Source: Nitrospira sp.
GTDB taxonomy: Bacteria > Nitrospirota > Nitrospiria > Nitrospirales > Nitrospiraceae
Length of the DNA: 64,000 nt
Reading direction: 5' to 3'
Assembly (NCBI GenBank): GCA_018242725.1
Contig: JAFEBI010000002.1
Location: 40,237-104,236 of the forward strand
In this document: one piece after another, positions 1-64,000 of the stretch
How positions within the stretch are numbered: the first letter of the stretch is position 1
Layout of the letters: each line of letters starts with the position of its first letter
The notes under the pieces: model-generated
Database searches by the model: none
What the model was told of the DNA's origin: nothing
Seen by the model: the letters and a program-made list of their open reading frames with translations, nothing else
Program-made: the position numbers and the translations under genes

Positions 1-638
1 TCAATCTGCTCGTTCAACCCTTCAGGCCGTGAAGCATTACCTTTCCCCAAGAACCCAAGGTTGATGGGAATGCCTTCCGAAGCTTCTAACATACGATGGA
101 TATTCCACGGACCCGGGGTGCAAGTCGTGGCACTGGTTCCGCTTGACGGCCCCGTCCCTCCACCGATCATCGTGGTCAAACCGGCAGACAGCGCCTCCCA
201 ACATTGCTGCGGGCAGATGAAATGGATGTGCGTATCCAGGCCACCGGCCGTGATAATACGACCTTCGCCGGAAATCGCTTCCGTCCCTGGTCCGATTTCC
301 ATGCCTGGCGTCACACCCGGCATGAGATCAGAATTGCCGGCCTTACCGATCCCAACGATCCTACCGTCCTTGATGCCGATGTCGGCCTTGATGACGCCGG
401 TGTAGTCAAGGATGAGCGCGTTCGTGATCACACAGTCGAGTTGCCCGCTGGCACTGGTCGCCCTAGCCGACTGCCCCATGCCATCGCGAATGGTTTTCCC
501 GCCGCCGAAGACAGCTTCTTCTCCGGGAACGGTTCGATCTTCTTCGACTTCGATGATCAAGTCCGTGTCGGCCAATCGAACGCGATCGCCGGTCGTGGGT
601 CCGTAGAGAGATGCATATTGCTTGCGTGAAATTTTCAC
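1..638 (-). CDS. ureC: Urease alpha subunit UreC, N-terminal part (gene continues off the left edge)
   Basis: Catalytic subunit of the nickel urease that hydrolyses urea to ammonia and carbamate. About 212 residues are visible. The protein opens with [20 protein letters not shown], the usual UreC start, and later shows DTHIHF, which carries the first two nickel-ligand histidines, and a [11 protein letters not shown] stretch. The start is GTG at 638, preceded by AGGAGG. It overlaps the ureB stop by four bases (GTGA), so the subunits are probably translationally coupled. The rest of the alpha subunit and any ureDEFG accessory genes lie outside the window. Confidence 0.96.
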
Positions 639-1309
639 CGTGCGCCTCCTTTTCCAAATCCGCGATCAGCGGCGAGTCCAACAGCCTTGGCTTTGACTTT
701 CGGATCATCCAACAACCCTTCAGTCAATCCGTTCACACCCTGAGCCAGCCGATTACCGGCAAGAGCCACGAGCGTCACTTTTTTCTCTTCTCCCGGCTCA
801 AAACGGACTGCTGTGCCGGCAGGAATGGCGAGTCGGAACCCGAAGCCCTGCTCGCGATCAAACTTGAGCGCGCGGTTAGACTCAAAGAAATGACAGTGTG
901 AACCAACTTGTATTGGACGATCACCGAGGTTCTTGACCGTCAGGTCTTTCGTCTCCCGCCCTTTGAACACCTCGATATCACCGGCGACCGTCGTCATTTC
1001 TCCAGGAATAATTGGGGCGTTCAGCTCAGCCTTCACAGCCGCAGCTAACGCCTCCTTCGATCTCGTGACAGGGTCCTGGAGCTTCTTCTGTTTGGCTGCT
1101 CCTGCTCCACTGACCCTCGTAATCAATGATTCATTTGCCGCGAATACCATGCCGGGATGGCTCGCATTGCTTAAGATTGAAGCAGCTCCCACTCCAGCCG
1201 CCACAAGTCCACTGTTTGCCAGAAATTGACGCCGAGACGGTCCAGCTTTCTCGGGGTCCATTTCTTTTCCCTTATCCTTTTCAGAATCTTGCGCCTCGTT
1301 CATTTTCAT
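635..1309 (-). CDS. ureB: Urease beta subunit UreB with N-terminal twin-arginine signal extension
   Basis: The C-terminal ~125 residues are a normal UreB domain ([19 protein letters not shown], then [11 protein letters not shown]). The family is normally about 100-120 residues, but this protein has 224. The extra ~95 residues contain [10 protein letters not shown] followed by a hydrophobic Ala/Gly/Val stretch and a VFA-AN cleavage-like site, a good match to a Tat signal. The ATG at 1309 has AAGGAG nine bases upstream, and no start codon sits just before the UreB domain, so the extension is probably translated. Nearby urtA carries a very similar signal. The gene lies between ureA and ureC. Export of the holoenzyme is an inference; the segment could instead be retained as a membrane anchor. 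Confidence 0.93.
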
Positions 1310-1370
1310 GTCACATCACTCCTTCTTCATGCTCGGTTGATATGCAACCCTCGTTGAGGCTCCTGCGAAT

Positions 1371-1673
1371 TTACGGAATCGGATTGTGAACCGTCACCAG
1401 CTTAGTTCCATCAGGGAACGTCCCCTCGACCTGAAAGTCACGGATCATCTCCGGCACACCAGGCATAACATCTTTGCGCGAAAGAAGTTGCGTGCCGTAG
1501 GTCATTAATTCAGCCACGGTCTTGCCATCACGAATACCCTCCAATACAGCAGCTGTCATGTATGCAACTGCCTCTGGATGGTTGAGTCTGAGACCGCGCT
1601 TCTTACGATCGGCCGCCAGCTGCGCCGCCACGTAAATCATCAACTTGTCTTGTTCTCTCGGACTTAAACGCAT
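1371..1673 (-). CDS. ureA: Urease gamma subunit UreA
   Basis: Small structural subunit of urease, 100 residues, the usual length. It opens with [20 protein letters not shown] and contains [10 protein letters not shown] and VMPGVPEMI, all typical of UreA. The start is ATG at 1673 with GAGGAGGAACT just upstream, a strong ribosome site. It is followed 61 bases later by ureB, giving the standard ureA-ureB-ureC order. There is no signal peptide on this subunit, which matters for the export question raised by ureB. Confidence 0.97.
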
Positions 1674-2062
1674 AGTTCCTCCTCTCGCGGGTTAGGACTT
1701 GGCACTCAGCTACACTCCAACTAATGAATTGCGAATCGATGCCTATGACATTTTGTACGTTCGGAGAGGTAGGGAGAAGAGACTGAGCACAGAAGCCGAG
1801 AAACGACGGGTCCATTTCTCTCATCTCTCTTAGGTTGAGAAGTACTAATCACAGGTCCCGGTCACACAAACACGTCATTTTAAATAACTCCCCTAAACCT
1901 ATTAATGAGGAGAGTACTAGCATAAATAGAACAGGAGTCCAAGCTGTTTATTTCCGCTTAAACCGTGAAGCATTCCCTCACCCCACTTCCACTACAAAAA
2001 GCGTCATTGTTCAACCTAAACCACTGTTCATGCCGGTCCCAGTTGAGAAAAGGCACACCACC
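1674..2062. other. Intergenic region between nicO-like gene and ureA
   Basis: 389 bases without a convincing gene. The only clear element is the ureA ribosome site at its left end. I saw no strong terminator hairpin behind the nickel transporter gene, so transcription may run from that gene into ureABC. Confidence 0.5.
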
Positions 2063-2770
2063 TCAGTGACCTCCGGACGACACGGTTATGTTGACCAACA
2101 TCCAAAGACCGACCGAAACGCTGGCAAGACTGGCTATCCCTTGTATTCCCACGAACAGTCGTTGATTGACCGACCGGGAATAAATAACCGGCACACTGAT
2201 CGTCAAGCCGATCATCGTCATACCGATAATCGAACCGATACCGAAGATCAAAATTGACAAGAGCCCCGACGTCACATCGGTCGCCGTTGCGAGAATCATC
2301 AACATCAGCGCCGCGGATCCGGCCAACCCATGCGCCATACCGATACAGAGAGGACGAATCGAGTCTGCGATCCAATGCCGATGACCGTGACCTTCTTGTC
2401 GTTGATGACTATGAAAATGGACGTGCCGCTCACCATCATGATGATGGCCGTGCACATGCCACCGCTCTCGATACAGCTTTCTGGCCAGTGTCACGCCGAG
2501 AATGATCAGTAACAGAGCAACTCCTGATTCGGCGAGCATTTCGAATTGGGCAGGAATGCGCAAGCCCCAGACAAGCACAACCGATCCGACGAGTAGCAGC
2601 GTCAACGTATGGCCGATACCCCACCACAGCCCAACGGCCCCCGATGCCAGGAGCGAAGGTCGCTCAGCAAGCACGGTCGAGACCGCCGCAAGATGATCGG
2701 TATCCAAGGCATGCCTCAGCCCAAGAAGGAACCCGACCCCAAGCAGTGTCAATAATTCCGTTTCATGCAT
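2063..2770 (-). CDS. NicO/UreH-type nickel-cobalt transporter
   Basis: Membrane protein of 235 residues with about six hydrophobic segments. The first segment region carries HALDTDHLAAV, matching the HX4DH nickel-binding signature of nickel/cobalt permeases. A cytoplasmic-type loop near residues 105-135 is very rich in histidine (HVHGHHH and HGHRH), typical of metal-handling NicO/RcnA/UreH proteins. It sits directly upstream of ureABC on the same strand, which points to nickel uptake for urease rather than efflux. Direction of transport is inferred from context. Confidence 0.9.
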   Translation of the reverse strand: MHETELLTLLGVGFLLGLRHALDTDHLAAVSTVLAERPSLLASGAVGLWWGIGHTLTLLLVGSVVLVWGLRIPAQFEMLAESGVALLLIILGVTLARKLYRERWHVHGHHHDGERHVHFHSHQRQEGHGHRHWIADSIRPLCIGMAHGLAGSAALMLMILATATDVTSGLLSILIFGIGSIIGMTMIGLTISVPVIYSRSVNQRLFVGIQGIASLASVSVGLWMLVNITVSSGGH

Positions 2771-2895
2771 AGAGTGCCGAGGAAAGATCGATCATGGATG
2801 ACCTTCTCCACCGCGAACATGTGCTTCTCTACGGAACGAATCTCTGGGATAACGGAATCTTTTACCAGAAAATATTTCAGCACAAAACTTTTAGG

Positions 2896-2924
2896 ACAAT
2901 AGCAGTTCTTTTTAAAAAGATCAA
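2896..2924 (-). promoter_or_regulatory. Candidate sigma-70 promoter of the nicO-ureABC transcript
   Basis: Read on the minus strand: TTGATC at 2924-2919, a 17-base spacer, and TATTGT at 2901-2896. The surrounding sequence is very A/T rich. It lies about 125 bases upstream of the nickel transporter start. The match is moderate and unsupported by any experiment. Confidence 0.4.
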
Positions 2925-3041
2925 AAAAATTTTACTTTGCCACACTATGCCGGTTTCCTAACTCTTTATGCCTTGCCCTGAAAGGCACAAAACCTGGACG
3001 CATACCCTGTCTCCAGTGAGACCAGCGCTATTGGACCGTCC

Positions 3042-3776
3042 CTATACCGTTAAGTGCTGCCTGACCATGTCTGCGTTCAGCTCGTGACTTTTTCCTTGGG
3101 CCTTCACAGCCCCTTTGGCCATCACCACGTACTTCTCCGCCAGTCGCGCCGCAAAATGGAGTCCCTGTTCCACCAAGAGAATCGCGAACCGGCGTGACTG
3201 TTTAAACCCAATGATCACATCCTCAATTTGATCGACGATCGACGGCTGAATGCCTTCGGTCGGCTCATCAAGCAACAACAGTTTTGGGCTCGACAGGATA
3301 GCTCGCCCGATCGCCAGTTGTTGTTGCTCTCCTCCGCTCAGTACTCCACCAGGCCGGTTGAGAATCTGCGTGAGCTTTGGAAACAACTGATACACTTCGT
3401 CAAACGCATCTTTTTCAGACACATCACCGCTGATCGCAGGACGATTCCAGTAGCCAAGCTGGAGATTCTGATAGACCGTCAAGTGCGGGATGATCTCCCG
3501 GCCTTGTGGCACATAAGCAAGCCCCACCTTGGCTCGACGATCTGCCTTGTCATGCGTAATGTCTTTGCCGACAAATGTGATTTTTCCGGACCTCACTGGG
3601 AGCAAGCCCGTCAATGTCTTCAGCGTGGTCGTCTTGCCGACCCCGTTTCTACCCATAAGACAGACCACTTCGCCCGGTTCAATCGAGAACGAGACGTTTC
3701 GAAGAATATGACTCTCCCCGTAGTAGGCGTTGATATTTTCAAGGACCAGCGTCATCGGCTGTGTGCCTGGTGCCAT
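3042..3776 (-). CDS. urtE: Urea ABC transporter ATPase UrtE
   Basis: ATP-binding subunit of the Urt urea transporter (branched-chain amino-acid transporter class, LivF-like), 244 residues. It shows Walker A GRNGVGKTTTLK, signature LSGGEQQQLAIGRAI and Walker B LLLLDEPTEGIQP. It is the last gene of urtABCDE on the minus strand, 24 bases after urtD. The start at 3776 has GGGAGGAGG upstream; a second ATG at 3755 gives the more usual N terminus MTLVLENINAYYG. Confidence 0.95.
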   Translation of the reverse strand: MAPGTQPMTLVLENINAYYGESHILRNVSFSIEPGEVVCLMGRNGVGKTTTLKTLTGLLPVRSGKITFVGKDITHDKADRRAKVGLAYVPQGREIIPHLTVYQNLQLGYWNRPAISGDVSEKDAFDEVYQLFPKLTQILNRPGGVLSGGEQQQLAIGRAILSSPKLLLLDEPTEGIQPSIVDQIEDVIIGFKQSRRFAILLVEQGLHFAARLAEKYVVMAKGAVKAQGKSHELNADMVRQHLTV

Positions 3777-3800
3777 AACTGACCGTGGCCTCCTCCCGCT

Positions 3801-4565
3801 CTAATGCGCGACTTTGGCTCGTCCTAAGTAGATTTCTCTCACGCGGTCGTTCGCCTGAACGGTTTCCACCGTCCCTTCGCAAATGACCGTACCCTCAGCC
3901 AAGACGGTCACGATATTCGCAATCTGTCGGACGAAATCCATGTCATGTTCAATCACGACAATCGCCTGTTTTTCGGACAGCCTCGTCAGCAATTGGCCGG
4001 TTTGCTCCGTTTCCTTATCGCTCATACCGGCGACCGGCTCATCGACCAACAGCAGCGAGGGATCTTGTAAGATCACCATGCCGATCTCCAGCCACTGCTT
4101 CTGCCCGTGAGACAACGACCCGGCGCGATCATGGGCATGGTCCGTTAATCCGATCGTCTCCAGCGTCTCCTCGATCCGCGCCCGTTCTGCCGGCGAGCAC
4201 TTCCCCATCAACGTCGGAAAGACGCCTTTACTCGCGCGTTTGATCGATAGATCCAAATTCTGCCAGACCGACAGGTTGCTATAGATCGACGGCGCCTGAA
4301 ACTTTCGGCCCACGCCAAGCTTGGTGATATCTTCTGCATTCCTGCCGACCAAATTGGTCCCCTTGCCGAACATCACCTTCCCCGAGGTCGGTCTGGTTTT
4401 CCCGCAGATGACATCGAGCAACGTGGTCTTACCGGCCCCATTCGGACCGATCACGACGCGCAACTCGTTATAGCGGACACTGAAGTTACAGTTATTCAGC
4501 GCCTTGAATCCGTCGTAATCCATGACGACGTTTTCGCAGTGGAGAATGAGATTGTCGTCCGTCAC
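3801..4565 (-). CDS. urtD: Urea ABC transporter ATPase UrtD
   Basis: Second ATPase of the urea transporter (LivG-like), 254 residues. Walker A is GPNGAGKTTLLD, the signature is LSHGQKQWLEIGM (His in place of the second Gly, common in UrtD), and Walker B is LLLVDEPVAGMS. Its start overlaps the urtC stop by four bases, so the two are coupled. It works with UrtE on the cytoplasmic face of the UrtB/UrtC channel. Confidence 0.95.
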   Translation of the reverse strand: MTDDNLILHCENVVMDYDGFKALNNCNFSVRYNELRVVIGPNGAGKTTLLDVICGKTRPTSGKVMFGKGTNLVGRNAEDITKLGVGRKFQAPSIYSNLSVWQNLDLSIKRASKGVFPTLMGKCSPAERARIEETLETIGLTDHAHDRAGSLSHGQKQWLEIGMVILQDPSLLLVDEPVAGMSDKETEQTGQLLTRLSEKQAIVVIEHDMDFVRQIANIVTVLAEGTVICEGTVETVQANDRVREIYLGRAKVAH

Positions 4566-5695
4566 GCTGCGGTACTCCCTTCCGCTTTGATCAACGGTGC
4601 CGGGGTCTTCTTTCGATCGGTCAATTTCCTGATCATTCCGACGAGCCCATCAGGGAACATCGTCACGACCACCACAAAAAGTCCACCGAGGATGAACGGC
4701 CAGGCCTCCGGGAAGTAGTTGGTTAAGATGCTGCGGCCATAGTTGACCGCCACCGCGCCCAAGATCGCCCCAATCAGCGTCCCGCGCCCTCCGACCGCCA
4801 CCCATATCACCACCTCCAGCGACGGGAGGACCCCGATCTGAGCCGGAGTGATGATGCCGACCTGCGGAACATAGAGCATCCCCGCGAGGCCTGCGAGTCC
4901 GGCCGCCACGACAAACACGAATAGCTTGAACATCCAGGGCGTGTATCCGGAGAAGGTCACGCGGGATTCGCTGTCTCGTATCGCGATTAAAACTTTTCCT
5001 GCTCGAGATGCGACGATCCAGCGACACAGCAGATAGGAGGCGATCAGAGCAATGACCGTGATGAGATAGAGTCCTCGTTGCGTCGAGGGATCAGACAGTC
5101 GGTAGCCCAACAACTGCTTGAAATCCGTTAGTCCGTTGGTTCCACCAAGCCTGGTCTCATTCCGATTGAACACCAACCAGGCCGCAAACGCCAAGGCCTG
5201 TGTGATAATGGCGAAGTATACGCCCTTGATTCTGCTGCGAAACGCGAGAAAGCCGAAGATGGTCGCAAAGAGCACAGGAACGAGAATGGCTCCCAAGAAG
5301 CCACCCATAAAGCTTTTGAATGGGTACCAGAACAGCGGCAGCTCCTTCACTTGTGTCCAGACCATGAAATCGGGGAGTTCGCTCCCATAGACGCTTTCCT
5401 TCCCGATCTGCAACGTCAAGTACATCCCCATGCAATAGGCGCCGAACCCAAAAAACACCCCCTGGCCCATACTGAGCACACCGCAATACCCCCAGATCAA
5501 ATCCAGCCCAAGGGCGAGAATGGCGAAGGCCAAAAACTTGCCGAATTGATTGAGGCGAAAGTCACTGATATGCAGCCAGGAATCTTCGGCGGGCAAGACA
5601 TTCAGCAGCGGGACGACAAGCAGGAACAAGATGCCGACCGCATAGAACAATAACGTTTCTCGGCTGTCCTGGTGAGACACGACTTGTTCAGGCAT
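4562..5695 (-). CDS. urtC: Urea ABC transporter permease UrtC
   Basis: Inner-membrane permease of the LivM class, 377 residues from the ATG at 5695. Many hydrophobic segments are visible, and DLIWGYCGVLSMGQGVFFG is the typical LivM/UrtC signature near the N terminus. I prefer the ATG at 5695 because AAAGGA lies upstream; an in-frame TTG at 5719 would add eight residues. The gene overlaps the end of urtB by eight bases. Confidence 0.95.
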   Translation of the reverse strand: MPEQVVSHQDSRETLLFYAVGILFLLVVPLLNVLPAEDSWLHISDFRLNQFGKFLAFAILALGLDLIWGYCGVLSMGQGVFFGFGAYCMGMYLTLQIGKESVYGSELPDFMVWTQVKELPLFWYPFKSFMGGFLGAILVPVLFATIFGFLAFRSRIKGVYFAIITQALAFAAWLVFNRNETRLGGTNGLTDFKQLLGYRLSDPSTQRGLYLITVIALIASYLLCRWIVASRAGKVLIAIRDSESRVTFSGYTPWMFKLFVFVVAAGLAGLAGMLYVPQVGIITPAQIGVLPSLEVVIWVAVGGRGTLIGAILGAVAVNYGRSILTNYFPEAWPFILGGLFVVVVTMFPDGLVGMIRKLTDRKKTPAPLIKAEGSTAA

Positions 5696-7265
5696 CGGCG
5701 TTGCGTCCTTTCGCGGCAAAGAGGCCTTGCGGCCGCCACTGCAGGAATAAAATCACACCGACCAGAATGAAGACTTTTCCGTAGACGGCACCGCTGGCCG
5801 GTTCGATCAGCTTGTTCAGCCCCCCGATTCCCAAGGACGCCCAGATTGTTCCGGCCAACTTTCCGACCCCACCCGTCACCACGACCATGAAAGCATCGAC
5901 AATATAGTTCTGCCCGAGTCCTGGATCGACGTTTCCAACCATGGTCAGGGCCCACCCCGCGATGCCGGCCAGTCCGGATGCAAAGGCAAACGTGTACGAA
6001 TCGACTTTTCTCGTCGGAATCCCAAGACATGCGCTCATGTTTCGATTTTGAGTGACCGCTCGTACCCGCACTCCAAGATTTGAACGGAACAGCAAAAAGT
6101 AAATCCCCAGAACGCAGACGATCGACAGAATGATGATGAAAATTCGATTGTAGGGGAGGTAGACCCCGATCATTACCTGCGCCCCACCCCGCAACGCTTG
6201 GGGAGCGATGACCGCCGTCAAATCCCCGAAGTACACACGAGCCGCCTGCATCAAAATCAAGCTCACACCCCAGGTCGCTAAGAGGGTCTCAAGCAGTCGC
6301 CCATAGAGAAAACGGATCACGGTCGCTTCGAGCACCAATCCGAACAGGGCAGCCGACAAAAACGCGACGGGCAAGGCTGCGGGGAAGTACCAGTCGAAGT
6401 TCTCTGGAGAAAACCATGCAATGAAGGCCTGTTGCGTAATGAAGGTGGCATAGGCGCCCACCATCATTAATTCTCCGTGGGCCATATTAATGACGCCCAT
6501 CAAACCGAAGACGATGGCCAGGCCGAGCGACATGATCAAGAGAATCGAACTGAGACTGATCCCTCTGAACAACGTCTCAATGCTACCGGCCCACCAACCC
6601 CACGAATCGATTTGCCCGATGGACGTTTGGGCCGAATCCGCCAAGGCTCGCTGCTGCTCGGTTGCTCCGCTTTGCGTTCCTGCTTCCAACAATTCCTTGA
6701 GAGCTGACAGCCCGTTCTGACTCCTGAGCTCCCCAAGTTTCTTGATGGCTGACAGTTTAACGGCCTGCTCGTCGGACCGAAGCTGGATCAGCTGTGCGGA
6801 CTCCTCCATCGTATACTTCACCCACCAGACCTGTTCCTTTGCGGCCGCCTCTTCAAGCCACGTAATGGCTTCCACCCGCCCTGTGCCGACTAAGTCAGCG
6901 GCGGCGGATCGTCTGGTATCCGCCTGTTCACTGGTCAGATTTGCGTGATTTTTCAGGAGGTCGATCACCGGCTTGATGGCCTGTCGAACCGACCGATCGG
7001 CTTCCGCTCGGATCTCATCCAGCCTGGAGATGAGACTCGCATTTCCTTTTTCAATGAGCACAGCGGCCGCTTGAGTGCGGAGTGCTGCGTCGTCGCTTTT
7101 GATGTCGATGAAGGCCTGCTCGATCGGGCCGGCCAGTGAATCCGTCTCTGAAGCGGCAGAGGACATCGCATCGGCAGCGAGCGTCGACGTGGAGAAAAGA
7201 CTTATCGGGAGGATGGCCGAAAGAACGAGTGTGAGGACATATTGCGAGAAACGGTCCAGACCCAT
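5688..7265 (-). CDS. urtB: Urea ABC transporter permease UrtB
   Basis: LivH-class permease of the urea transporter, about 525 residues. After a signal-like segment comes a ~200-residue helical, probably periplasmic domain, as is usual for UrtB. The C-terminal permease half contains LAIVFGLMGVINMAHGELMM and GGVGKLAGTIWASLG. The frame is open up to 7358, but the sequence before 7283 does not look like a protein start. ATG 7265 has GGAGG eleven bases upstream; GTG 7268 and ATG 7283 are alternatives. Confidence 0.93.
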   Translation of the reverse strand: MGLDRFSQYVLTLVLSAILPISLFSTSTLAADAMSSAASETDSLAGPIEQAFIDIKSDDAALRTQAAAVLIEKGNASLISRLDEIRAEADRSVRQAIKPVIDLLKNHANLTSEQADTRRSAAADLVGTGRVEAITWLEEAAAKEQVWWVKYTMEESAQLIQLRSDEQAVKLSAIKKLGELRSQNGLSALKELLEAGTQSGATEQQRALADSAQTSIGQIDSWGWWAGSIETLFRGISLSSILLIMSLGLAIVFGLMGVINMAHGELMMVGAYATFITQQAFIAWFSPENFDWYFPAALPVAFLSAALFGLVLEATVIRFLYGRLLETLLATWGVSLILMQAARVYFGDLTAVIAPQALRGGAQVMIGVYLPYNRIFIIILSIVCVLGIYFLLFRSNLGVRVRAVTQNRNMSACLGIPTRKVDSYTFAFASGLAGIAGWALTMVGNVDPGLGQNYIVDAFMVVVTGGVGKLAGTIWASLGIGGLNKLIEPASGAVYGKVFILVGVILFLQWRPQGLFAAKGRNADA

Positions 7266-7322
7266 CACCAAGATGACCTCCATACGGTGACTTCGCCAAC
7301 AACCAGTACAGATCGGAAGACC

Positions 7323-7346
7323 GGCCTCTCTCAACCGAGAGAGGCC
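7323..7346 (-). terminator. Perfect hairpin between urtA and urtB
   Basis: GGCCTCTCTC, loop AACC, GAGAGAGGCC: a 10-bp perfect stem 76 bases after the urtA stop and 58 bases before urtB. No T-run follows on the minus strand, so it is more likely a partial terminator or an RNA 3'-end stabiliser than a full stop. Such elements often raise the level of the binding protein over the permease in ABC operons. Confidence 0.55.
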
Positions 7347-7421
7347 GCGTATTCCCAACGGAGACCGGTCCCCACTACGAGCACGGTTCGTGAGACTGAG
7401 CGACGTCCTGCGTCCCGATTT

Positions 7422-8792
7422 TTATTTCTTTTGATAGGTCCCTTGATGACTAATCCAATCGCACCCCTTCTCTGGATTCGTGTATTCGCTCCAGGGCTCA
7501 GGCTTGACGAGCCCTTTGGACCGGTGAATGACCTTAAACTGACCATTCTTCAGAATTTCACCGATAAGCACCGGCTTGTGGGTATGCTGGTTGGCTTCAT
7601 CCATCATAATCTGGCCACCGGGCGCCAGGAACTTTTGTCCATACACCGCCTTACGGACAGCATCGACTTCGATGGAACCCGCCTTTTCCACGGCTTGTTT
7701 CCATACATAGACGCCGAAGTAGGCGGCTTCTATCGGATCGTCCGTCACACGATTTTCGCCGTCCGGGAGCTTGTTCTTTTTGCAATAGGCTTTGAAGTTC
7801 GCCACAAACTTTTTGTTCTGCGGGGTGTCTACGCTCTGATAGTAATTCCAGGCCGCCAAGTGCCCGACGAGCGCACTGGTATCCATGCCCCGCAATTCGT
7901 CTTCCGCGACACTGAACGCCATGATCGGGGCATCTTCCGCGCGCAGTCCTTGGTTGCCGAATTCTTTATAGAACGGGACGTTGCTGTCACCGTTGATGGT
8001 ACTGATGACGGCCGCGCCTCCACCGGCGGCAAACTTCTTAATCTTGCCGCAAATGGTTTGATAGTCCTGGTGGTGAAATGGTGTGTATTCTTCCTCAATA
8101 TTGGACGCGGGTACTTTCTTGGCCAACAACATGGCACGAAGAATTTTGTTGGTCGTGCGAGGATACACATAGTCCGTCCCGAGCAGGTAGAACTTCTTGT
8201 ACCCACCCCCTTCGGGACTCATCAAGTACTCCACTGCCGGCGCCGCCTGCTGATTCACCGCGGCTCCGGTATAGAACACATTCCTGGAGCACTCCTCACC
8301 TTCATACTGGACCGGATAGAAGAGCAGTCCGTTGTTTTTTTCAAAAACCGGCAAGACAGACTTTCGGCTGACTGATGTCCAACAGCCGAAGACCACCGAA
8401 ACCTTGTCTTCGAGGAGCAACTGTTTGGCCTTTTCTGCGAAGAGATCCCAGTTCGAGGCCGGATCAACGACTTTCGCCTCCACCTGCCGCCCCATCACCC
8501 CGCCCGCCTTGTTGATCTCTTCCACCGCCATCAGCACGACGTCTCGAAGCGAGACTTCGCTGATCGCCATCGTGCCGCTCAGCGAATGCAGCACTCCAAT
8601 CTTAATCGGTGGGCCACCGGCCGCATACGACAGCGCATAGTTGCCCAGGTTCCCTAGGAGCGCCGCTACGCCGAATCCAGCCGCAACTCTCCCGCTTTGT
8701 CCAAGGAACTCTCGTCTCGATGACCCGGTCTGTTCGGTGGCGGTAACTTCTTCTGTGGCGATTGGTGAATCTTGAGGCAAGTTCTTGTCCAT
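7422..8792 (-). CDS. urtA: Urea ABC transporter substrate-binding protein UrtA (Tat signal)
   Basis: Periplasmic urea-binding protein, 456 residues from the ATG at 8792, which has AAGGAG upstream. The N terminus has a twin-arginine signal (SSRREFLGQSG followed by an Ala/Gly-rich hydrophobic stretch). The mature part begins PPIKIGVLHSLSGTMAISE, the typical UrtA opening, and continues with VVFGCWTSVSRKSVLPVFE and LFYPVQYEGEE. It heads the urt operon and presumably delivers urea to UrtBC. The signal peptide strongly resembles the one on UreB. Confidence 0.96.
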   Translation of the reverse strand: MDKNLPQDSPIATEEVTATEQTGSSRREFLGQSGRVAAGFGVAALLGNLGNYALSYAAGGPPIKIGVLHSLSGTMAISEVSLRDVVLMAVEEINKAGGVMGRQVEAKVVDPASNWDLFAEKAKQLLLEDKVSVVFGCWTSVSRKSVLPVFEKNNGLLFYPVQYEGEECSRNVFYTGAAVNQQAAPAVEYLMSPEGGGYKKFYLLGTDYVYPRTTNKILRAMLLAKKVPASNIEEEYTPFHHQDYQTICGKIKKFAAGGGAAVISTINGDSNVPFYKEFGNQGLRAEDAPIMAFSVAEDELRGMDTSALVGHLAAWNYYQSVDTPQNKKFVANFKAYCKKNKLPDGENRVTDDPIEAAYFGVYVWKQAVEKAGSIEVDAVRKAVYGQKFLAPGGQIMMDEANQHTHKPVLIGEILKNGQFKVIHRSKGLVKPEPWSEYTNPEKGCDWISHQGTYQKK

Positions 8793-9627
8793 ATTGCATC
8801 GCTCCTTATTCGTATGCGTGAGTTGCAAACTTTCGGTGGATGCCGATCTTCTCGAACCCTATCCAGACCAGTCCGCTGCACATGCGCCGGTGGTTCGCCC
8901 TTGAGTCTTTTTCAACACAATTTTGGCACAAGACTCGACCGGCCGACTTGGCCCATGATCAGGCACATTCCCTCCTTTCCCAACAGGGTCTGAACACCAG
9001 ATGAACCCATAGGCGGCCATCACATAAAAACTTAGGAACGCTATCCATACTAGGCTCCACACGCCATTGGCAAGTGAATTTACTTAAAATTGACCTAGCC
9101 TCCGGCACAAGGTCACTTCTAACACCCTGATCAATATTTCGTATGCTAGATTGTATACATTACATTTTCACCGAGTCAAGGGTTTTCCCGAACGGATTGA
9201 ACAACGCCACTCCTTGCAAACCCAATCCAGCAAACCGCTCTCGCTAATACATATATTTCGGAATCCTTTCCATATCACCCCTGTAAGCAGGGTAAATAAT
9301 CTATCGAAATATACGTATGATATCATCAACGGATTACCGGCGATCCCCGACGCCGACTGAGATCACCATCCACCTCCCTCTGCCACGAGGCGAACCAGCC
9401 CTACGGTCGATTCGCTCTCAACAGAGCCAGTCCATAGTCCCCCCATTAGGTGTTCTCGATATGGTCCATTCAAGACGAAAGGATCGCCCCATCATCATGA
9501 AGAGAGCCACCATTGATTTACGTGCGAGGAGCAGCGGTGAGGTGAGAGTCAGCACCATGGCATTTTGTTTTTACTGAGTCTTCCTGCTACACTACGTATT
9601 GAGTATCACACGCGAGCGCACAGCACG
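8793..9627. other. Long upstream region of urtA, divergent to a lipoprotein gene
   Basis: 835 bases with no secure gene. A minus-strand frame at 8859-9062 (GTG start, 67 residues) begins with a hydrophobic SLVWIAFLSFYVMAAYGFIW segment and could be a tiny membrane protein, but it has no ribosome site. The part at 9240-9325 is A/T rich and holds nested inverted repeats: TATATTTCG (9252-9260) with CGAAATATA (9305-9313), enclosing CCCTG-TAAG-CAGGG. This could be a regulatory site for the urt operon or the divergent gene. No clear promoter was found. Confidence 0.45.
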
Positions 9628-10536
9628 ATGAATCACTCCCCATCCCGATCGTTCACGTCGATGTTGAGCATAGTCATACTGAGTTGCCTAGCCCTCTTGA
9701 TCGTTGGGTGTGCTGGCTCACACCCAACGATCCCTATTCAGGAAACATCTATTGGGTCGGTCTTCCTCGAACCTGTTTCAGACAGCTCCTTCCAGGCCTC
9801 GCATCCCATCAAACTGTCGGAAACGACGGTCGGAGATGTTTTGCGAGGCATCCACACCAAAGAAAAGGCCGGCTTCCTCTTGCTCCTGGGCAAAGCCGCG
9901 AAGTCTACCAATCTGAACGACATTCGAACCTTTTCCGAGGATGAGATTGCGTTCCTGACTCCCCACGTTACCGCTGCCCTGGCTCAAGCTAATTCCACTC
10001 AGCGAGTCGGGTTCCGCGTCCATTCCACCTCCTACATCACGTCATCAGCAAAGGCTGCCCAGCAACGAGAGACGACTGCGGGCTACTTGTTTGCGGACGG
10101 CCTGTCCCTGCATATCGTCTTGACGCAATACCGCCATTACCCCGGCAAGCGATCCACCGCCAGTCAAAAGGAGCCTCGCCCGCTCCCCGACGCCGATGGT
10201 CTCCGAGACCGGGAGGTGACATTCCTGCCGGAGGGGGCGGTTCGTTCCGACGTGTATGATCGATCGAGTTGGATTGGGAAATCAGAAGATCGGTCGCTCG
10301 CTATCGACTATCAACTCCTGGCGAGGCTGCTCACGCCGCCTCCACCGCCAACTCCACCTCCACAATCGGTCCCGGTGGTAACGGCACCGCCTCAAGCACC
10401 ACCAGTCGTCAAGCAGGACACTGAGCTGCAGGCATTTAAGGAAGAAATGAAGGCGCTGCGAAAGAAGGTCGACGAGCAGGAAGCCGAACTTCAGCGCCTG
10501 AAGAATCCACCGCTCAAGAAAAAGCCCACTCCGTAG
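9628..10536 (+). CDS. Hypothetical lipoprotein with proline-rich linker and coiled-coil tail
   Basis: 302 residues. The N terminus is a lipoprotein signal with lipobox LIVGC. The middle (about residues 30-215) matches no family I recognise and has alternating beta-like sequence. A proline-rich linker (PPPPPTPPP) follows, then a charged heptad-like segment (ELQAFKEEMKALRKKVDEQE), probably a coiled coil, and a Lys/Pro end. ATG 9628 gives the proper signal; an in-frame ATG lies 63 bases upstream. An outer-membrane lipoprotein that trimerises or contacts peptidoglycan is a guess. Confidence 0.8.
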   Translation: MNHSPSRSFTSMLSIVILSCLALLIVGCAGSHPTIPIQETSIGSVFLEPVSDSSFQASHPIKLSETTVGDVLRGIHTKEKAGFLLLLGKAAKSTNLNDIRTFSEDEIAFLTPHVTAALAQANSTQRVGFRVHSTSYITSSAKAAQQRETTAGYLFADGLSLHIVLTQYRHYPGKRSTASQKEPRPLPDADGLRDREVTFLPEGAVRSDVYDRSSWIGKSEDRSLAIDYQLLARLLTPPPPPTPPPQSVPVVTAPPQAPPVVKQDTELQAFKEEMKALRKKVDEQEAELQRLKNPPLKKKPTP

Positions 10537-10631
10537 CCAGCTGTGGCAGGCTGAGCATCAGGGAACAGCCCTGCTTCTGAAGACCGGAGCCAGAAGTGAG
10601 CCTACTCCATTCTATTGCGATAAGTGTTGTT

Positions 10632-11468
10632 TCAGGATTGAGCGGTCGGGGTCGGATCCAATACCTCTTCGAGAGGAACGGCCGTTTGCAGCTCGCCGTT
10701 CACTGATGGTTCTGCCTCTGCGTCCACCATGTGAACCTCCCCATCTGCAGACTGCATCTCATTACCGTCCATCGGTAAGAGTGCCTGTTCCGCCTCACCA
10801 AGCTCTTTGAACTCGCGCAGAGGAGGTAACTGCGAAAGATCACTCAACCCGAAATGCTCAAGAAAGAACTTGGTCGTCCCGTACATGATCGGCCGACCTG
10901 GGACTTCTTTGCGTCCAACGATTCGCACCAACTTACGCTCTAGCAGCGTGCGCAAAACACCAGAGGTTTCCACGCCCCGGATTTCTTCAATCTCCCCTCG
11001 CACCAGCGGCTGCTTGTACGCGATGATGGCCAAAGATTCCAGCGCGGATCGTGACAGCTTTGCTGCCGTCTTGGCCTTGTCCAATCGTTTCACCCAGGAG
11101 GCATAATCCTGCTTGGTCACAAGGCGATAGCCACCGGCGACCGCCACCAATCGCACTCCCCGCCCTTCTTGCTCAAGCCCCCGGCCGAGATGGTGCAAGG
11201 CCTCCTCGACCTCCCCTCTCGAGACCGTGCCTATCGCGGCGACAAGGCGCGTCACGGGCAGCGGCTCGGCTGAGACGAAGAGCAGTGCCTCCAGAATACC
11301 TTGAAGCTCGTCCATACTTTGGGGCCGATCATCAGCAAAGCTCTCCGAATGCGGCACTCCATTCGCCTCTTCCACTGCCACCACCATCTCTTCCATATTC
11401 ACCGCATGCATGGTTTCGGTTTCAGGCACATCTACCTCATGAACCACATCCGCCGTCAGTGGCGTCAT
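10632..11468 (-). CDS. scpB: Segregation and condensation protein ScpB
   Basis: Winged-helix partner of the ScpA kleisin in the SMC chromosome-condensation complex. The core includes ILEALLFVSAEPLPVTRL, ESLAIIAYKQPLVRGEIEEI and FFLEHFGLSDLSQLPPL, all standard ScpB. Acidic, low-complexity tails flank the core on both sides. ATG 11468 overlaps the scpA stop (ATGA) and is preceded by GGAGGGG; an earlier in-frame ATG at 11480 would add four residues. It lies directly after scpA. Confidence 0.95.
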   Translation of the reverse strand: MTPLTADVVHEVDVPETETMHAVNMEEMVVAVEEANGVPHSESFADDRPQSMDELQGILEALLFVSAEPLPVTRLVAAIGTVSRGEVEEALHHLGRGLEQEGRGVRLVAVAGGYRLVTKQDYASWVKRLDKAKTAAKLSRSALESLAIIAYKQPLVRGEIEEIRGVETSGVLRTLLERKLVRIVGRKEVPGRPIMYGTTKFFLEHFGLSDLSQLPPLREFKELGEAEQALLPMDGNEMQSADGEVHMVDAEAEPSVNGELQTAVPLEEVLDPTPTAQS

Positions 11469-12274
11469 GCTCCCCTCCATTCCGCATCAACATCGGCCAG
11501 TTCTGCAGGGTCAGGCACCAACGAAAACATCCGCGAGACCAGAATCGGCCCGAAGGTTTCGGCCTGGAACACTCGGGCGACTCGCAAACGCATCAATTCC
11601 AGCAACGCCAAAAACGTCACCACCACCACCATCCGATGGATCGACCCTTCGAACAGCGCTGCGAACGAGACTGAGTCTTTGCCTTCGAGCGTTTCCAGAA
11701 TGAGATTCATCCGTTCCCGAACAGTAAGATTGTCGGGCATGATCTCGATGAGCCGGCTGTCAGGATTACGTTCAAGCACTTTCTTGAGAGCATCAACCAG
11801 ATCGAACAATGAGACGTTTTCAAGAGGAAGATCCTCCTCGGCGACCGCTTCGGCCGGATAGACGTCTTCACGCCAAAAGATCTCACGCCACATTTTCTCT
11901 TGATCATCGAGCTGTCGCGCCGCCTCCTTGTAGGCCTTATATTCGAGCAACCGACGGACCAACTCTTCCCGTGGGTCTGGCCCCTCCTCTTCGTCGTCGG
12001 TGACCTCGTCAGCGGGCAACAGCATCTTGGACTTGATTTGCAACAGTGTCGCCGCCATCACCAGGAAATCTCCGGCGACATTGAGGTTGAGTTCTTCCAT
12101 CGCCTCCAGGTACTCGATGTACTGCTGGGTAATCATGGCGACCGGAATATCGTAGATATTGATCTCGTTTTTCTTTATGAGATGGAGCAGGAGGTCCAAC
12201 GGTCCTTCGAAATTTTCGATGCGGACCTTATACGGCAGCTCTGTTTGCTCAAACCCGTCGGCTTGGGATTCCAC
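11465..12274 (-). CDS. scpA: Segregation and condensation protein ScpA
   Basis: Kleisin subunit that bridges the SMC heads, 269 residues. The N terminus carries KVRIENFEGPLDLLLHLIKK followed by IYDIPVAMITQQYIEYL, the diagnostic ScpA pattern. The C-terminal winged-helix part has VVTFLALLELMRLRV. It is coupled to scpB by a four-base overlap. The conserved gene pair confirms both calls. Confidence 0.96.
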   Translation of the reverse strand: MESQADGFEQTELPYKVRIENFEGPLDLLLHLIKKNEINIYDIPVAMITQQYIEYLEAMEELNLNVAGDFLVMAATLLQIKSKMLLPADEVTDDEEEGPDPREELVRRLLEYKAYKEAARQLDDQEKMWREIFWREDVYPAEAVAEEDLPLENVSLFDLVDALKKVLERNPDSRLIEIMPDNLTVRERMNLILETLEGKDSVSFAALFEGSIHRMVVVVTFLALLELMRLRVARVFQAETFGPILVSRMFSLVPDPAELADVDAEWRGA

Positions 12275-12344
12275 GGCCTGGTTATATCAACTTATGGGGA
12301 GGTGAGCAAGTCTGATTCTATATATTGGGGATGAACAAGAGTGC

Positions 12345-13433
12345 TCATTTGAGCTTGATCGCGTAGGCCACAAGCAGAGCTGCCGTGACGAGCAACCCGA
12401 AGGTGAGGACATACTGACCATTCTTGGTCTGAAGGAAGCCGTCAGGCTGGGGCGGCTCAAGCCGCTTTGTCTGAGTAAACAAGGGCGGATAGTCGAAGCG
12501 TGCCTGAGTAAGGTCATCGTGTTGCCTGAACTCAGCATGTGAAAAATCGGCAGCCCCCAGAAATTGGGCGCCAGCAAACACGGCTTCCCCTTCGAAGATC
12601 GTAAAGGGAAAGAAAGTTTCACGGCTGAAGATCGCGTCGCGAAAACTGATACGACGCTTGAAGTGACTGCCGGAGAATCCTGTCCCCAAACCAAACCTCG
12701 ACCGTTCAAACTCCACCGACTGTTCACCTGTGACTTCCAAAAATTCCGCCATCCCATCGAAAAGCGCGCCGGTACAGTCCACTGAGCGTTGAAACGCCGA
12801 TCGATGAAATCTCGTACTCGGGCCGAATATCGTTTCTCGACAGGCCAACGGGCCGATAAATTGTCCTTGAACAAAATGGGCCTCTTTTTCAAAGACAGCC
12901 CCGGAAAGCTCAACCGCTTCCTGAAAAACGGACCAGGAGAGATCCACTCCTTCTTTAAATCGAGACCCCTGAAAATCAACAGGTCCTTCAAACCGGAGGG
13001 TGCGATTGACCGAACGATGACGTACCGCTCCCTGTACCACAGAATCTCGGATTCTCAGTCCCGCACGAACCAGTCGTTCCTCCTGACCGCGGGCAGACTT
13101 GCCCTGACTCGTGAGATCGGATGCCGTCGATGATTGGGATATCGCCTGTGGGGTGAGGCGATCAAACAGGACGTCCCCCTGAACAATCACCCCAACTAGA
13201 TCGACGGAATGCCCTCTCCCAAGCGCATCCACAATCCTTTCCCCTCGCAGGCTATGCGCTTCCCGCTCCGCCTGCGTACAGGTAGGCGAGAGATGGAGTA
13301 CAAGTCCAGTCTCTCCTGCTTTCGCCGATTCTTCCTCGGCCACACAAGCCGCACCGACCTCAGACAAACCAAGGCTGATCGAAAAGGTAACCGCTAGGAC
13401 CACCCCTCCATACATCTTTCTCTTGCTGAACAT
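12345..13433 (-). CDS. Membrane-tethered pentapeptide-repeat-like protein
   Basis: About 362 residues. There is an N-terminal signal sequence and a C-terminal transmembrane segment (LTFGLLVTAALLVAYAIKL). Between them, roughly residues 130-310, are repeated units with phenylalanine about every five residues (for example FQGSRF, FQEAVELSGAVF, FAGAQFLGAADFSHAEF). This is the degenerate pentapeptide-repeat pattern that folds into a right-handed beta helix. Function is unknown. An in-frame GTG at 13445 is an alternative start; neither has a good ribosome site. Confidence 0.8.
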   Translation of the reverse strand: MFSKRKMYGGVVLAVTFSISLGLSEVGAACVAEEESAKAGETGLVLHLSPTCTQAEREAHSLRGERIVDALGRGHSVDLVGVIVQGDVLFDRLTPQAISQSSTASDLTSQGKSARGQEERLVRAGLRIRDSVVQGAVRHRSVNRTLRFEGPVDFQGSRFKEGVDLSWSVFQEAVELSGAVFEKEAHFVQGQFIGPLACRETIFGPSTRFHRSAFQRSVDCTGALFDGMAEFLEVTGEQSVEFERSRFGLGTGFSGSHFKRRISFRDAIFSRETFFPFTIFEGEAVFAGAQFLGAADFSHAEFRQHDDLTQARFDYPPLFTQTKRLEPPQPDGFLQTKNGQYVLTFGLLVTAALLVAYAIKLK

Positions 13434-13523
13434 GAGAATCTGCACAAGCGCTGAGCGAACGCACCGACGGGGAATCTTGTATTCCGGCTACATGACGAGG
13501 AGACACTGAAGAAATGCCCAAAC

Positions 13524-13558
13524 ACCGCTGCTGGAGTTACTCATATTCCAGCAGCGGT
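13524..13558 (-). terminator. Strong 12-bp hairpin downstream of the histone-like gene
   Basis: ACCGCTGCTGGA and TCCAGCAGCGGT form a perfect 12-bp stem with an 11-base loop. It lies 113 bases after the stop of the minus-strand gene at 13671 and before the pentapeptide-repeat gene. The following minus-strand sequence has only short T clusters, so termination is plausible but not textbook. Confidence 0.55.
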
Positions 13559-13670
13559 ACAGGGCAGTAAAACGAGACCCAAGACCGAACGCCCTGCCCC
13601 TGCGATGGGCTCCGCACGTCGAACGGCGCGAGCAGAGGCTGTATCGGGGCTATCACCAAACTCCGGCCAA

Positions 13671-14195
13671 CTAACTGTGCCGATAATCGTCGTCCAGCAA
13701 TTCTTCGGACTTGTCGATGAGCTCATCCCCGTCATCATCCGTGTCGAGATCCAACTCATCCCGCACGTCGTCTTCGTCAAGCTCATCTTCCATCTCTAAC
13801 TCATCATCAACGACATCCTCGTCTTCCAAATCAGCCTCATCCGGCTCCATCGGCATGGCCGGTTTCACCAAAGAGACGGCCTTTCGAGGGGTCATCTCCT
13901 CTTCGTCCACAACAGGCTTCGCCGGTGCGCTCGAAGGGGTGGACTTCTGGGGCGTCTTCTTAGTTGACCTGGCGACCGCTTTCTTCGCTGATTTGCTGGC
14001 TGGTTTCTTGGTCGCCGGTTTCTTCTTTGGAGCGGGTTTTGACGCCTTGACAACCGCATGCTTCTTCGCGGCCTTCTTCACCACTGCCTTCTTGGTCACC
14101 GCTTTCTTGGCGGCTGTTTTTTTCTTCGGCAACGGTGCGGCTTTTTTCGTCTTAGACGACGCTTTCGAGGCAGCTTTCTTCTTTTTGTTCGCCAT
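13671..14195 (-). CDS. Histone H1-like lysine/alanine-rich protein with acidic tail
   Basis: 174 residues from the ATG at 14195, which has AGGGA upstream. Residues ~2-95 are almost wholly Lys/Ala/Pro/Ser/Thr in KKAVTKKAVVKKAA-type repeats, like bacterial H1-like DNA-binding tails. Residues ~110-170 are the opposite, nearly all Asp/Glu (DELEMEDELDEDDVRDELD). Such two-faced proteins could bind DNA or RNA with the basic half and use the acidic half for release or partner binding. No globular domain is visible, so low-complexity drift is also possible. Confidence 0.75.
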   Translation of the reverse strand: MANKKKKAASKASSKTKKAAPLPKKKTAAKKAVTKKAVVKKAAKKHAVVKASKPAPKKKPATKKPASKSAKKAVARSTKKTPQKSTPSSAPAKPVVDEEEMTPRKAVSLVKPAMPMEPDEADLEDEDVVDDELEMEDELDEDDVRDELDLDTDDDGDELIDKSEELLDDDYRHS

Positions 14196-14504
14196 TCCGA
14201 TCCCTCCTCTTCGTTTCAGCGCGGCGCAACGGCCTCCATCTAGCATGAACGAACAGACTCTTGCAACCACTTCGATCATGATTTCTACGACCCTCCGAGG
14301 CTCTCATTACTTTGGGTTCGATAGAAACATCTGCGCTGTCGATGACGAGAAGGATGAACACCACCAGGTGCCTCATGTGCGCACGTCAAACTCTCGGCAG
14401 CAACATGCTATGATGATGGCCCAAAGAGGACACAGCTGAATCCTTAACCATTTTCAAGGCTCTTAATTAACCATCGATACATCGCACTGAGGAGTACGAT
14501 CCCC
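14196..14504. other. Divergent intergenic region, histone-like gene / cupredoxin gene
   Basis: 309 bases without a gene. The right end has GAGGAG ten bases before the cupredoxin GTG start. A TATGAT hexamer at 14411-14416 could be a -10 element for the rightward gene, but its upstream partner is weak. Nothing else recognised. Confidence 0.4.
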
Positions 14505-14882
14505 GTGAACCGACTGCATATCCTGGCCATCACCCTGGGGATTGGGGCTACCGTGGGAGGGCCAGCCCTTGATTTCTCCCCAGCCACACAAATTCTTATG
14601 GAAAATGGCTCACCTTATTACGTCCCGGCTGCCGCAACCGTGGTGAGTGGCACGCCCATCCGCTGGGAGAATCCAACACCAACGCACCACACTGTGACGC
14701 ATAATGGCTGTGTGAACGACGAGAGCACCTGCCTCTTCAACTCCGGAACGGTTCCTCCAGGAGGACAGTTCACCATCCAGGGCCTCCCTCCTGGTCGATA
14801 TGCCTATCACTGTGGGATCCATCCTATTATGCGAGGGCAGCTGATCGTGACCGAAGATTCCTCAACCCCCGCTCACTTGTAA
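14505..14882 (+). CDS. Secreted cupredoxin (plastocyanin/azurin-like type 1 copper protein)
   Basis: 125 residues with an N-terminal signal sequence. The copper site is visible: an upstream histidine in PTHHTVTHNGC, and YHCGIHPIMRG near the C terminus supplying Cys, His and Met in a C-x2-H-x2-M arrangement. This is the type 1 electron-transfer centre. The start is GTG with GAGGAG upstream. It lies about 80 bases before a methyltransferase fusion gene on the same strand and may share its transcript. A soluble periplasmic electron carrier is the likely role. Confidence 0.9.
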   Translation: MNRLHILAITLGIGATVGGPALDFSPATQILMENGSPYYVPAAATVVSGTPIRWENPTPTHHTVTHNGCVNDESTCLFNSGTVPPGGQFTIQGLPPGRYAYHCGIHPIMRGQLIVTEDSSTPAHL

Positions 14883-14961
14883 GACAACTCCCTTTGTCGC
14901 TTGCAGAGATGCCGATCGCTCCTGTAGCTTACCAACGGTCCTTCACACAGAACTTGTGATC

Positions 14962-16452
14962 ATGAAAACCATTGCCGCCATCCGCGATCCATTGATTTTG
15001 ACCGGAGAAACGCTGAACTTATTGGCCTGGTATATTCCGGACCTTGTCGCCTATCAGCACCAACCAGACGAATGGTGGCTGGCTCCCCTCGATGACGACC
15101 TCCCGTTGATCCGGCTAAACCAGACCGGGTTGGACCTGCTCAAGGCCATGAATGGCCATACAGCCGTGGGAACTCTTCTTGAACAATATGGCACGAAGAT
15201 CTGCGGGCCGGATGGACAGCCTGGATCCTGGCACTTGGAACGGTGGGCGACCCCCAACTACTCTCTTTGCTATTACGGAACTGAACCACCTGGAGGCCAC
15301 CGGCACAAAGCCAAGTGGGATGTCCTGCTTCAACAGGTCCGTGAAGGCTGGTCCGGGCAAGACGGCTTCGAAGGTGAGAACCACCTGGAAGACTTCCATC
15401 ACCACGAACTGACCGAGAACTCGGAAGACGACGGCCATTTTGACCTGATCGAAACCACAGTCTCTCATCTCCTCCGTGAACCAAGCGAGGCCTTGGACGG
15501 TCTGACGTATGGCCGACTGCTCATGCGACAACTCCGGCGACTCGGCTGGTTCACTCCTAAACCCAAAGTCCTGCTGGAGATCGGTGGCGGCCTCGGATAC
15601 CTTGCGCAGGAGCTCGGGAAGGATCTGCTTCCATTTGAGAAGCAAGGGATCACCTACCTCTCACTCGATATCACGCAACCATTTCTGAAGCGCCAACTTA
15701 CTCGAGCCAAGGCCGGAGGATGGACTGCCACCGGCACCAGGGCCAATGCTGAACAGCTGCCCTTTGCCGATCGCTCTGTCGATCTGGTGATCGACAATGA
15801 AAACATGGCCGACATGACGCCGGTGCAGCTGAGTAAGAAGGAACTGATATCTGGGACCGGAGAAACCCCACAACATCAGGAAGCGCTCGACTGGATCAGG
15901 CGGCTTCGCCTACCCATTGAGGCCAACCCACCGGATTCCGTGATCTTTAACTTAGGGCCGATTCGTTTTGTGGCCGAATTGTGGCGAGTTCTCAAACCGG
16001 GGGGGCGAGCGTTTCTCACCGAATTTGGCATCGAAGAGGGCTGGCCGGCTCCTGTGAAACTCCCGGGCCATACGGAGTACGAAGTGCAATACAGTCATCT
16101 TCGCCAAGCCGTGCGCTGGCTCGGATTTCAAGAGCGGTATCTCTCACTTCCACAGTTTCTCGAACTCAAACCTGATACAAAAGTCCTCTGCACCGGCGCA
16201 ACCTACACGATCCAACGGTTCTGTCAGGCCATCAACCACCCCTTCGCTGTGCGAGCTTACAGCGAGAAGGAATTACAACAGGCGTTAGGTGACCTTCTCC
16301 CCAAACTGCAGGGCCTCCACTACCACGACCTCGCCGACCCAGCCTGGTTCGGCCTGCAAGACTTCAAAGTATTGTTGCTCGAAAAACCAGGCGGCGCCCC
16401 GAAAGCCCAATTTACGGAGAACAAAGGCTATCGGTGGTATTCACAGAAGTAA
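14962..16452 (+). CDS. PqqD-like domain fused to a class I SAM methyltransferase
   Basis: 496 residues; GTG 14956 is an alternative start two codons upstream. The N-terminal region (about 35-80) reads PLIRLNQTGLDLLKAMNGHT followed by a VGTLLEQYG helix, resembling PqqD-type peptide-recognition domains. After a charged, His-rich linker, a class I methyltransferase follows: motif I LLEIGGGLGYLA (~200), LSLDIT for the acidic loop, VDLVIDNENM, and WRVLKPGGRAFLTEFG. Substrate is unknown. No radical SAM or obvious precursor peptide sits beside it. The methyltransferase call is firm; the PqqD-like call is by pattern only. Confidence 0.82.
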   Translation: MKTIAAIRDPLILTGETLNLLAWYIPDLVAYQHQPDEWWLAPLDDDLPLIRLNQTGLDLLKAMNGHTAVGTLLEQYGTKICGPDGQPGSWHLERWATPNYSLCYYGTEPPGGHRHKAKWDVLLQQVREGWSGQDGFEGENHLEDFHHHELTENSEDDGHFDLIETTVSHLLREPSEALDGLTYGRLLMRQLRRLGWFTPKPKVLLEIGGGLGYLAQELGKDLLPFEKQGITYLSLDITQPFLKRQLTRAKAGGWTATGTRANAEQLPFADRSVDLVIDNENMADMTPVQLSKKELISGTGETPQHQEALDWIRRLRLPIEANPPDSVIFNLGPIRFVAELWRVLKPGGRAFLTEFGIEEGWPAPVKLPGHTEYEVQYSHLRQAVRWLGFQERYLSLPQFLELKPDTKVLCTGATYTIQRFCQAINHPFAVRAYSEKELQQALGDLLPKLQGLHYHDLADPAWFGLQDFKVLLLEKPGGAPKAQFTENKGYRWYSQK

Positions 16453-16461
16453 AGGCCGACG

Positions 16462-16478
16462 GCAGCGTAACACGCTGC
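16462..16478 (+). terminator. Small hairpin after the methyltransferase fusion gene
   Basis: GCAGCGT, loop AAC, ACGCTGC: a 7-bp stem ten bases after the stop, followed by TTGACTAG rather than a T-run. It lies between two convergent genes and is a weak terminator candidate. Confidence 0.35.
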
Positions 16479-16542
16479 TTGACTAGAGCAGAAAGCTCCA
16501 CACCGTGCAGAGTCTTTCCGGATACTAGATTTCCAGTCTCTC

Positions 16543-17547
16543 TTACTTACCCCGAAAAGGTATGGCTGACACCGTGACATCCGTATCAATACCGTGGTTC
16601 TTCAACAGAATCTCAACTGCCTTCTTACGTTGTTCCTTATCCAGATGTGGGCTCACAATAACTCGTCGTATCGGGTGTGTTTCTAGCTTCTGATCTTCAA
16701 ACAGATGAATACATGGCACAGTTATTCCGTCACGAGAGAAAGCATATATTTTGCGAAAAGGCGTGGTGACCTCATTGGCTAGTTCTCGTTGAATTTTAGG
16801 TGATGGCTCACCTACTATTATTCGCACTTCTCTCTCCTCCCTGAAGCCTCTATGTTTCCAAAGTGCGGATAACACAGCAACACTGTCAAACGCTTTATAG
16901 TCTTCCCAAAACCTATCCCTCTTAAGACATTCAGCAAAGCTATCACGCACTCTCTGAAGGTGGTTCAGAATCTGTTTATCACAAACAAATGATAACCCTT
17001 CGCCACCCTCATCATATTGCACATCACCAAATACCAGCATCTCCTCAGAATCATGATAGTGTCCGGCGTCGTTCCGAAGAAGTGAGTCTAGCCCCTTCGT
17101 ATCAAAAACGATGGCATAGCCTCCATCCTGACCATATCCACGCCACTGACTCAGCAACCCATTCCGAGAAATCCATCCATCACTGGCCGTACAAAACGAC
17201 ACCACATAATGATCTTGCGTTTGTTCTTGTGCATCCTTGAAACCTGCACAAAACTTTTTCAACCACTCGTCCACCAAGTCATAGCCGTGTTGGCTTGCTG
17301 CTAAAATCTGGGCACTGAGCTCTTCAGATGTAGAAACGTATGTTTCAAGCTCTGACTTCAGTATTCTCGGCAGTCTATTATCCAAAAACCCTATCACTTC
17401 TTCTGAGTCATTAAGAAATCTGGCATGTGTAGCCCCTAGTATTTTGCTTGTCACAATCCCGGTAAGCCCATCGGCAGTTGTATAGTGCATCAGCTCTGGA
17501 TGCTCCTCATGTACGGGCTTATCGGATGGCAGACTTAGCTCCCTCAT
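16543..17547 (-). CDS. DUF2971 family protein
   Basis: 334 residues. The N terminus has HYTTADGLTGIVTSKILGAT followed by ARFLNDSEE, and the middle has VVSFCTASDGWISRNGLLSQ and WRGYGQDGGYAIVF, the pattern of DUF2971. The family has no settled biochemical role and often turns up in variable regions. Its DNA is clearly more A/T rich than the flanking genes, suggesting recent transfer. It stands alone, pointing left, between the methyltransferase and ppx/gppA genes. Confidence 0.8.
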   Translation of the reverse strand: MRELSLPSDKPVHEEHPELMHYTTADGLTGIVTSKILGATHARFLNDSEEVIGFLDNRLPRILKSELETYVSTSEELSAQILAASQHGYDLVDEWLKKFCAGFKDAQEQTQDHYVVSFCTASDGWISRNGLLSQWRGYGQDGGYAIVFDTKGLDSLLRNDAGHYHDSEEMLVFGDVQYDEGGEGLSFVCDKQILNHLQRVRDSFAECLKRDRFWEDYKAFDSVAVLSALWKHRGFREEREVRIIVGEPSPKIQRELANEVTTPFRKIYAFSRDGITVPCIHLFEDQKLETHPIRRVIVSPHLDKEQRKKAVEILLKNHGIDTDVTVSAIPFRGK

Positions 17548-17618
17548 ATATGCGTTAGGCTATGTGCGTTTGAAGCACCATCCTTACCAACAACTAAATG
17601 CTCGTGGAATTCGGCTTA

Positions 17619-18572
17619 TCATTTCCTGATTTGTGTTGTTAGATTAAGCAGCACCCCTTCTCTTAATCCCAAATCGCTCACCAGACACTCTTTCTGACCC
17701 AATGTCTCCATGATCGTTCGAATAATGATCGCCCCAGCGGCGATGACTTCTTCGCGGTTCTTCTCCAGACCAGGCAGGCCGATGCGATCGGTCTTTGCTC
17801 GACTCAGCAATGTCTGTTCGAGTTCTTGGATCCGGTCGAGCTTCAGCACATAGTTGTGAATGCGAGCTGGTTCGTAGGATTGAAGCTTCTGAACCATGGC
17901 GGCAAGAGCAGTAATTGTTCCAGCCGTCCCAACAAATGTCGCTTGCTGATAGTCGTCCATGTTCGCCATAGCCGCCTTAGTTTCTCTGGCCACCCACTCG
18001 CGCGCACGACGCACTTCTTCTCCAGTCGGAGGGTCATGCCGCAAGAGGCGTTCACAGAGTCGGACAACTCCGATATCGAACGACTGAACAATGGGCTTGT
18101 GCCCAGGCCGATCCAGGATGAATTCCGTACTGCCGCCACCGATATCCAGCGCCAGAATATCCGTCACTCCAACTGGCAAGCCGGAACGAATACCGAGTAA
18201 TGTCCGCCGCGCTTCTTCCTCGCCTGAGATAAGTTCCACATCAAAACCACATTCTGTTTTGACTCGTGCCAAGAACCCTGCTCGATTGCTGGCATCGCGG
18301 ACGGCACTCGTTGCCACGACAGCGGTTGTTTCAACTTGATGACTGTCGATGACTTTCCGCCACTCTTGAAGACAAGTGATCACGCGATCCATCGCGGCCG
18401 GGCTTAGTCGTTTTGTCTGATCAACGCCTTCTCCCAGCCGAAGAATACGTCGTTCAGATCGAAGCTCTTTAAGGGGATGCCCAGGAGTATGCGCTGCAAT
18501 CAATAAACGACAGGTGAGTGTTCCGATATCGATACCAGCCAATCGGCGCGTACGTTTCGCCGGCTCACTCAT
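17619..18572 (-). CDS. Ppx/GppA phosphatase family protein
   Basis: 317 residues, the short, single catalytic-module form. It shows the ASKHA-fold phosphate loops IDIGTLTCRLLIA at the N terminus and ALDIGGGSTEFILD near residue 145, plus TAGTITALAAM. These enzymes remove terminal phosphate from polyphosphate or pppGpp; which substrate applies here cannot be told. The start overlaps the end of the preceding 107-residue gene by four bases. Confidence 0.93.
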   Translation of the reverse strand: MSEPAKRTRRLAGIDIGTLTCRLLIAAHTPGHPLKELRSERRILRLGEGVDQTKRLSPAAMDRVITCLQEWRKVIDSHQVETTAVVATSAVRDASNRAGFLARVKTECGFDVELISGEEEARRTLLGIRSGLPVGVTDILALDIGGGSTEFILDRPGHKPIVQSFDIGVVRLCERLLRHDPPTGEEVRRAREWVARETKAAMANMDDYQQATFVGTAGTITALAAMVQKLQSYEPARIHNYVLKLDRIQELEQTLLSRAKTDRIGLPGLEKNREEVIAAGAIIIRTIMETLGQKECLVSDLGLREGVLLNLTTQIRK

Positions 18573-18892
18573 TGCTCATTCCGAATGGCTTCCATCTCGG
18601 CTTCCAACTTCTTCTGCGACGCTGTCACGACTTCAATCTCTTTGACGAGACGCACAATCTCCGCATCGTACACGACTCGCTCGGCTGTTTCGCCCCGTTC
18701 CTTCATATCGACAGCTCGTTCACCAATATCTTTGTACAGATCCGACAGCTGTTGATCGAGCTTGCGGAGTTCCAACCGCATGCGGAGCAGTTCTGTCTCT
18801 TCCAGCGCCCGTCCTGCTGCATGGACGGTTCCGAGACGAAGCGTTGCGATCCCGGTCCGCAGATCGTCTTTTATCCGTTGAAAGAGTCCCAT
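18569..18892 (-). CDS. Small coiled-coil protein of unknown function
   Basis: 107 residues, highly charged and helical (LELRKLDQQLSDLYKDIGER), predicted coiled coil throughout, with no signal or membrane segment. It is sandwiched between recG (seven bases upstream) and ppx/gppA (four-base overlap), so the three are probably co-transcribed. I recognise no family. Confidence 0.8.
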   Translation of the reverse strand: MGLFQRIKDDLRTGIATLRLGTVHAAGRALEETELLRMRLELRKLDQQLSDLYKDIGERAVDMKERGETAERVVYDAEIVRLVKEIEVVTASQKKLEAEMEAIRNEQ

Positions 18893-18899
18893 TGTTCGT

Positions 18900-21437
18900 C
18901 TAGCTTATGGATCCGAGCTCGAGCTTCTTCTCCCACTTGCGGAGCATCGCCTCGCGCAGCCCCTGATGGGCTGGTTCTTTCAATCCAGGATCAGATTGTA
19001 GCAACGAATACGCCTCCTGCTTGGCCTGCTCCAGCAGATCGCCATCGCGCACCAGATTGGCGACATGAAACTCCGGCATCCCCCACTGCCGCAACCCAAA
19101 GAACTCACCTGGTCCCCTAATGCGCAGATCGTCCTCGGCAATGACGAACCCATCATTTGATCGGACGAGCGCCTCCAGCCGTTCCCTTGCCAACGACATT
19201 GGTTCTTCACTGCCTAGAGTCCGTCTGCTCAATTCCGTTTTCCCCCGCCCTAGGTTCTGCGCCATCAAGAGACAGTAGGCTTGATGATTGCTCCGCCCGA
19301 CGCGACCACGCAATTGGTGCAACTGCGCGAGTCCAAATCGTTCAGCATGTTCAATCAAGATGACCGTCGCGTTCGGCACATCCACTCCGACCTCGATGAC
19401 GGTCGTGGCAATCAACACCTGGATGGTACCGGCCTTAAAGTCAGCCATCACCGCTTCTTTTTCAGAAGCCTTCATGCGTCCATGCAATAGACCGACGCGA
19501 AATTCAGAAAATTCTCCATTCTGCAACTGTTCGGCACCCTGCAGCGCCGCTTGAAGATCGACCTTCTCCGATTCCTCCACCAGTGGATAGACGATGTAGG
19601 CTTGCTTTTCAGTCAGCAATTCATCACGCACAATCTGGTAGGCCCTCCGCCGTTGTCCCTCACTAAATAGGAATGTCCGCACCGGCTTTCGCCCCGGAGG
19701 CAGGGCATCAATGACCGAAACATCAAGGTCACCATAGACCGTCATCGCCAGCGTTCGAGGAATAGGAGTCGCCGTCAGCACCAGTACGTCCGGCCTATAG
19801 CCCTTTTCAATCATCGCCTTCCGCTGCAACACGCCAAACTTGTGCTGTTCATCGATGACGGCCAATCCCAGGTTCTTGAATGTGACACCTTGCTGCAGAA
19901 GGGCATGAGTCCCGATCGCCACCTGGACATCTCCCGCAGCCAGCTGCTTAACTTGCACATTCTTGACCGAGGCTTTCTCGCCACCACGCATCAAAACCGT
20001 CTGCAGCCCCAAGGCCTGCAACATTCCTGAAAGGTTGCGATAATGTTGTTCCGCAAGGATTTCCGTCGGAGCCATCAAGGCCGCCTGATAGCCTGACCCA
20101 CAGGCCATGACGATGGCCTGTAACGCAACGGCGGTCTTGCCTGATCCCACGTCACCCTGGACCAACCGATTCATGGGGCGTGGCGAAATCATGTCTCGAA
20201 ATATTTCGCGAATGACTCGTTCCTGCGCCGTCGTGAGATGAAACGGCAAAAGACTCGTCAACCGTGCGAGCAGCGGGGTCCTGGGATTGAACCGTATCTC
20301 TTTCCGTTCGTCATGGACCGAGCGGTGCCTGGATGCTAGCGCTAGCTGCAGCAATAAGAACTCCTCAAACGCCAACCGCCGATGGGCCGCTGTCTTTCCT
20401 CGCCCTAGTAGATGGTCATCCGTTCCCGCCTTTGGGAAATGAACATCCTGGAACGCTTCATTGATCGAGATCAGCCGCTGCCTCGCGCGAAGCGGCACCG
20501 GCAAGTGATCAACGAGATCCATCCCATGGTCCGTCAAGAGATTCCGCACGAGCACTCGCATCTGACGAGAAGTCCATCCTTTGGTTTCATGATAGACAGG
20601 AACGATTCGACCCACATGCAACGCCGATTCCACTCCTTCTCCGACAACCTCGTACTGTGCGACATCCATGCGAGGCACCATCCAGTCTCCTCGACCAGAG
20701 ATCACCCGCCCGCTCAACAGTACGCGAGTCCCAACCGTCAGGACATCTTCCAGATAAGGCTGATTAAAGAACACCACCTGTAGACGACCGGACTGATCTT
20801 CGATGCCGACTTCCAGCATGCTCAGCCGTCGATTTCTTGTCCGTTTTGCGTCACATTTCCAGATTATCCCACAAATTGACGCCACCATCCCGGGAACAAG
20901 ATTTCCGATCGGTGTCATGACCGATCGGTCTTCATACCGCCAAGGGATGGTCCAGAGGACATCTTCTACCGTTTCAATACCCAGTCGTTGCAGAACAGTG
21001 GTGCGTTTGGGTCCAACTCCCTTGGCAAATCGAACAGGCAGTCGCCAGAGGTCGGATCGCTCCCCATCAGTCGACTCAGTCTCATGAATGGATCGCGTCG
21101 GCGACGCCTTCGGACTGGTGGACTGCCGTGCTGCCTTTCGAAGAGCCTGTATGTGCAGCCCCGCCGTTTGCAATCGACGACGCTGTTCATCCAGGGAAAG
21201 GGACGATGGAAAATCAATGAAGAGATCACGGAGTGAAATCAGACGAGCTTCGATCGGCCGAGGATACGTCTGCTGGCGAAGCGCCGACAACACTTGAGTT
21301 GAGATGAAATCACTCAGATTGGTGATGGCCTTCAGATGGGCACCATCATCTCGACTTGCGAATTCAATCGGCCGGGCGATGCGGTCCAGCCACTCCTGAA
21401 GCGGCACCAACGGACTCGATTCAGCCTCCGTCTGCAT
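18900..21437 (-). CDS. recG: ATP-dependent DNA helicase RecG
   Basis: Junction and fork-reversal helicase, about 845 residues from the ATG at 21437. The N-terminal extension (~110 residues) is longer than in E. coli RecG. The wedge/OB domain follows (MVASICGIIWKC, GRLQVVFFNQPYLE). Helicase motifs are Walker A VQGDVGSGKTAVALQ, DEQH box VIDEQHKFG, TATPIPRTLAMT and the motif VI region LAQLHQLRGRVGRS. The frame is open to 21476, but the first ATG with sensible context is 21437. Confidence 0.96.
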   Translation of the reverse strand: MQTEAESSPLVPLQEWLDRIARPIEFASRDDGAHLKAITNLSDFISTQVLSALRQQTYPRPIEARLISLRDLFIDFPSSLSLDEQRRRLQTAGLHIQALRKAARQSTSPKASPTRSIHETESTDGERSDLWRLPVRFAKGVGPKRTTVLQRLGIETVEDVLWTIPWRYEDRSVMTPIGNLVPGMVASICGIIWKCDAKRTRNRRLSMLEVGIEDQSGRLQVVFFNQPYLEDVLTVGTRVLLSGRVISGRGDWMVPRMDVAQYEVVGEGVESALHVGRIVPVYHETKGWTSRQMRVLVRNLLTDHGMDLVDHLPVPLRARQRLISINEAFQDVHFPKAGTDDHLLGRGKTAAHRRLAFEEFLLLQLALASRHRSVHDERKEIRFNPRTPLLARLTSLLPFHLTTAQERVIREIFRDMISPRPMNRLVQGDVGSGKTAVALQAIVMACGSGYQAALMAPTEILAEQHYRNLSGMLQALGLQTVLMRGGEKASVKNVQVKQLAAGDVQVAIGTHALLQQGVTFKNLGLAVIDEQHKFGVLQRKAMIEKGYRPDVLVLTATPIPRTLAMTVYGDLDVSVIDALPPGRKPVRTFLFSEGQRRRAYQIVRDELLTEKQAYIVYPLVEESEKVDLQAALQGAEQLQNGEFSEFRVGLLHGRMKASEKEAVMADFKAGTIQVLIATTVIEVGVDVPNATVILIEHAERFGLAQLHQLRGRVGRSNHQAYCLLMAQNLGRGKTELSRRTLGSEEPMSLARERLEALVRSNDGFVIAEDDLRIRGPGEFFGLRQWGMPEFHVANLVRDGDLLEQAKQEAYSLLQSDPGLKEPAHQGLREAMLRKWEKKLELGSIS

Positions 21438-21557
21438 ATGGCGGAGGATCGTAGCACAGCATAGTTCATCGCACAACGCAGCTGGCGTCTATCCGCTGCT
21501 TTTCCTGGATTGTTTGGTCACATTTTCCTAGGGTGCTACACTCCTGTAAGGCTCAAT

Positions 21558-22973
21558 ATGTACCGCCGCAATATTCGCCACATTCTGATCCCGCTTGCCA
21601 TCGGTCTGGCTCTCCTAGTCGGGTACAACCTCTTTCTAAAACCGCTTCATCCCTCCCTGACGATGAGTCCGACGGAAACCATGGAATCCGTCCCTCCCCC
21701 ACCAGCGCCCCCACAGAGCACGCCATCCGAACGTGACTCACGATACGTCCGCACACTCGATCAGACCGTCATCCCACCTACCTCACATCAAGCGCTGTTG
21801 GAAGGAATTCGTGATGAAGTCGAAAAGCAGAACCTCTCCCTGGCAGAGAACAAACTGAAAGTACTCCCGGCTTCCGTTCTATCGGACGGACAATCCAAAC
21901 CCTTTGTCGCCATCCTGTGGAACAATCTCGGGCTGCAGCAGGAACGTCTTCATGGTACAGGGGCTTCACTCCGCGCGTTTAAGAAGGCAGCGGAACTCGA
22001 CGACACAAACCCCGTCATCCTGCTGAACCTGGCCCAGGCCTACTGGGAGCAGCGCGACCGCGCACTGAATGCGGAGTTCTTGACGAAATTGATGAAGCTG
22101 GCCCCGGATGAACCTTTCCCTCACCTTGCCATGGCTGATTTGCTGCAGGAACAGGATGATCTGAATGGAGCAGCAACGCACTTGGCTCAAGCCACCCAAC
22201 GGGCAAAGCAAGACCCGGCACTCCAATCTTATCTGGCTACCGTCACGGAGCGAATTCAGCGCACACAATCAATCGAATCTCGCATGACCGCACGCAGCAG
22301 CACTCATTTTATCGTCAAATTCACCGGAGAGGAGGACCACACCACTTGGACGTCGGTCTTGGAGATTCTCGAGGAAGCTTATCGGGATATTGGCCAGAAG
22401 TTTGGGCATTTCCCGACGAAGCCCATCATGGTCGTCCTCCACGCAAAAGAATCATTCCAAAGCTCGACTGGCAGCCCTGCATGGGCTGACGGGCTCTATG
22501 ATCCCACGCTCGGACGCATCCAAATTCCCACACAGGGCGCCACTACAGATCGGAAATGGCTCGGCACGGTGCTCCGTCACGAATACGTTCATGCTTTGCT
22601 CCACGACCGCTTAGGATCACATGCCGGAGCGCTTCCAACCTGGTTGCATGAAGGCCTCGCCATGCAATTGGCTGGAGATTCATGGCCAGATCTCGATGAG
22701 GCCATACACGGCGAGCCGAAGGTGATTCCGTTGGCTACCCTGGAAGGACCCTGGGGCGCATTCTCATCCGAAGCTTCTCTGATGGCCTACCTAGAAGCTA
22801 ATTCTGCAACCCACTATTTGATGGAGCGATGGGGCATGGCTCGCGTCGACGACCTTGTGAAAGCCTTCCAGGCGAAAGCCTCCGTCGCAACCGCATTCCA
22901 GGACAAACTGCTGATTTCGTATGAGCAGTTCCAACGTCAATGGCTCGAGCGCTTCGAACAGGCTCGTTCGTAA
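21558..22973 (+). CDS. Membrane-anchored TPR protein with peptidase MA-like (HEXXH) domain
   Basis: 471 residues. An N-terminal anchor (HILIPLAIGLALLVGYNLFL) is followed by a Pro-rich linker and TPR-like helices (about 80-240; NNLGLQQERLHGTGASLRAF, LNLAQAYWEQRDRA). The C-terminal half is a gluzincin: HEYVH at about residues 341-345, and WLHEGLAMQLA about 20 residues later supplying the third zinc ligand. This is the peptidase MA layout. It probably acts in the periplasm; the substrate is unknown. The start at 21558 was chosen because it begins the anchor. Confidence 0.85.
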   Translation: MYRRNIRHILIPLAIGLALLVGYNLFLKPLHPSLTMSPTETMESVPPPPAPPQSTPSERDSRYVRTLDQTVIPPTSHQALLEGIRDEVEKQNLSLAENKLKVLPASVLSDGQSKPFVAILWNNLGLQQERLHGTGASLRAFKKAAELDDTNPVILLNLAQAYWEQRDRALNAEFLTKLMKLAPDEPFPHLAMADLLQEQDDLNGAATHLAQATQRAKQDPALQSYLATVTERIQRTQSIESRMTARSSTHFIVKFTGEEDHTTWTSVLEILEEAYRDIGQKFGHFPTKPIMVVLHAKESFQSSTGSPAWADGLYDPTLGRIQIPTQGATTDRKWLGTVLRHEYVHALLHDRLGSHAGALPTWLHEGLAMQLAGDSWPDLDEAIHGEPKVIPLATLEGPWGAFSSEASLMAYLEANSATHYLMERWGMARVDDLVKAFQAKASVATAFQDKLLISYEQFQRQWLERFEQARS

Positions 22974-23019
22974 CTTCCCCCGTGCTTTATGCTTCCATTG
23001 ATCAAGCCAGTAGACACCG

Positions 23020-23895
23020 TCAAATCGGCACGGGAATGGATTCATTCTGCGGCTGCTGCGGCCAAACGGGAAGGAAATCGGCCTGATCATTCAGCGCCCC
23101 CTGGGCACCCTCTTCAGACTCTCGCTGAGAGAATTGATCTTCCCAGATAATCGTCTTCCCGTTTGAATCATACATGCGAATCATAAATTCGAACCTGTGG
23201 GAACTGTTTGTTGAAACTCGCCCCAACCTCGTGGACCGATCCGCAATCGAATGGAGGTGCAGAGCCTCACCCAGGACCGTCGTAAACTCATCCTCCCAGA
23301 CAAGAGAGCCGGTTGCCGCGTCTATCGCACGCAACAAAAATTTCGGCTGTTCGGTTGCCTGCCGCTCCGTGCGAACTCTCGTGATGGTGGCGTGACTAAA
23401 TTTTCGAGTTGAAATGGTTTGTCCCCTACCCTTTCCGTCAGGTTGCACGAGGTTGAGTCGCCCTTCCCATTGGAAGATCCCGGTATTCGCATCGTAAACC
23501 CGCAAGACGAAGTTGGAGAGGTCTGTAGCCCCTTGTCCGATACCACCCGCAAAAATACGAGCCTCCCCTTTCCTTCCTGCTCCATCACTTTCCTTCACCG
23601 TCAGTTCATAGACATCATCGGATATAATCGCGCCTGAGTCAGCTTCATAGACCTTTACCGATATCGCAGACACCGAACCGATCTGATAACCGAACCCCGC
23701 CGCCACAATCGCCTTTTTCCCCGTAGTGACGACGTCGCCCCAGGCCGGATCATTCCCACCGTAGAAACTCCATAATCCGATAAAGACTACAAGACTCACG
23801 ATCCTTGAACATCCAAGTCCCAATACCCGTCGTTTTTCGTCTACGGAATGAGCCGAGTGGTGACAACCTTTCGAAACATCAGATGTTTGCGGCAT
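23020..23895 (-). CDS. Hypothetical exported protein with repeated beta motifs
   Basis: 291 residues. There is an N-terminal hydrophobic segment (IVSLVVFIGLWSFYG), then a region with three related units that end in a similar phrase: VYDANTGIFQWEGRL, AIDAATGSLVWEDEF and MYDSNGKTIIWEDQF. The repeat suggests a small beta-propeller-like or tandem beta-sandwich fold, though no family is recognised. The start ATG has GAGGAGG upstream. It converges on the peptidase MA gene. Confidence 0.8.
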   Translation of the reverse strand: MPQTSDVSKGCHHSAHSVDEKRRVLGLGCSRIVSLVVFIGLWSFYGGNDPAWGDVVTTGKKAIVAAGFGYQIGSVSAISVKVYEADSGAIISDDVYELTVKESDGAGRKGEARIFAGGIGQGATDLSNFVLRVYDANTGIFQWEGRLNLVQPDGKGRGQTISTRKFSHATITRVRTERQATEQPKFLLRAIDAATGSLVWEDEFTTVLGEALHLHSIADRSTRLGRVSTNSSHRFEFMIRMYDSNGKTIIWEDQFSQRESEEGAQGALNDQADFLPVWPQQPQNESIPVPI

Positions 23896-24017
23896 GTATC
23901 CTCCTCAGAATGTGGATGCATTCTGATAGAGGACTGGTGGCCGGTAAATTCCTCACTGATGGGATGAATCCCCTCTAAAGAGAGGGAACGAGACAAAACA
24001 ACTTGGTAGTGTTAGGC

Positions 24018-24432
24018 CTATCGCCTGGTAGGTTGAGCAACGCCAAACCATCGATACCGATAGCGGGCTATGGGACGATAGGCCCATTCCGCTAACTGCC
24101 GTACCCTGCCGATCCGTATCCCCCACTGCGCCAGCATCCCACCAGACAGATGAGGAAGAAGAGGGAAAAATGCGTCAAGCCCCTGCAGCATCTTTCCGGA
24201 AGGTTGGATGAAGAAAGCTGTCTCAGGTCGACCAAAGCGATATCGTTGCTCAAGACCAATTCTTGCTGCTTTACTCTGATTAGGCGGAGAATCTGATACC
24301 CGTTCTTGGTTGACTAACTCCTCATCGTTCAAGGCCAATTCTTACCGACACACAGAGCCCACATTCTTCGTCATAAATCAGAAGACAAGCCTGCAGGGGT
24401 ACCTGCTTCTCCTCCAGATCCTTTGGCTTCAT
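24018..24432 (-). pseudogene. DCC-family (DUF393) thiol-disulfide oxidoreductase, frameshifted
   Basis: Two overlapping frames together make one DCC-family protein. The first (24432-24322, ATG start, 36 codons) ends in LLIYDEECGLCVSVRIGLER and carries the family's D-x3-C-x2-C motif. The second frame (24338-24018) supplies the rest, with FFIQPSGKMLQGLDAFFPLL and the C-terminal YRPIARYRYRWFG typical of the family. The second frame is offset by one base, so loss of one base in the 24322-24338 overlap would restore a ~138-residue protein. It could be a real pseudogene, a sequencing error or, less likely, programmed frameshifting. Confidence 0.78.
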
Positions 24433-24515
24433 GATGCGAGTCCATTTTTATCAGAATAACTGCGACTAAAAGGCACCCATTGCCGACCTTTTCCTCAACA
24501 GTCTATAGTCAGCCC

Positions 24516-24932
24516 ATGCTCCACAAACCTTTGCTTATTCTGTTACTCAGTACCGTCGTTGTGGAAACTGGATTCCTCTTTCTTGAGAACGACCCATCTT
24601 TCACACAAGGCATGGCCTGGAAAATCAGCTTTTTCGCTCTGATACCTCTTGGACTGTCCCTACTGGTTTGGTTTCAATTGCGATGGAGCACAGCGATTTG
24701 CGTCTTTTATGCAACGATCGGGTTGGCTATAGACATCGCCACAATGGTTCAAGCTCTGTCAACGGATGCAGATGCTGTCGCGTCCATGATGGCCAGTCTC
24801 GTCAGTGGACTTTTCTATTTCTGCTTGATCCTTTTTGGTTGGCAATCATTCTTGGCCGTGGATCAGGGGCTGACGCCTCCAAAACTCCGTCATCCCAATC
24901 CTCCGTCCCCTTCCTCATCGGAACGGGTTTGA
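24516..24932 (+). CDS. Small integral membrane protein
   Basis: 138 residues from the ATG at 24516, with about four hydrophobic segments (LLILLLSTVVVETGFLFL, ISFFALIPLGLSLLVWF, AICVFYATIGLAIDIATMV, LVSGLFYFCLILFGW) and a short Pro/Ser tail. No family recognised. Its last 131 bases overlap the end of the convergent methyltransferase gene, an unusually long overlap. A TTG at 24480 is an alternative start. Confidence 0.7.
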   Translation: MLHKPLLILLLSTVVVETGFLFLENDPSFTQGMAWKISFFALIPLGLSLLVWFQLRWSTAICVFYATIGLAIDIATMVQALSTDADAVASMMASLVSGLFYFCLILFGWQSFLAVDQGLTPPKLRHPNPPSPSSSERV

Positions 24933-25869
24933 TACTGACAAAACCGGCTTGGTTCAGCCACTTCGCCGTCTCAGAGACGGTATAGGTATCCCCCTGTTCA
25001 GTAAACAAGAGCATCGAGAGCGCAAACAAGCTCGCTTCCGTCGGATACAGACCTTCGCGGTCGTGCAGAAAGGCATCTTGGATGATGAATCGGCCACCCG
25101 GCTTCAACGCAGCACGAACTCGCCGAAAAATGGCCCGATTCTCTTTCGGTGAATACATGTGCAGCACATTAGAGTACCAGACGACATCATACGTACCAGG
25201 GATCGGTTCTGTGGAGAAATCGAGCGGGACATAGGAGAGCCGTTCCCTCGCTTTGTGGGTGGAAGCAATTTCTTTGGCCACCTCAAGCGCAGCCGCTCGA
25301 TCACAGATTGTGGCACGCAACCTTGGATTCTTTGCAAGAAATGCCAGTGCATAGGTACCAGGTCCACCACCGAGATCCAAGAGAGTTTGAGCGTGACCGA
25401 GATGAAGGTGTCCCGCAATTGCCGGAGCGAGTTCCACCGTCCGGTGATGCATCGCCCAGGTAAATTCGCGCCGATAGTCCGGTCCATCTGGCACATCATG
25501 ATCCAGCGGCAGTCCACTTTGGATGGACTCCGCCAGCCGGATCCAGTCGGTCCAATGGCTCCTGATCAGATGAAGATACCCGCCTCGATAGGCGCGATGG
25601 TTGGCATTCAGCGCTGTCGCGCCAAGCTTGCTATTGCGATAGACGCTACCTTTCTTATGTAGCACTCCCGCAGCGGCAAGACTGCGGCAGAGGATACCGA
25701 GACCCCGCTCACTGACTTTCAGTTTCTTGGCGAGAGCGGTCAGCGACCAGGTTCGATCATCAACCACCGTAAAAAGATCCATTTCGAGCGCGGCCAACAG
25801 CACTCGCGGCAATCGATAAGCGGAAATGGCATCACGAAATTCGTGGAATGTCGCAATGCGGTTTGTCAC
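24802..25869 (-). CDS. O-methyltransferase-like SAM-dependent methyltransferase
   Basis: About 355 residues. The N-terminal part is a winged-helix dimerisation domain of the plant-type O-methyltransferase class (LPRVLLAALEMDLFTVVDD, LAKKLKVSERGLGILCRSL). The catalytic part has motif I TLLDLGGGPGTYALAF, then DVVWYSNVLHMYSP and ALKPGGRFIIQDAF. GTG 25869 overlaps the upstream stop as GTGA with GGGAAGG before it; an in-frame GTG at 25899 is possible. It is the last gene of a four-gene overlapping operon. Substrate unknown. Confidence 0.88.
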   Translation of the reverse strand: MTNRIATFHEFRDAISAYRLPRVLLAALEMDLFTVVDDRTWSLTALAKKLKVSERGLGILCRSLAAAGVLHKKGSVYRNSKLGATALNANHRAYRGGYLHLIRSHWTDWIRLAESIQSGLPLDHDVPDGPDYRREFTWAMHHRTVELAPAIAGHLHLGHAQTLLDLGGGPGTYALAFLAKNPRLRATICDRAAALEVAKEIASTHKARERLSYVPLDFSTEPIPGTYDVVWYSNVLHMYSPKENRAIFRRVRAALKPGGRFIIQDAFLHDREGLYPTEASLFALSMLLFTEQGDTYTVSETAKWLNQAGFVSIKPVPMRKGTEDWDDGVLEASAPDPRPRMIANQKGSSRNRKVH

Positions 25870-26303
25870 GAAGCCTTCCCAATGTGTCCCCGGCACCACC
25901 GCAGAAGCTCTTCGAGTTTAGAGCGATTGTGGAGATCGGCATCTCGGGCAAAGGTGACGGCCACGAACTCGTCCGTGATCTCCGTCTCCTCGACAAATCC
26001 AGACTGAAGAAGGAGCCCTCTGTATCGAGAAACAGCTGGTTGAAGGAAGTATTTTGCCTGCTTGGCAACCTCATCAGTTCCCAAGTCCTCCGGGGTTCCG
26101 TCCGACATGAGCGCCATGACCTCGTCCAATGAAACCCCATACTGACAGAGAACCTTGCCCTCGGGCTTGACTTCGAGAAGCCACCCATCTGCCCCAAGAT
26201 CCATGAGGAGCGGTCCATCCGGTTCCAGTTCATAGAATTGCGGAAATGACTGAATTAAGTCGGTTCGAAGTTGCAACCACGTTGGAGAAACTGATTCAGT
26301 CAT
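25866..26303 (-). CDS. Hypothetical 145-residue protein of the MBL-TPR-methyltransferase operon
   Basis: No signal or membrane segment. The sequence is mildly acidic with a compact alpha/beta look (LLMDLGADGWLLEVKPEG, GKVLCQYGVSLDEVMALMSD). I recognise no family. It overlaps the TPR gene before it (ATGA) and the methyltransferase after it (GTGA) by four bases each, so it is firmly part of that translational unit. Confidence 0.8.
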   Translation of the reverse strand: MTESVSPTWLQLRTDLIQSFPQFYELEPDGPLLMDLGADGWLLEVKPEGKVLCQYGVSLDEVMALMSDGTPEDLGTDEVAKQAKYFLQPAVSRYRGLLLQSGFVEETEITDEFVAVTFARDADLHNRSKLEELLRWCRGHIGKAS

Positions 26304-27124
26304 GCGCTCATCTTTCGAGGCTCTTGTGGCAGACCAGAGCCTGCCAGACGCAGACGGAGTACATGAAGACGCTGGGTATTCTCTTCCAGCTTTGGCAGCC
26401 GATACTTCCGATCCATCGAGACAACCTGTTCAAGAAGATCAGCTGCCTCTTGGAGTTGACCCAATTCCTCATAGCACTGGACGAGCACGTATCTGGCACC
26501 GCCGGTGCGAAGTTCGTCACGCAACCGTTCGGCGATCGACTGACTCGTTTGGCAGCAGGCGATAGCCTCATGATAGCGCTGTTGAATCACGTATGTCCGT
26601 CCGATCATCCGCCAGGCATCCGCGACACCTGCCACATTTCCCACACGACGCATCAAGGCCAACGACCGTTCATAACAGCCGATAGCTTCCTCCATGTCAC
26701 CGGTTTCACGGGCCACCAGGCCAAGGTCGGACAAGAGCACCGCTTGCGCAGCCTCGTCATGGGTCTTGATCATAAGATCCATGGCTTCGAGATAATAGGC
26801 TCGGGCTCGATCCCATTCGCCGGCATCGGCACGCAAGTTCCCCAAGTTGGCCAACGTCGTCCCGATGCCTTTTTCATCACCGAAGATCTTTTGAAGCTCC
26901 AAAACCTCCTGATAATGCGCCTGAGCGGAATCTCGCCGTCCACTGACTGCACAGATATTGCCAAGATTACCAAGAGTCGCGACGAGGGCCCGCTGGTCAC
27001 CGCTCAGTCGATCGCACTCCAGCGCCTTCGCATAACAGGTATAGGCCTCCGTATAATACCCTTTCGAGAAATGCTCATTCCCTTGTCGATTCAGCTCCTC
27101 AGACAGTCCGTTCCGTAACGTCAT
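26300..27124 (-). CDS. TPR-repeat protein
   Basis: 274 residues made almost entirely of tetratricopeptide repeats (for example NEHFSKGYYTEAYTCYAKAL, LGNLGNICAVSGRRDSAQAH, YLEAMDLMIKTHDEAAQAV). No signal peptide, so probably a cytoplasmic scaffold. It overlaps the MBL gene before it and the 145-residue gene after it by four bases each. Confidence 0.88.
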   Translation of the reverse strand: MTLRNGLSEELNRQGNEHFSKGYYTEAYTCYAKALECDRLSGDQRALVATLGNLGNICAVSGRRDSAQAHYQEVLELQKIFGDEKGIGTTLANLGNLRADAGEWDRARAYYLEAMDLMIKTHDEAAQAVLLSDLGLVARETGDMEEAIGCYERSLALMRRVGNVAGVADAWRMIGRTYVIQQRYHEAIACCQTSQSIAERLRDELRTGGARYVLVQCYEELGQLQEAADLLEQVVSMDRKYRLPKLEENTQRLHVLRLRLAGSGLPQEPRKMSA

Positions 27125-27723
27125 CGCGGCACCGCCAACAATCGTTCCACCTGCAGCTTTGCCTCCACAAGGATGGGAACACCATCTCCGACTAGCAGGC
27201 TGTCGAAGTTGTACTTCAAAAGACGACGGAGCGCCTCCTTTGCCTTAGCCGGATTCTCGTATTTTTCAGGAGGGAGCAGGCGAAGCGAACCTGAGGGTTG
27301 ACCGATCAGCGCGTCTCCCACGATCAGCACACCTCGGCCTCGTTCAATAAACAGAGCCGATTCACCGGGAGACTTCTGATCCGACAACTGAATCACCCAA
27401 ATCCCGCCGGGCAGGAGTTCGCCATCCTTATACGTTTTGGTCGGATTCACTTCCATCTGAGCCGCATCTAATTCAGGAACATACAGCTGGCAATGCCACT
27501 CAGCCTGATAGGCTGGCGCTTCCCGAAGGTGATCGCGGTTGGTCAGCACGATGTAATCGATCGGCTCATGGCGCCTGACAATCGTTCGCGCCTCCGGAGT
27601 CATCGGTGGGGGGTCTACTAGAATCGTGTGCTCACCGATCGTCAGCAGCAGACCATTGAAGTTCAATTGCTTTTCATCTGAGAACCAGGACCATTGCCAA
27701 ATATCGGGCAGGATTTGTTTCAT
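27121..27723 (-). CDS. Metallo-beta-lactamase-fold protein, TNRDH variant
   Basis: 200 residues. The fold is recognisable from LLLTIGEHTILVDPPPMTPE at the start, the motif-2 strand DYIVLTNRDHLREAP and GVLIVGDALIG near the end. The canonical HxHxDH zinc motif is reduced to NRDH, so two metal-ligand histidines are absent; activity may be altered or lost. ATG 27723 is preferred to the TTG at 27750. It is first in the operon of four overlapping genes. Confidence 0.82.
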   Translation of the reverse strand: MKQILPDIWQWSWFSDEKQLNFNGLLLTIGEHTILVDPPPMTPEARTIVRRHEPIDYIVLTNRDHLREAPAYQAEWHCQLYVPELDAAQMEVNPTKTYKDGELLPGGIWVIQLSDQKSPGESALFIERGRGVLIVGDALIGQPSGSLRLLPPEKYENPAKAKEALRRLLKYNFDSLLVGDGVPILVEAKLQVERLLAVPR

Positions 27724-27768
27724 AGCGCAGGACGCTACCACCTTTCGCAATGCAGGACGCCGACGCCA

Positions 27769-28008
27769 TCACAACGCGGCAGCAACCTCTTTGATCATTT
27801 TGGTGATTTTCCCCTCAATGCTTGCCTCGTGAGGCAAGTCGAGCAAATCATCTTCTGACACCGTAATGAATTTACGATTCGTTCCCTTTGTCAGCGAAAT
27901 CAAAAATAAGCTATTGGATGGCGTCACGGGGATCACCACCTGTATCAATTGATCAACCCCCTGCACCAGCTCGAGGAATTTTTGCTTCCCCTCCTCCATC
28001 TCATCCAT
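27769..28008 (-). CDS. Small hypothetical protein, 79 residues
   Basis: Starts ATG, MDEMEEGKQKFLELVQGVDQ, followed by VVIPVTPSNSLFLISLTKGT and a helical end. Soluble, no signal. No family recognised. It lies 45 bases upstream of the MBL-fold gene on the same strand and may belong to that operon. Confidence 0.65.
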   Translation of the reverse strand: MDEMEEGKQKFLELVQGVDQLIQVVIPVTPSNSLFLISLTKGTNRKFITVSEDDLLDLPHEASIEGKITKMIKEVAAAL

Positions 28009-28199
28009 CGTTACGTGAACTCCTTACGCGTTTACCGCCCAGTAGTTCTTTCGACTTCCAGCAGCCTCTCAATGTCTGCACGGATTACCTCGGCTCCCGC
28101 CAAATCCATACCACTAAGCCAGTGAATGGCATATCGTACCATGACGATTTTTCAAGCGGCAACCACGAGGTAGGGAGAGAACTCCCTCCGGCAGGCTTT

Positions 28200-28532
28200 C
28201 TACTGATTCAGCATGTCCTTGAGCTGTTCCTTGGCGTCGCCTTCGAAGCGAACAAATTCGAGTCCGAATCGCTCCCCTTCCTTCCATCGGACGATCGCGA
28301 GGGCGATGATAATTGAAGGTCGGGCACCAGGAGGTTGCACCTGGAGACTCACGCGTGCCCCAAGCGGAGGTTGTATGTCACTTTTGATTTCGCCACCGAC
28401 AAGCGTCAGATTTGTCACGGTTCCATGACCTGATGCGTCATCGCCGGTGAATGAAGCAGGATAATCGACCGGCACACGTGGGCGATCTCTGGATTGCACA
28501 GCCTTCTTCCCGTCGTTCTCTGATGTCGCCAT
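28200..28532 (-). CDS. PilZ-domain protein
   Basis: 110 residues forming a single PilZ domain. RDRPRVPVDYPASFTG fits the RxxxR c-di-GMP-binding start, and TVTNLTLVGGEI is the (D/N)xSxxG-type loop with Thr and Leu at two positions. The end has VRWKEGERFGLEF, typical of the domain. Probably a stand-alone c-di-GMP sensor, though the imperfect second motif leaves binding uncertain. It follows purF by 19 bases on the same strand. Confidence 0.85.
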   Translation of the reverse strand: MATSENDGKKAVQSRDRPRVPVDYPASFTGDDASGHGTVTNLTLVGGEIKSDIQPPLGARVSLQVQPPGARPSIIIALAIVRWKEGERFGLEFVRFEGDAKEQLKDMLNQ

Positions 28533-28551
28533 GCGTTCCTACGGAACGTGT

Positions 28552-29982
28552 TCAGCGCACTGCCTCAAACAGGCCGAGCTGCAGCTCTTCTGCGCGGGTG
28601 AATGGGATGGGATACCGTTCCGTAAAGCAAGCCGTACAGTACTGATCGGGCGATCGCGGTGCCGATTTCAGCATACCGTCCAAGCTGAGATACGCCAAAC
28701 TGTCAGCAGTGATGTACTTGCGGATTTCTTCGATCGAATGGTCGGAGGCGATCAACTCCTTTTTGGTCGGTGTATCGATACCATAGAAACAGGGAGAAAT
28801 GATCGGCGGCGAACTGATTCGCATGTGGACTTCCTTCGCCCCGGCTTGCCGAATCATTTTTACGATTTTCCGGCTCGTCGTGCCACGGACCAACGAATCA
28901 TCGATCACAACGACGCGTTTCCCCTCCAAGACTTCGGCTACCGCATTGAGCTTGACCTTCACACCGAAGTGACGAATCGACTGCTCCGGTTCGATGAATG
29001 TCCTTCCGACATAGTGATTACGAATCAACCCGGCTTCGAAGCGCACACCTGCCCCTTCGGCATAGCCGAGCGCCGCAGGCACACCTGAGTCTGGAACCGG
29101 AATGACGACATCCGCCGGCACCCATGCCTCTTGAGCCAACTGTCGTCCCAATGCCTTCCGTGTGGCGTACACCGCTTCACTTCCAAAGATGCGGCTGTCC
29201 GGTCTGGCGAAATAGACATACTCGAACACACACATGGCCGGAGCCGTCTTGGGAAATGGATGATGGCTTTCCAGGCCCTGATCGTTGATCACGATCAACT
29301 CACCGGGTTCCACCTCTCGAATATATTCGGCATCGAGCAAGTCGAATGCACAGGTCTCGGAAGCAACAACCCAGCTACTACGAAGCCGACCGATACACAA
29401 CGGCCTCAGCCCATAGGGATCCCGTGCGGCAATGAGCCCGTTGTCGGTCATCAACACCACCGAGAACGCCCCTCGCACTTGATTCAGCGCATCGATAACC
29501 CTTGAGAGAAATGAGCCCGCGCGCGAATGCGCGATGAGATGAATGATCACCTCGCTATCCGACGTCGATTGGAAGATCGCCCCGTAGGCTTCCAGCTCAT
29601 GCCGAAGCATCTGAGCATTGATGAGATTCCCGTTATGCGCCAAGGCAAGATTGCCGAGCGCAAAATTCACCGTCAGCGGCTGCACATTCTTCAAATCATT
29701 GCCGCCGGATGTGGAGTAGCGGTTATGTCCGATGGCCATGTGCCCAGGCAGCTTCGCCAAGACCGACTTGTGAAAAATATCGGCCACAAGCCCCATGCCT
29801 TTTTGAATGCAAAACTGCTCCCCATCCCCCGCAACGATCCCGGAGGCTTCCTGCCCGCGATGTTGTAACGCATACAGCCCCAGATATGTCAGATTGGCCG
29901 CTTCTTCGTGACCGTACACACCGAAGACCGCGCACTCATCGTGGAACTTATCGGGAGAGACGATCAGCAATTCTTTCTGCAT
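28552..29982 (-). CDS. purF: Amidophosphoribosyltransferase PurF
   Basis: First committed step of purine synthesis (PRPP plus glutamine to phosphoribosylamine), 476 residues. The N-terminal nucleophile Cys17 lies in [17 protein letters not shown] behind a short propeptide. The PRPP loop is [18 protein letters not shown]. Cysteines in [14 protein letters not shown] and YCTAC fit the Bacillus-type [4Fe-4S] enzyme. It follows purL by 22 bases in the purine block. Confidence 0.97.
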
Positions 29983-30004
29983 GATCTTTACGTAACACAG
30001 ACGA

Positions 30005-32242
30005 TTAGACGTGATTCAGCGATCTCTCGAAGGCATATGCCCATCGATCCAACAATTCTGACACCGGCTGATCGATCAGACATTCCTCTGCTCCTTCATG
30101 TCTGACAGAGATGACCAGGCGATCGCCAGAAACCATGCCGATCACATCGGCAGGCACACCGAACGATCTTGCATGGTCAAGCACAGCCTGGCGCTGGCTC
30201 GGTTTCACAGAAATCACAACACGGGACTGACTCTCCCCGAACAAGACTGCGTCGTCACGAAGCCGCCCTTTGGTCAAGGTTACCACAGCGCCTCGAGTCC
30301 ATCCGGATCCAGAGATACAACTTTCAGCCAGCGCGACGGCGACGCCACCATCCGAGCAATCATGTGCGGATTGCAGTAGCCCGCCACGAATCAGCGACAG
30401 GACACAATCTTGAAGCGCCTTCTCGACATCTAAATTCAGGTAGGGCGGGGAGCCCTGTTCACGAGCCTGTACCACCTTGAGGTATTCCGACCCCCCCAAA
30501 TCCTCTCGAGTGGTGCCAAGCAAAATGATGTCGTCCCCTTCCGACTTGAACCACTGCGTCATCGTCCACCCTACATCCTCGATCAGTCCGACCATACCCA
30601 ACATAGGGGTGGGATAGATGGAGAGCCCGTTCGTTTCGTTATAAAAGCTGACATTTCCGCTCACAATGGGAACCTGGAATCGTTCACAGGCATCTTTCAT
30701 GCCCTCGATCGCCATCACAAACTGCCACATGATATCCGAACGCTCCGGATTGCCGAAATTCAGACAGTCGGTCAGCCCGATCGGAGCGGCACCTGAACAG
30801 ACAAGGTTCCGCGCCGCTTCTGCCACGGCGAGACGCGCGCCTTCATAGGGATTCAACAGACAATAGCGGCTGTTGCAATCGACCGTCATGGCTACCGCTT
30901 TGTTCGTGCCCTTGATCCGCACTACCGCCGAATCGGACCCTGGACGGACCATTGTGTTGGTCCGCACCATATGATCGTACTGTTCATAGACCCACCGCTT
31001 ACTGGCGATCGTGGGAGATTCAAGCAATGCCAATAACGCTCCATTCCCATCCTTGATATCCGGGATCAGGTCATAATTCAGATTGGTCAGCATATCTTGA
31101 TAGGCCGGGGGCTGGTAGGGCCGTTCATAGCGAGGCCCATCGTCAGCCAAGGCTTTCGCCGGGATTTCGGCAACGACCATTCCTTGATCCATGACGCGCA
31201 AGATTCCGTCGGCAGTCACCTTGCCGACCACTGCCACGTCCAAATCCCACTTCCGGCAAACTGCGATACACTCATCTTCCTTGCCGGCTTTTGCCACCAT
31301 CAACATGCGCTCTTGAGACTCGGACAGCATGATCTCATACGGCGTCATCCCAGGTTCACGCCGCGGCACTACCGTGAGATCCAACTCGATCCCATTGCCG
31401 GCGCGGGAAGCCATTTCACAGGAAGAGCTCGTCAACCCCGCAGCACCCATGTCTTGAATCCCGACGAGCAAATCACGCTCCATCAACTCAAGACAGGCTT
31501 CCAACAGGAGTTTCTCGGTAAAAGGATCACCGACCTGCACAGTCGGACGTTTCTGTTCAGATGTGTCGTCGAACGAATCACTCGCCATGGTCGCGCCATG
31601 AATTCCGTCACGGCCCGTTTTGGAGCCGAAATAGATCACGGGATTCCCGACGCCGGCCGCCGTGCCACGAAAGATCTTGTCTTTCTTGGCGATCCCCAGA
31701 CAAAACACATTGACCAGCGGATTGAGTGCATAGATGTCGTTGAAGACGATCTCTCCTCCCACGGTCGGCACTCCCATGCAATTGCCGTAGCCGGCAATGC
31801 CAGAGACCACACCTTTCATGATATGGCGATTCTTTGGCGAATGCAGTTCTCCAAACCGCAAGGAATCCAGCAACGCGATCGGCCTCGCGCCCATCGTGAA
31901 GATATCGCGCAGAATGCCGCCGACCCCGGTCGCCGCACCTTGGTATGGCTCAATGAACGAGGGATGGTTATGCGATTCCATCTTGAAGACCACACAGAGC
32001 CCATCGTCAATATCGACCGCACCAGCATTTTCGCCTGGTCCCTGAACGACACGAGGCCCGGTCGTCGGCAATTTCTTCAAGTGCACGCGTGAACTTTTGT
32101 ACGAGCAGTGCTCGGACCACATCACGGAAAACATCCCGAGTTCCGTGATATTCGGCTCACGCCCCAAAATATCGACGATTTTGTTGTATTCGTCGCCCGT
32201 CAGATTGTGCTGAGCAATGAGGTCTTTTGTGATGAGCGGCAT
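30005..32242 (-). CDS. purL: Phosphoribosylformylglycinamidine synthase subunit PurL
   Basis: Large subunit of FGAM synthase of the multi-subunit type that needs PurQ and PurS, about 745 residues. It begins [19 protein letters not shown] and contains [20 protein letters not shown], the ATP-binding [20 protein letters not shown] and [17 protein letters not shown]. The frame is open to 32353, but upstream residues do not look like PurL. ATG 32254 is a close alternative. Confidence 0.97.
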
Positions 32243-32429
32243 GCCAGCCTGCATTATGACCGAGCGGTCACAGTGACGATAGTTTCCACAGAATATTCTG
32301 ACCTGCCGAGAGCCCAACTCAAGAATGTGCGCCTCACGACATGAGCGCTGCACAGCATGATTTGGCGAGGCGCTCGTCCAGCGCCTCGCCGGTCCGATGG
32401 GTCTAGAGTGGGTATGACCCCAAAATCTC

Positions 32430-32765
32430 TTACTGAACTTCCACTTTAACCGCTGCTTCAGCGGCTAAGGTTTGATGATCTTTGTCCGCTGCCACAACCT
32501 TGATTTCATGGGACCCTGGTGACATGCCCTTCACCGTCCCCTTCCATCCCTTCTGATATTCTCCGTCCACGAAGCAATGCGCATGCGTCGCCTGGCTCCC
32601 CTTCGTGAGCTCATAGACGATTTCAACGTCGCTTCCCACCTTCGCTCCTGCGGCTGGGCTCTTGATCATGAGCTTGCTGCCGTCATCCGTTGCCGCAAAG
32701 GCCGCGAGGCCAGATCCCAACATGAGCATCCCACCTACTGCGAAAACTGCTACTGCTCGCTTCAT
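32430..32765 (-). CDS. Small exported Ig-like protein of unknown function
   Basis: 111 residues. The N terminus is a clean Sec signal ([20 protein letters not shown] with AFA cleavage site). The rest looks like one beta-sandwich domain ([52 protein letters not shown]). GAGGAGGGTC precedes the ATG at 32765. It sits between purL and purQ on the same strand although it has no link to purine synthesis. Confidence 0.85.
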
Positions 32766-32897
32766 CTCGACCCTCCTCATTATATAGATAAACGACATGT
32801 ATGACTGATCCATGCCGACTAACCCAATACTTTACCGTGCCATTTTCTATTCTTCAATCCTCTGAATAGGCCCCCGCCGATACTGGTCGAGGATCCG

Positions 32898-33611
32898 TTA
32901 CCGCGCTGCCGCCAACTTCTTTCGCTCCAACGACATGATCATCGATTGAAAGATCGCACGCCCATCTTCACGACCGAGCAGGGCCTCAACACAGCGTTCC
33001 GGATGCGGCATCATGCCTAGAACATTTCCCTCCGCATTGCAGATGCCTGCGATATTGTCGAGTGAGCCATTCGGATTCGCCTCCGGGACCGCCTTGCCAT
33101 CCGCCGTACAATATCGAAAGGTCACTTGGGCATTCGCTTGAAGCCCGGCCAATGTCACAGGATCGGTATAGTAGCTTCCATCTGCATGCGCGATGGGAAT
33201 TCTCAAAATCTGGCCCGGCTTCAATACGCACGTAAACGGCGTGGCGGCATTCTCAATCCGAACATAGACGTCTTTACAGACAAAATGCAGCGAGCGATTG
33301 CGCAACATCGCGCCCAGCAATAGGCCTGCTTCCAGCAGGATCTGAAATCCGTTACAAATCCCGAACACCAATCCACCATCGCCAGCAAATTGTTTGACGG
33401 CCTGCATGACCGGAGAAAACCGCGCAATCGCACCGGTCCTCAAATAGTCGCCGTAGGAGAACCCGCCCGGCAAGATAATCGCATCTAATCCGGCCAAGGA
33501 CGCTTCCTTGTGCCACACCATCGTCACATCATGACCCAGCACGTCTTTGACGACATGAGCACAGTCATGATCGCAATTACTGCCAGGGAAAACGACGACA
33601 CCGATGTTCAT
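32898..33611 (-). CDS. purQ: FGAM synthase glutaminase subunit PurQ
   Basis: Class I glutamine amidotransferase, 237 residues. [20 protein letters not shown] opens the protein, [18 protein letters not shown] carries the catalytic Cys, and [14 protein letters not shown] carries the catalytic His. Feeds ammonia to PurL. Its partner purS lies 65 bases upstream. Confidence 0.97.
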
Positions 33612-33676
33612 CTCGTCTCCAATGCTGAGATTGGGCGCCCCACTGCGCTCTCAGCACTCACGTCCGGCACACAGCA

Positions 33677-33916
33677 CTACCCCAATTCATACCGATATTC
33701 TTCAATAATCGTATTGGCTAGCAACTTCTCACACATCTGCTTCACCTGAGCCTCGGCCTTCCCCTTGTCGTTTTCTTGGAGATCCAATTCCATGTACTTC
33801 CCGACGCGGACATTGGCCACATTCTTAAACCCCAACGAATCGAGTGCGTGTTCGATCGCCTTACCTTGTGGATCGAGAATACCCTGTTTCAACGTGACAT
33901 GAATCTTAGCTTTCAC
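33677..33916 (-). CDS. purS: FGAM synthase bridging subunit PurS
   Basis: 79 residues, the usual length. Opens MKAKIHVTLKQGILDPQGKA and continues LDSLGFKNVANVRVGKYMEL, the standard PurS pattern. It holds PurL and PurQ together in the complex. purS and purQ are adjacent as usual. Confidence 0.96.
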   Translation of the reverse strand: MKAKIHVTLKQGILDPQGKAIEHALDSLGFKNVANVRVGKYMELDLQENDKGKAEAQVKQMCEKLLANTIIEEYRYELG

Positions 33917-33919
33917 AAT

Positions 33920-34132
33920 CTAACTCTCCCGCTTCTCTCCGGCATCATTCAGTCGATCCACATATTTCTTGATCCAAAGAATCACGGCGATGGTGAGCCC
34001 GCCACAAAACACTAATCCCACGAACGCCCACCGCCAGGGCGACTCGTTCAACCGATAGGCCATCACACCGACAATAGCCGCCCAGACCACCACCGATGCG
34101 ATCAGCCCATAATTCAGGTACGCCCGCGTCAT
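33920..34132 (-). CDS. Small two-helix membrane protein
   Basis: 70 residues from the ATG at 34132 with GGAGAG just upstream. Two hydrophobic segments (LIASVVVWAAIVGVMAYRL, WAFVGLVFCGGLTIAVILW) are followed by a charged tail (IKKYVDRLNDAGEKRES). No family recognised. It lies three bases before purS and about 150 after purC, inside the purine block. Confidence 0.7.
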   Translation of the reverse strand: MTRAYLNYGLIASVVVWAAIVGVMAYRLNESPWRWAFVGLVFCGGLTIAVILWIKKYVDRLNDAGEKRES

Positions 34133-34285
34133 CTCTCCATCTTCCCTTTGACTTTCCCTCCAAAAGGGAGAGTGGGGGTTGTGCTTGACTCGCACATGCA
34201 CCGAGCGCCGCCCACCATTGATAAGCATTCAATGGGCCAGCGTCCGCCTTGCGCGAGGAAGGAGGGCAACCCCGTCGGTCCCTAT

Positions 34286-34990
34286 CTACCCACACACCCG
34301 CTTCAACACTTCCTGATACGCCTCCTCGATCTTTCCCATATCCTTCCGAAACCGATCCTTATCCATCGATTCGCCAGTCTCCATATCCCACAACCGACAG
34401 GTATCCGGAGAGATTTCGTCTGCCAGGATCAATTTGTTATGAAACACACCAAACTCGAGCTTGAAATCCACCAGCTGCATCTTCCGTTCGGCAAAGAACG
34501 GTTTCAGAAGCTTATTCACCGCGTGCCCCAATTCGCGCAATTCGCGCAACACGCCGGGTGTCGCGACACTCATCAGCCGCAAATGGTCATCGTTGACCAG
34601 TGGGTCGCCCAATGCGTCGTTCTTGTAGTAGAACTCGACGACCGCCGGATCAATCCGATTCCCCTCTTTCAAGCCCAGCCGCTTCGCCAAACTACCTGCT
34701 ACCGTGTTCCGCACCACGACCTCGACCGGGACGATTCTGACTCGCTTCGTCAGCATTTCCCTGTCGTTCAGCCGCTCGACGAAGTGGGTACGGATTCCTC
34801 CTTGCTCCAAGAGTCGAAAGAGCCGCTCCGACACCTTGTTGTTGATCACCCCTTTTTCGACGATGGTGCCGCGTTTCTGTGCATTGAATGCCGTCGCGTC
34901 GTCCTTGAAATACTGGATGACCTGGTCAGGATTCTCGGTCGCAAAGATTTTCTTCGCCTTCCCTTCGTAGAACAGTTCTCCCGTCGCCAT
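34286..34990 (-). CDS. purC: SAICAR synthase PurC
   Basis: Joins aspartate to CAIR in purine synthesis, 234 residues. The start MATGELFYEGKAKKIFATEN, VEVVVRNTVAGSLAKRLG and DFKLEFGVF are diagnostic. It is 21 bases downstream of cld and on the same strand, between it and the small membrane protein. Confidence 0.97.
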   Translation of the reverse strand: MATGELFYEGKAKKIFATENPDQVIQYFKDDATAFNAQKRGTIVEKGVINNKVSERLFRLLEQGGIRTHFVERLNDREMLTKRVRIVPVEVVVRNTVAGSLAKRLGLKEGNRIDPAVVEFYYKNDALGDPLVNDDHLRLMSVATPGVLRELRELGHAVNKLLKPFFAERKMQLVDFKLEFGVFHNKLILADEISPDTCRLWDMETGESMDKDRFRKDMGKIEEAYQEVLKRVCG

Positions 34991-35011
34991 GATCAGACCT
35001 CAGCCTTCAGC

Positions 35012-35806
35012 TCACTGGACCAACGATTCAATAACCTCGTCCACAGATTGCAGCACCCCTAGGAGAGTGGGATGACCGAGTCGACGAACATACTGGAACT
35101 CCTTCACCTTCTCAAGCGACAGTACCAGACTATGGAAGTCTTCCAGCTTCGATGTTTCAAAATAGGTAATGAAGTCCAGGTCGTCCAGACCTGTCGAGTG
35201 ATAGAGTTTTCGCTTGACCGTCTTTAAGTACGGCAGAGCGGCTGCAGTATGCTCCTGCATCATGGCAGCCTGTTTGTCACGATCCAGCCCCCACCACTCG
35301 GCCGACTTCTTGACCGGGAGAATGATCGCATAGGGCTTCGGACCTGACTCGCTCGGAGACGTAAGATCTGCCTTCAGCTGCTCAGAAAATCCAGGCACAT
35401 AAGTTGGTTTCTTGGTCAGTCCATGCATGATGCCGGCTATCTTGAGATGTCGCCCGAATTGGCTACTCTTCAAGTCGAGCAGAAACGCTTGAGTGTCACG
35501 CAATTCCATCGCATGAACGCGGAACAGCAGATCGGCATGATCAGACAGGCCGCGAAGCAGATACAGATCAATCGCCACATGCTCTCGATGCTGTTCGACC
35601 ACTCCTTTGAGCGTAGCCAGACGAGCGATACGGACTGAAGAGTCGAGTTTCCCCCACTGGTCATCGAGCGCAAAGACGGCAAAACTCCCATAGACCCCCG
35701 AATCGGTCAGCAGTTTCTCCCGATCCACCCCCGCAGAAACCGAAGAACACCAGAATCCCATGGAGAGGAAGATACACATCGCCGTCCTGAAGAACACGAC
35801 CTTCAT
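35012..35806 (-). CDS. cld: Periplasmic chlorite dismutase (Nitrospira type)
   Basis: Haem b enzyme converting chlorite to chloride and oxygen, 264 residues. The first ~25 residues are a signal peptide ending VSA. The body matches the long pentameric clade known from Nitrospira defluvii, e.g. YLLRGLSDHADLLFRVHAM and ALPYLKTVKRKLYHSTGLDD. Key residues fit at a constant offset of 26: proximal haem His186 (160), Lys167 (141), catalytic Arg199 (173) and Glu236 (210). It overlaps purB by four bases and lies just before purC, so it is transcribed with purine genes. In nitrite oxidisers it may detoxify chlorite made by nitrite oxidoreductase. Confidence 0.95.
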   Translation of the reverse strand: MKVVFFRTAMCIFLSMGFWCSSVSAGVDREKLLTDSGVYGSFAVFALDDQWGKLDSSVRIARLATLKGVVEQHREHVAIDLYLLRGLSDHADLLFRVHAMELRDTQAFLLDLKSSQFGRHLKIAGIMHGLTKKPTYVPGFSEQLKADLTSPSESGPKPYAIILPVKKSAEWWGLDRDKQAAMMQEHTAAALPYLKTVKRKLYHSTGLDDLDFITYFETSKLEDFHSLVLSLEKVKEFQYVRRLGHPTLLGVLQSVDEVIESLVQ

Positions 35807-37140
35807 GACCTCGATCTCTTCTTTTTGACACCGGACGATGCCTTGGCTCGTCCGAATACCCGCCGATAGATTTGGTCAAGGTGGCGCAGATAGTACTGGG
35901 GATTGAAACAGGTGGCAATCTCGCGCCCGTTCAAGTGTTGCGAGATAAAGGGATCCTTTTCCGCCAAATCTTGCAATGCACCTCCGCCCCGCCAGGACGC
36001 CATCGCATTTCTCTGAACTGCTTCGTATGACTCTTTTCGTTGTGCGCCCTTATCGATGAGCGCCAACAGCAACCGCTGAGAATAGACCAGCCCCCCCGTC
36101 AGTTCAAGGTTTCGACGCATACGGTCGGGATAGACGACCAGATGCTCGATGAGATCCGTGATCTTCGCCAGCATGTAATCGATCAATATCGTGCTGTCCG
36201 GCATGATCACCCGCTCGACCGACGAATGGCTGATGTCACGTTCATGCCAGAGCGCCACGTTTTCCATGGCTGCCACACTGTTCGCCCGTACGAGTCGGGC
36301 CAGTCCGCATAGGTTCTCCGAGACGATCGGGTTGCGCTTGTGGGGCATCGCCGAAGATCCCTTTTGGCCTTCGGAGAAATACTCTTCGGCCTCGAGGACT
36401 TCCGTACGCTGAAGATGGCGGATCTCCGTGGCGAACTTCTCGATGCTGGCCGCCAGCAGGGCAAGCGCCGTGGCATAGGACGCGTGGCGGTCTCGTTGGA
36501 CCACCTGGTTCGAGACGGGGTCCGCTTTCAAGCCAAGCTTGGCACAGACATACTCTTCGATCTTGGGCCCCTGATGGGCAAAGGTCCCCATGGCACCGGA
36601 TAACTTGCCGACCGCGATCTCGGTTCTGACCGATCGCAACCGTGCCTGATGGCGGCCGACTTCCTCATACCAGAGGGCGAGTTTCAGGCCAAACGAAATG
36701 GGCTCCCCGTGAATGCCATGCGACCGCCCCACCATCACCAGATCTTTGTAACGGAAGGCCTGCCGCTGCAAGACAGCCAGCAGCCGTTCCACTCCGTCTA
36801 GGATCACATCAAGAGCCTCGGTCATTTGAATGGCCAGCGACGTATCGACAATATCCGACGAGGTCAGCCCCATGTGAAGAAACCGGTGGTCCGGCCCCAC
36901 CGTGTCCATCAGTGATTCCAGAAAGGCGATCACATCATGCTTCGTGACCTTCTCGATCTCAGTGATCCGATCAATGTCAATTCGAGCCCTTTTCCTGATT
37001 CGATCGGCCGTCCCACGGGGAGCCTGTTTGGTCTGTTCAAACGCCGCACAGGCCTGGAGCTCGACCTCAAGCCAAATCTCGTATTTGTGCTTCAAGTCCC
37101 AAATAGCCTTCATTTGGGGACGTGTATACCGTTCAATCAC
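35803..37140 (-). CDS. purB: Adenylosuccinate lyase PurB
   Basis: Acts twice in purine synthesis (SAICAR to AICAR; adenylosuccinate to AMP), 445 residues. [20 protein letters not shown] at the start, [20 protein letters not shown] with the general-acid His, and the flexible loop signature [17 protein letters not shown] are clear. It overlaps nusB by eight bases and cld by four. Confidence 0.97.
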
Positions 37141-37594
37141 CGTCGACTCTCCTCCACATCGGCCGATTCGGATCCGCCCGCTTCGCGGCCAATCGCGACT
37201 CGGTTGCTAACGCCTTGTCCAACACCGCATTCACAAACTTGGAGGCATCGTCATCTCCGAAACTCTTCGCCAACTCAATCGCTTCGTCCATCGTCACCTT
37301 CGCCGGGACCTCATCGACCCACAACAACTCGTAGAGCCCGGCACGTAAAATGTTGCGGTCGACGATCGGCATGCGGTGCACCGTCCAGTTCGTTGCATAC
37401 TTCGCGATGGTGGCATCGAGCTCCTTCTGATGCTCCAGCACACCTCGAACCAACCGTTCCGCAAAAGCCCGTGCGTCATCGGAAGCGGAGTACTCGCGCC
37501 AAAACTCATCCAGACGAAGCTCCCCTTTCCCATGAATGTCGTGCTGAAAGAGAATCTGCAAGGCTCGTTCTCGAGCCTGGTGACGGCCACCCAT
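37133..37594 (-). CDS. nusB: Transcription antitermination factor NusB
   Basis: 153 residues. [20 protein letters not shown] opens the protein, and [20 protein letters not shown] and [20 protein letters not shown] are the family hallmarks. With NusE it binds boxA in rRNA transcripts. The ribH-nusB neighbourhood is widespread in bacteria and supports the call. Confidence 0.97.
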
Positions 37595-37597
37595 AGG

Positions 37598-38146
37598 CTA
37601 CTTTGCCGGCCGCTGCGCGGCCGGTCGTCGTCGAGTCGATGAACCGGAGTCAGCGTGCCGTCCGAAGGACTTAACGCGCTGCATCACCTTCACCATCTCA
37701 ATCGCAGATTGTGCCGCCGCGCCGCCACGGTCGAATCGTTTTGGATCCGCACGTTCCTCGGCCTGCGCCACCGTCTCTGTGGTCAACACGCCAAAAATGA
37801 TCGGCACCTCCGTCTCCATGGCAACCTGCCCGATCCCGCGGCTCACTTCGGAGCAGATGTACTCAAAATGTGGAGTGTCGCCTCGGATCACGGCGCCTAA
37901 GCAAATGACTGCGTCAAAGCGGTTCGCCCGCGCCATCGTACGAGCAACCAGGGGAATTTCAAACGCCCCCGGCACACGTACAATCTCAAGATCCTCTCGG
38001 CGAACACCATGGTCGGCGAGGCTTGCAACACACGCATCCAGCAATTTGCCCGTGATCTGCTTGTTAAATTTCGCCGCAACAATGCCGATGTGTAGCCCTG
38101 CCGCAGATCGCTCTGTTCGCATAACCTTCATCGTGTAATCACTCAC
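37598..38146 (-). CDS. ribH: 6,7-dimethyl-8-ribityllumazine synthase RibH
   Basis: Penultimate enzyme of riboflavin synthesis, 182 residues. IGIVAAKFNKQITGKLLDAC, VPGAFEIPLVARTMA, CLGAVIRGDTPHFEYIC and PIIFGVLTTETVAQAEER are the family motifs. A basic tail of ~25 residues (RHADSGSSTRRRPAAQRPAK) extends past the usual end. MKVMRTE at 38131 is an alternative start. Confidence 0.96.
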   Translation of the reverse strand: MSDYTMKVMRTERSAAGLHIGIVAAKFNKQITGKLLDACVASLADHGVRREDLEIVRVPGAFEIPLVARTMARANRFDAVICLGAVIRGDTPHFEYICSEVSRGIGQVAMETEVPIIFGVLTTETVAQAEERADPKRFDRGGAAAQSAIEMVKVMQRVKSFGRHADSGSSTRRRPAAQRPAK

Positions 38147-38159
38147 GTGACATGGCGCG

Positions 38160-39368
38160 TCAAACCTTCTTCAGCAGATGCCCAAGCTTCGCCTTTTTCG
38201 TCCGAAGATATCGAACATTGGCCGCACGGGGTGGAGTCTCAATAGGAACGCGTTCGACGACCTTGAGGCCATAGCCTTCGATCCCGACGATCTTTCGCGG
38301 GTTATTCGTAATCAACCGAATCTGGTGCAGACCAAGATTCGCCAAGATTTGCGCGCCGACACCGTAGTCACGGAGATCGGCCTTGAACCCCAGCTGCAGA
38401 TTGGCCTCCACCGTGTCACTACCTCGATCTTGGAGGCCATAGGCCTTAATCTTATTGAGCAACCCAATGCCTCGGCCCTCCTGATTCAAATACAACAGGA
38501 CGCCACGGCCTTCCTTCTGAATCAGCTCCATCGCGGAATGGAGCTGATCACGACAATCGCACCGCAGCGATCCCAGCGCATCGGCGGTCAGACAGCCGGA
38601 ATGGACGCGCACCAGCGTCGGCATCCCGCCCTCGACCCGTCCCTTCACCAACGCGATGTGAGTCACTCCGTCGATTTGATTTTCGAAGGCGACCGCCTCG
38701 AATTCGCCAAACGTGGTCGGCAGCCTTGCACTCGCTACCCGTTTGACAAACGTTTCCCGACGCATCCGGTATTCGATCAAGGCCTTCACCGTCACCATCT
38801 TCAGTTTATGCGTCTTGGCAAACTTCGCTAACTCAGGCACACGCGCCATCGTTCCGTCGGCATTCATAATCTCGCAGATCACTCCGGCAGGCTTAAGCCC
38901 GGCCAACCGTGCCAGATCAACCGATCCTTCCGTTTGTCCGGCGCGCCGAAGCACGCCCCCTGTTTGCGCCTTGAGTGGGAACACGTGCCCAGGCCGAGCG
39001 AGATCACTCGGCTTACATTTTGAGTCAATCGCCACATGAATGGTCGTGGCTCGATCGGCGGCGGAAATGCCGGTCGTAATGTCTTTACGCGCATCGATCG
39101 AGACAGTGAACGCGGTCCCGAATGTGGCGGTATTCTCTGCCGCTTGCTGGGGCAGCTGCAATTCTTCCACACGCTCAGGGGTCAGTGCCAAACAAATCAG
39201 TCCGCGGGCATGCTTTGCCATGAAATTGATCGCCTGCGGCGTGACTTTTTCCGCGGCAATGACAAGATCCCCCTCGTTCTCACGATCTTCGTCGTCAACG
39301 AGGATGATAAACTTCCCCTTTTTGATGTCACGGATCGCGTCTTCAATATGGTTGAACGGGCCGGGCAT
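38160..39368 (-). CDS. ribBA: Bifunctional DHBP synthase / GTP cyclohydrolase II RibBA
   Basis: 402 residues carrying the two entry reactions of riboflavin synthesis. The RibB half shows [20 protein letters not shown] and [15 protein letters not shown]. The RibA half shows [20 protein letters not shown] (zinc cysteines), [20 protein letters not shown] and [18 protein letters not shown]. It is upstream of ribH with 13 bases between them. An in-frame GTG at 39377 is possible. Confidence 0.97.
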
Positions 39369-39443
39369 AAGGTACACAATCTAGCATTTCAGACCGAACC
39401 TTGAACATCATTATTTGTTGGTCGTTCGACGTCACAGGGATGT

Positions 39444-40646
39444 TCAGGAAGGAAGATTCACCGGGGACGATCCGTTCGGACGCAGTGCCACCATCACGGT
39501 TCCCCATGCACAGACCGCAAGGCCGGCAAACAGCCAAAACCCTGACTCGTAGCTCCCTGAGAGCCCTTTCATCGCGCCGATCAGAATCGGCACGACAAAT
39601 CCACCAACGGCACCTGCCGCACCAACCACACCCGAGGCCAATCCGATGTCTCGGGGAAACCATTCGGCGACGAGCTGAAACACCACGCCATTGCCGAATC
39701 CCATTGCCGCCGTCGCAACCACCATCATCACCACACCCATACTGTGCGACGGACTGACGACTGCAACCACCGCTCCCGCAATAGCCGGCAACACATAATA
39801 GAGTGCCCGCAGTCCTCCTTGACGATCGGCGACATACCCGCCGATCGGACGAATCACACTGCCGATCAACCCACAGAGGGCTGCGATGATCCCAGCCTCA
39901 ATCGCCTCGATCCGATACACATCATGCAGCAACAACGGGATCACACTACAGAGCCCCACAAAGCCGCCAAAAGTGACCGCATAAAGAAAACAGAGCCAAT
40001 AGGCCGATCGCCGCCGCACCAGTTCCGCGACATTCTGCCACCAGGCCCCCACTCGAGCCTCAGGAACCGGTGTCATCCGTGGAACCAGTAGCTCAAACCC
40101 TACCAGAGTCGCGGCAACAATAGCGGCCATGATTCCACAGACCTGATGCCAGTCCATGACCGCAGCCCAACGTGGGGCCAAGAAAAGAATCAGCACCGTC
40201 CCGACATTCCCTGAGGCAGCAATGCCCAGAATAAGTCCCTGTGCCGGAGGTGGATAAGCCCGGCTGGCGATTGGCAGCGCGACGGCGAAACTCGCCCCGG
40301 CCACACCGAGACCGAGTGAAAAGACAAGGGCCGTGCCATACTCACTCACCCCAACCCACCCCCACAGCAGCACCAGCAACTCCACAATGAGAATCGCGAC
40401 CGCCGTCTGCCGTGCCCCTAGCCAATCCGCGCTCCATCCTGCGACCATTCGTAACACGGCCCCGCTAAGGAGCGGCAAGGACACCAGCCAGGCAATCTCG
40501 GTATCCGTCAACTGCAGCGCCGTGACGAGAGGAATGCTCATCGCTGCAACGAGCAACCAGACCATGAAGCTGACCGTGAGATGAACCCACGCCCCGACCA
40601 ACGAGGGCCAATGGCCGCTTTTCACAATTTCCCAGACCTCGGACAC
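39444..40646 (-). CDS. NarK/NasA-type nitrate/nitrite MFS transporter
   Basis: 400 residues with about twelve hydrophobic segments. Loop and helix patterns fit the nitrate/nitrite porter branch of the major facilitator superfamily: GVAGASFAVALPIASRAYPP in the first half and MGFGNGVVFQLVAEWFPRDI in the second, the nitrate-signature regions. It starts GTG with AGGAG upstream. Nitrite import or nitrate export would suit a nitrite oxidiser; substrate and direction are inferred. Confidence 0.88.
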   Translation of the reverse strand: MSEVWEIVKSGHWPSLVGAWVHLTVSFMVWLLVAAMSIPLVTALQLTDTEIAWLVSLPLLSGAVLRMVAGWSADWLGARQTAVAILIVELLVLLWGWVGVSEYGTALVFSLGLGVAGASFAVALPIASRAYPPPAQGLILGIAASGNVGTVLILFLAPRWAAVMDWHQVCGIMAAIVAATLVGFELLVPRMTPVPEARVGAWWQNVAELVRRRSAYWLCFLYAVTFGGFVGLCSVIPLLLHDVYRIEAIEAGIIAALCGLIGSVIRPIGGYVADRQGGLRALYYVLPAIAGAVVAVVSPSHSMGVVMMVVATAAMGFGNGVVFQLVAEWFPRDIGLASGVVGAAGAVGGFVVPILIGAMKGLSGSYESGFWLFAGLAVCAWGTVMVALRPNGSSPVNLPS

Positions 40647-40777
40647 CCCAAATCTCCTCTCTTTGGCCGCTCACTATAGGGGAGCCGCTCTGATTCGCGC
40701 AAGCGATGCCTCTCTCATAACAGAGACACTCCACCTCACGCACCTGACCTCGGAAATGCAGAGCCGAACCTGCTCGC

Positions 40778-40801
40778 CCGACAGGACGGCAATCCTGTCG
40801 G
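40778..40801 (+). promoter_or_regulatory. Perfect hairpin upstream of the sigma-32-like gene
   Basis: CCGACAGGA, loop CGGCAA, TCCTGTCGG: a 9-bp perfect stem about 105 bases before the sigma factor start. It is not a terminator by sequence and could be a leader-RNA element or protein site. Confidence 0.35.
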
Positions 40802-40905
40802 ATTCACACTACATCACTCGCTCCTCCGGCCTCAGCCAGCCAGATCGACGTTCTTTACGTAAGCCCCCCTTTGAACGGCTCATTTCTGTTATAGTCACGC
40901 TCGCC

Positions 40906-41910
40906 ATGCGTGAACAGGATCGGGCACCGGACGAGTCGGACGGCGCTCTAGAGCCAGAAATCCTCGAGCCCCCAGACGACAAGGAGATGGAGGCCGATGC
41001 CGCGTCACTGGTGCTGGACATCCCTGCCTCCGGCAGCCCCCAGCCCGCCGACAGCACCGCCGTGGTGCCGGTTACCGCGCTGCAACAGTACCTCGCGGAA
41101 GTCCGCCGTCACCCCTACCTTTCAAAAGAAGAAGAGCTGCAGCTCGTTCAGGAATACCGTACCCATGGCAGCCGGGAGGCCGCGGTCAGACTCATCATGG
41201 CCAATTTGCGGGTTTCCGTGTCGATCGCAGCCGAGTATCTCCATACCGGCGCCGACCACATGGATCTCATCCAGGAGGGAAACGTCGGCCTGATGCAAGC
41301 CATCAAAAAATTCGACCCCTCCAAGAACGTCCGCTTCTATGCCTATGCTGCCTGGTGGTCACGAGCCTATATTCTCCGATACCTCCTGCATACCTTCCGA
41401 CTGGTGAAGGTCGGGACGACGCAGGATCAGCGGAAACTGTTCTACAACCTCAAGAAAGAAAAAGCGAAGCTCGAACGGGAAGGCTTCTCACCCGACACGA
41501 AATTACTTGCGGATCGCTTGAACGTGCGTGAACGTGACGTGGTGGAGATGGATCAACGTCTCGGCAATTGGGAACTGTCGCTTGATCAACCGATCGGTGA
41601 GGACCAGGAACACACCCTGCTCGATGTCTTGCCGTCCCACCATGAACCAGCGGACGAACAACTCGCCGATCATCAGTTGAAGACCCTCTTTCGGGCCAAA
41701 CTCGCGGAGTTCAATCACACGCTGGAAGAGCGAGACGAAGATATTTTGAGAAATCGCATCTTATCAGACAATCCCCTGACCCTGGATGACCTCGGCGAGA
41801 AGTACGGCATCACAAAGGAACGGACCCGCCAATTGGAGGCGCGCATCATCAAACGTCTCCGTGACTTCATGAAGAAAGACATCAAGGATTTCGACCACCT
41901 TCGAGCCTAA
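40906..41910 (+). CDS. Sigma-70 family factor, RpoH (sigma-32)-like
   Basis: 334 residues from the ATG at 40906. An acidic ~45-residue head precedes region 1.2 (LQQYLAEVRRHPYLSKEEEL). Region 2 has DLIQEGNVGLMQAIKKFDPS and FYAYAAWWSRAYI; then LVKVGTTQDQRKLFYNLKKE matches the RpoH box well. Region 4 has LGEKYGITKERTRQLEARI. The RpoH box and the groESL neighbours support a heat-shock or alternative sigma role. The frame is open to 40663 but the extra sequence is not protein-like. Confidence 0.88.
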   Translation: MREQDRAPDESDGALEPEILEPPDDKEMEADAASLVLDIPASGSPQPADSTAVVPVTALQQYLAEVRRHPYLSKEEELQLVQEYRTHGSREAAVRLIMANLRVSVSIAAEYLHTGADHMDLIQEGNVGLMQAIKKFDPSKNVRFYAYAAWWSRAYILRYLLHTFRLVKVGTTQDQRKLFYNLKKEKAKLEREGFSPDTKLLADRLNVRERDVVEMDQRLGNWELSLDQPIGEDQEHTLLDVLPSHHEPADEQLADHQLKTLFRAKLAEFNHTLEERDEDILRNRILSDNPLTLDDLGEKYGITKERTRQLEARIIKRLRDFMKKDIKDFDHLRA

Positions 41911-42038
41911 GACCCTAGGCCATTCCGCCCTATCTCCCCTGTCTAAATAGGCATAGAGCATTGATATCACAATGAGTTACGATGCATGCAGAACGAAGAG
42001 AGGGAGCATGTCCGGACGAAAAAAACCTCGCCTCCCCT

Positions 42039-42067
42039 CTTGACTTGGGTCAACGAAGGGCTATCTC
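42039..42067 (+). promoter_or_regulatory. Possible sigma-32-type promoter of groESL
   Basis: CTTGAC at 42039-42044, then GGCTATCT at 42059-42066 after 14 bases, a loose match to the CTTGAA/CCCCATNT heat-shock pattern. The -35 region also forms TTGAC-TTGG-GTCAA, an inverted repeat. No CIRCE element was found upstream of groES. Confidence 0.3.
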
Positions 42068-42168
42068 CACCCCAGTTACAAGACCGCTGGGATCATAAGT
42101 CGAATTCGGCTCAATTCCCAAACCGTCAACACCTAACGAGTTCACTTTCATCAGGAGGAGGTTCTGCT

Positions 42169-42468
42169 ATGGGTACCGCTGAGAAGGAAAAGAAGAATGT
42201 CGCCAAGGGTTTCCAACCTCTGGGCGAGCGAGTGTTTGTCACTTATACCGAAGAATTGGAACGGACTGCCGGCGGAATTTATGTGCCGGATTCGGCAAAA
42301 GAGAAACCGCAACGGGGAGTCGTGCAAGCGGTCGGCAAGAAGGTGGAAAACGTCAAGGTCGGCGATCACGTCCTGTTCGACAAGTATTCAGGCAGCAAGC
42401 TTCGCATTGAGGATGAAGAGTGCTTGATCCTCAAGGAAGAAGACATCCTCGGGATCTTCACCAGTTAA
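42169..42468 (+). CDS. groES: Co-chaperonin GroES
   Basis: 99 residues from the ATG at 42169, preceded by AGGAGGAGG. QPLGERVFVTYTEELERTAG, the mobile-loop phrase GGIYVPDSAKEKPQRGVV and GDHVLFDKYSGSKLRIEDEE are standard GroES. Caps the GroEL ring. It is 65 bases upstream of groEL. Confidence 0.97.
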   Translation: MGTAEKEKKNVAKGFQPLGERVFVTYTEELERTAGGIYVPDSAKEKPQRGVVQAVGKKVENVKVGDHVLFDKYSGSKLRIEDEECLILKEEDILGIFTS

Positions 42469-42518
42469 GACTCCACACAATCAACCAGAAACATAATCAA
42501 CAGAATCGAACACGATAA

Positions 42519-44177
<1,659 letters not shown>

Positions 44178-44216
44178 GTTCAGTACTAAGCCTGAGGGCT
44201 GAGATAGTAAAGAGCG

Positions 44217-44254
44217 AAGGGCTCGGTGGGCAACCACCGAGCCCTTTGTGTTTT
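44217..44254 (+). terminator. Rho-independent terminator after groEL
   Basis: AAGGGCTCGGTGG, loop GCAA, CCACCGAGCCCTT (13-bp perfect stem), followed by a T-rich run TGTGTTTT. It starts 40 bases after the groEL stop. Confidence 0.92.
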
Positions 44255-44264
44255 CATATCCCCT

Positions 44265-44500
44265 TGGAGCTCCTTAACCATCTTCCAAGACTCAGAGGCG
44301 CTCTCTGAATTTGATGAAACACATGGTCACCGAGAGGATCGTGGATTACTCTTGCTTTAGCCAGAATGGGGACACTGTTGGTTGTTTGCCATACATACGA
44401 AGAGACATCTGAGACGAGCGCCAAAGTTCGAATCATTTCCGCTCGCAAACCGACAGAGAATGAAACACGGCAGTATCGGAGAAAGGATGATATGAAATGA
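44265..44500 (+). pseudogene. BrnT toxin remnant (frameshifted, N-terminus lost)
   Basis: Two frames give a BrnT-like C-terminal two thirds. The first (44265 to about 44345) reads SSLTIFQDSEALSEFDETHG then HREDR. After loss of one base near 44341-44345 the next frame gives ITLALARMGTLLVVCHTYEE and VRIISARKPTENETRQYRR. The RIISARK-ExxxY ending is the BrnT hallmark. The N terminus is missing where the sequence meets the groEL terminator. A ribonuclease toxin in intact relatives; clearly dead here. Confidence 0.75.
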
Positions 44501-44562
44501 GAATACGCCTTCTCACGGGCAGTCCTAGGAACGTTTTTCCGCAAGGGGGTGGAACTGAATAT
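44492..44562 (+). pseudogene. BrnA antitoxin fragment cut by the IS element
   Basis: Directly behind and overlapping the BrnT remnant. After ATG AAA TGA the frame reads EYAFSRAVLGTFFRKGVELN, matching the DFSKGxRGxFYRKGAEL opening of BrnA antitoxins. The early TGA and the junction with the inverted repeat of the IS element at 44563 destroy the gene. No continuation of brnA was found on the other side of the IS. Confidence 0.7.
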
Positions 44563-45251
44563 GGGACTGGAGTAGCTAAGACCTATTGACCTCGGAGCGA
44601 TACCAGGCTCTGAGCTGCTGTAACAGGACCTTATGCCACCCGTCGGTGAAACACCATTCACATTCTTTGAGGAACCAATAGAAACCTCTTTTGGGAATGC
44701 CATTGAAACGCCGCAGATGGCGCTTTGCCTGATTCCAAAAGTTCTCGATGCCATTGATGTGATGGTCTTGTTTGCTGACAAATACCTTACTGTGATTCAC
44801 ACGCCTATGATGAAACTCGGACACATCCAACACGTCATAGACTTGAAAGCTGTCCGTATACGCAATACTGCCAGGCAATACTTTCTCGCGAATGATGGGA
44901 GTCAACGTCGAGGCTTTGGCGTCGAGAATGATAGCCGTGTACACTTTCCCACCTCGCTTTAATAAGCCAAAAACGGGGACTTTCCCCGCTGCGCCTCGAC
45001 TTCGGCGACCTTTGCGCACCCCACCAAAATAACTCTCTTGCTTACTGACAATGAGCTGTCTCAAACGCTGATAACACCGCTTCGCCGTGTTGACCTGCAG
45101 GCCGATCAACAGCGCAGCAGCTCAGGCTGTCGTACCAGCTACGAAATGCGCCAGGAACTTCTGCTGAGTCCGGACCGGCAACCGACTCTTGCGCCGATAA
45201 ATCATGCGCTAAATGTACCCCCTTCCAGGGACGCTTAGCTACCCCAGCCCC
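44563..45251 (-). mobile_element. IS1595-family-like insertion sequence, 689 bp
   Basis: Bounded by imperfect 18-bp inverted repeats: GGGACTGGAGTAGCTAAG at 44563-44580 and the complement of GGGGCTGGGGTAGCTAAG at 45234-45251 (two mismatches). It contains one ISXO2-type transposase gene on the minus strand. No 8-bp target duplication is seen (CTGAATAT on the left, TTTTAAGA on the right), which suggests a deletion or an old insertion. It interrupts the brnA fragment. Confidence 0.8.
44576..45205 (-). pseudogene. IS1595-type (ISXO2-like) transposase with an in-frame stop
   Basis: From ATG 45205 the frame reads MIYRRKSRLPVRTQQKFLAH, then FVAGTTA, a TGA at 45122-45124 (codon 28), then AAALLIGLQVNTAKRCYQRL in the same frame. 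Relatives have ARAAA here, so CGA to TGA is the simplest change. Downstream is a full DDE ISXO2 domain: SYFGGVRKGRRSRGAAGKVP, YTDSFQVYD, RVNHSKVF and NGIENFWNQAKRHLRRFNGI. A 177-residue product could only arise from the TTG at 45109 or by readthrough. Confidence 0.82.
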
Positions 45252-45554
45252 TTTTAAGATATGGTCCGCTTCAAGGCGTCAATGCCAAAGATAGCCCTTA
45301 CACTGCAGAAGTACAGATATGGTCAGATGCAAAGAAACTTGAAGTCAGATTTTGACCCATGCAAGTCTTTTCTGATGAGAAAGTGATCGATGGTAGCGTG
45401 GATCCTGAAGTCATGAGAAAGGTCGGCCATGCGTTTACATGGCTAAACGGCTCTCTTAAATTGGGTGCGGTGATAGAATGTCGATTAACGGCTACGGCAC
45501 CAAGGGTCGGTGTGCCAGCGCCTGGCCTATTCTTTTTCTTGCCCTATCTTGTCT
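45252..45554. other. Gene-free stretch between the IS and the GlnE-like gene
   Basis: 303 bases. Short broken frames occur, for example NAKDSPYTAEVQIWSDAKKL followed soon by a stop, and a 73-codon frame at 45359-45580 without a ribosome site. These look like debris of a lost gene, but I cannot name it. Confidence 0.4.
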
Positions 45555-47249
45555 TTAAGATTGTACCCCTATCGCTTTGAGCGTCGCCTTGAAGATCGGC
45601 GAGGTCTTCGGCTCGACAAAGAGCGACTGGAACGTACGATGCACCATCTCCGTATGGCGTTGATGGTCGGCATGGAAGGACGCGACGGCTTTTTTGCGAT
45701 CCTCCGCGCTATAGCCCACTCGAACGGCGCACCGCTCCAATTCGTCTGCTTCCTCGGGAAGGGAATGCGTCTGGAGATCATGCACCATTTGGAGTTTGTG
45801 TTCGACATCACGCAGAAACAGATAGGCAGCGGTCAGCGCATCACGCTCTTTGCTCGACAGCAATTTCTTCCGGACCAACCGGTCCAAGGAACCCAGCGTG
45901 CTCCGGTCCAGCAAGACCCTCACCTTTCGTCCGGCCAAGACCTGAATGGTCTGCACGAAAAATTCAATCTCCCGAATCCCGCCGGTCCCCAACTTCACAT
46001 TGCGTTGGGTATGGCCACGGTCGGTCATTTTGGCGTCGATCATGTCTTTGACCGCGCGAACGTCTTGCACAATCGCAATCGCCGCGTCTCGATCCATTTT
46101 TTCTCCGGAGCCGAGCACAAACGGCTTGACCATCTTGAGGAACGCCTGCCCGACAGTCTGCGATCCGGCGACCGGCGCAGCCTTCAACAGAGCCAATCGT
46201 TCCCAGACCTGTCCGCGGACTGCATAATACCGCTGATACTCGTCGAGTGATCGAGCGAGCTGCCCGATGGACCCTTCCGCGCGTAACCGCAAATCGACCC
46301 GAAAGATGTGACCCTCTCTCGTGGGTTCAGACAAGACACGCGTCAACTCCCGGGCGAGAATCTCAAAATATTCTTCATTGGAAATGCCGACGCCAGGTGG
46401 GATGGGAGCCCGCCCGCCTTTCGGGGCTCTGGTTTCACCGCCGTGCGTCTCATACAGGTAGATCAGATCGACATCGGAGCTGTAGTTCAACTCATGTCCA
46501 CCGAGCTTGCCCATCCCCATGACGGTGAACCCGGTCTCGACCCATCGCCCTTTTCCAGCTTGATGCATCGGCACGCCATATTGTCGGCGCAGATCGGCAT
46601 CGATGATCTCGTACGCGGCATGGATCAGCACACAGGCCAAATCGGACAATGAGGCTGTCGTCTCCGGCACCGTGGCACGCTTGAGCAGATCCCGGACGCC
46701 GATGCGCAACATCTCCCGCCTCCGAAAACGTCGAAGGGCATCCAGCTTCGTTTCCTTCGCTGTCAGGTGTCCGATGCTTTCGCGAAGCGCCCGCTGAAGT
46801 TCTTTTCTCGTCGGCGCGCGTGAGAGCACCTCTTCCTCTGCCAACCAATACACCAACATCGGGTCTCGGATGAGCGTAAAGGCCAAGGCATCGCTGTTGC
46901 CGAAAATTGCGCACAGCAGGTCAAGCATGCGCGGCCAGGTTCGCAAGTAGTCGAGCAATGATGCACGTGAGACGCTCCCAAACAGCCGTTCCCAATGATT
47001 GAGGGCCTGGTCCGGATCGGCTGTCCGCGAGATGGATTCCAACAGCATCGGGAGGATCTCAGCCAGTCGATTGCGCTGGAGCGGATCACCGGCCATCGCC
47101 TCGAGATTCCGATCCGCCAAGTCAAGATCCCGCAGACCGTAAGCGGATAAGATCACTCGCACCTGCTCGGCATTCTGCTTGGCAGCCAGCAACACCGGTG
47201 TGGGGTCGGGTCCTCCAGATTCCCTCCCTCCAGCCGATACTCGTGACAT
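45555..47249 (-). CDS. GlnE-like protein, N-terminal (deadenylylating) half only
   Basis: About 564 residues; full GlnE is ~950. The nucleotidyltransferase motif is VMGMGKLGGHELNYSSDVDL, with RVDLRLRAEGSIGQLARSLD and KLGTGGIREIEFFVQTIQVL following. GGIREIEF is the form seen in the N-terminal adenylyl-removase half of E. coli GlnE, and the protein ends with the helical domain after it. It presumably removes AMP from glutamine synthetase. It is transcribed away from the ACT-AT gene with 126 bases between starts. GTG 47276 is an alternative start. Confidence 0.85.
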   Translation of the reverse strand: MSRVSAGGRESGGPDPTPVLLAAKQNAEQVRVILSAYGLRDLDLADRNLEAMAGDPLQRNRLAEILPMLLESISRTADPDQALNHWERLFGSVSRASLLDYLRTWPRMLDLLCAIFGNSDALAFTLIRDPMLVYWLAEEEVLSRAPTRKELQRALRESIGHLTAKETKLDALRRFRRREMLRIGVRDLLKRATVPETTASLSDLACVLIHAAYEIIDADLRRQYGVPMHQAGKGRWVETGFTVMGMGKLGGHELNYSSDVDLIYLYETHGGETRAPKGGRAPIPPGVGISNEEYFEILARELTRVLSEPTREGHIFRVDLRLRAEGSIGQLARSLDEYQRYYAVRGQVWERLALLKAAPVAGSQTVGQAFLKMVKPFVLGSGEKMDRDAAIAIVQDVRAVKDMIDAKMTDRGHTQRNVKLGTGGIREIEFFVQTIQVLAGRKVRVLLDRSTLGSLDRLVRKKLLSSKERDALTAAYLFLRDVEHKLQMVHDLQTHSLPEEADELERCAVRVGYSAEDRKKAVASFHADHQRHTEMVHRTFQSLFVEPKTSPIFKATLKAIGVQS

Positions 47250-47375
47250 GTCGCTCTTCTCAGACTGCCGTTTCACGCTTTACGCCTCGCACTTCACGAC
47301 CTCCGCGCATAGCGCGGCTATTATACTGACAGGTTTCTCTACGCACAATGAACCCGTTCGGGTATACTGACGTTC

Positions 47376-49643
47376 ATGCCAAATCGCGTCGCACTACTCG
47401 ACACCGTCCGCCCGCTGTGCCCCGATGTGCCACCCGATCTTCTGCAGGATTTCTTTGCCCGTCTGGATCAAGAATACTTCCAACGGTTCACCCCCTCAAC
47501 GATTGCCGAACATGTCCGACTCACGGCCCAACTGACGCCGGAGCACCTGTGCGAAGTGCTATTTGCCGAACAGCCGGACCAACGCAGTGTCATCACGATC
47601 GTCGCGTACGACTACTTCTCGGAATTCGCAATGATTTGCGGATTGCTCTCAGCCTTTGGGTTGAACATTGAGGAAGGTGATATCTATACATTTTCAGAAA
47701 AAACTGCTCCCCTGTCCGCCCGGACAAGTTGGAGTGAGTACGGACCGCGAGTTCGTCCCAAGGCCACCCCAGGCTTGACTCAGAAGAAGATCGTTGATGT
47801 GTTCCGTGTACATCCAGTCCCTGGGGTGGAGTTAGGAGCCGAACAACAACATCAGCTGACTGCGGCACTCTCCTCAATGATCACCCTGCTGGACAAAGGA
47901 CAGTTTGAGGAGGCACGCTTGACCGTGAACCGTCGTCTCGTGGAACAGCTCGGCAAACGCCGTGGCTCGTTCAGTGGCCTGCTTCATCCCGTACAGATCA
48001 CCTTCGACAACAGTCAATCGCCCGCGGACACAGTCATGGAGATCCGGTCGGATGATACACCGGCGTTCTTGTACGCCTTTGCGAACGCTCTCGCGATGCG
48101 AAATGTGTACATCTCCAAAGCGCAGTTTGATGTTGAAAACGGGAAGATTCATGATCGGTTTTATGTTCGCAATCGCCACGGTCAGAAGCTCACCGATGCA
48201 ACCGATCAGCAGCAGTTGCGCCTCACGGCCGTCCTCATCAAGCAGTTTACCCATGCCCTCACCTGGGCTCCCGATCCGACCAAGGCCCTAGAAGCTTTCG
48301 ACCAATTTCTCGATCTGACGGTCCAGCAGACAAAAGGAAAGGCTCAGCAAGAGGCCTTGGCCTTTCTCAGCGACAAAAAAACCTTTCCCCTTCTCGCCCG
48401 CCTGCTCGGCGCCAGCGATTTTCTCTGGGAGGACTTTCTCCGTCGCCAACACAGTAATCTTTTACCCCTGCTGCAAGACTACCGCGATGCTCCCCTCATC
48501 ACCCCACGAGCCACCCTGCGCAAGGAACTTGATCGTCTGGTCAAACGCGCCAAAACCGATGAGGATCGGAAAGCCGCGCTGAACAGCTTCAAGGACCGCG
48601 AGATGTTTCGTATCGACATGAAGCACATTGTCGAACCGGACACAGCCCTGCCTGATTTCTCCGCCGCCCTCACGCAACTGGCCGAAACCATCCTGGATCG
48701 AAGCTTGAAGGACTGCCAAGCCAAGCTGAACAAACTGTATGGCCCACCGCGACTGGCCAATAAGAAGCCCTGCCCCTTCGCCGTCCTCGGTTTGGGAAAA
48801 TTCGGAGGGAAAGAGCTGGGCTATGCCTCTGACATCGAGGTCTTGTTCGTCTATGGAGATACTGGTCGGACCGGCGGGAAACACCCCATCGACAACAGCG
48901 AATACTTTGAACGACTGGGGTACGAGCTCCTTCAATGGATCGAAGCGAAACAAGAAGGTATCTTCCACGTGGATGTCCGCCTTCGACCTCACGGCGGAAA
49001 GGGCTCGCTCACGAACCCGTTCGATGAAATCGCCAAGTACTATAGCGAGCAAGGGCTGGCCGCCCCGTTCGAGCGCCAATCGATGATCAAACTGCGCCAT
49101 GTCGCCGGCGACCAGGATCTCGGGAAGCGGGTGGAACTCCATCGCGACCACTATGTCTACAGCGGCAAAGCATTGGATCCGACTATCGTTCTCGATGCGC
49201 GACGTCAGCAGCTGAAACAGCTCGTGGAACGAGGCACCGTGAACTTGAAGCACAGCCAAGGCGGGATCGTTGACATTGAGTACGCCGTCCAATATTTGCA
49301 GATACGACACGGACAGCGCCTCCCCATTTTGCGGACCCCCAACACCATGCAGGCACTTGCAGCACTTGTCGATTGTGGAATGGTGACCAGACAAGACGGC
49401 GAGATGCTGCGCAAAGCCTACTTCTTCATCCGGATGCTCATTGACGGCCTTCGTATGGTCCGTGGCAACGCCAAGGATCGCGTCCTTCCACCTGTCGATT
49501 CGGACGAATTTATCTTCCTGGCCCGCCGCGTCGGATACACCACCGACGACTGGCAAGCCGGCGCTCGCCACCTTCAGACCGATATCGCCCAGCACATGAC
49601 ACTCACCAAAGGGTTTTTCGAACGGACGTTCAGGCGGCTGTAA
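47376..49643 (+). CDS. ACT-ACT-GlnE fusion: adenylylating half with regulatory domains
   Basis: 755 residues. Residues ~70-110 (SVITIVAYDYFSEFAMICGL, then LNIEEGDIYTF) and ~205-275 (TVMEIRSDDTPAFLYAFANA, KIHDRFYVRNRHGQKL) look like two ACT domains of the GlnD type. Residues ~465-700 are a GlnE nucleotidyltransferase: AVLGLGKFGGKELGYASDIE, HVDVRLRPHGGKGSL and SQGGIVDIEYAVQYLQIRHG. The GGIVDIE form is that of the C-terminal adenylyl-transferase half of E. coli GlnE. The metal motif is D-x-E instead of D-x-D, which is tolerated in the superfamily. It may adenylylate GlnA under control of a small ligand bound to the ACT domains (inference). Confidence 0.85.
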   Translation: MPNRVALLDTVRPLCPDVPPDLLQDFFARLDQEYFQRFTPSTIAEHVRLTAQLTPEHLCEVLFAEQPDQRSVITIVAYDYFSEFAMICGLLSAFGLNIEEGDIYTFSEKTAPLSARTSWSEYGPRVRPKATPGLTQKKIVDVFRVHPVPGVELGAEQQHQLTAALSSMITLLDKGQFEEARLTVNRRLVEQLGKRRGSFSGLLHPVQITFDNSQSPADTVMEIRSDDTPAFLYAFANALAMRNVYISKAQFDVENGKIHDRFYVRNRHGQKLTDATDQQQLRLTAVLIKQFTHALTWAPDPTKALEAFDQFLDLTVQQTKGKAQQEALAFLSDKKTFPLLARLLGASDFLWEDFLRRQHSNLLPLLQDYRDAPLITPRATLRKELDRLVKRAKTDEDRKAALNSFKDREMFRIDMKHIVEPDTALPDFSAALTQLAETILDRSLKDCQAKLNKLYGPPRLANKKPCPFAVLGLGKFGGKELGYASDIEVLFVYGDTGRTGGKHPIDNSEYFERLGYELLQWIEAKQEGIFHVDVRLRPHGGKGSLTNPFDEIAKYYSEQGLAAPFERQSMIKLRHVAGDQDLGKRVELHRDHYVYSGKALDPTIVLDARRQQLKQLVERGTVNLKHSQGGIVDIEYAVQYLQIRHGQRLPILRTPNTMQALAALVDCGMVTRQDGEMLRKAYFFIRMLIDGLRMVRGNAKDRVLPPVDSDEFIFLARRVGYTTDDWQAGARHLQTDIAQHMTLTKGFFERTFRRL

Positions 49644-49688
49644 GCGATCCCCCCTCGCACTCTTCCATGAGTCGTGGTTCGTGGTGCT

Positions 49689-50673
49689 ATGAAACATCTT
49701 ACCGAAGACAATAGGACCCGCCTGACAATCGATCTTATTAGCGATGAAGCGATAACCACTTCGGAAATCGAGGGGGGGGAGATACTCAATCGGGACTCAG
49801 TCTGATCTTCGATGCGTCGGAACTTCGGCATCGAGCCGGGCAATCGTAAAATTCCTCCTGCCGAGCAGGGCATCGCGGCAATGATGACTGATCTCTACCG
49901 TCACTACGACACCCCCCCTATCCGAAGAACAACTATTCACCTGGCATACAATGCTCGCGCAGGGTCGGAAGGGTCTCAAATGTATCGGCAGATACCAACA
50001 GGTCCAAGCCCGATGCAAGTCGTCTCCGGTCCCATCGGAAACCCAAAAGTCCATTTTGAAGCGCCTCCGGCAACGACCGTGAGGAGGGAAATGAACCGGG
50101 TCCTCTCTTGGTTCAACCATACTGCACCAAACGGCGCACGGGGATCGCTCATCTCTATTTTGTATCCATTCATTTGAAGACGGCAATGGACGAATTGGAC
50201 GGGCACTGTCGGAACAATCCTTATCTCAATGTCTTGGTCACCCGACGTTGATCGCGCTCTCGCACACGCTATTCAAGGATAAACCGGCATACTACAAGGC
50301 CCTCGAAGAGAACAACAGAGAGCTGAACATCACGGCGTGACTGGTCTATTTCGCCCAAACAGTATTGAACGCACAGCGCTACACTAAACGACTGATCGAT
50401 TTCCTTATCGACAAAACCAAGCTCTATGACCGCCTACGCGGCCAACTCAATCTTCGACAGGAGAAAGCGCTCGCGCGCATGTTTCGGGAAGGCTTGGAAG
50501 GATTTAAGGGCGGGCTGAGCGCGGACAATTATCTGAAAATTACCGACACATCCAAAGCCACCGCCACCAGAGACCTACAGGATCTCCTAGAGAAGGGTGC
50601 ACTCCGCAAGATCGGTGAATTCAAACACACCCGATACTGGTTGAATGTCCTCACTGCCTCCACGGAACATTGA
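49689..50673 (+). pseudogene. Fic-family (DUF4172-Fic) gene, multiply disrupted
   Basis: Pieces in changing frames reconstruct a Fic protein: SDEAITTSEIEGG, ILNRDSV, a TGA, RRNFGIEPG, MQVVSGPIGNPKVHFEAPPA, WFNHTAP, AHLYFVSIH, then the Fic motif FEDGNGRIGRALSEQSL, ELNITA, a TGA where relatives have Trp, LVYFAQTVLNAQ, and an intact C-terminal winged-helix part (50365-50673, NLRQEKALARMFREGLEGFK). At least two frameshifts (about 50135 and 50168, the latter losing four bases inside HPFEDGNGR) and two stops are needed. The 5' end is missing. Fic enzymes transfer AMP to proteins. Confidence 0.85.
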
Positions 50674-51158
50674 GCCATACAACTGTTTTGCGTAGCTGAG
50701 CCGGCAAAGGCACTCACGTGCCGAAGGGGAAACGGAGTGCTTCTACGCATCGGCCATTGCGGTGCCGGCGGTCACGCACCGGGAAACACCCTTGCCACTA
50801 TTGAGCGCGCTCAAGGGAGCGTGAGTGTTTTATAATACCAATGCATGTATTGCATCATGAAGCTTGTCCACCGAGTTACCGTCACGGTCAACGCATCCTC
50901 ATCCTTAAAAAAGGCGCCTCAAGACTCCTGAGCCAAGGACGACCACGTCCAGAGAGCATCCTCCAGAGACTTTCTCGATTGAACTTGGTTTCCTCGGTGA
51001 GCCATGCGATACATTTCATTGCGGCAAGAACGGCATGATGGACTCTTTCCCATTACCAGCTTTTCCAGTCACGCTCATTGACACATCCCCTTGTGGGCAG
51101 TAGCCTATCCTCATGACACACTCAAACCGCACAACGTGAATGGAAAGGAAAACTCACG
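50674..51158. other. Intergenic region after the Fic remnant
   Basis: 485 bases with no supported gene. TTGAGCGCGCTCAA, a perfect 14-bp palindrome, is followed about 20 bases later by TATAAT and by ATGCATGTATTGCATCATG. This could be the promoter and operator of a lost gene; a 65-codon frame begins there (50841-51038) but matches nothing I know. Confidence 0.4.
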
Positions 51159-51551
51159 ATGACCTATCGATGGAGTGCACTGTGCCTGTGCCTATTCCTC
51201 GCGACCGCAGGCTGCGGCGGAAATAAAGCCGAAATCAAGGAGGACCGCCTGACGGTCGGTAAGGTACAAGGGGAAATCAAGGTCGGGATGTCAGCCGCCC
51301 AAGTGGCCGAACTCTTGGGAAGCCCCAATATCGTCACCACGGACGACAAACGCCGCGAGGTCTGGATCTACGACAAGGTGTCGACCGATCGCGTGGATAC
51401 GTCCAGCTCATCCTTTGCGGGCATCATTATTCTAGGCGCCGCATCCCACGACAGTTCCAGTTCGCAGCGTCAACGAACGCTCACGATCATCATCAAGTAT
51501 GACGAAGACAAGAAGGTCCGCGATTTTGCGTACAACTCCACACAGTTCTAA
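51159..51551 (+). CDS. BamE/SmpA-like small lipoprotein
   Basis: 130 residues with lipobox ATAGC after a short signal. The core reads GEIKVGMSAAQVAELLGSPN followed by IVTTDDKRREVWIYD, the pattern of the BamE/OmlA fold. A Ser-rich insertion (TSSSSFAGIIILGAASHDSS) precedes the last strand. It probably sits at the inner face of the outer membrane. It precedes three related lipoproteins on the same strand. Confidence 0.85.
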   Translation: MTYRWSALCLCLFLATAGCGGNKAEIKEDRLTVGKVQGEIKVGMSAAQVAELLGSPNIVTTDDKRREVWIYDKVSTDRVDTSSSSFAGIIILGAASHDSSSSQRQRTLTIIIKYDEDKKVRDFAYNSTQF

Positions 51552-52164
51552 CCCACGTTGCCGGTCTGGGATCCGGCGAACGCTTGTGGCAGTCGCAGGC
51601 CTTACCATATCGAGCCCGTTCATCGGGTGCGTGGCACCGACACAACCGGTTGAACTGTTTCAGTTGGAACCGGAAAGCGCCGCCAAGCGGGCGATGCAAA
51701 CCCGCCTCTTCGAAACCAGAGATGGAACGGAGTTGTTGTCTGCCTCAGCCGCAGTTCTCCAAGACTTGGGTTTCCAGGTCGAAGAAAGCGTGCGCGAGGT
51801 TGGGTTTCTTCGAGCCACGAAAGAACGAAGTGCTCGGGAGTATGGCCAGGACATCACCCGCTTTGTCGTCTTTCTCTTCAGCACACCGCTGATACTCGTG
51901 CAACAACCTCCGATCATCATGCCCGTCGATCTGCATCAAAAAATCGCTGCCACGCTTGTTACTCGACCGGTCAATCCGGAGACCACGCGCCAGGAAGTCA
52001 GGGTCGTGTTCTACCGAGTCGTGTGGCAAGGAGGAGGATCGTCCGGACAACAGGGCATTCCACCAGGCGAACAGCGGATGGAAATGCTGCGCGACTCCGT
52101 GATGTACCAGACCTTCTTTGCAAAATTATCAAAAGCCGTATTTCTGGAACCGTTCGCACTCTGA
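51499..52164 (+). CDS. Lipoprotein paralogue 1 of 3
   Basis: Up to 221 residues. The stretch IRRTLVAVAGLTISSPFIGC looks like a lipoprotein signal, then AAKRAMQTRLFETRDGTELL and VLQDLGFQVEESVREVGFL, the shared motif of the three tandem genes. This copy has an extra hydrophobic segment (ITRFVVFLFSTPLILVQQPP). The start is unclear: ATG 51499 lies inside the preceding gene, and GTG 51586 would truncate the signal. Confidence 0.75.
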   Translation: MTKTRRSAILRTTPHSSNPRCRSGIRRTLVAVAGLTISSPFIGCVAPTQPVELFQLEPESAAKRAMQTRLFETRDGTELLSASAAVLQDLGFQVEESVREVGFLRATKERSAREYGQDITRFVVFLFSTPLILVQQPPIIMPVDLHQKIAATLVTRPVNPETTRQEVRVVFYRVVWQGGGSSGQQGIPPGEQRMEMLRDSVMYQTFFAKLSKAVFLEPFAL

Positions 52165-52174
52165 CCTCGAGGTG

Positions 52175-52612
52175 ATGATGAAGCTGGAGAACGTGAGAGG
52201 AATTCTTACCGTCGTCGGCCTTGTGCTCTTTCAAGGCTGCGCTGCTCCGCAACCCAGTCCGGATCTCCTGGCGCCGACTGAAGCGCAGCTGAAGATTCGG
52301 AGTGCACAAACTCGGTCCTTCGATATCACGGATCGTCAAGTGGCCATGCGTGGTGTCATTGCGGCGCTGCAGGACTTAGGGTTCATCATCGAACGAGCCA
52401 ATGAGCCCTTGGGGCTGGTGACGGCGGCACAGTTCGCCGAACCGAACTTCTACGATGTCGTCGGCGTGACCGTCACGGTGCGCCCGGAATCCGAAGGTCG
52501 CATGCTGATTCGCGCGAACGCCATCTACAACAACAAGCCCATCGAAGATCCTAAGGCGTATCAAAATTTCTTCGCCACGCTGGAACGCGCTCTCTTTGTG
52601 ACCAAGAATTAA
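52175..52612 (+). CDS. Lipoprotein paralogue 2 of 3
   Basis: 145 residues with lipobox LFQGC. The core LKIRSAQTRSFDITDRQVAM and ALQDLGFIIERANEPLGLVT parallels its neighbours, and VTVRPESEGRMLIRANAIYN and PKAYQNFFATLERALFV match the end of copy 3. GAGGTG precedes the paired ATGs at 52175/52178. Shortest copy, so it probably shows the minimal domain. Function unknown. Confidence 0.83.
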   Translation: MMKLENVRGILTVVGLVLFQGCAAPQPSPDLLAPTEAQLKIRSAQTRSFDITDRQVAMRGVIAALQDLGFIIERANEPLGLVTAAQFAEPNFYDVVGVTVTVRPESEGRMLIRANAIYNNKPIEDPKAYQNFFATLERALFVTKN

Positions 52613-53229
52613 TGGACGCGGACTCTTACCAGAGAATCTTTGCGCAACACCTCCTCCCTCTTTCCTGGTTGGACTGGCTCAACCGCTGGGTCCTCGTCCT
52701 CCTTTGTCTGTTGTTGCAGGGATGCCCGACGCCTTACGAACTACGGCATGTCAACCAATGGGACTCCCGTGAGCAAATCTGGCTTTCCGAAGAAAGCCAA
52801 GTCAAGATTCGCACCGCACAATCGCGGGTGTTTGATACTGCGGATCGGCGTAAGATGTTGGCGACGATCGTGTCCACCCTGCAGGACTTGGATTTCAAAG
52901 TGGAAGTGCTTGATGAAGAGCTGGGCCTCGTATCCGGGAAGAAATTTGTCGAGAATGAGCAGATCTATGGCCTCGACTTGAGCTACCTGCTGTATCAACC
53001 CGATACATTGCAGATTTTCAACCGTCATGACCGTACATGGGGTCCCTTTACTCACCGAAGTAATCTTGTCCGCTTGACGGTCACCGTCCGTAAACGCAAC
53101 GAGGCACAACTTGTGGTGCGGGCCAGCGCTCAGTTTTACCTTCGCGCCGTCGAAGACCCTGCGCCCTACCAGCAATTCTTCCGCACGCTAGAGCAAGCCG
53201 TCTTCTTGGAAGGCCACTCCGTGGAATAG
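52612..53229 (+). CDS. Lipoprotein paralogue 3 of 3
   Basis: 205 residues; ATG overlaps the previous stop by one base (TAATG). Signal with lipobox LLQGC, then VKIRTAQSRVFDTADRRKML and TLQDLDFKVEVLDEELGLVS, and PAPYQQFFRTLEQAVFL at the end. An extra segment of ~40 residues (DLSYLLYQPDTLQIFNRHDR) lies in the middle at the same place as the insertion in copy 1. Function unknown. Confidence 0.83.
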   Translation: MDADSYQRIFAQHLLPLSWLDWLNRWVLVLLCLLLQGCPTPYELRHVNQWDSREQIWLSEESQVKIRTAQSRVFDTADRRKMLATIVSTLQDLDFKVEVLDEELGLVSGKKFVENEQIYGLDLSYLLYQPDTLQIFNRHDRTWGPFTHRSNLVRLTVTVRKRNEAQLVVRASAQFYLRAVEDPAPYQQFFRTLEQAVFLEGHSVE

Positions 53230-53280
53230 TTCGCGTGGGATCTCGAGACTACGCTGGCTCACAGATACTCTTTCAACGTC

Positions 53281-54138
53281 CTACGCGGCCATGGTGTACG
53301 GTTGGACCATTGCCAGAGTCTCTTGCAGCTGGGTTCTGGCTTCCGCCAGGAATATTGGGAGGTTGGCCGTTACAAACCCTGTGGCTGCAATGGCCTGGGA
53401 GCTGAAAGGGAACGTTGCAGGACGCCGAGCAGGATCGAGTTCTTCATAGTCGACAACGACACCGGCCAAATGAACGATGGATGCCGATACGATGAATTCA
53501 CCGGCATCCTTTGGGCTCAGTTGGCAACGGACCGCCTGTTCCATCTGTACAGGCAGCCCCCAGGATCGGATGAGCTCCGCTCCGACTTCTGCAAAGTCAC
53601 AGCCGATATTGGACTGCTCCACTTCGGCCAGCGACGCTTCCAGGTACCCCGCTTCAATCAGGGCCGACTGAGCCCGCTGCGGAACAGTCTGGTACAAGAC
53701 ACTGTGGCCGATATCGCGTAAGAGGCCGGCCAGATACGACTGTTCGTGGTCCTCGATACCGCAGGACTTCGCGATTGTTCGAGCCAGTAGCGCGCTGAAG
53801 AGACTTTTCCTCCAGAATTTGGATAGATCCATCAGATAAACCGGTATGCCTGCGAAGGTTTGACCGACGGTCGTCGTCGCAACGAGGTCGTCGAGACCTT
53901 GTTTCCCAAGGAGCTGAACCGCGCCGGTCACGGTATTGACCTGCCTCGACGGCCCGTACGGTGGATTGTTGGCCATGCGAAGCAGCCTGACTGCGATCAC
54001 CGAATCCAGCTGAAGTGCCTTGACTCGATCGCCTAGGGTTGCGTTGGAATCGTCCACCACATCTCGCACACGACAATACACTTCGGACAAGGTCGAAAGT
54101 GTGGTGCACGCTTGGACCAATTCACTCGCCAACGGCAT
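53281..54138 (-). CDS. HDOD-domain protein, copy A
   Basis: 285 residues covering one HDOD domain and a short tail. VKALQLDSVIAVRLLRMANN, NTVTGAVQLLGKQGLDDLVA and YLAGLLRDIGHSVLYQTVPQ are typical. HDOD domains resemble HD phosphohydrolases but lack the full HD metal motif; they usually act as signalling scaffolds. It is clearly paralogous to the 285-residue gene at 56217. GGAGGGG precedes the ATG. Confidence 0.9.
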   Translation of the reverse strand: MPLASELVQACTTLSTLSEVYCRVRDVVDDSNATLGDRVKALQLDSVIAVRLLRMANNPPYGPSRQVNTVTGAVQLLGKQGLDDLVATTTVGQTFAGIPVYLMDLSKFWRKSLFSALLARTIAKSCGIEDHEQSYLAGLLRDIGHSVLYQTVPQRAQSALIEAGYLEASLAEVEQSNIGCDFAEVGAELIRSWGLPVQMEQAVRCQLSPKDAGEFIVSASIVHLAGVVVDYEELDPARRPATFPFSSQAIAATGFVTANLPIFLAEARTQLQETLAMVQPYTMAA

Positions 54139-54488
54139 GGTGGAGCCCCTCCTTCTTGCCTGTCGATGCAGACCGGCTCTCCATTTTCTTTATCGGTCAG
54201 GAATGGACAAAACTATCGTGAAGGCAGGGACAATTCTGATGACGTTCCGCCATGACAGTGAATTCTAGTCCTGAGAGGCTGAATCGACCATCAGATTACA
54301 ATTCTCTGCATGCTTCAATTCCGTCGGGAGGGATATGGACGGAATACACTGAGATCGGCAGTGGAAGCACTGGCGGCAACCATGCGTCTTCTTACAGAGT
54401 CCCGTTCGTCACCCCTTCCCAGTACCTCTTTCTCAAGCTGGAAGGAATTCTCACCGATACAGCCTCTAGCCTTTATCGGGGAACCCCT

Positions 54489-56066
54489 ATGCCTTCGGCC
54501 ACTGACTCAACCCTCATCGATTTGATCCGCCCTCGACTCCATCCAAAACTGAGGCCACTGTTCGACGAATCCAGCCGTTGCCTGCCGATCCTCCAATCCA
54601 CGTGCCAGCAAATCCTCAATGACACAAACCAGCAATCCAGCCTCGATAATCTGGTCCAAGTGATCAGCCGGGACCATGGGCTAACCTGCAAAATCCTGCA
54701 AGTGGCCAACAGTATTGCTTACAGCCCACAGCAGACGATCATCGCGATCCCACATGCCGTGAGCTGGCTTGGACTCGATACCGTTCGGACCCTGGTCGCT
54801 GCCGCACATCTGGTCGAACAATTGAAACATTGGCCGGCTCGCCAGCAGGAACTCCGAACCTTGATTGCCAAGTCCCTTGTTTCCGCCACCTACGCCAGTG
54901 AGTTCGGAAGGGCCCTCAACTACCCGCAGCCCGGTCAATTGTTTACCGCAGCACTCCTGTATTCGATCGGAGATTTAGCCATTGCTTACCAGGACCCGGA
55001 TTTCTTTACAGCACTCCAGACGATTTCCCTGAAAGCGAAACACCCGGCCGAGCGCATTTCGCAGGAGACCCAGCTCATCGGTGTCCCTCGGCTGACCTTG
55101 GCGAAAGCCTTGGTCCGACTGTGGATGCTACCGGACAACCTCGTGAACCTCTTCGATAGTGCCGGCGAGCTTCCGATTGGGCGTTGGCAGAGCCCTGCAC
55201 AGATGTATCGAGGCCTCGTCGTTGGCTCAATCCGGCTCGTGGACGCAATCATGAATTCCAATTCCTCCATTGCCGTTGAAGAGGCAAAGCGAACGCTTCA
55301 GCATGGAAGTGGGCTATCTTCACGACGGTTTTCAGATTTGATGAGCCAGGCCATGGACCGAGGTTGCCAGCTCACTCGCTCCATGGGACTGGTTGTCGAT
55401 CCGCCTCGCGACTCCCTGATGCCATTGAACGGGCAGCACGCCACCGCCTCACCCACGCTCCAATCTTCGACCAAGATAATCCCCTGTGAGGACCATGTAC
55501 CCGCTCCGAAGAAAGTTTCTCTCAACCAGGAAGAGCCGTCAGTCCCTATTCGGAACAACCCATTCGAAACACTTCAGGCCTTTCAGAACTCCATACAGGG
55601 TGCGATTGACCTAAACAGTCTCCTTGGAATGTTCATTCAATCGTTGCACCAGGACGCGGGATTGGCCCGTGTCGGGCTGGCCCTGCTCAACCCGAATGAT
55701 AGTGATCTTCTGGTCGGAAAGTTGGCTCTGGGTGTCACTCCTCTAGCACCGTTTCTCTCCTCCCTTTCGGGTTCACTCAGCCGAGAACATCCCTTCTTCC
55801 TCTCGATTCTTAAACGTGTCGAGCCACTCCTTATTCCAAACCTGTCAGACCAGCCGACGGGGTCTCTGAAACAGGAATTTCTCGATGCCTGGCACCCCAC
55901 AGCGGCAATTCTCGCCCCACTGCGAGTGGGAGTAAGACCCATCGGCCTTGTCTACTGTGACCGGGGGCCGGACCGCCCATCAATGCACCCTCAGGACTAC
56001 CAGGCCTTTCAGTTGTTCTTTGCTCAGACGACATTGGGAATGAATCGCTTAGCCGGCATACTTTAA
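54489..56066 (+). CDS. HDOD-GAF signalling protein
   Basis: 525 residues from the ATG at 54489. HDOD domain over ~10-270 (VISRDHGLTCKILQVANSIA, IAIPHAVSWLGLDTVRTLVA, LFTAALLYSIGDLAIAYQDP), then a linker, then a GAF-like domain over ~350-520 (LARVGLALLNPNDSDLLVGK, AILAPLRVGVRPIGLVYCDR). The frame is open to an ATG at 54252, which would add 79 residues of unremarkable sequence; GGGGA upstream and the domain limits favour 54489. It lies between and opposite to the two single-domain HDOD genes. Confidence 0.85.
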   Translation: MPSATDSTLIDLIRPRLHPKLRPLFDESSRCLPILQSTCQQILNDTNQQSSLDNLVQVISRDHGLTCKILQVANSIAYSPQQTIIAIPHAVSWLGLDTVRTLVAAAHLVEQLKHWPARQQELRTLIAKSLVSATYASEFGRALNYPQPGQLFTAALLYSIGDLAIAYQDPDFFTALQTISLKAKHPAERISQETQLIGVPRLTLAKALVRLWMLPDNLVNLFDSAGELPIGRWQSPAQMYRGLVVGSIRLVDAIMNSNSSIAVEEAKRTLQHGSGLSSRRFSDLMSQAMDRGCQLTRSMGLVVDPPRDSLMPLNGQHATASPTLQSSTKIIPCEDHVPAPKKVSLNQEEPSVPIRNNPFETLQAFQNSIQGAIDLNSLLGMFIQSLHQDAGLARVGLALLNPNDSDLLVGKLALGVTPLAPFLSSLSGSLSREHPFFLSILKRVEPLLIPNLSDQPTGSLKQEFLDAWHPTAAILAPLRVGVRPIGLVYCDRGPDRPSMHPQDYQAFQLFFAQTTLGMNRLAGIL

Positions 56067-56216
56067 CCTGAAGCCGAAGGGAAAGAAGAGGGCAGGCAGC
56101 TTCCACCTCAGGTGGGGCGACCAATGGCAAAGACACGCAGCTAACACCTGATAAGTAGGCGACGAACCACTTGATCGAGGTTGGATTCAGTTCAGCGCTC
56201 GGGCAGATTCCGTCTG

Positions 56217-57074
56217 CTACGCAGCGATCGCCTGCGGGTAGACCAGTGCAAGCATCTCGTTCAACTGGGCCTGAGCACCCGTCATCAGCTTCGGTAGGTC
56301 GGCCATCACAAAACCTGTCTCTTTCAGGGCCTGCGGATCAAACGGCACTTCGGTAGGGCGCTGCTTCGAGTCATGCTCTACACAATCAACGATCGCTCCC
56401 GCCAGATGCACAATGGCCGCATGCTGGACATAATCGCCGGCTTCGCTTGGACTCAGTTGATGACGGATGGCCTGTTCAATCTGCAGGGGCATTCCCCAAG
56501 ACCGGACGAGTTCAGCCCCCACTTCCGCAAAGTCACACCCAATATTAGACCGCTCCACCTCAGCGAGAGACACATCCAGATGGCCCGCCTCAATAAGCGC
56601 GGACTGGGCCCGCTGCGGAGCATATTGATAAAGCACAAAGTGACCTAGGTCTCTCAGCAGCCCCTCCACGAAGAAACGCTCGCTGTCCTTAATGCCACAA
56701 GACTTGGCAATTTTTCCGGCCAGCAAGGCGCAGAGGACACTTCGATGCCAGAACTTCGACACGTCCATGAGTTGAATCGGAATTCCGGCAAAGGTCTTGC
56801 CGACCGTCGTCGCCGTGACAAGATCGATGATGGCTTGGGTCCCAAGGAGACTGACGGCGCGGGAAATCGTATCAACCTGTTTGGAAAACCCATAGACGGG
56901 ACTATTGACGATGCGGAGGAGCCTGGCCGAGATCGCAGGATCTAACTTCAGGACCTCAGCGAGATCCCCCATCGTCGAATTGGAGTCGTCGACCACCTCC
57001 CGTACACGGAAATAGATCTCCGGCAAGCTAAAGATAGACGTACAAGATTGCACCAGTTCTTCTGCCGTCGGCAT
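56217..57074 (-). CDS. HDOD-domain protein, copy B
   Basis: 285 residues, same length and layout as copy A: LAEVLKLDPAISARLLRIVN, ISRAVSLLGTQAIIDLVTAT, FVEGLLRDLGHFVLYQYAPQ, and the shared phrase SNIGCDFAEVGAEL. Both copies end in a short helical tail finishing with Ala-Ala. Probably a duplication older than the arrival of the HDOD-GAF gene between them, or the reverse. Confidence 0.9.
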   Translation of the reverse strand: MPTAEELVQSCTSIFSLPEIYFRVREVVDDSNSTMGDLAEVLKLDPAISARLLRIVNSPVYGFSKQVDTISRAVSLLGTQAIIDLVTATTVGKTFAGIPIQLMDVSKFWHRSVLCALLAGKIAKSCGIKDSERFFVEGLLRDLGHFVLYQYAPQRAQSALIEAGHLDVSLAEVERSNIGCDFAEVGAELVRSWGMPLQIEQAIRHQLSPSEAGDYVQHAAIVHLAGAIVDCVEHDSKQRPTEVPFDPQALKETGFVMADLPKLMTGAQAQLNEMLALVYPQAIAA

Positions 57075-57281
57075 GGTCGCAGCTCCTCACCGTTGCGCGC
57101 CTCTCACCGGTTACTCGGAAAGACGCTCACTTTCTCTATCGGTTCAGAGTGGATGAAACTGTAGGAAACAACTGACCACGACCAGGCTGGGGATTGTAGC
57201 ATTGAGGACAAGTAGGTACCGGCGACTGAGACAGCTGGGAGCGCTGAGAATGGTACAGCTGGTCAATCTGCCCTTCCCTGA

Positions 57282-59117
57282 TTATAGAGATGTGCCTTTT
57301 ACCGCCTGATCTCGCTTTTCTTCCAGTTCAGCCCATCTGACATAGAGTCGTTCGACATCCTGCTGCGCCGTATGGAGAGCCGCATAGCGTTCTTGCAAGT
57401 CGGCGGGAGAGGAAATGATGGAGGGATCATTGGCCGCAGCCTGGCAGGCCGAGACGCGCTGTTCGGCTTCGAGAATCTTCGCCTCCATTTGATCCCAGTC
57501 CTTTTGCTCTCGGTACGAAAACCCTTTCCGTTTTGACCGTCCACCCGATACGGAGCTCTCTTTTGATCGCTGAGGGGTTCGGTCTTCCGTTACAGCCCTC
57601 TCCTGTGCCGCCTCCCATTGGGCGTAGTCGGCGAACCATTCAGCACGTCCCATCCCATCCAGTGCCAGCAGCCTGGTGGAGACCCGGTCCAGCAACCATC
57701 GGTCATGGGTTACAAGAACAAGCGCCCCGGTAAATTCAAGGAGACTGTCTTCCAACACATCAAGCGTGGGAATGTCCAAGTCATTGGTTGGTTCATCGAG
57801 GATCAAGAGATCCGCAGGCTGAAGCATGAGCCGGGCAATCAATAGTCTGGCCTGTTCCCCACCGGACAGGCGAGAAACCGGAAGATCTAGCTGTTCCGGA
57901 CGGAACAGAAACCGTTTGGCCCACGAAACAAGATGTACGGAGCGATCCTGATAAATGACGGCATCACCACCAGCCGGAGCAAGGGCTCGCCTCAATGAGA
58001 CCTGCTGATCCAGCGATTCTCGATGTTGTTCGAACGTGACAATACGCAACCGATCGGCACGAGTGACCGTGCCGGCATCGGGCATCAAGGTGCCGGCCAG
58101 CAGTTTGAGCAGCGTCGACTTGCCGCTCCCATTCGGCCCAAGCAACCCGATCCGCTCACCAGGCCCCAGCTGCAGCTCCAGATCACGCACGATTGGTTGC
58201 GTGCCCAGCGTCTTCCCCAGACCAACCACCTCGATCAGCTTCTTGGACCGCCGTCCTGAGGCGGTGAAATCAATCCCGGCAGACCCCCTGGATTGCCGCG
58301 CCTCGATATCAGTGAGTTCGCTGATCATCCGACCGGCCTGATCGATCCGAGCTTTGGCTTTGGTCGTCCTGGCTTTAGGCCCTCGCCTCAGCCATTCCAC
58401 CTCACGCCGAACTCGATTGGCCAATGAGGCCTGATAGTCGGCCTGCGCCTGAAGTGCCGCGTCACGCTGCTCTAAAAACTCGCTGTATCGCCCCTTCGCT
58501 TCGAAAAGGCCATTGGGGTATTGGCGGTTTAATTCCCAGATCCGCGTGGTCACCGCTTCCAAGAATCGCCGGTCGTGACTGATCGCGATGAAGGCATGAG
58601 GCTCGGCTTTCAGGAGGCCTTCGAGCCAGAAAATGCCCTCGACGTCCAGATGGTTGGTCGGCTCGTCCAGGAGCAGCACATCCGGCTCCAGCATCAACGA
58701 CCGCGCGATCGCCAGTCGCTTCTTCCATCCCCCGGACAATGTCGAAACGGTTTGATCAGCGCGGACAAACCCTCCGAGACTCAGAGCTCTGGCGATGCGT
58801 CCACCCTGCTCATGGGGGTCCAGCCCCTCATCGGAAAGCACTTGGGCCAGCGCATCTTCGATTGAGTGCTGTTCGGCAAACGAAGGTTCCTGCGGCACAT
58901 AGCCGATCCTGAGCTGTCGGCGCACAGAACGGGTCCCGTTGTCCGGTTCCTCAACTCCAGCCAGAATTTTGAGCAGCGTTGATTTTCCAGACCCGTTCGG
59001 CCCAATCAGGCCGACATGATCCCCTTCGCTCAATCCCAGCGACAAGTCAGTGAACAACGGTTTCACCCCATAACTTTTCCCAAGAGACTCACAACTGAGC
59101 AGAATAGCAGGTGGCAT
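57282..59117 (-). CDS. ABC-F ATPase, Uup-like
   Basis: 611 residues, soluble, two ABC cassettes and no membrane part. Walker A motifs GPNGSGKSTLLKILAG and GPNGSGKSTLLKLLAG, signatures LSGGWKKRLAIARSL and LSGGEQARLLIARLM, and both DEPTNHLD/DEPTNDLD boxes are present. A C-terminal coiled coil (MEAKILEAEQRVSACQAAAN) resembles Uup. ABC-F proteins act on ribosomes; Uup-type members also influence DNA recombination. The exact subgroup is a judgement. Confidence 0.93.
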   Translation of the reverse strand: MPPAILLSCESLGKSYGVKPLFTDLSLGLSEGDHVGLIGPNGSGKSTLLKILAGVEEPDNGTRSVRRQLRIGYVPQEPSFAEQHSIEDALAQVLSDEGLDPHEQGGRIARALSLGGFVRADQTVSTLSGGWKKRLAIARSLMLEPDVLLLDEPTNHLDVEGIFWLEGLLKAEPHAFIAISHDRRFLEAVTTRIWELNRQYPNGLFEAKGRYSEFLEQRDAALQAQADYQASLANRVRREVEWLRRGPKARTTKAKARIDQAGRMISELTDIEARQSRGSAGIDFTASGRRSKKLIEVVGLGKTLGTQPIVRDLELQLGPGERIGLLGPNGSGKSTLLKLLAGTLMPDAGTVTRADRLRIVTFEQHRESLDQQVSLRRALAPAGGDAVIYQDRSVHLVSWAKRFLFRPEQLDLPVSRLSGGEQARLLIARLMLQPADLLILDEPTNDLDIPTLDVLEDSLLEFTGALVLVTHDRWLLDRVSTRLLALDGMGRAEWFADYAQWEAAQERAVTEDRTPQRSKESSVSGGRSKRKGFSYREQKDWDQMEAKILEAEQRVSACQAAANDPSIISSPADLQERYAALHTAQQDVERLYVRWAELEEKRDQAVKGTSL

Positions 59118-59246
59118 AATTAGCGAGGACCTATTCCCATGGCAGCAGTGTTAATCCAGGGCTCATCCCTTCCCAAGAACATAATCCACAATATTCTTCA
59201 ACAGGCTCAAGCGCTGTAGGATGGTCTTGACAAGCGGATTGGCTGG

Positions 59247-60008
59247 TTAGGACTGTTTCAACTCTTCAACGGCACGGAGGAGATCGGAGACGGACAGTAC
59301 CCCGATAATGGAGGCATCAGCCGTCACGGGAAGATGCCGAATCCCCTGCTTCTTCATGAGCGCCCTCGCCTCGGACAAGGACTCGTCCTCTTCTATCGTG
59401 ACGATGGAGTGGCTCATACAGACCGCCACTGTCGTCGTATTCGGGTCAAGTCCTTTGGCGACTGCCCTCCTCGTGAGATCTGATTCGGTGATAATACCAA
59501 TATACCGTGAGCCGTCGTCTACGATCAGCGAACCCACTTTGTACTTCTGCAAAAGCTGCCCTGCCTGTTTGATCATGGCGTCTTTATGGATACTTCGTAC
59601 ATCATGCGCCATATAGTCTCCGACGAGCGCCTGGTCGAGTCCCTTGCCTTTCCTTGTCGCCTGCAGACGGCGACGCAGCTCAAGATCCGCCAGACAGCTT
59701 TCCAGTACTTGTCGGCGCTGGTGGAGGCTTTCACGTTCCACATTGTGCGTCCCGCTCTCCTGCGCTTCTTCCGGCAAGAGTGCCGATTCACCGGACTTTG
59801 CAAAGAAGTAGGCTTCGGATTCATCCGATGCAGCGCCGAACACCTGCCCAATCAGCTCTTCAGCCGATTCATCAAACTCATCGAGGGAAAGCGATGTTCG
59901 CTTGCGTGAAAGGAAGGGCTGAAATTTTACGAGCTGCTGTTTGAAGCGGTCGACATACCGGTCGAGAATATCACTCCTGGTCAACCCTGTGCGGACTCGT
60001 TTTGGCAT
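59247..60008 (-). CDS. Tandem CBS-domain protein
   Basis: 253 residues. The first ~125 form a charged helical region of unknown fold (RKRTSLSLDEFDESAEELIG). The C-terminal half is a CBS pair: YMAHDVRSIHKDAMIKQAGQ with KVGSLIVDDGSRYIGIITES, and CMSHSIVTIEEDESLSEARA with GIRHLPVTADASIIGVLSVS. CBS pairs usually sense adenine nucleotides. AAGGAGGGC precedes the ATG. Confidence 0.88.
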   Translation of the reverse strand: MPKRVRTGLTRSDILDRYVDRFKQQLVKFQPFLSRKRTSLSLDEFDESAEELIGQVFGAASDESEAYFFAKSGESALLPEEAQESGTHNVERESLHQRRQVLESCLADLELRRRLQATRKGKGLDQALVGDYMAHDVRSIHKDAMIKQAGQLLQKYKVGSLIVDDGSRYIGIITESDLTRRAVAKGLDPNTTTVAVCMSHSIVTIEEDESLSEARALMKKQGIRHLPVTADASIIGVLSVSDLLRAVEELKQS

Positions 60009-60139
60009 CGGCGCCCTCCTTGGTTATGGACGAGAGGATACCCTATGTGAGGACGCTGCTCAAGCAATCCATGATGCAGAGATGAGCCTCCTGCCTAGCT
60101 TCATAAATTCCCGCTTGATTTTTCAGACCCAGACCCCGT

Positions 60140-60589
60140 ATGTCCATCCCGTCCATCATTCACTCAACCAAGCGTTCGATGTCAAACCGGATATCTCCCC
60201 GTCCCTCTTGCTTTCTCACTATGGCACTGATTGTCTGGGCTAGCCCAGTTTTCGCCGGATGGGTGGCGATCGAGAAACAGTACCAACCTGCTGGTCTGGA
60301 GACGATCTACTTTGATCCCGAGCAGGTTCAGCGAACAGACATTCGTGCAACCCTTTGGCAGCTGACGGATCTCAAGTGGAACAGCACCACGCGCTTCCTG
60401 TCGCTGAAAACGCACAAGGAATTCGACTGCGCGAACTCACGAGTGCGAACACTCCAAGTGATCGAGTTTTCACGCCAGATGGGCACCGGCCGGTCACGCT
60501 CCGGCTACATCGAAAATGGCAACTGGCAGGCGATCGGCACCCAAGGTGCTGATCACGCACTTTCGAAGGCAGCCTGCGGGAAGCCATAA
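60140..60589 (+). CDS. Secreted surface-adhesin-E-like protein
   Basis: 149 residues with a long signal sequence ending SPVFA-GW. The mature part reads GWVAIEKQYQPAGLETIYFD, then ATLWQLTDLKWNS, KEFDCANSRVRTLQVIEFSR and NGNWQAIG, matching the small adhesin-E domain pattern with two cysteines likely to form a disulfide. Start uncertain; ATG 60179 is an alternative. It converges on glnA. Confidence 0.75.
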   Translation: MSIPSIIHSTKRSMSNRISPRPSCFLTMALIVWASPVFAGWVAIEKQYQPAGLETIYFDPEQVQRTDIRATLWQLTDLKWNSTTRFLSLKTHKEFDCANSRVRTLQVIEFSRQMGTGRSRSGYIENGNWQAIGTQGADHALSKAACGKP

Positions 60590-60636
60590 CACGTAACCGT
60601 TCAGAGCTTCCCGCCCATGCCGATGATTGGCATGTA

Positions 60637-62046
60637 CTACACGTCATAATACATGAAAAACTCGTACGGATGCGGACGCAGTCGCATCGGATCAATCTCT
60701 TTGTTCCGCTTATAGCCGATCCACGCTTCGACGAGGTCTTCCGTAAACACCTCTCCCTTGAGAAGGAACTGATGGTCTTTCTCCAAACTATTGATGGCCT
60801 CATCCAAGCTCCCAGGCATGGTGGGGATACTGGCCGCTTCCTTCGGATCGAGATCGTACAGATCCTTTTCAGCCGGCTCGCCTGGGTTGATCTTGTTCTG
60901 AATCCCGTCAAGCCCCGCCATGAGCATCGCCGAAAATGCCAAATACGGATTGCAGGACGGGTCTGGAAATCGCACTTCAATTCGCTTCGCCTTGGGGCTC
61001 GGCGAATACATCGGAATACGGACGCCCGCCGACCGGTTCCGACTGGAGTAGGCCAACAATACCGGCGCTTCGAATCCCGGGGTAATGCGCTTGTATGAGT
61101 TTGTCGTCGGATTTGTAAAGGCCGCCAGAGCCGGCGCGTGCTTGAGAATGCCGCCGATATAATACAGGCAGAGCTGTGAAATCCCGGCATAGTCTTTCCC
61201 GGCAAAGAGCGGCTTCCCCTCCTTCCAAATACTTTGGTGCGTGTGCATCCCGGATCCTGCATCGCCGAAGAGCGGTTTAGGCATGAAGGTCACCGTCTTC
61301 CCATGACGACGAGCGACATTCTTGACGATGTATTTGTACATCATCATCTTATCCGCCGTGCGCAGGAGCGTATCAAAGCGAATATCGATCTCGGCTTGGC
61401 CGGCAGAGGCCGTCTCATGGTGGTGCTTTTCCACCTCAATGCCGATCTTTTCCATTTCCAGGACCATCTCACTCCGGATATCTTGTTGCGTGTCGGTCGG
61501 CGCGACGGGGAAATACCCTTGCTTATGCCGAATCTTTCCCCCGAGGTTGATCCCCTCTTGGCCCATATTCCATGCGCCTTCTTCTGAATCAAGATAATAG
61601 AAGCCACTGTGGCTCGTCTGATCATAACGCGCGTGATCGAAAATGAAGAATTCTGCTTCAGGCCCCCAGAACGAGTTGTCGCCAATCTTGGTGCTTTGGA
61701 GATACCGCTCCGCTTTTTGCGCGATAAACCGGGGGTCTCGCTCATAATTTTCACGGGAAATCGGATCCACGACATTGCCGGTTAAGCTGAGCGTGGGCAC
61801 CGCTGTAAACGGATCCAAGAAGGCCGTTGTCGGATCAGGGACGACCAGCAAATCGCTATTGTTGATCGCCTTCCAGCCACGGATCGACGATCCGTCAAGG
61901 CCGGAGCCGTCCTTGAACAAGGTTTCCGTCAGTTCGCTCACAGGGATGGTCATATGCTGCCACACACCCGGCAGATCGATGAATTTCAAATCCACCATCT
62001 GCACTCTGTGCTTCTTCGCGAACTCCAAGACCTCACGCACGTTCAT
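60637..62046 (-). CDS. glnA: Glutamine synthetase type I, GlnA
   Basis: 469 residues, dodecameric type I enzyme that fixes ammonium into glutamine. [32 protein letters not shown] and [18 protein letters not shown] are signature regions. Tyr397 in [12 protein letters not shown] is at the position adenylylated in E. coli, so control by adenylylation is likely kept. It follows glnB by 59 bases on the same strand. GGAGGACGGC precedes the ATG. Confidence 0.98.
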
Positions 62047-62105
62047 TGCCGTCCTCCTTTGGAGATCTTCACTGATGACTGTTCACCACTTACGTCTCGC
62101 TCCCC

Positions 62106-62770
<665 letters not shown>

Positions 62771-64000
62771 CTACAACCTCCGATATCCGTTGGTAATAGG
62801 CATCCGCCGATCCTTACCGAGCGCGCGAGGCGTAATTTTGACGCCAATGGGTGCCTGATGGCGTTTGAACTCGCTGCGATCGACCATCGTCACGACGCGA
62901 GTGACCGTGGCGCGATCAAATCCGGCTTTAATGATGTCGTCAGTAGAGCGATCCTCTTCAACGTATGCCTGAAGTATACGATCGAGGACAGAATAGGGGG
63001 GTAATGAATCTTCATCTTTTTGATCTGGCCGTAACTCGGCAGTTGGAGGCCGATCCAACGTCCGCTGTGGGATCACAGGTGTGGAGCCGAGGCCATTCCG
63101 AAATATTGCCAGCGCATAGACCATTGTCTTCGGCACATCCTTGATGACGGCAAAACCGCCGGCCATGTCACCATAGAGCGTGGCATACCCCACACTTAAT
63201 TCGCTCTTGTTTCCAGTAGTCAGCACCAAGTCTCCAAATTTGTTTGACACAGCCATGAGCATAGTCCCGCGAATACGCGCCTGTAGGTTTTCTTCTGTCG
63301 TATCAACCGGCCGATCGCCAAACATTGGGGTCAGTGAGCGACGATAGGATTCAAATGTAGGGGTAATCGAGATCACGCTCAAGTCGATACCCAGATGTCG
63401 TACAAGCTCCACCACATCCGCCTCACTTTCCTGTGATGTGTAGGGAGACGGTAGAAAGACCCCACGCACTCGCTCAGCTCCGAGCGCATCCACCGCAACC
63501 ACCGCCGTTAACGCTGAATCAACCCCACCGCTCAACCCAAGCGTCACCTGCGCAAAGCCGTTCTTCCTCACATAATCCTTGACCCCTAGAACCAAGGCCC
63601 GATAGATCTCTTCAATTTCCTCAACCGGTTCGGTCACGGTCGATTCGATCGAGGGCCGCGTCTTCGGTGCGGTCGGCATTTTCACCGAATAGCGATCAAA
63701 ATCGGCGCCTAGAGTCTCGGTTACCTGGACTTTCCTCCTCGGAGTCCGAGGCTGAGCCTGACGCCCATACGGTACCGCACCCACGCCTACATCAGCCACC
63801 ACCAACTCTTCTCGAAACGCAGCACCGCGAGCCAGCACTCCGCCGGCGCTGTCAAGGATCACGCTACTCCCATCGAACACCAACTCATCCTGACCACCGA
63901 CCATGTTTGCATACGCGACAATCACGTTGTTTTCTTGCGCGCGAGCTGCCAAGAACTGCTCTCTCGAACGTTTTTTCCCATAATGAAATGGCGAAGCACT
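62771..64000 (-). CDS. nadE: Glutamine-dependent NAD synthetase NadE (gene continues off the right edge)
   Basis: C-terminal ~409 residues visible. The N-terminal part is the end of a nitrilase-type glutaminase (ENNVIVAYANMVGGQDELVF, DGSSVILDSAGG). The synthetase domain has the PP-loop VTLGLSGGVDSALTAVVAVD, RIRGTMLMAVSNKFGDLVLT, TGNKSELSVGYATLYGD and FAVIKDVPKTMVYAL. It makes NAD from deamido-NAD using glutamine. The frame stays open to the window edge, so the start lies beyond 64000. Confidence 0.96.
   Translation of the reverse strand, partial: SASPFHYGKKRSREQFLAARAQENNVIVAYANMVGGQDELVFDGSSVILDSAGGVLARGAAFREELVVADVGVGAVPYGRQAQPRTPRRKVQVTETLGADFDRYSVKMPTAPKTRPSIESTVTEPVEEIEEIYRALVLGVKDYVRKNGFAQVTLGLSGGVDSALTAVVAVDALGAERVRGVFLPSPYTSQESEADVVELVRHLGIDLSVISITPTFESYRRSLTPMFGDRPVDTTEENLQARIRGTMLMAVSNKFGDLVLTTGNKSELSVGYATLYGDMAGGFAVIKDVPKTMVYALAIFRNGLGSTPVIPQRTLDRPPTAELRPDQKDEDSLPPYSVLDRILQAYVEEDRSTDDIIKAGFDRATVTRVVTMVDRSEFKRHQAPIGVKITPRALGKDRRMPITNGYRRL

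Follow-up and report, generated by a model that had tools for sequence, protein, structure and literature searches.

A putative RRE-like methyltransferase of the Nitrospirales, and toxin-antitoxin cassettes bounded by copies of the end of its gene

A 498-aa protein encoded on a 64,000-nucleotide stretch of a 4.0-Mb Nitrospira genome (this whole stretch is the window of our analysis) raises two questions: what a methyltransferase that begins with a PqqD-like region would act upon, and why the last part of its gene recurs downstream of it in related genomes. A search of open-licence papers found no report of the protein, and none of toxin-antitoxin modules at its gene. The features of the window on which our argument rests are the following.

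14505..14882, + strand: type 1 cupredoxin, 125 aa (Cupredoxin_1, E 4.2e-7; signal peptide judged by eye)
14956..16452, + strand: putative RRE-like domain plus class I (MidA-like) methyltransferase, 498 aa
15043..15246, + strand: PqqD/RRE-like region, residues ~30-97 (strand/helix order in two models; Foldseek and VIA matches)
15361..16398, + strand: MidA-like methyltransferase domain, residues 136-481 (VIA Z 19.2 to 5zu0; hhalign to MidA, E 2.6e-7)
16340..16452, + strand: last 113 nt of the methyltransferase gene (putative docking end), a type of segment that recurs downstream in related genomes
16543..17547, - strand: DUF2971 gene, standing where a cassette would lie, with the methyltransferase on one side and ppx on the other (DUF2971, E 1.4e-8)
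17619..18572, - strand: ppx-type phosphatase, conserved right flank of the site (named by eye)

The earlier note on this DNA described a secreted-looking cupredoxin directly upstream of a class I methyltransferase on the same strand, and both descriptions hold. The two open reading frames lie at these coordinates on the + strand with 73 nt between them, and the Cupredoxin_1 match of the 125-aa protein in the Pfam scan exceeds the family cut-off; its export is judged by eye. Among 91 related cupredoxins, His62, His66, Cys69, Cys76, Cys103, His106, and Met109 are invariant, and the copper-ligand pattern H...C..H..M is kept in all 91; we take the conserved His, Cys, His, and Met to be the type 1 ligands. 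The 498-aa protein matches Methyltransf_11 in Pfam at residues 207-282 (E 2.7e-10), with the SAM-site motif, and is modelled with a MidA-type fold. NCBIfam returned only methyltransferase matches below cut-off, and the N-terminal 180 residues drew no significant match in Pfam.

In our models, the catalytic domain is structurally closest to the MidA/NDUFAF7 protein arginine methyltransferases. Compared with solved structures by VIA, it matched 5zu0 best (Z 19.2 over 270 residues, rmsd 3.9), followed by other entries of the MidA group (5ztz, Z 19.0; 4f3n, 18.8; 4g67, 18.4; 1zkd, 17.2); the next entry beyond the group stood at Z 16.2, with a long tail of assorted methyltransferases at ~15. Foldseek E-values separate the MidA group less well (4f3n, 2.4e-9; SpnF, 2.9e-9). 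An hhalign comparison of the family with 29 MidA proteins, MidA being the only family compared, gave a probability of 93 and an E-value of 2.6e-7 over residues 185-366, and paired DNENMADMTPV of our protein with the MidA motif (NEL.D..PV). The Nitrospira protein thus shares with MidA/NDUFAF7 (COG1565, PF02636) a fold over 270 residues and the motif NE..D..PV, but it is unmatched by PF02636 in Pfam and carries an additional N-terminal domain, and its genome keeps a true MidA besides, on contig C29, the own-genome matches all lying off the contig of the window. Because PF02636 does not match and a true MidA lies elsewhere in the genome, we describe the protein as built like MidA rather than file it as a member.

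The PqqD-like domain that the earlier note saw at the N terminus is a matter of predicted fold, not of sequence statistics. PF05402 (PqqD) has no match at E ≤ 0.001 in the window's own genome and is absent from the Pfam families of the 498-aa protein up to E 10. The N-terminal pattern PD....E..L....LN..G..LL..M.G..T...L sits in the PqqD register, and hhalign of this region against the PqqD proteins of the phylum set PD..E..LN..G..G in register at a probability of 3% and an E-value of 0.004, which is not significant; other segments of the protein gave E-values of at least 0.2. A profile-based sequence search of the PDB returned no RRE protein, its better matches falling on the methyltransferase domain. 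The full-length model places strands at residues 31-36, 39-42, and 52-54 and helices at residues 56-64 and 67-78. Since the VIA list of that model barely covers, and so barely tests, the N terminus, we modelled the domain alone (residues 15-140, 34 sequences) and obtained three strands followed by helices (pLDDT 57, pTM 0.55); strand-then-helix order therefore appears in both models, at a pLDDT of about 57. Three strands and then three helices is the order required of an RRE in a passage of PMC12710340.

Fold comparisons of the isolated domain point mainly to one functional class. Foldseek ranked LynD first (E 0.0076, probability 0.99), followed by TruD, GdmN, ThcOx, and TigE, with no match at E ≤ 0.001. 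By our own count, 20 of the 32 rows listed by VIA belong either to proteins of RiPP maturation or to stand-alone RREs, each of which we take to contain an RRE; the Z-scores include 5.5 for TigE (the best), 4.5 for LynD and for the PbtF RRE, 4.0 for TbiB1, and 3.6 for MePqqD. The remaining rows, some of which score strongly, are the GdmN/NovN carbamoyltransferases, Rv2067c, Rickettsia PKMT1 and PKMT2, and GATOR1. RREs fused to carbamoyltransferases are reported in a passage of PMC12710340, and GdmN may therefore fit the RRE pattern. Segments of Rickettsia PKMT1/PKMT2 and Mycobacterium Rv2067c, all classed as methyltransferases by title or common name, also match the N-terminal model, but only at Z 3.2-4.8, and the matching segment is C-terminal or internal in those proteins, whereas it is N-terminal in ours. 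With the RREs of LynD, TruD, ThcOx, TigE, TbiB1, and MePqqD, the Nitrospira domain, as modelled at low confidence, would have in common the strand-strand-strand-helix-helix-helix order and the fold matches; it differs from them in having no PF05402 match and no RiPP neighbours that we found, and in being fused to a MidA-like methyltransferase. A low-confidence model that singles out one functional class is decent, not decisive, evidence for an RRE.

The distribution of the gene is that of a core gene of one order. The methyltransferase is near-universal in the Nitrospirales: of 59 relatives, 52 carry it, and a set of 295 genomes of the phylum yielded 96 carriers, every one from the window's order and none from another class. 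It is kept in 18 of the 20 genomes of two sister families in the same order (f2 and f3; the window's own family is f1), at ~56-62% identity as compared with 76-95% among the named loci. Mean column identity is 74% over 28 members, and many residues are invariant in both halves. The gene is single copy once split genes, short 3' copies, and the decayed partial copy of one genome (G127) are disregarded.

Its neighbours are not random across genomes, so that the random neighbours named by the earlier note as a refutation of its idea were not observed, but they differ between families. A cupredoxin match lies just upstream in 91 of 97 f1 loci (100 loci less L205-L207, which were left out as f3). 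Of the six f1 loci that lack one, L059 and L101 have <260 nt of contig ahead of the methyltransferase and L070 has 718 nt, while L081, L085, and L197 have none despite room upstream. No cupredoxin lies beside the methyltransferase in the f2 and f3 loci; homologues occur elsewhere in f3 genomes, and f2 has only weak ones. A heme-oxygenase-like oxidase, a PqqC relative, is instead directly upstream in 14 of 18 f2/f3 genomes. Two of its members match Haem_oxygenas_2 (E 1.6e-21 and 3.8e-24) and TENA_THI-4 was also matched; the CADD/BesC models match below their cut-offs and the PqqC equivalog model does not match. All 14 close oxidase homologues (at least 56% identity; 59 genomes searched) adjoin the methyltransferase and share invariant Glu/His positions, and f1 genomes hold no homologue above 28%. 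The arrangement in f2 and f3 recalls the PqqC-PqqD gene pair, in that an oxidase of the PqqC superfamily directly precedes a PqqD-like domain; unlike in that pair, the oxidase matches CADD/BesC below cut-off and not the PqqC equivalog, and the PqqD-like part is fused to a methyltransferase. Downstream, ppx is the conserved neighbour in f1 and f3.

A neighbour that shifts from oxidase to cupredoxin between families suggests that the enzyme may have a role near the maturation of metal or redox metalloproteins, this being the theme that the two neighbours share; since the neighbour differs between families, no single substrate is implied, and the cupredoxin is unlikely to be an obligate one. Nor is any small intergenic ORF near the window's gene conserved, save a frame overlapping a lysine-rich gene region, which tells against the precursor peptide beside the gene that the earlier note had offered as a candidate substrate. 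Its remark that no radical SAM partner was in sight is correct for the contig of the window (C22), which has none of the 23 radical SAM genes of the genome. In six relatives (G030, G022, G025, G149, G113, and G168), the contig that carries the methyltransferase gene does encode a stand-alone PqqD protein, at a distance of 13-30 kb.

What, then, would the enzyme do? We put at roughly one in two the probability that it is a protein methyltransferase, specific to the Nitrospirales, which an RRE guides to a conserved target in the cell. The winged helix at residues ~30-97 would hold a short segment of the target (a protein or a large peptide) against its third strand and helix, and the SAM-dependent MidA/NDUFAF7-like domain in the C-terminal two thirds would methylate a side chain of the tethered target; we infer SAM use, substrate, and chemistry from the genes, their distribution and neighbours, and the fold similarity. 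The PqqD/RRE-like fold, joined as modelled to a class I methyltransferase domain, makes a peptide or protein the likely substrate, so that this half of the earlier note's proposal survives, with the RRE-like fold and the MidA-type domain in its favour, while its two candidates, the cupredoxin and an adjacent small peptide, do not fare well. The single copy, the near-universal presence in the order, and the absence of a precursor or radical SAM gene beside it together argue that this would be a core enzyme whose substrate is a conserved protein of the cell, and not one that tailors a natural product.

The readings that compete with an RRE-guided protein methyltransferase each take part of the same evidence. 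A true RiPP tailoring enzyme, in which the RRE binds the leader of a precursor encoded elsewhere and the methyltransferase modifies its core, would account for RiPP enzymes being the top matches of the fold and could draw on the stand-alone PqqD proteins of the six relatives; it is unlikely given that no conserved small ORF lies in the intergenic gaps beside the gene, that the contig has no radical SAM gene, that the genome itself has no PF05402 gene, and that most RiPP genes do not show a single-copy core distribution of the kind seen here. Somewhat less unlikely, though still doubtful, is that the N-terminal third is a family-specific domain other than an RRE and that the enzyme methylates a small molecule, for example a quinone or a lipid. 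The negative PqqD HMM, the weak hhalign result, and the low pLDDT would all suit such an enzyme, as would the generic small-molecule methyltransferases that also reach Z ~15 and the placing of SpnF next to the MidA group by Foldseek; yet most fold matches of the domain modelled alone are to RRE-bearing proteins, and the best MidA-type entries exceed the others by ~3 Z units. We give least credence to the cupredoxin as substrate or obligate partner. The two genes are adjacent on one strand, 73 nt apart, and the pair is kept in 91 of 97 f1 loci, but f2 and f3 keep the methyltransferase without an adjacent cupredoxin (f2 having only weak matches anywhere), the oxidase takes its position in 14 of 18 of those genomes, and the cupredoxin is probably exported while the methyltransferase looks cytoplasmic (both by eye).

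The second question concerns the 3' end of the gene. Extra matches to residues 445-498 of the methyltransferase lie downstream of the gene in many genomes, and a nucleotide search that used every gene end as a query detected one or more displaced 3' ends at 29 of 99 related loci. This count includes some duplicate contigs (L098/L128, L107/L129), and many loci are cut off too early to judge. All 43 displaced copies listed are downstream and on the strand of the gene. They measure about 30-200 nt, and their left bounds usually fall at ~-60 to -70 or -112 to -130 from the stop. Between displaced ends stand units of ~1 kb that are mostly toxin-antitoxin modules. Ten chosen cassette proteins matched, in Pfam, a DUF2204 nucleotidyltransferase (weak AbiEii), Gp49, HTH_37, HTH_3 (HigA-like), a HigB-like toxin, RelB-like, PIN, and a sugar-transfer ATP-grasp; two small partners among the ten had no match. 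The kind of unit and the end that follows it tend to go together, with exceptions: after the nucleotidyltransferase unit the displaced end usually begins at -53 to -72 and after the HigBA unit at -112 to -130; after the Gp49 unit it begins at -114 to -120, but at -69 in L072. Cassette order varies between loci, running nucleotidyltransferase, Gp49/HTH_37, HigBA in L034; nucleotidyltransferase, HigBA in L035; HigA-like, nucleotidyltransferase in L103; and RelB-like, Gp49 in L072. Inserts of other kinds are long genes in L043 and L058, a transposase-like ORF in L051, and other genes in L082 and L111.

Sites that appear empty occur in several loci (L102, L073, and L068 among them), where ppx lies 24-150 nt past the methyltransferase stop. 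The window itself has no displaced end or second copy of the methyltransferase 3' end, and its DUF2971 gene fills the place of a cassette without one; a homologue of that gene (54%) follows a displaced end in L200, and L031 and L052 have others (48-49%) downstream of such ends. A 129-nt palindrome after the stop was considered as a recombination site and set aside: it is a dispersed genus-level repeat found in many places of 32 of 59 genomes and is therefore not specific to the methyltransferase site. We also dropped the idea that cassette entry leaves the gene with a recognisably foreign 3' end, since in close pairs the last bin usually diverges little more than the other bins.

The same architecture recurs at other genes. 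More distant copies of the cassettes elsewhere carry as tags the 3' ends of a lon-like gene (L217) and a sulfite-oxidase-like gene (L248), both named by eye, of a DUF3422 gene (L219), and, in the window's own genome, of a 247-aa gene (L257; 66 nt, 91%); in L255 and L258 the repeat that flanks the HigBA unit is an entire Nudix-like gene. In L218 and L220 the nucleotidyltransferase adjoins a DUF3422-like gene and no repeat was found. Direct repeats of at least 40 nt bracket 10 of 28 HigB loci, 5 of 23 nucleotidyltransferase loci (a set in which loci at the methyltransferase locus, e.g., L221, L223, and L230, remain), and 7 of 25 HigA loci, as against 1 of 60 controls, which represent only two families; this bracketing rule was adopted because 3 of 30 members of a PqqD control set had scored positive, mostly through repeated paralogues. 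Pooled, with L257/L291 counted once, with L276 and L283 dropped beforehand as lying at the methyltransferase locus, and with other overlaps between the toxin and antitoxin sets possibly still included, the figure is 21 of 75 versus 1 of 60 (p 1.3e-5). Some bracketing repeats end elsewhere than at a gene stop; when an end at a gene stop is required, the figure is 14 of 75 versus 1 of 60 (p 0.0017).

Sequence comparison of chosen pairs supports well the view that some cassettes have moved between species as units by lateral transfer. Between L034 and L037 the methyltransferase gene is mostly 82-89% identical, rising near the 3' end; the ~2.3 kb of cassettes is mostly 97-100% identical (92-94% in two bins), after which identity falls to 72%. 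The HigBA cassette of L034, where it is third, is 95.6% identical to that of L035, where it is second, while the two methyltransferase genes are ~82-89% identical; the RelB-like cassettes of L072 and L033 are 92-98% identical and their genes mostly 78-84%. Purely vertical descent of the cassettes was rejected on such comparisons, which comprise seven pairs that were chosen, not sampled. When 10 loci were compared in 45 pairs, the identities of the nucleotidyltransferase and of the methyltransferase were correlated (rho 0.66), and part of the cassette history may therefore be vertical. In the 59 genomes, the full-length close relatives of the nucleotidyltransferase (at least 80%, 7 places) and of HigA (at least 84%, 5 places) are all at the methyltransferase gene or on contigs carrying its 3' end. 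A clear step in identity at the end of the gene is seen only in chosen pairs such as L034/L037.

We propose tentatively, and at somewhat less than even odds, that these arrays form by homology docking at an address tag followed by toxin lock-in, and that toxin-antitoxin modules free of any recombinase are shared between species in this way. The last 60-130 nt of the methyltransferase gene would be the address tag of a minimal mobile unit, a toxin-antitoxin module of ~1 kb that has no recombinase and carries its own copy of the 3' end of the host gene. Circles or fragments bearing module and tag would recombine into the matching gene end, leaving the host protein intact and displacing the old end downstream; the repeats so formed would normally be lost again, but the toxin would kill revertants. 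From the repeats and their cargo we infer both the RecA entry and the lock-in. Repeated entry would build up arrays shared among Nitrospira species; such a system would resemble an integron, with a core gene and RecA in place of attC and integrase, and the same toxin-antitoxin families would do likewise at other genes with other address tags. Many islands integrate in the 3' ends of genes and restore them, and the displaced ends are always downstream on the same strand, as they would be if the methyltransferase 3' end were the attB of a site-specific integrase and the cassettes the cargo or remnants of ordinary integrative elements. That origin is improbable, however: inspection of the cassette ORFs by eye showed no integrase, the 3' ends borne by toxin-antitoxin modules elsewhere belong to other genes, and the left ends differ by cassette family (~-53 to -72 for the nucleotidyltransferase, -112 to -130 for HigBA), so that one att core does not fit.

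Docking at the gene end would have analogues among known systems. Restriction-modification systems, which are also addiction modules, are described in a passage of PMC3874152 (citing Nobusato 2000 and Furuta 2010) as inserting with long, variable target duplications of ~100 bp. The array architecture resembles this insertion with long target duplication in that an addiction module is flanked by variable direct repeats of ~100 bp: repeats that copy the target occur in 29 of 99 loci and at other genes, and relatives hold empty sites. It differs in that the Nitrospira units are toxin-antitoxin modules, that the target is the 3' end of a gene, that several stand in tandem, and that they spread between species. 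Vibrio superintegrons likewise contain arrays of toxin-antitoxin cassettes, which a passage of PMC2654758 says are thought to stabilise them against loss; in Nitrospira, by contrast, the boundary of the unit is the 3' end of a host gene.

The arrays bear on the means by which toxin-antitoxin modules of the chromosome that lack recombinases spread and are retained, and their precise junctions, comparable across dozens of genomes, make the steps of entry and retention directly testable. If the protein is indeed an RRE-guided methyltransferase with a cellular target, then nearly all Nitrospirales, organisms known for nitrite oxidation and comammox, would use an RRE for housekeeping protein modification and not for a natural product.

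Displaced copies of the 3' end of the methyltransferase gene lie downstream of the gene at 29 loci (for example, L034, L035, L037, L044, L072, and L103), and in most cases the sequence between the displaced ends holds small toxin-antitoxin units. HigBA toxin-antitoxin units were also observed at other genes. At a locus of the window's own genome (L257; contig C11, about 176-180 kb), a gene encoding 247 amino acids is followed by HigB-HigA and then by a copy of its own 3' end that spans 66 nt at 91% identity. At L255 and L258 the HigBA unit is flanked by full-length duplicates of a Nudix-like gene. The cassette position downstream of the methyltransferase gene is occupied at L044, L049, L050, and L055 by ATP-grasp-like, sugar-transfer associated genes, which form a tandem pair in L044; the L049 gene matches PF14397.

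Further features belong to the surroundings of the methyltransferase or the cupredoxin gene:

window 13671-14279, minus strand: gene divergent from the cupredoxin, with a lysine/alanine-rich, histone-like N-terminus and an acidic C-terminus
L114:9922-11606: pqqC and pqqB, NCBIfam equivalogs above cut-off
L046:6492-6620: strong palindrome 3' of the methyltransferase stop, 129 nt, -71 kcal/mol in L046

Conservation of the divergent gene is limited to close relatives. The pqqC and pqqB genes, observed in one genome of sister family f2, lie ~2.6 kb 3' of the methyltransferase, and stand-alone PqqD (PF05402) genes occur 13-30 kb away on the methyltransferase contig in G030, G022, G025, G149, G113, and G168. 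Besides L046, similar palindromes were seen at comparable places past the methyltransferase stop. The 129-nt palindrome is a repeat dispersed in this genus, present in 32 of 59 genomes and mostly in several copies per genome.

Follow-up and report, generated by a model that had tools for sequence, protein, structure and literature searches.

A split GlnE with a GlnD-type ACT module on its adenylylating half in Nitrospira

The GlnD–PII–GlnE cascade is a textbook regulatory circuit. In the stretch of Nitrospira sp. DNA analysed here (64,000 nucleotides, called the window), two neighbouring genes resemble GlnE, and one of them encodes some 300 additional N-terminal residues. The question is what these two products are, and how glutamine synthetase (GS) could be controlled by them. 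The relevant features are the following:

45555..47276, minus strand: AR gene, the GlnE N-half (adenylyl-removing, deadenylylating type), 573 aa
47277..47375: divergent intergenic region separating the GlnE halves, 99 bp
47376..49643, plus strand: ACT-AT gene, a GlnD-type C-terminal module and the GlnE C-half (adenylylating type), 755 aa
47433..47549, plus strand: helical segment of ACT-AT, residues ~20–58, matching the GlnD post-HD motif YFxxFxPxxIAxH
47550..47894, plus strand: ACT1, residues ~59–173, with an insert of ~28 residues; ligand loop AYDYFSEFA
47988..48266, plus strand: ACT2, residues ~205–297; ligand loop DDTPAFLYA
48378..49631, plus strand: AT nucleotidyltransferase half, residues ~335–752; motifs GLGKFGGKELGYASDIE, HVDVRLRP and GGIVDIEY
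48837..48839, plus strand: Glu488, the second catalytic carboxylate of AT
60637..62046, minus strand: glnA, the single type I GS gene of the genome; adenylylation site Tyr397 (EKDLYDL)
62047..62105, minus strand: glnB–glnA junction, 59 bp; glnD (~2.7 kb) stands at the same place in relatives
62106..62444, minus strand: glnB (PII), with the T-loop Tyr51 present

The original prediction placed GlnE on two separate, divergent genes, and the open reading frames are indeed found at these positions, 99 bp apart. Sites for sigma-54 and sigma-70 were sought in this divergent promoter region, and nothing exceeding chance was found. Both products match the Pfam families GlnE (PF03710; AR 4e-62, ACT-AT 2.9e-44) and GlnD_UR_UTase (PF08335; AR 3.9e-30, ACT-AT 1.3e-15). 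Their curated NCBIfam GlnE scores of 343.6 and 198.1 bits both lie below the cut-off of 487, which is expected, as the products are halves. Taken alone, the best phmmer and NCBIfam stretches could hint at paralogy of the same half.

In the tree, all AR copies fall among the N-halves of fused GlnE and all AT copies among the C-halves (support 100/99), each group being monophyletic. This agrees with the AR and AT identities assigned from the motifs, and rules out that both genes are copies of one GlnE half. The stem of the AT clade is a long branch, 1.3 in length. The AR protein retains the motif GGIREIEF and its three carboxylates D268, D270 and D328 (3/3 Asp). A fused GlnE, that is, one chain of ~950–1050 aa, is absent from the genome, where only the ORFs of 573 and 755 aa occur and no other locus matches PF03710 or PF08335. 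The pair shares with E. coli GlnE (PDB 1v4a, 3k7d) both nucleotidyltransferase halves, the motifs and the helical parts, and a GlnA with Tyr397 and a PII are likewise encoded in the Nitrospira genome. It differs in its division over two divergent genes, in the ACT module on AT, and in having D-x-E for D-x-D in the AT site.

The extra N-terminal residues were proposed to be two GlnD-type ACT domains, and profile, alignment and AF2 model all support this. The module in front of AT comprises ~290 residues and is homologous to the C-terminus of GlnD, that is, the post-HD motif followed by two ACT domains. The ACT end of the GlnD profile TIGR01693 (profile positions 620–842) matches residues 23–282 of ACT-AT only (2.7e-22), and the ACT profile PF24931 matches residues 207–282 of ACT-AT but not AR (6.6e-07). 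Two ACT-type units, at ~59–173 and 205–297, are seen in the AF2 model, and its structural matches include the ACT-like domains of GL3/R (Z 8.3/8.2) and the halves of E. coli GlnE (Z 40.5/38.4). The likeness to GlnD starts at the post-HD motif and extends to the GlnD C-terminus, taking in both ACTs and the shared DNxxS linker N-terminal to ACT2. The module differs from GlnD in lacking its nucleotidyltransferase and HD domains (an HD domain sought in ACT-AT by profile gave no match), in an identity of only ~20–25% over a long branch, and in the ACT1 insert and altered ACT loops. The curated GlnD score of ACT-AT is accordingly 78.8 bits against a cut-off of 519, with the ACT part alone matching. 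A recent copying of the module from the Nitrospira GlnD is unsupported, the GlnE-ACT and GlnD sequences falling into two distinct groups that a long branch separates.

Other ACT proteins were also compared. For residues 3–187 of ACT-AT, the best solved structural match is the N-terminal ACT region of the 180-kDa NAD-glutamate dehydrogenase (7jsr, 9hv0; Z 13.9), but the identity is 13%, the Pfam GDH-ACT model gives no match at E 1, and in sequence the module is nearer to GlnD. The plant proteins ACR9 and ACR11 are ACT-repeat proteins without a nucleotidyltransferase, and among the ACT models of Pfam, that of ACR9 alone matches ACT2. PMC12702975 calls the ACR family GlnD-like, and PMC3173338 has ACR11 co-expressed with GLN2.

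Residues Y34 and H46 of the post-HD segment and D79, Y80, F84, G89, D227, P229, F231 and L232 of the ACT module are invariant in 49/49 orthologues. In both ACTs the glycine of the β1–α1 loop is replaced (DYFSEF, DDTPAF), while most GlnD sequences in the alignment have Gly-containing loops. The evolutionary rate of ACT1 and the linker exceeds that of AT, whereas ACT2 is at least as conserved as AT in the GlnD-less genomes; in their main clade, dN/dS is 0.04 for ACT2 and 0.057 for AT, and ACT2 is under strong purifying selection. The module is a putative amino-acid sensor.

As regards the catalytic site of AT, its carboxylates are D486, E488 and D533, the second position being Glu in 49/49 orthologues. 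This position is Asp in every fused GlnE C-half sampled, and the Asp-to-Glu change is also absent from the AR halves. The change could weaken AT catalysis. The nucleotidyltransferases ANT(4') and ANT(4''), which are active enzymes with Glu at the second carboxylate, have the same fold and match the AT half.

The split pair has orthologues in nearly all sampled members of the class that holds Nitrospira and its relatives, and this conservation across the whole class argues against a chance arrangement. Other classes of the phylum have a fused GlnE of ~1050 aa; the split with ACT-AT is ancestral to this one class. A scan of named genomes gave 253 matches, and the 80 of them that were listed all belong to Nitrospira or other Nitrospirota, save one record titled Nitrosospira.

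The genome search revealed no GlnD; a weak match on C30, the second such, comes from an ACT domain in a RelA/SpoT-like protein. The gene order in canonical relatives is glnB-glnD-glnA, while in the window glnB and glnA are adjacent, as they are in a glnBA locus without glnD in ~50 relatives. The glnD gene has been deleted from between its neighbours in the lineage of the window. Most sampled amoA-bearing genomes of the genus are also without GlnD; clade A comammox genomes are among those scored as lacking it, whereas N. moscoviensis is GlnD-bearing. A GlnD fragment in genome G070, considered as a counterexample, is probably contamination, since the glnBA locus of G070 itself lacks glnD. The trees place the GlnD-bearing G204 among GlnD-less genomes, and the glnB–glnA junctions of the latter are of differing lengths (60–81 versus 190–290 nt), which together indicate one to a few losses. 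After the loss, Tyr51 of GlnB was retained, and Tyr397 (EKDLYDL) is present in 74/74 GlnA sequences, those of 55 GlnD-less genomes included. Stop codons are absent from both halves in all GlnD-less genomes where the halves were found.

It had been suggested that sensing on ACT-AT bypasses part of the GlnD–PII cascade. The absence of GlnD and its deletion at glnBA fit this suggestion; however, the fusion is older than the loss, and most members of the class possess it alongside GlnD. It therefore did not originate as a bypass, nor is the module just a stand-in for GlnD. The split enzyme may still do part of GlnD's job in the GlnD-less relatives.

On balance we favour, with somewhat better than even confidence, a two-subunit GS adenylyl-/deadenylyltransferase in which AR erases and ACT-AT writes under the control of the ACT module and PII, GlnD having been lost later. 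AR would remove AMP from Tyr397 of GlnA and ACT-AT would add it, the two presumably assembling as subunits. The tandem ACT module would set the activity of ACT-AT in response to a bound amino acid, for which glutamine is the simplest candidate, and PII (GlnB) would also act on ACT-AT directly. In the lineage of the window, where the glnB-glnD-glnA operon later lost its glnD, uridylylation of PII by GlnD would have ceased, and nitrogen status would therefore have to reach GS through effector-bound PII and the ACT module.

The replaced loop glycines, the faster evolution of ACT1 and the linker, and the co-occurrence with GlnD would also suit a plain gene fission, in which the halves pair and act as the one-chain GlnE does and the ACT module is a docking piece without a ligand. 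This is unlikely, as in GlnD-less genomes the conservation of ACT2 equals or exceeds that of the catalytic half and eight ACT residues are invariant in the 49 orthologues. Another option is that the AT half is a pseudoenzyme that has lost AMP transfer and is left with only a sensory or regulatory role towards the AR half. The Asp-to-Glu change, fixed in all AT orthologues but seen neither in fused C-halves nor in AR halves, and the branch of 1.3 point in this direction, but every other AT motif is intact, the dN/dS of AT is very low, D-x-E occurs in the active ANT enzymes, and without a writer the AR enzyme would have no substrate; we regard this option as improbable. A changed target, with ACT-AT modifying PII (or both PII and GS) and so performing GlnD's reaction in the GlnD-less strains, is very unlikely. 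The GlnD-type sensor module and the Tyr51 kept despite the loss of glnD would be consistent with it, but Tyr51 is weak evidence because it and the T-loop are also required for target binding; moreover, both enzymes are present in most of the class, and GlnA retains Tyr397.

A different kind of alternative concerns the loss itself, which could be unrelated to ACT-AT and have followed a swap of AmtB for an Rh-type transporter, removing a main control target of PII uridylylation. Within the genus, 14 genomes have both full-length Amt and GlnD, Amt adjoins glnB in canonical members, the amoA-bearing G167 retains glnD next to amt remnants, and nearly all GlnD-less genomes show weak, Rh-like Amt matches or none. 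Comammox clade A is described as having Rh-type transporters instead of Amt (PMC6311188). Genome G208, which has a full Amt match without GlnD, speaks against the swap, although this is possibly contamination. We give this scenario a little less than an even chance. It is compatible with the two-subunit model rather than opposed to it, since it addresses why GlnD went and not what the proteins are, and it is silent on how GS was regulated afterwards.

A search of the accessible literature returned no paper joining glutamine synthetase adenylyltransferase with an ACT domain, and no description of a split GlnE or of GlnD loss in comammox; PMC6311188 names GlnD solely in a figure legend. The split GlnE with its sensor is a variant of a textbook enzyme for which that search found no published description. 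The bidirectional GlnE would here be divided into a writer and an eraser subunit, the writer bearing a GlnD-like sensor, throughout a class that includes the nitrifying Nitrospira, and because of the split the AR and AT reactions can each be assayed on a protein of its own. That ACT-AT is the glutamine sensor for GS in GlnD-less comammox Nitrospira, replacing the GlnD step and maybe modifying PII too, is a tentative and rather doubtful extension. The GlnD-less amoA-bearing relatives, in which the energy source and the nitrogen source are the same molecule, constitute a natural experiment on GS control without PII uridylylation.

The original prediction placed the two halves of GlnE on separate, divergent genes, and this is what we find. 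The genes lie 99 bp apart:

45555-47276, minus strand, AR gene (GlnE N-half, adenylyl-removing type), 573 aa
47376-49643, plus strand, ACT-AT gene (GlnE C-half, adenylylating type, with the ACT module), 755 aa

Both products match PF03710 and PF08335, which together are the Pfam domains of one GlnE half. A whole-genome search of the source assembly (4.0 Mb, 34 contigs) gave no further locus for either domain, and a full-length GlnE is thus absent from this genome. Elsewhere in the window, an IS1595-type transposase domain (PF12762, 44576-45109) lies between groEL and the AR gene, and three consecutive small-protein genes at 51499-53229, apparently tandem paralogues, have a common motif like LQDLGFxVE...LGLV, seen by eye in the translations.

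Sequence search alone leaves the identity of the halves ambiguous, since the N-half is the top score for both products. In a tree of 73 halves, including those of E. coli, all 24 AR orthologues group with the N-halves of fused GlnE (support 100/99) and all 26 ACT-AT orthologues with the C-halves (100/99), which confirms the assignment of the deadenylylating and adenylylating halves to different genes. Each set is monophyletic, and a single fission is therefore the simplest history. Across 198 genomes of the phylum, almost every sampled member of the class (Nitrospira and relatives) has an orthologue that spans both ACT module and AT half; other classes mostly have a single frame of ~1050 aa with two GlnE halves. 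The AR gene adjoins ACT-AT, usually divergently and in a few cases convergently (relatives' loci L058 and L059), and the pair is carried by N. defluvii (FP929003) and N. moscoviensis (NZ_CP011801). The nearest named relatives, among 80 of 253 matches in a named-genome scan, are Nitrospira sp. UW-LDO-01 and other Nitrospira MAGs; these 80 are all Nitrospira or other Nitrospirota, except one record titled Nitrosospira.

The AR protein retains the motifs SDVDL, RVDLRLR and GGIREIEF, and the AT protein GLGKFGGKELGYASDIE, HVDVRLRP and GGIVDIEY. The second catalytic Asp of AT is replaced by Glu (E488) in 49/49 orthologues; this position is Asp in all fused GlnE and AR halves examined. The related ANT nucleotidyltransferases, found among the matches, use D-x-E. 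Judged from sequence, AT is more likely an active enzyme than a dead one, because the Glu is fixed, dN/dS is very low (0.057 in the main GlnD-less clade) and D-x-E occurs in these relatives.

We now turn to the two GlnD-type ACT domains proposed for the AT half, which were recovered by profile search, alignment and structure prediction. Positions 620-842 of the GlnD model TIGR01693 align with residues 23-282 (2.7e-22), the score staying below the whole-GlnD cut-off as expected, and an ACR9 ACT model hits residues 207-282. The order post-HD motif, ACT1, DNxxS linker, ACT2 is common to ACT-AT and GlnD, at ~20-25% identity. An AlphaFold2 model (49 sequences, pLDDT 82.5) has ACT units at ~59-173 and ~205-297; among solved structures, residues 3-187 are matched best by the 180-kDa GDH in its ACT region (Z 13.9), followed by single ACT-like domains (Z ~8). 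The usual loop Gly is replaced in both ACTs (DYFSEF, DDTPAF), and these loops are nearly invariant among orthologues. A bare comparison of pairwise medians puts ACT2 dN/dS at 0.04 for the main GlnD-less clade and at 0.072 for GlnD-bearing relatives. A recent duplication of the local GlnD as the source of the module is not supported, since a long branch divides the ACT-GlnE modules from those of GlnD, each in a group of its own.

Beyond the original prediction, we find that glnD has been lost in the window's lineage. Most of the class has GlnD, but it was not found in the source genome; of 79 genomes compared within the genus, 61 lack it and 18 carry all or part of it. Canonical relatives have glnB-glnD-glnA, with amtB directly upstream of glnB. 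In the window the following remain:

62106-62444, glnB (PII)
60637-62046, glnA (glutamine synthetase)

The 59 bp between them (62047-62105) mark the deletion, and ~50 relatives have the same or a somewhat longer junction. The flanking genes correspond on both sides in the GlnD-bearing relative G110, so the deletion lies at a conserved locus; glnD was also not found in the single-contig genome G147. A NAD+ synthase gene (NadE, 62774-64000, truncated by the window end) lies upstream of glnB, with a relative at the corresponding place in G110. A fifth PII-family match, with an in-frame TAA, occurs at C13:89092-89397 of the source genome, besides four others.

The absence of GlnD goes with amoA, found in 47/61 GlnD-less versus 2/18 GlnD-bearing genomes (Fisher p = 6e-7, kinship ignored). 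The two exceptions are G070, a probable case of contamination in which no glnD lies between glnB and glnA, and G167, which looks coherent as a genome. The source assembly (96% complete) gave no amoA match and is one of 14 such GlnD-less genomes, so we infer from its tree placement that the organism is comammox. It groups with amoA-bearing genomes, and the lack of a match is possibly due to a missing contig. GlnD is retained in G204, G214 and G167, none of which belongs to the main canonical group of the glnA tree, and in G167, with glnD still there, broken remnants of amt lie immediately upstream of glnB (G167:C50:30933-31312); the loss therefore took place within the window's lineage. It is one or few events, and the remnants suggest that amtB decay preceded it. 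Comammox clade A has Rh-type transporters in place of Amt (PMC6311188). Deletion of glnD in M. tuberculosis did not impair growth (PMC1913930), so the lack of GlnD can be tolerated elsewhere.

The targets of the cascade are kept. GlnA Tyr397 (EKDLYDL) is present in 74/74 cases, 55 GlnD-less genomes among them, and GlnB Tyr51 in every GlnB sequence examined. Both GlnE halves are open frames in all GlnD-less genomes where found, including genomes near 2-3 Mb, with some genes ending at contig ends and that of G223 lying outside the region taken.

PII reports 2-oxoglutarate and energy state. We propose that AR and AT would be separate subunits, both acting on GlnA Tyr397, and that a small molecule, most simply glutamine, would set the AT subunit directly through the ACT module, with PII continuing its report alongside. 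The observation behind the original prediction is thus confirmed and its interpretation partly supported: a bypass of GlnD fits the loss of glnD in the window's lineage, but in most of the class GlnD stands alongside the module. In GlnD-bearing members the module would be an added second sensor, and in GlnD-less members ACT-AT would be the remaining route of covalent control.
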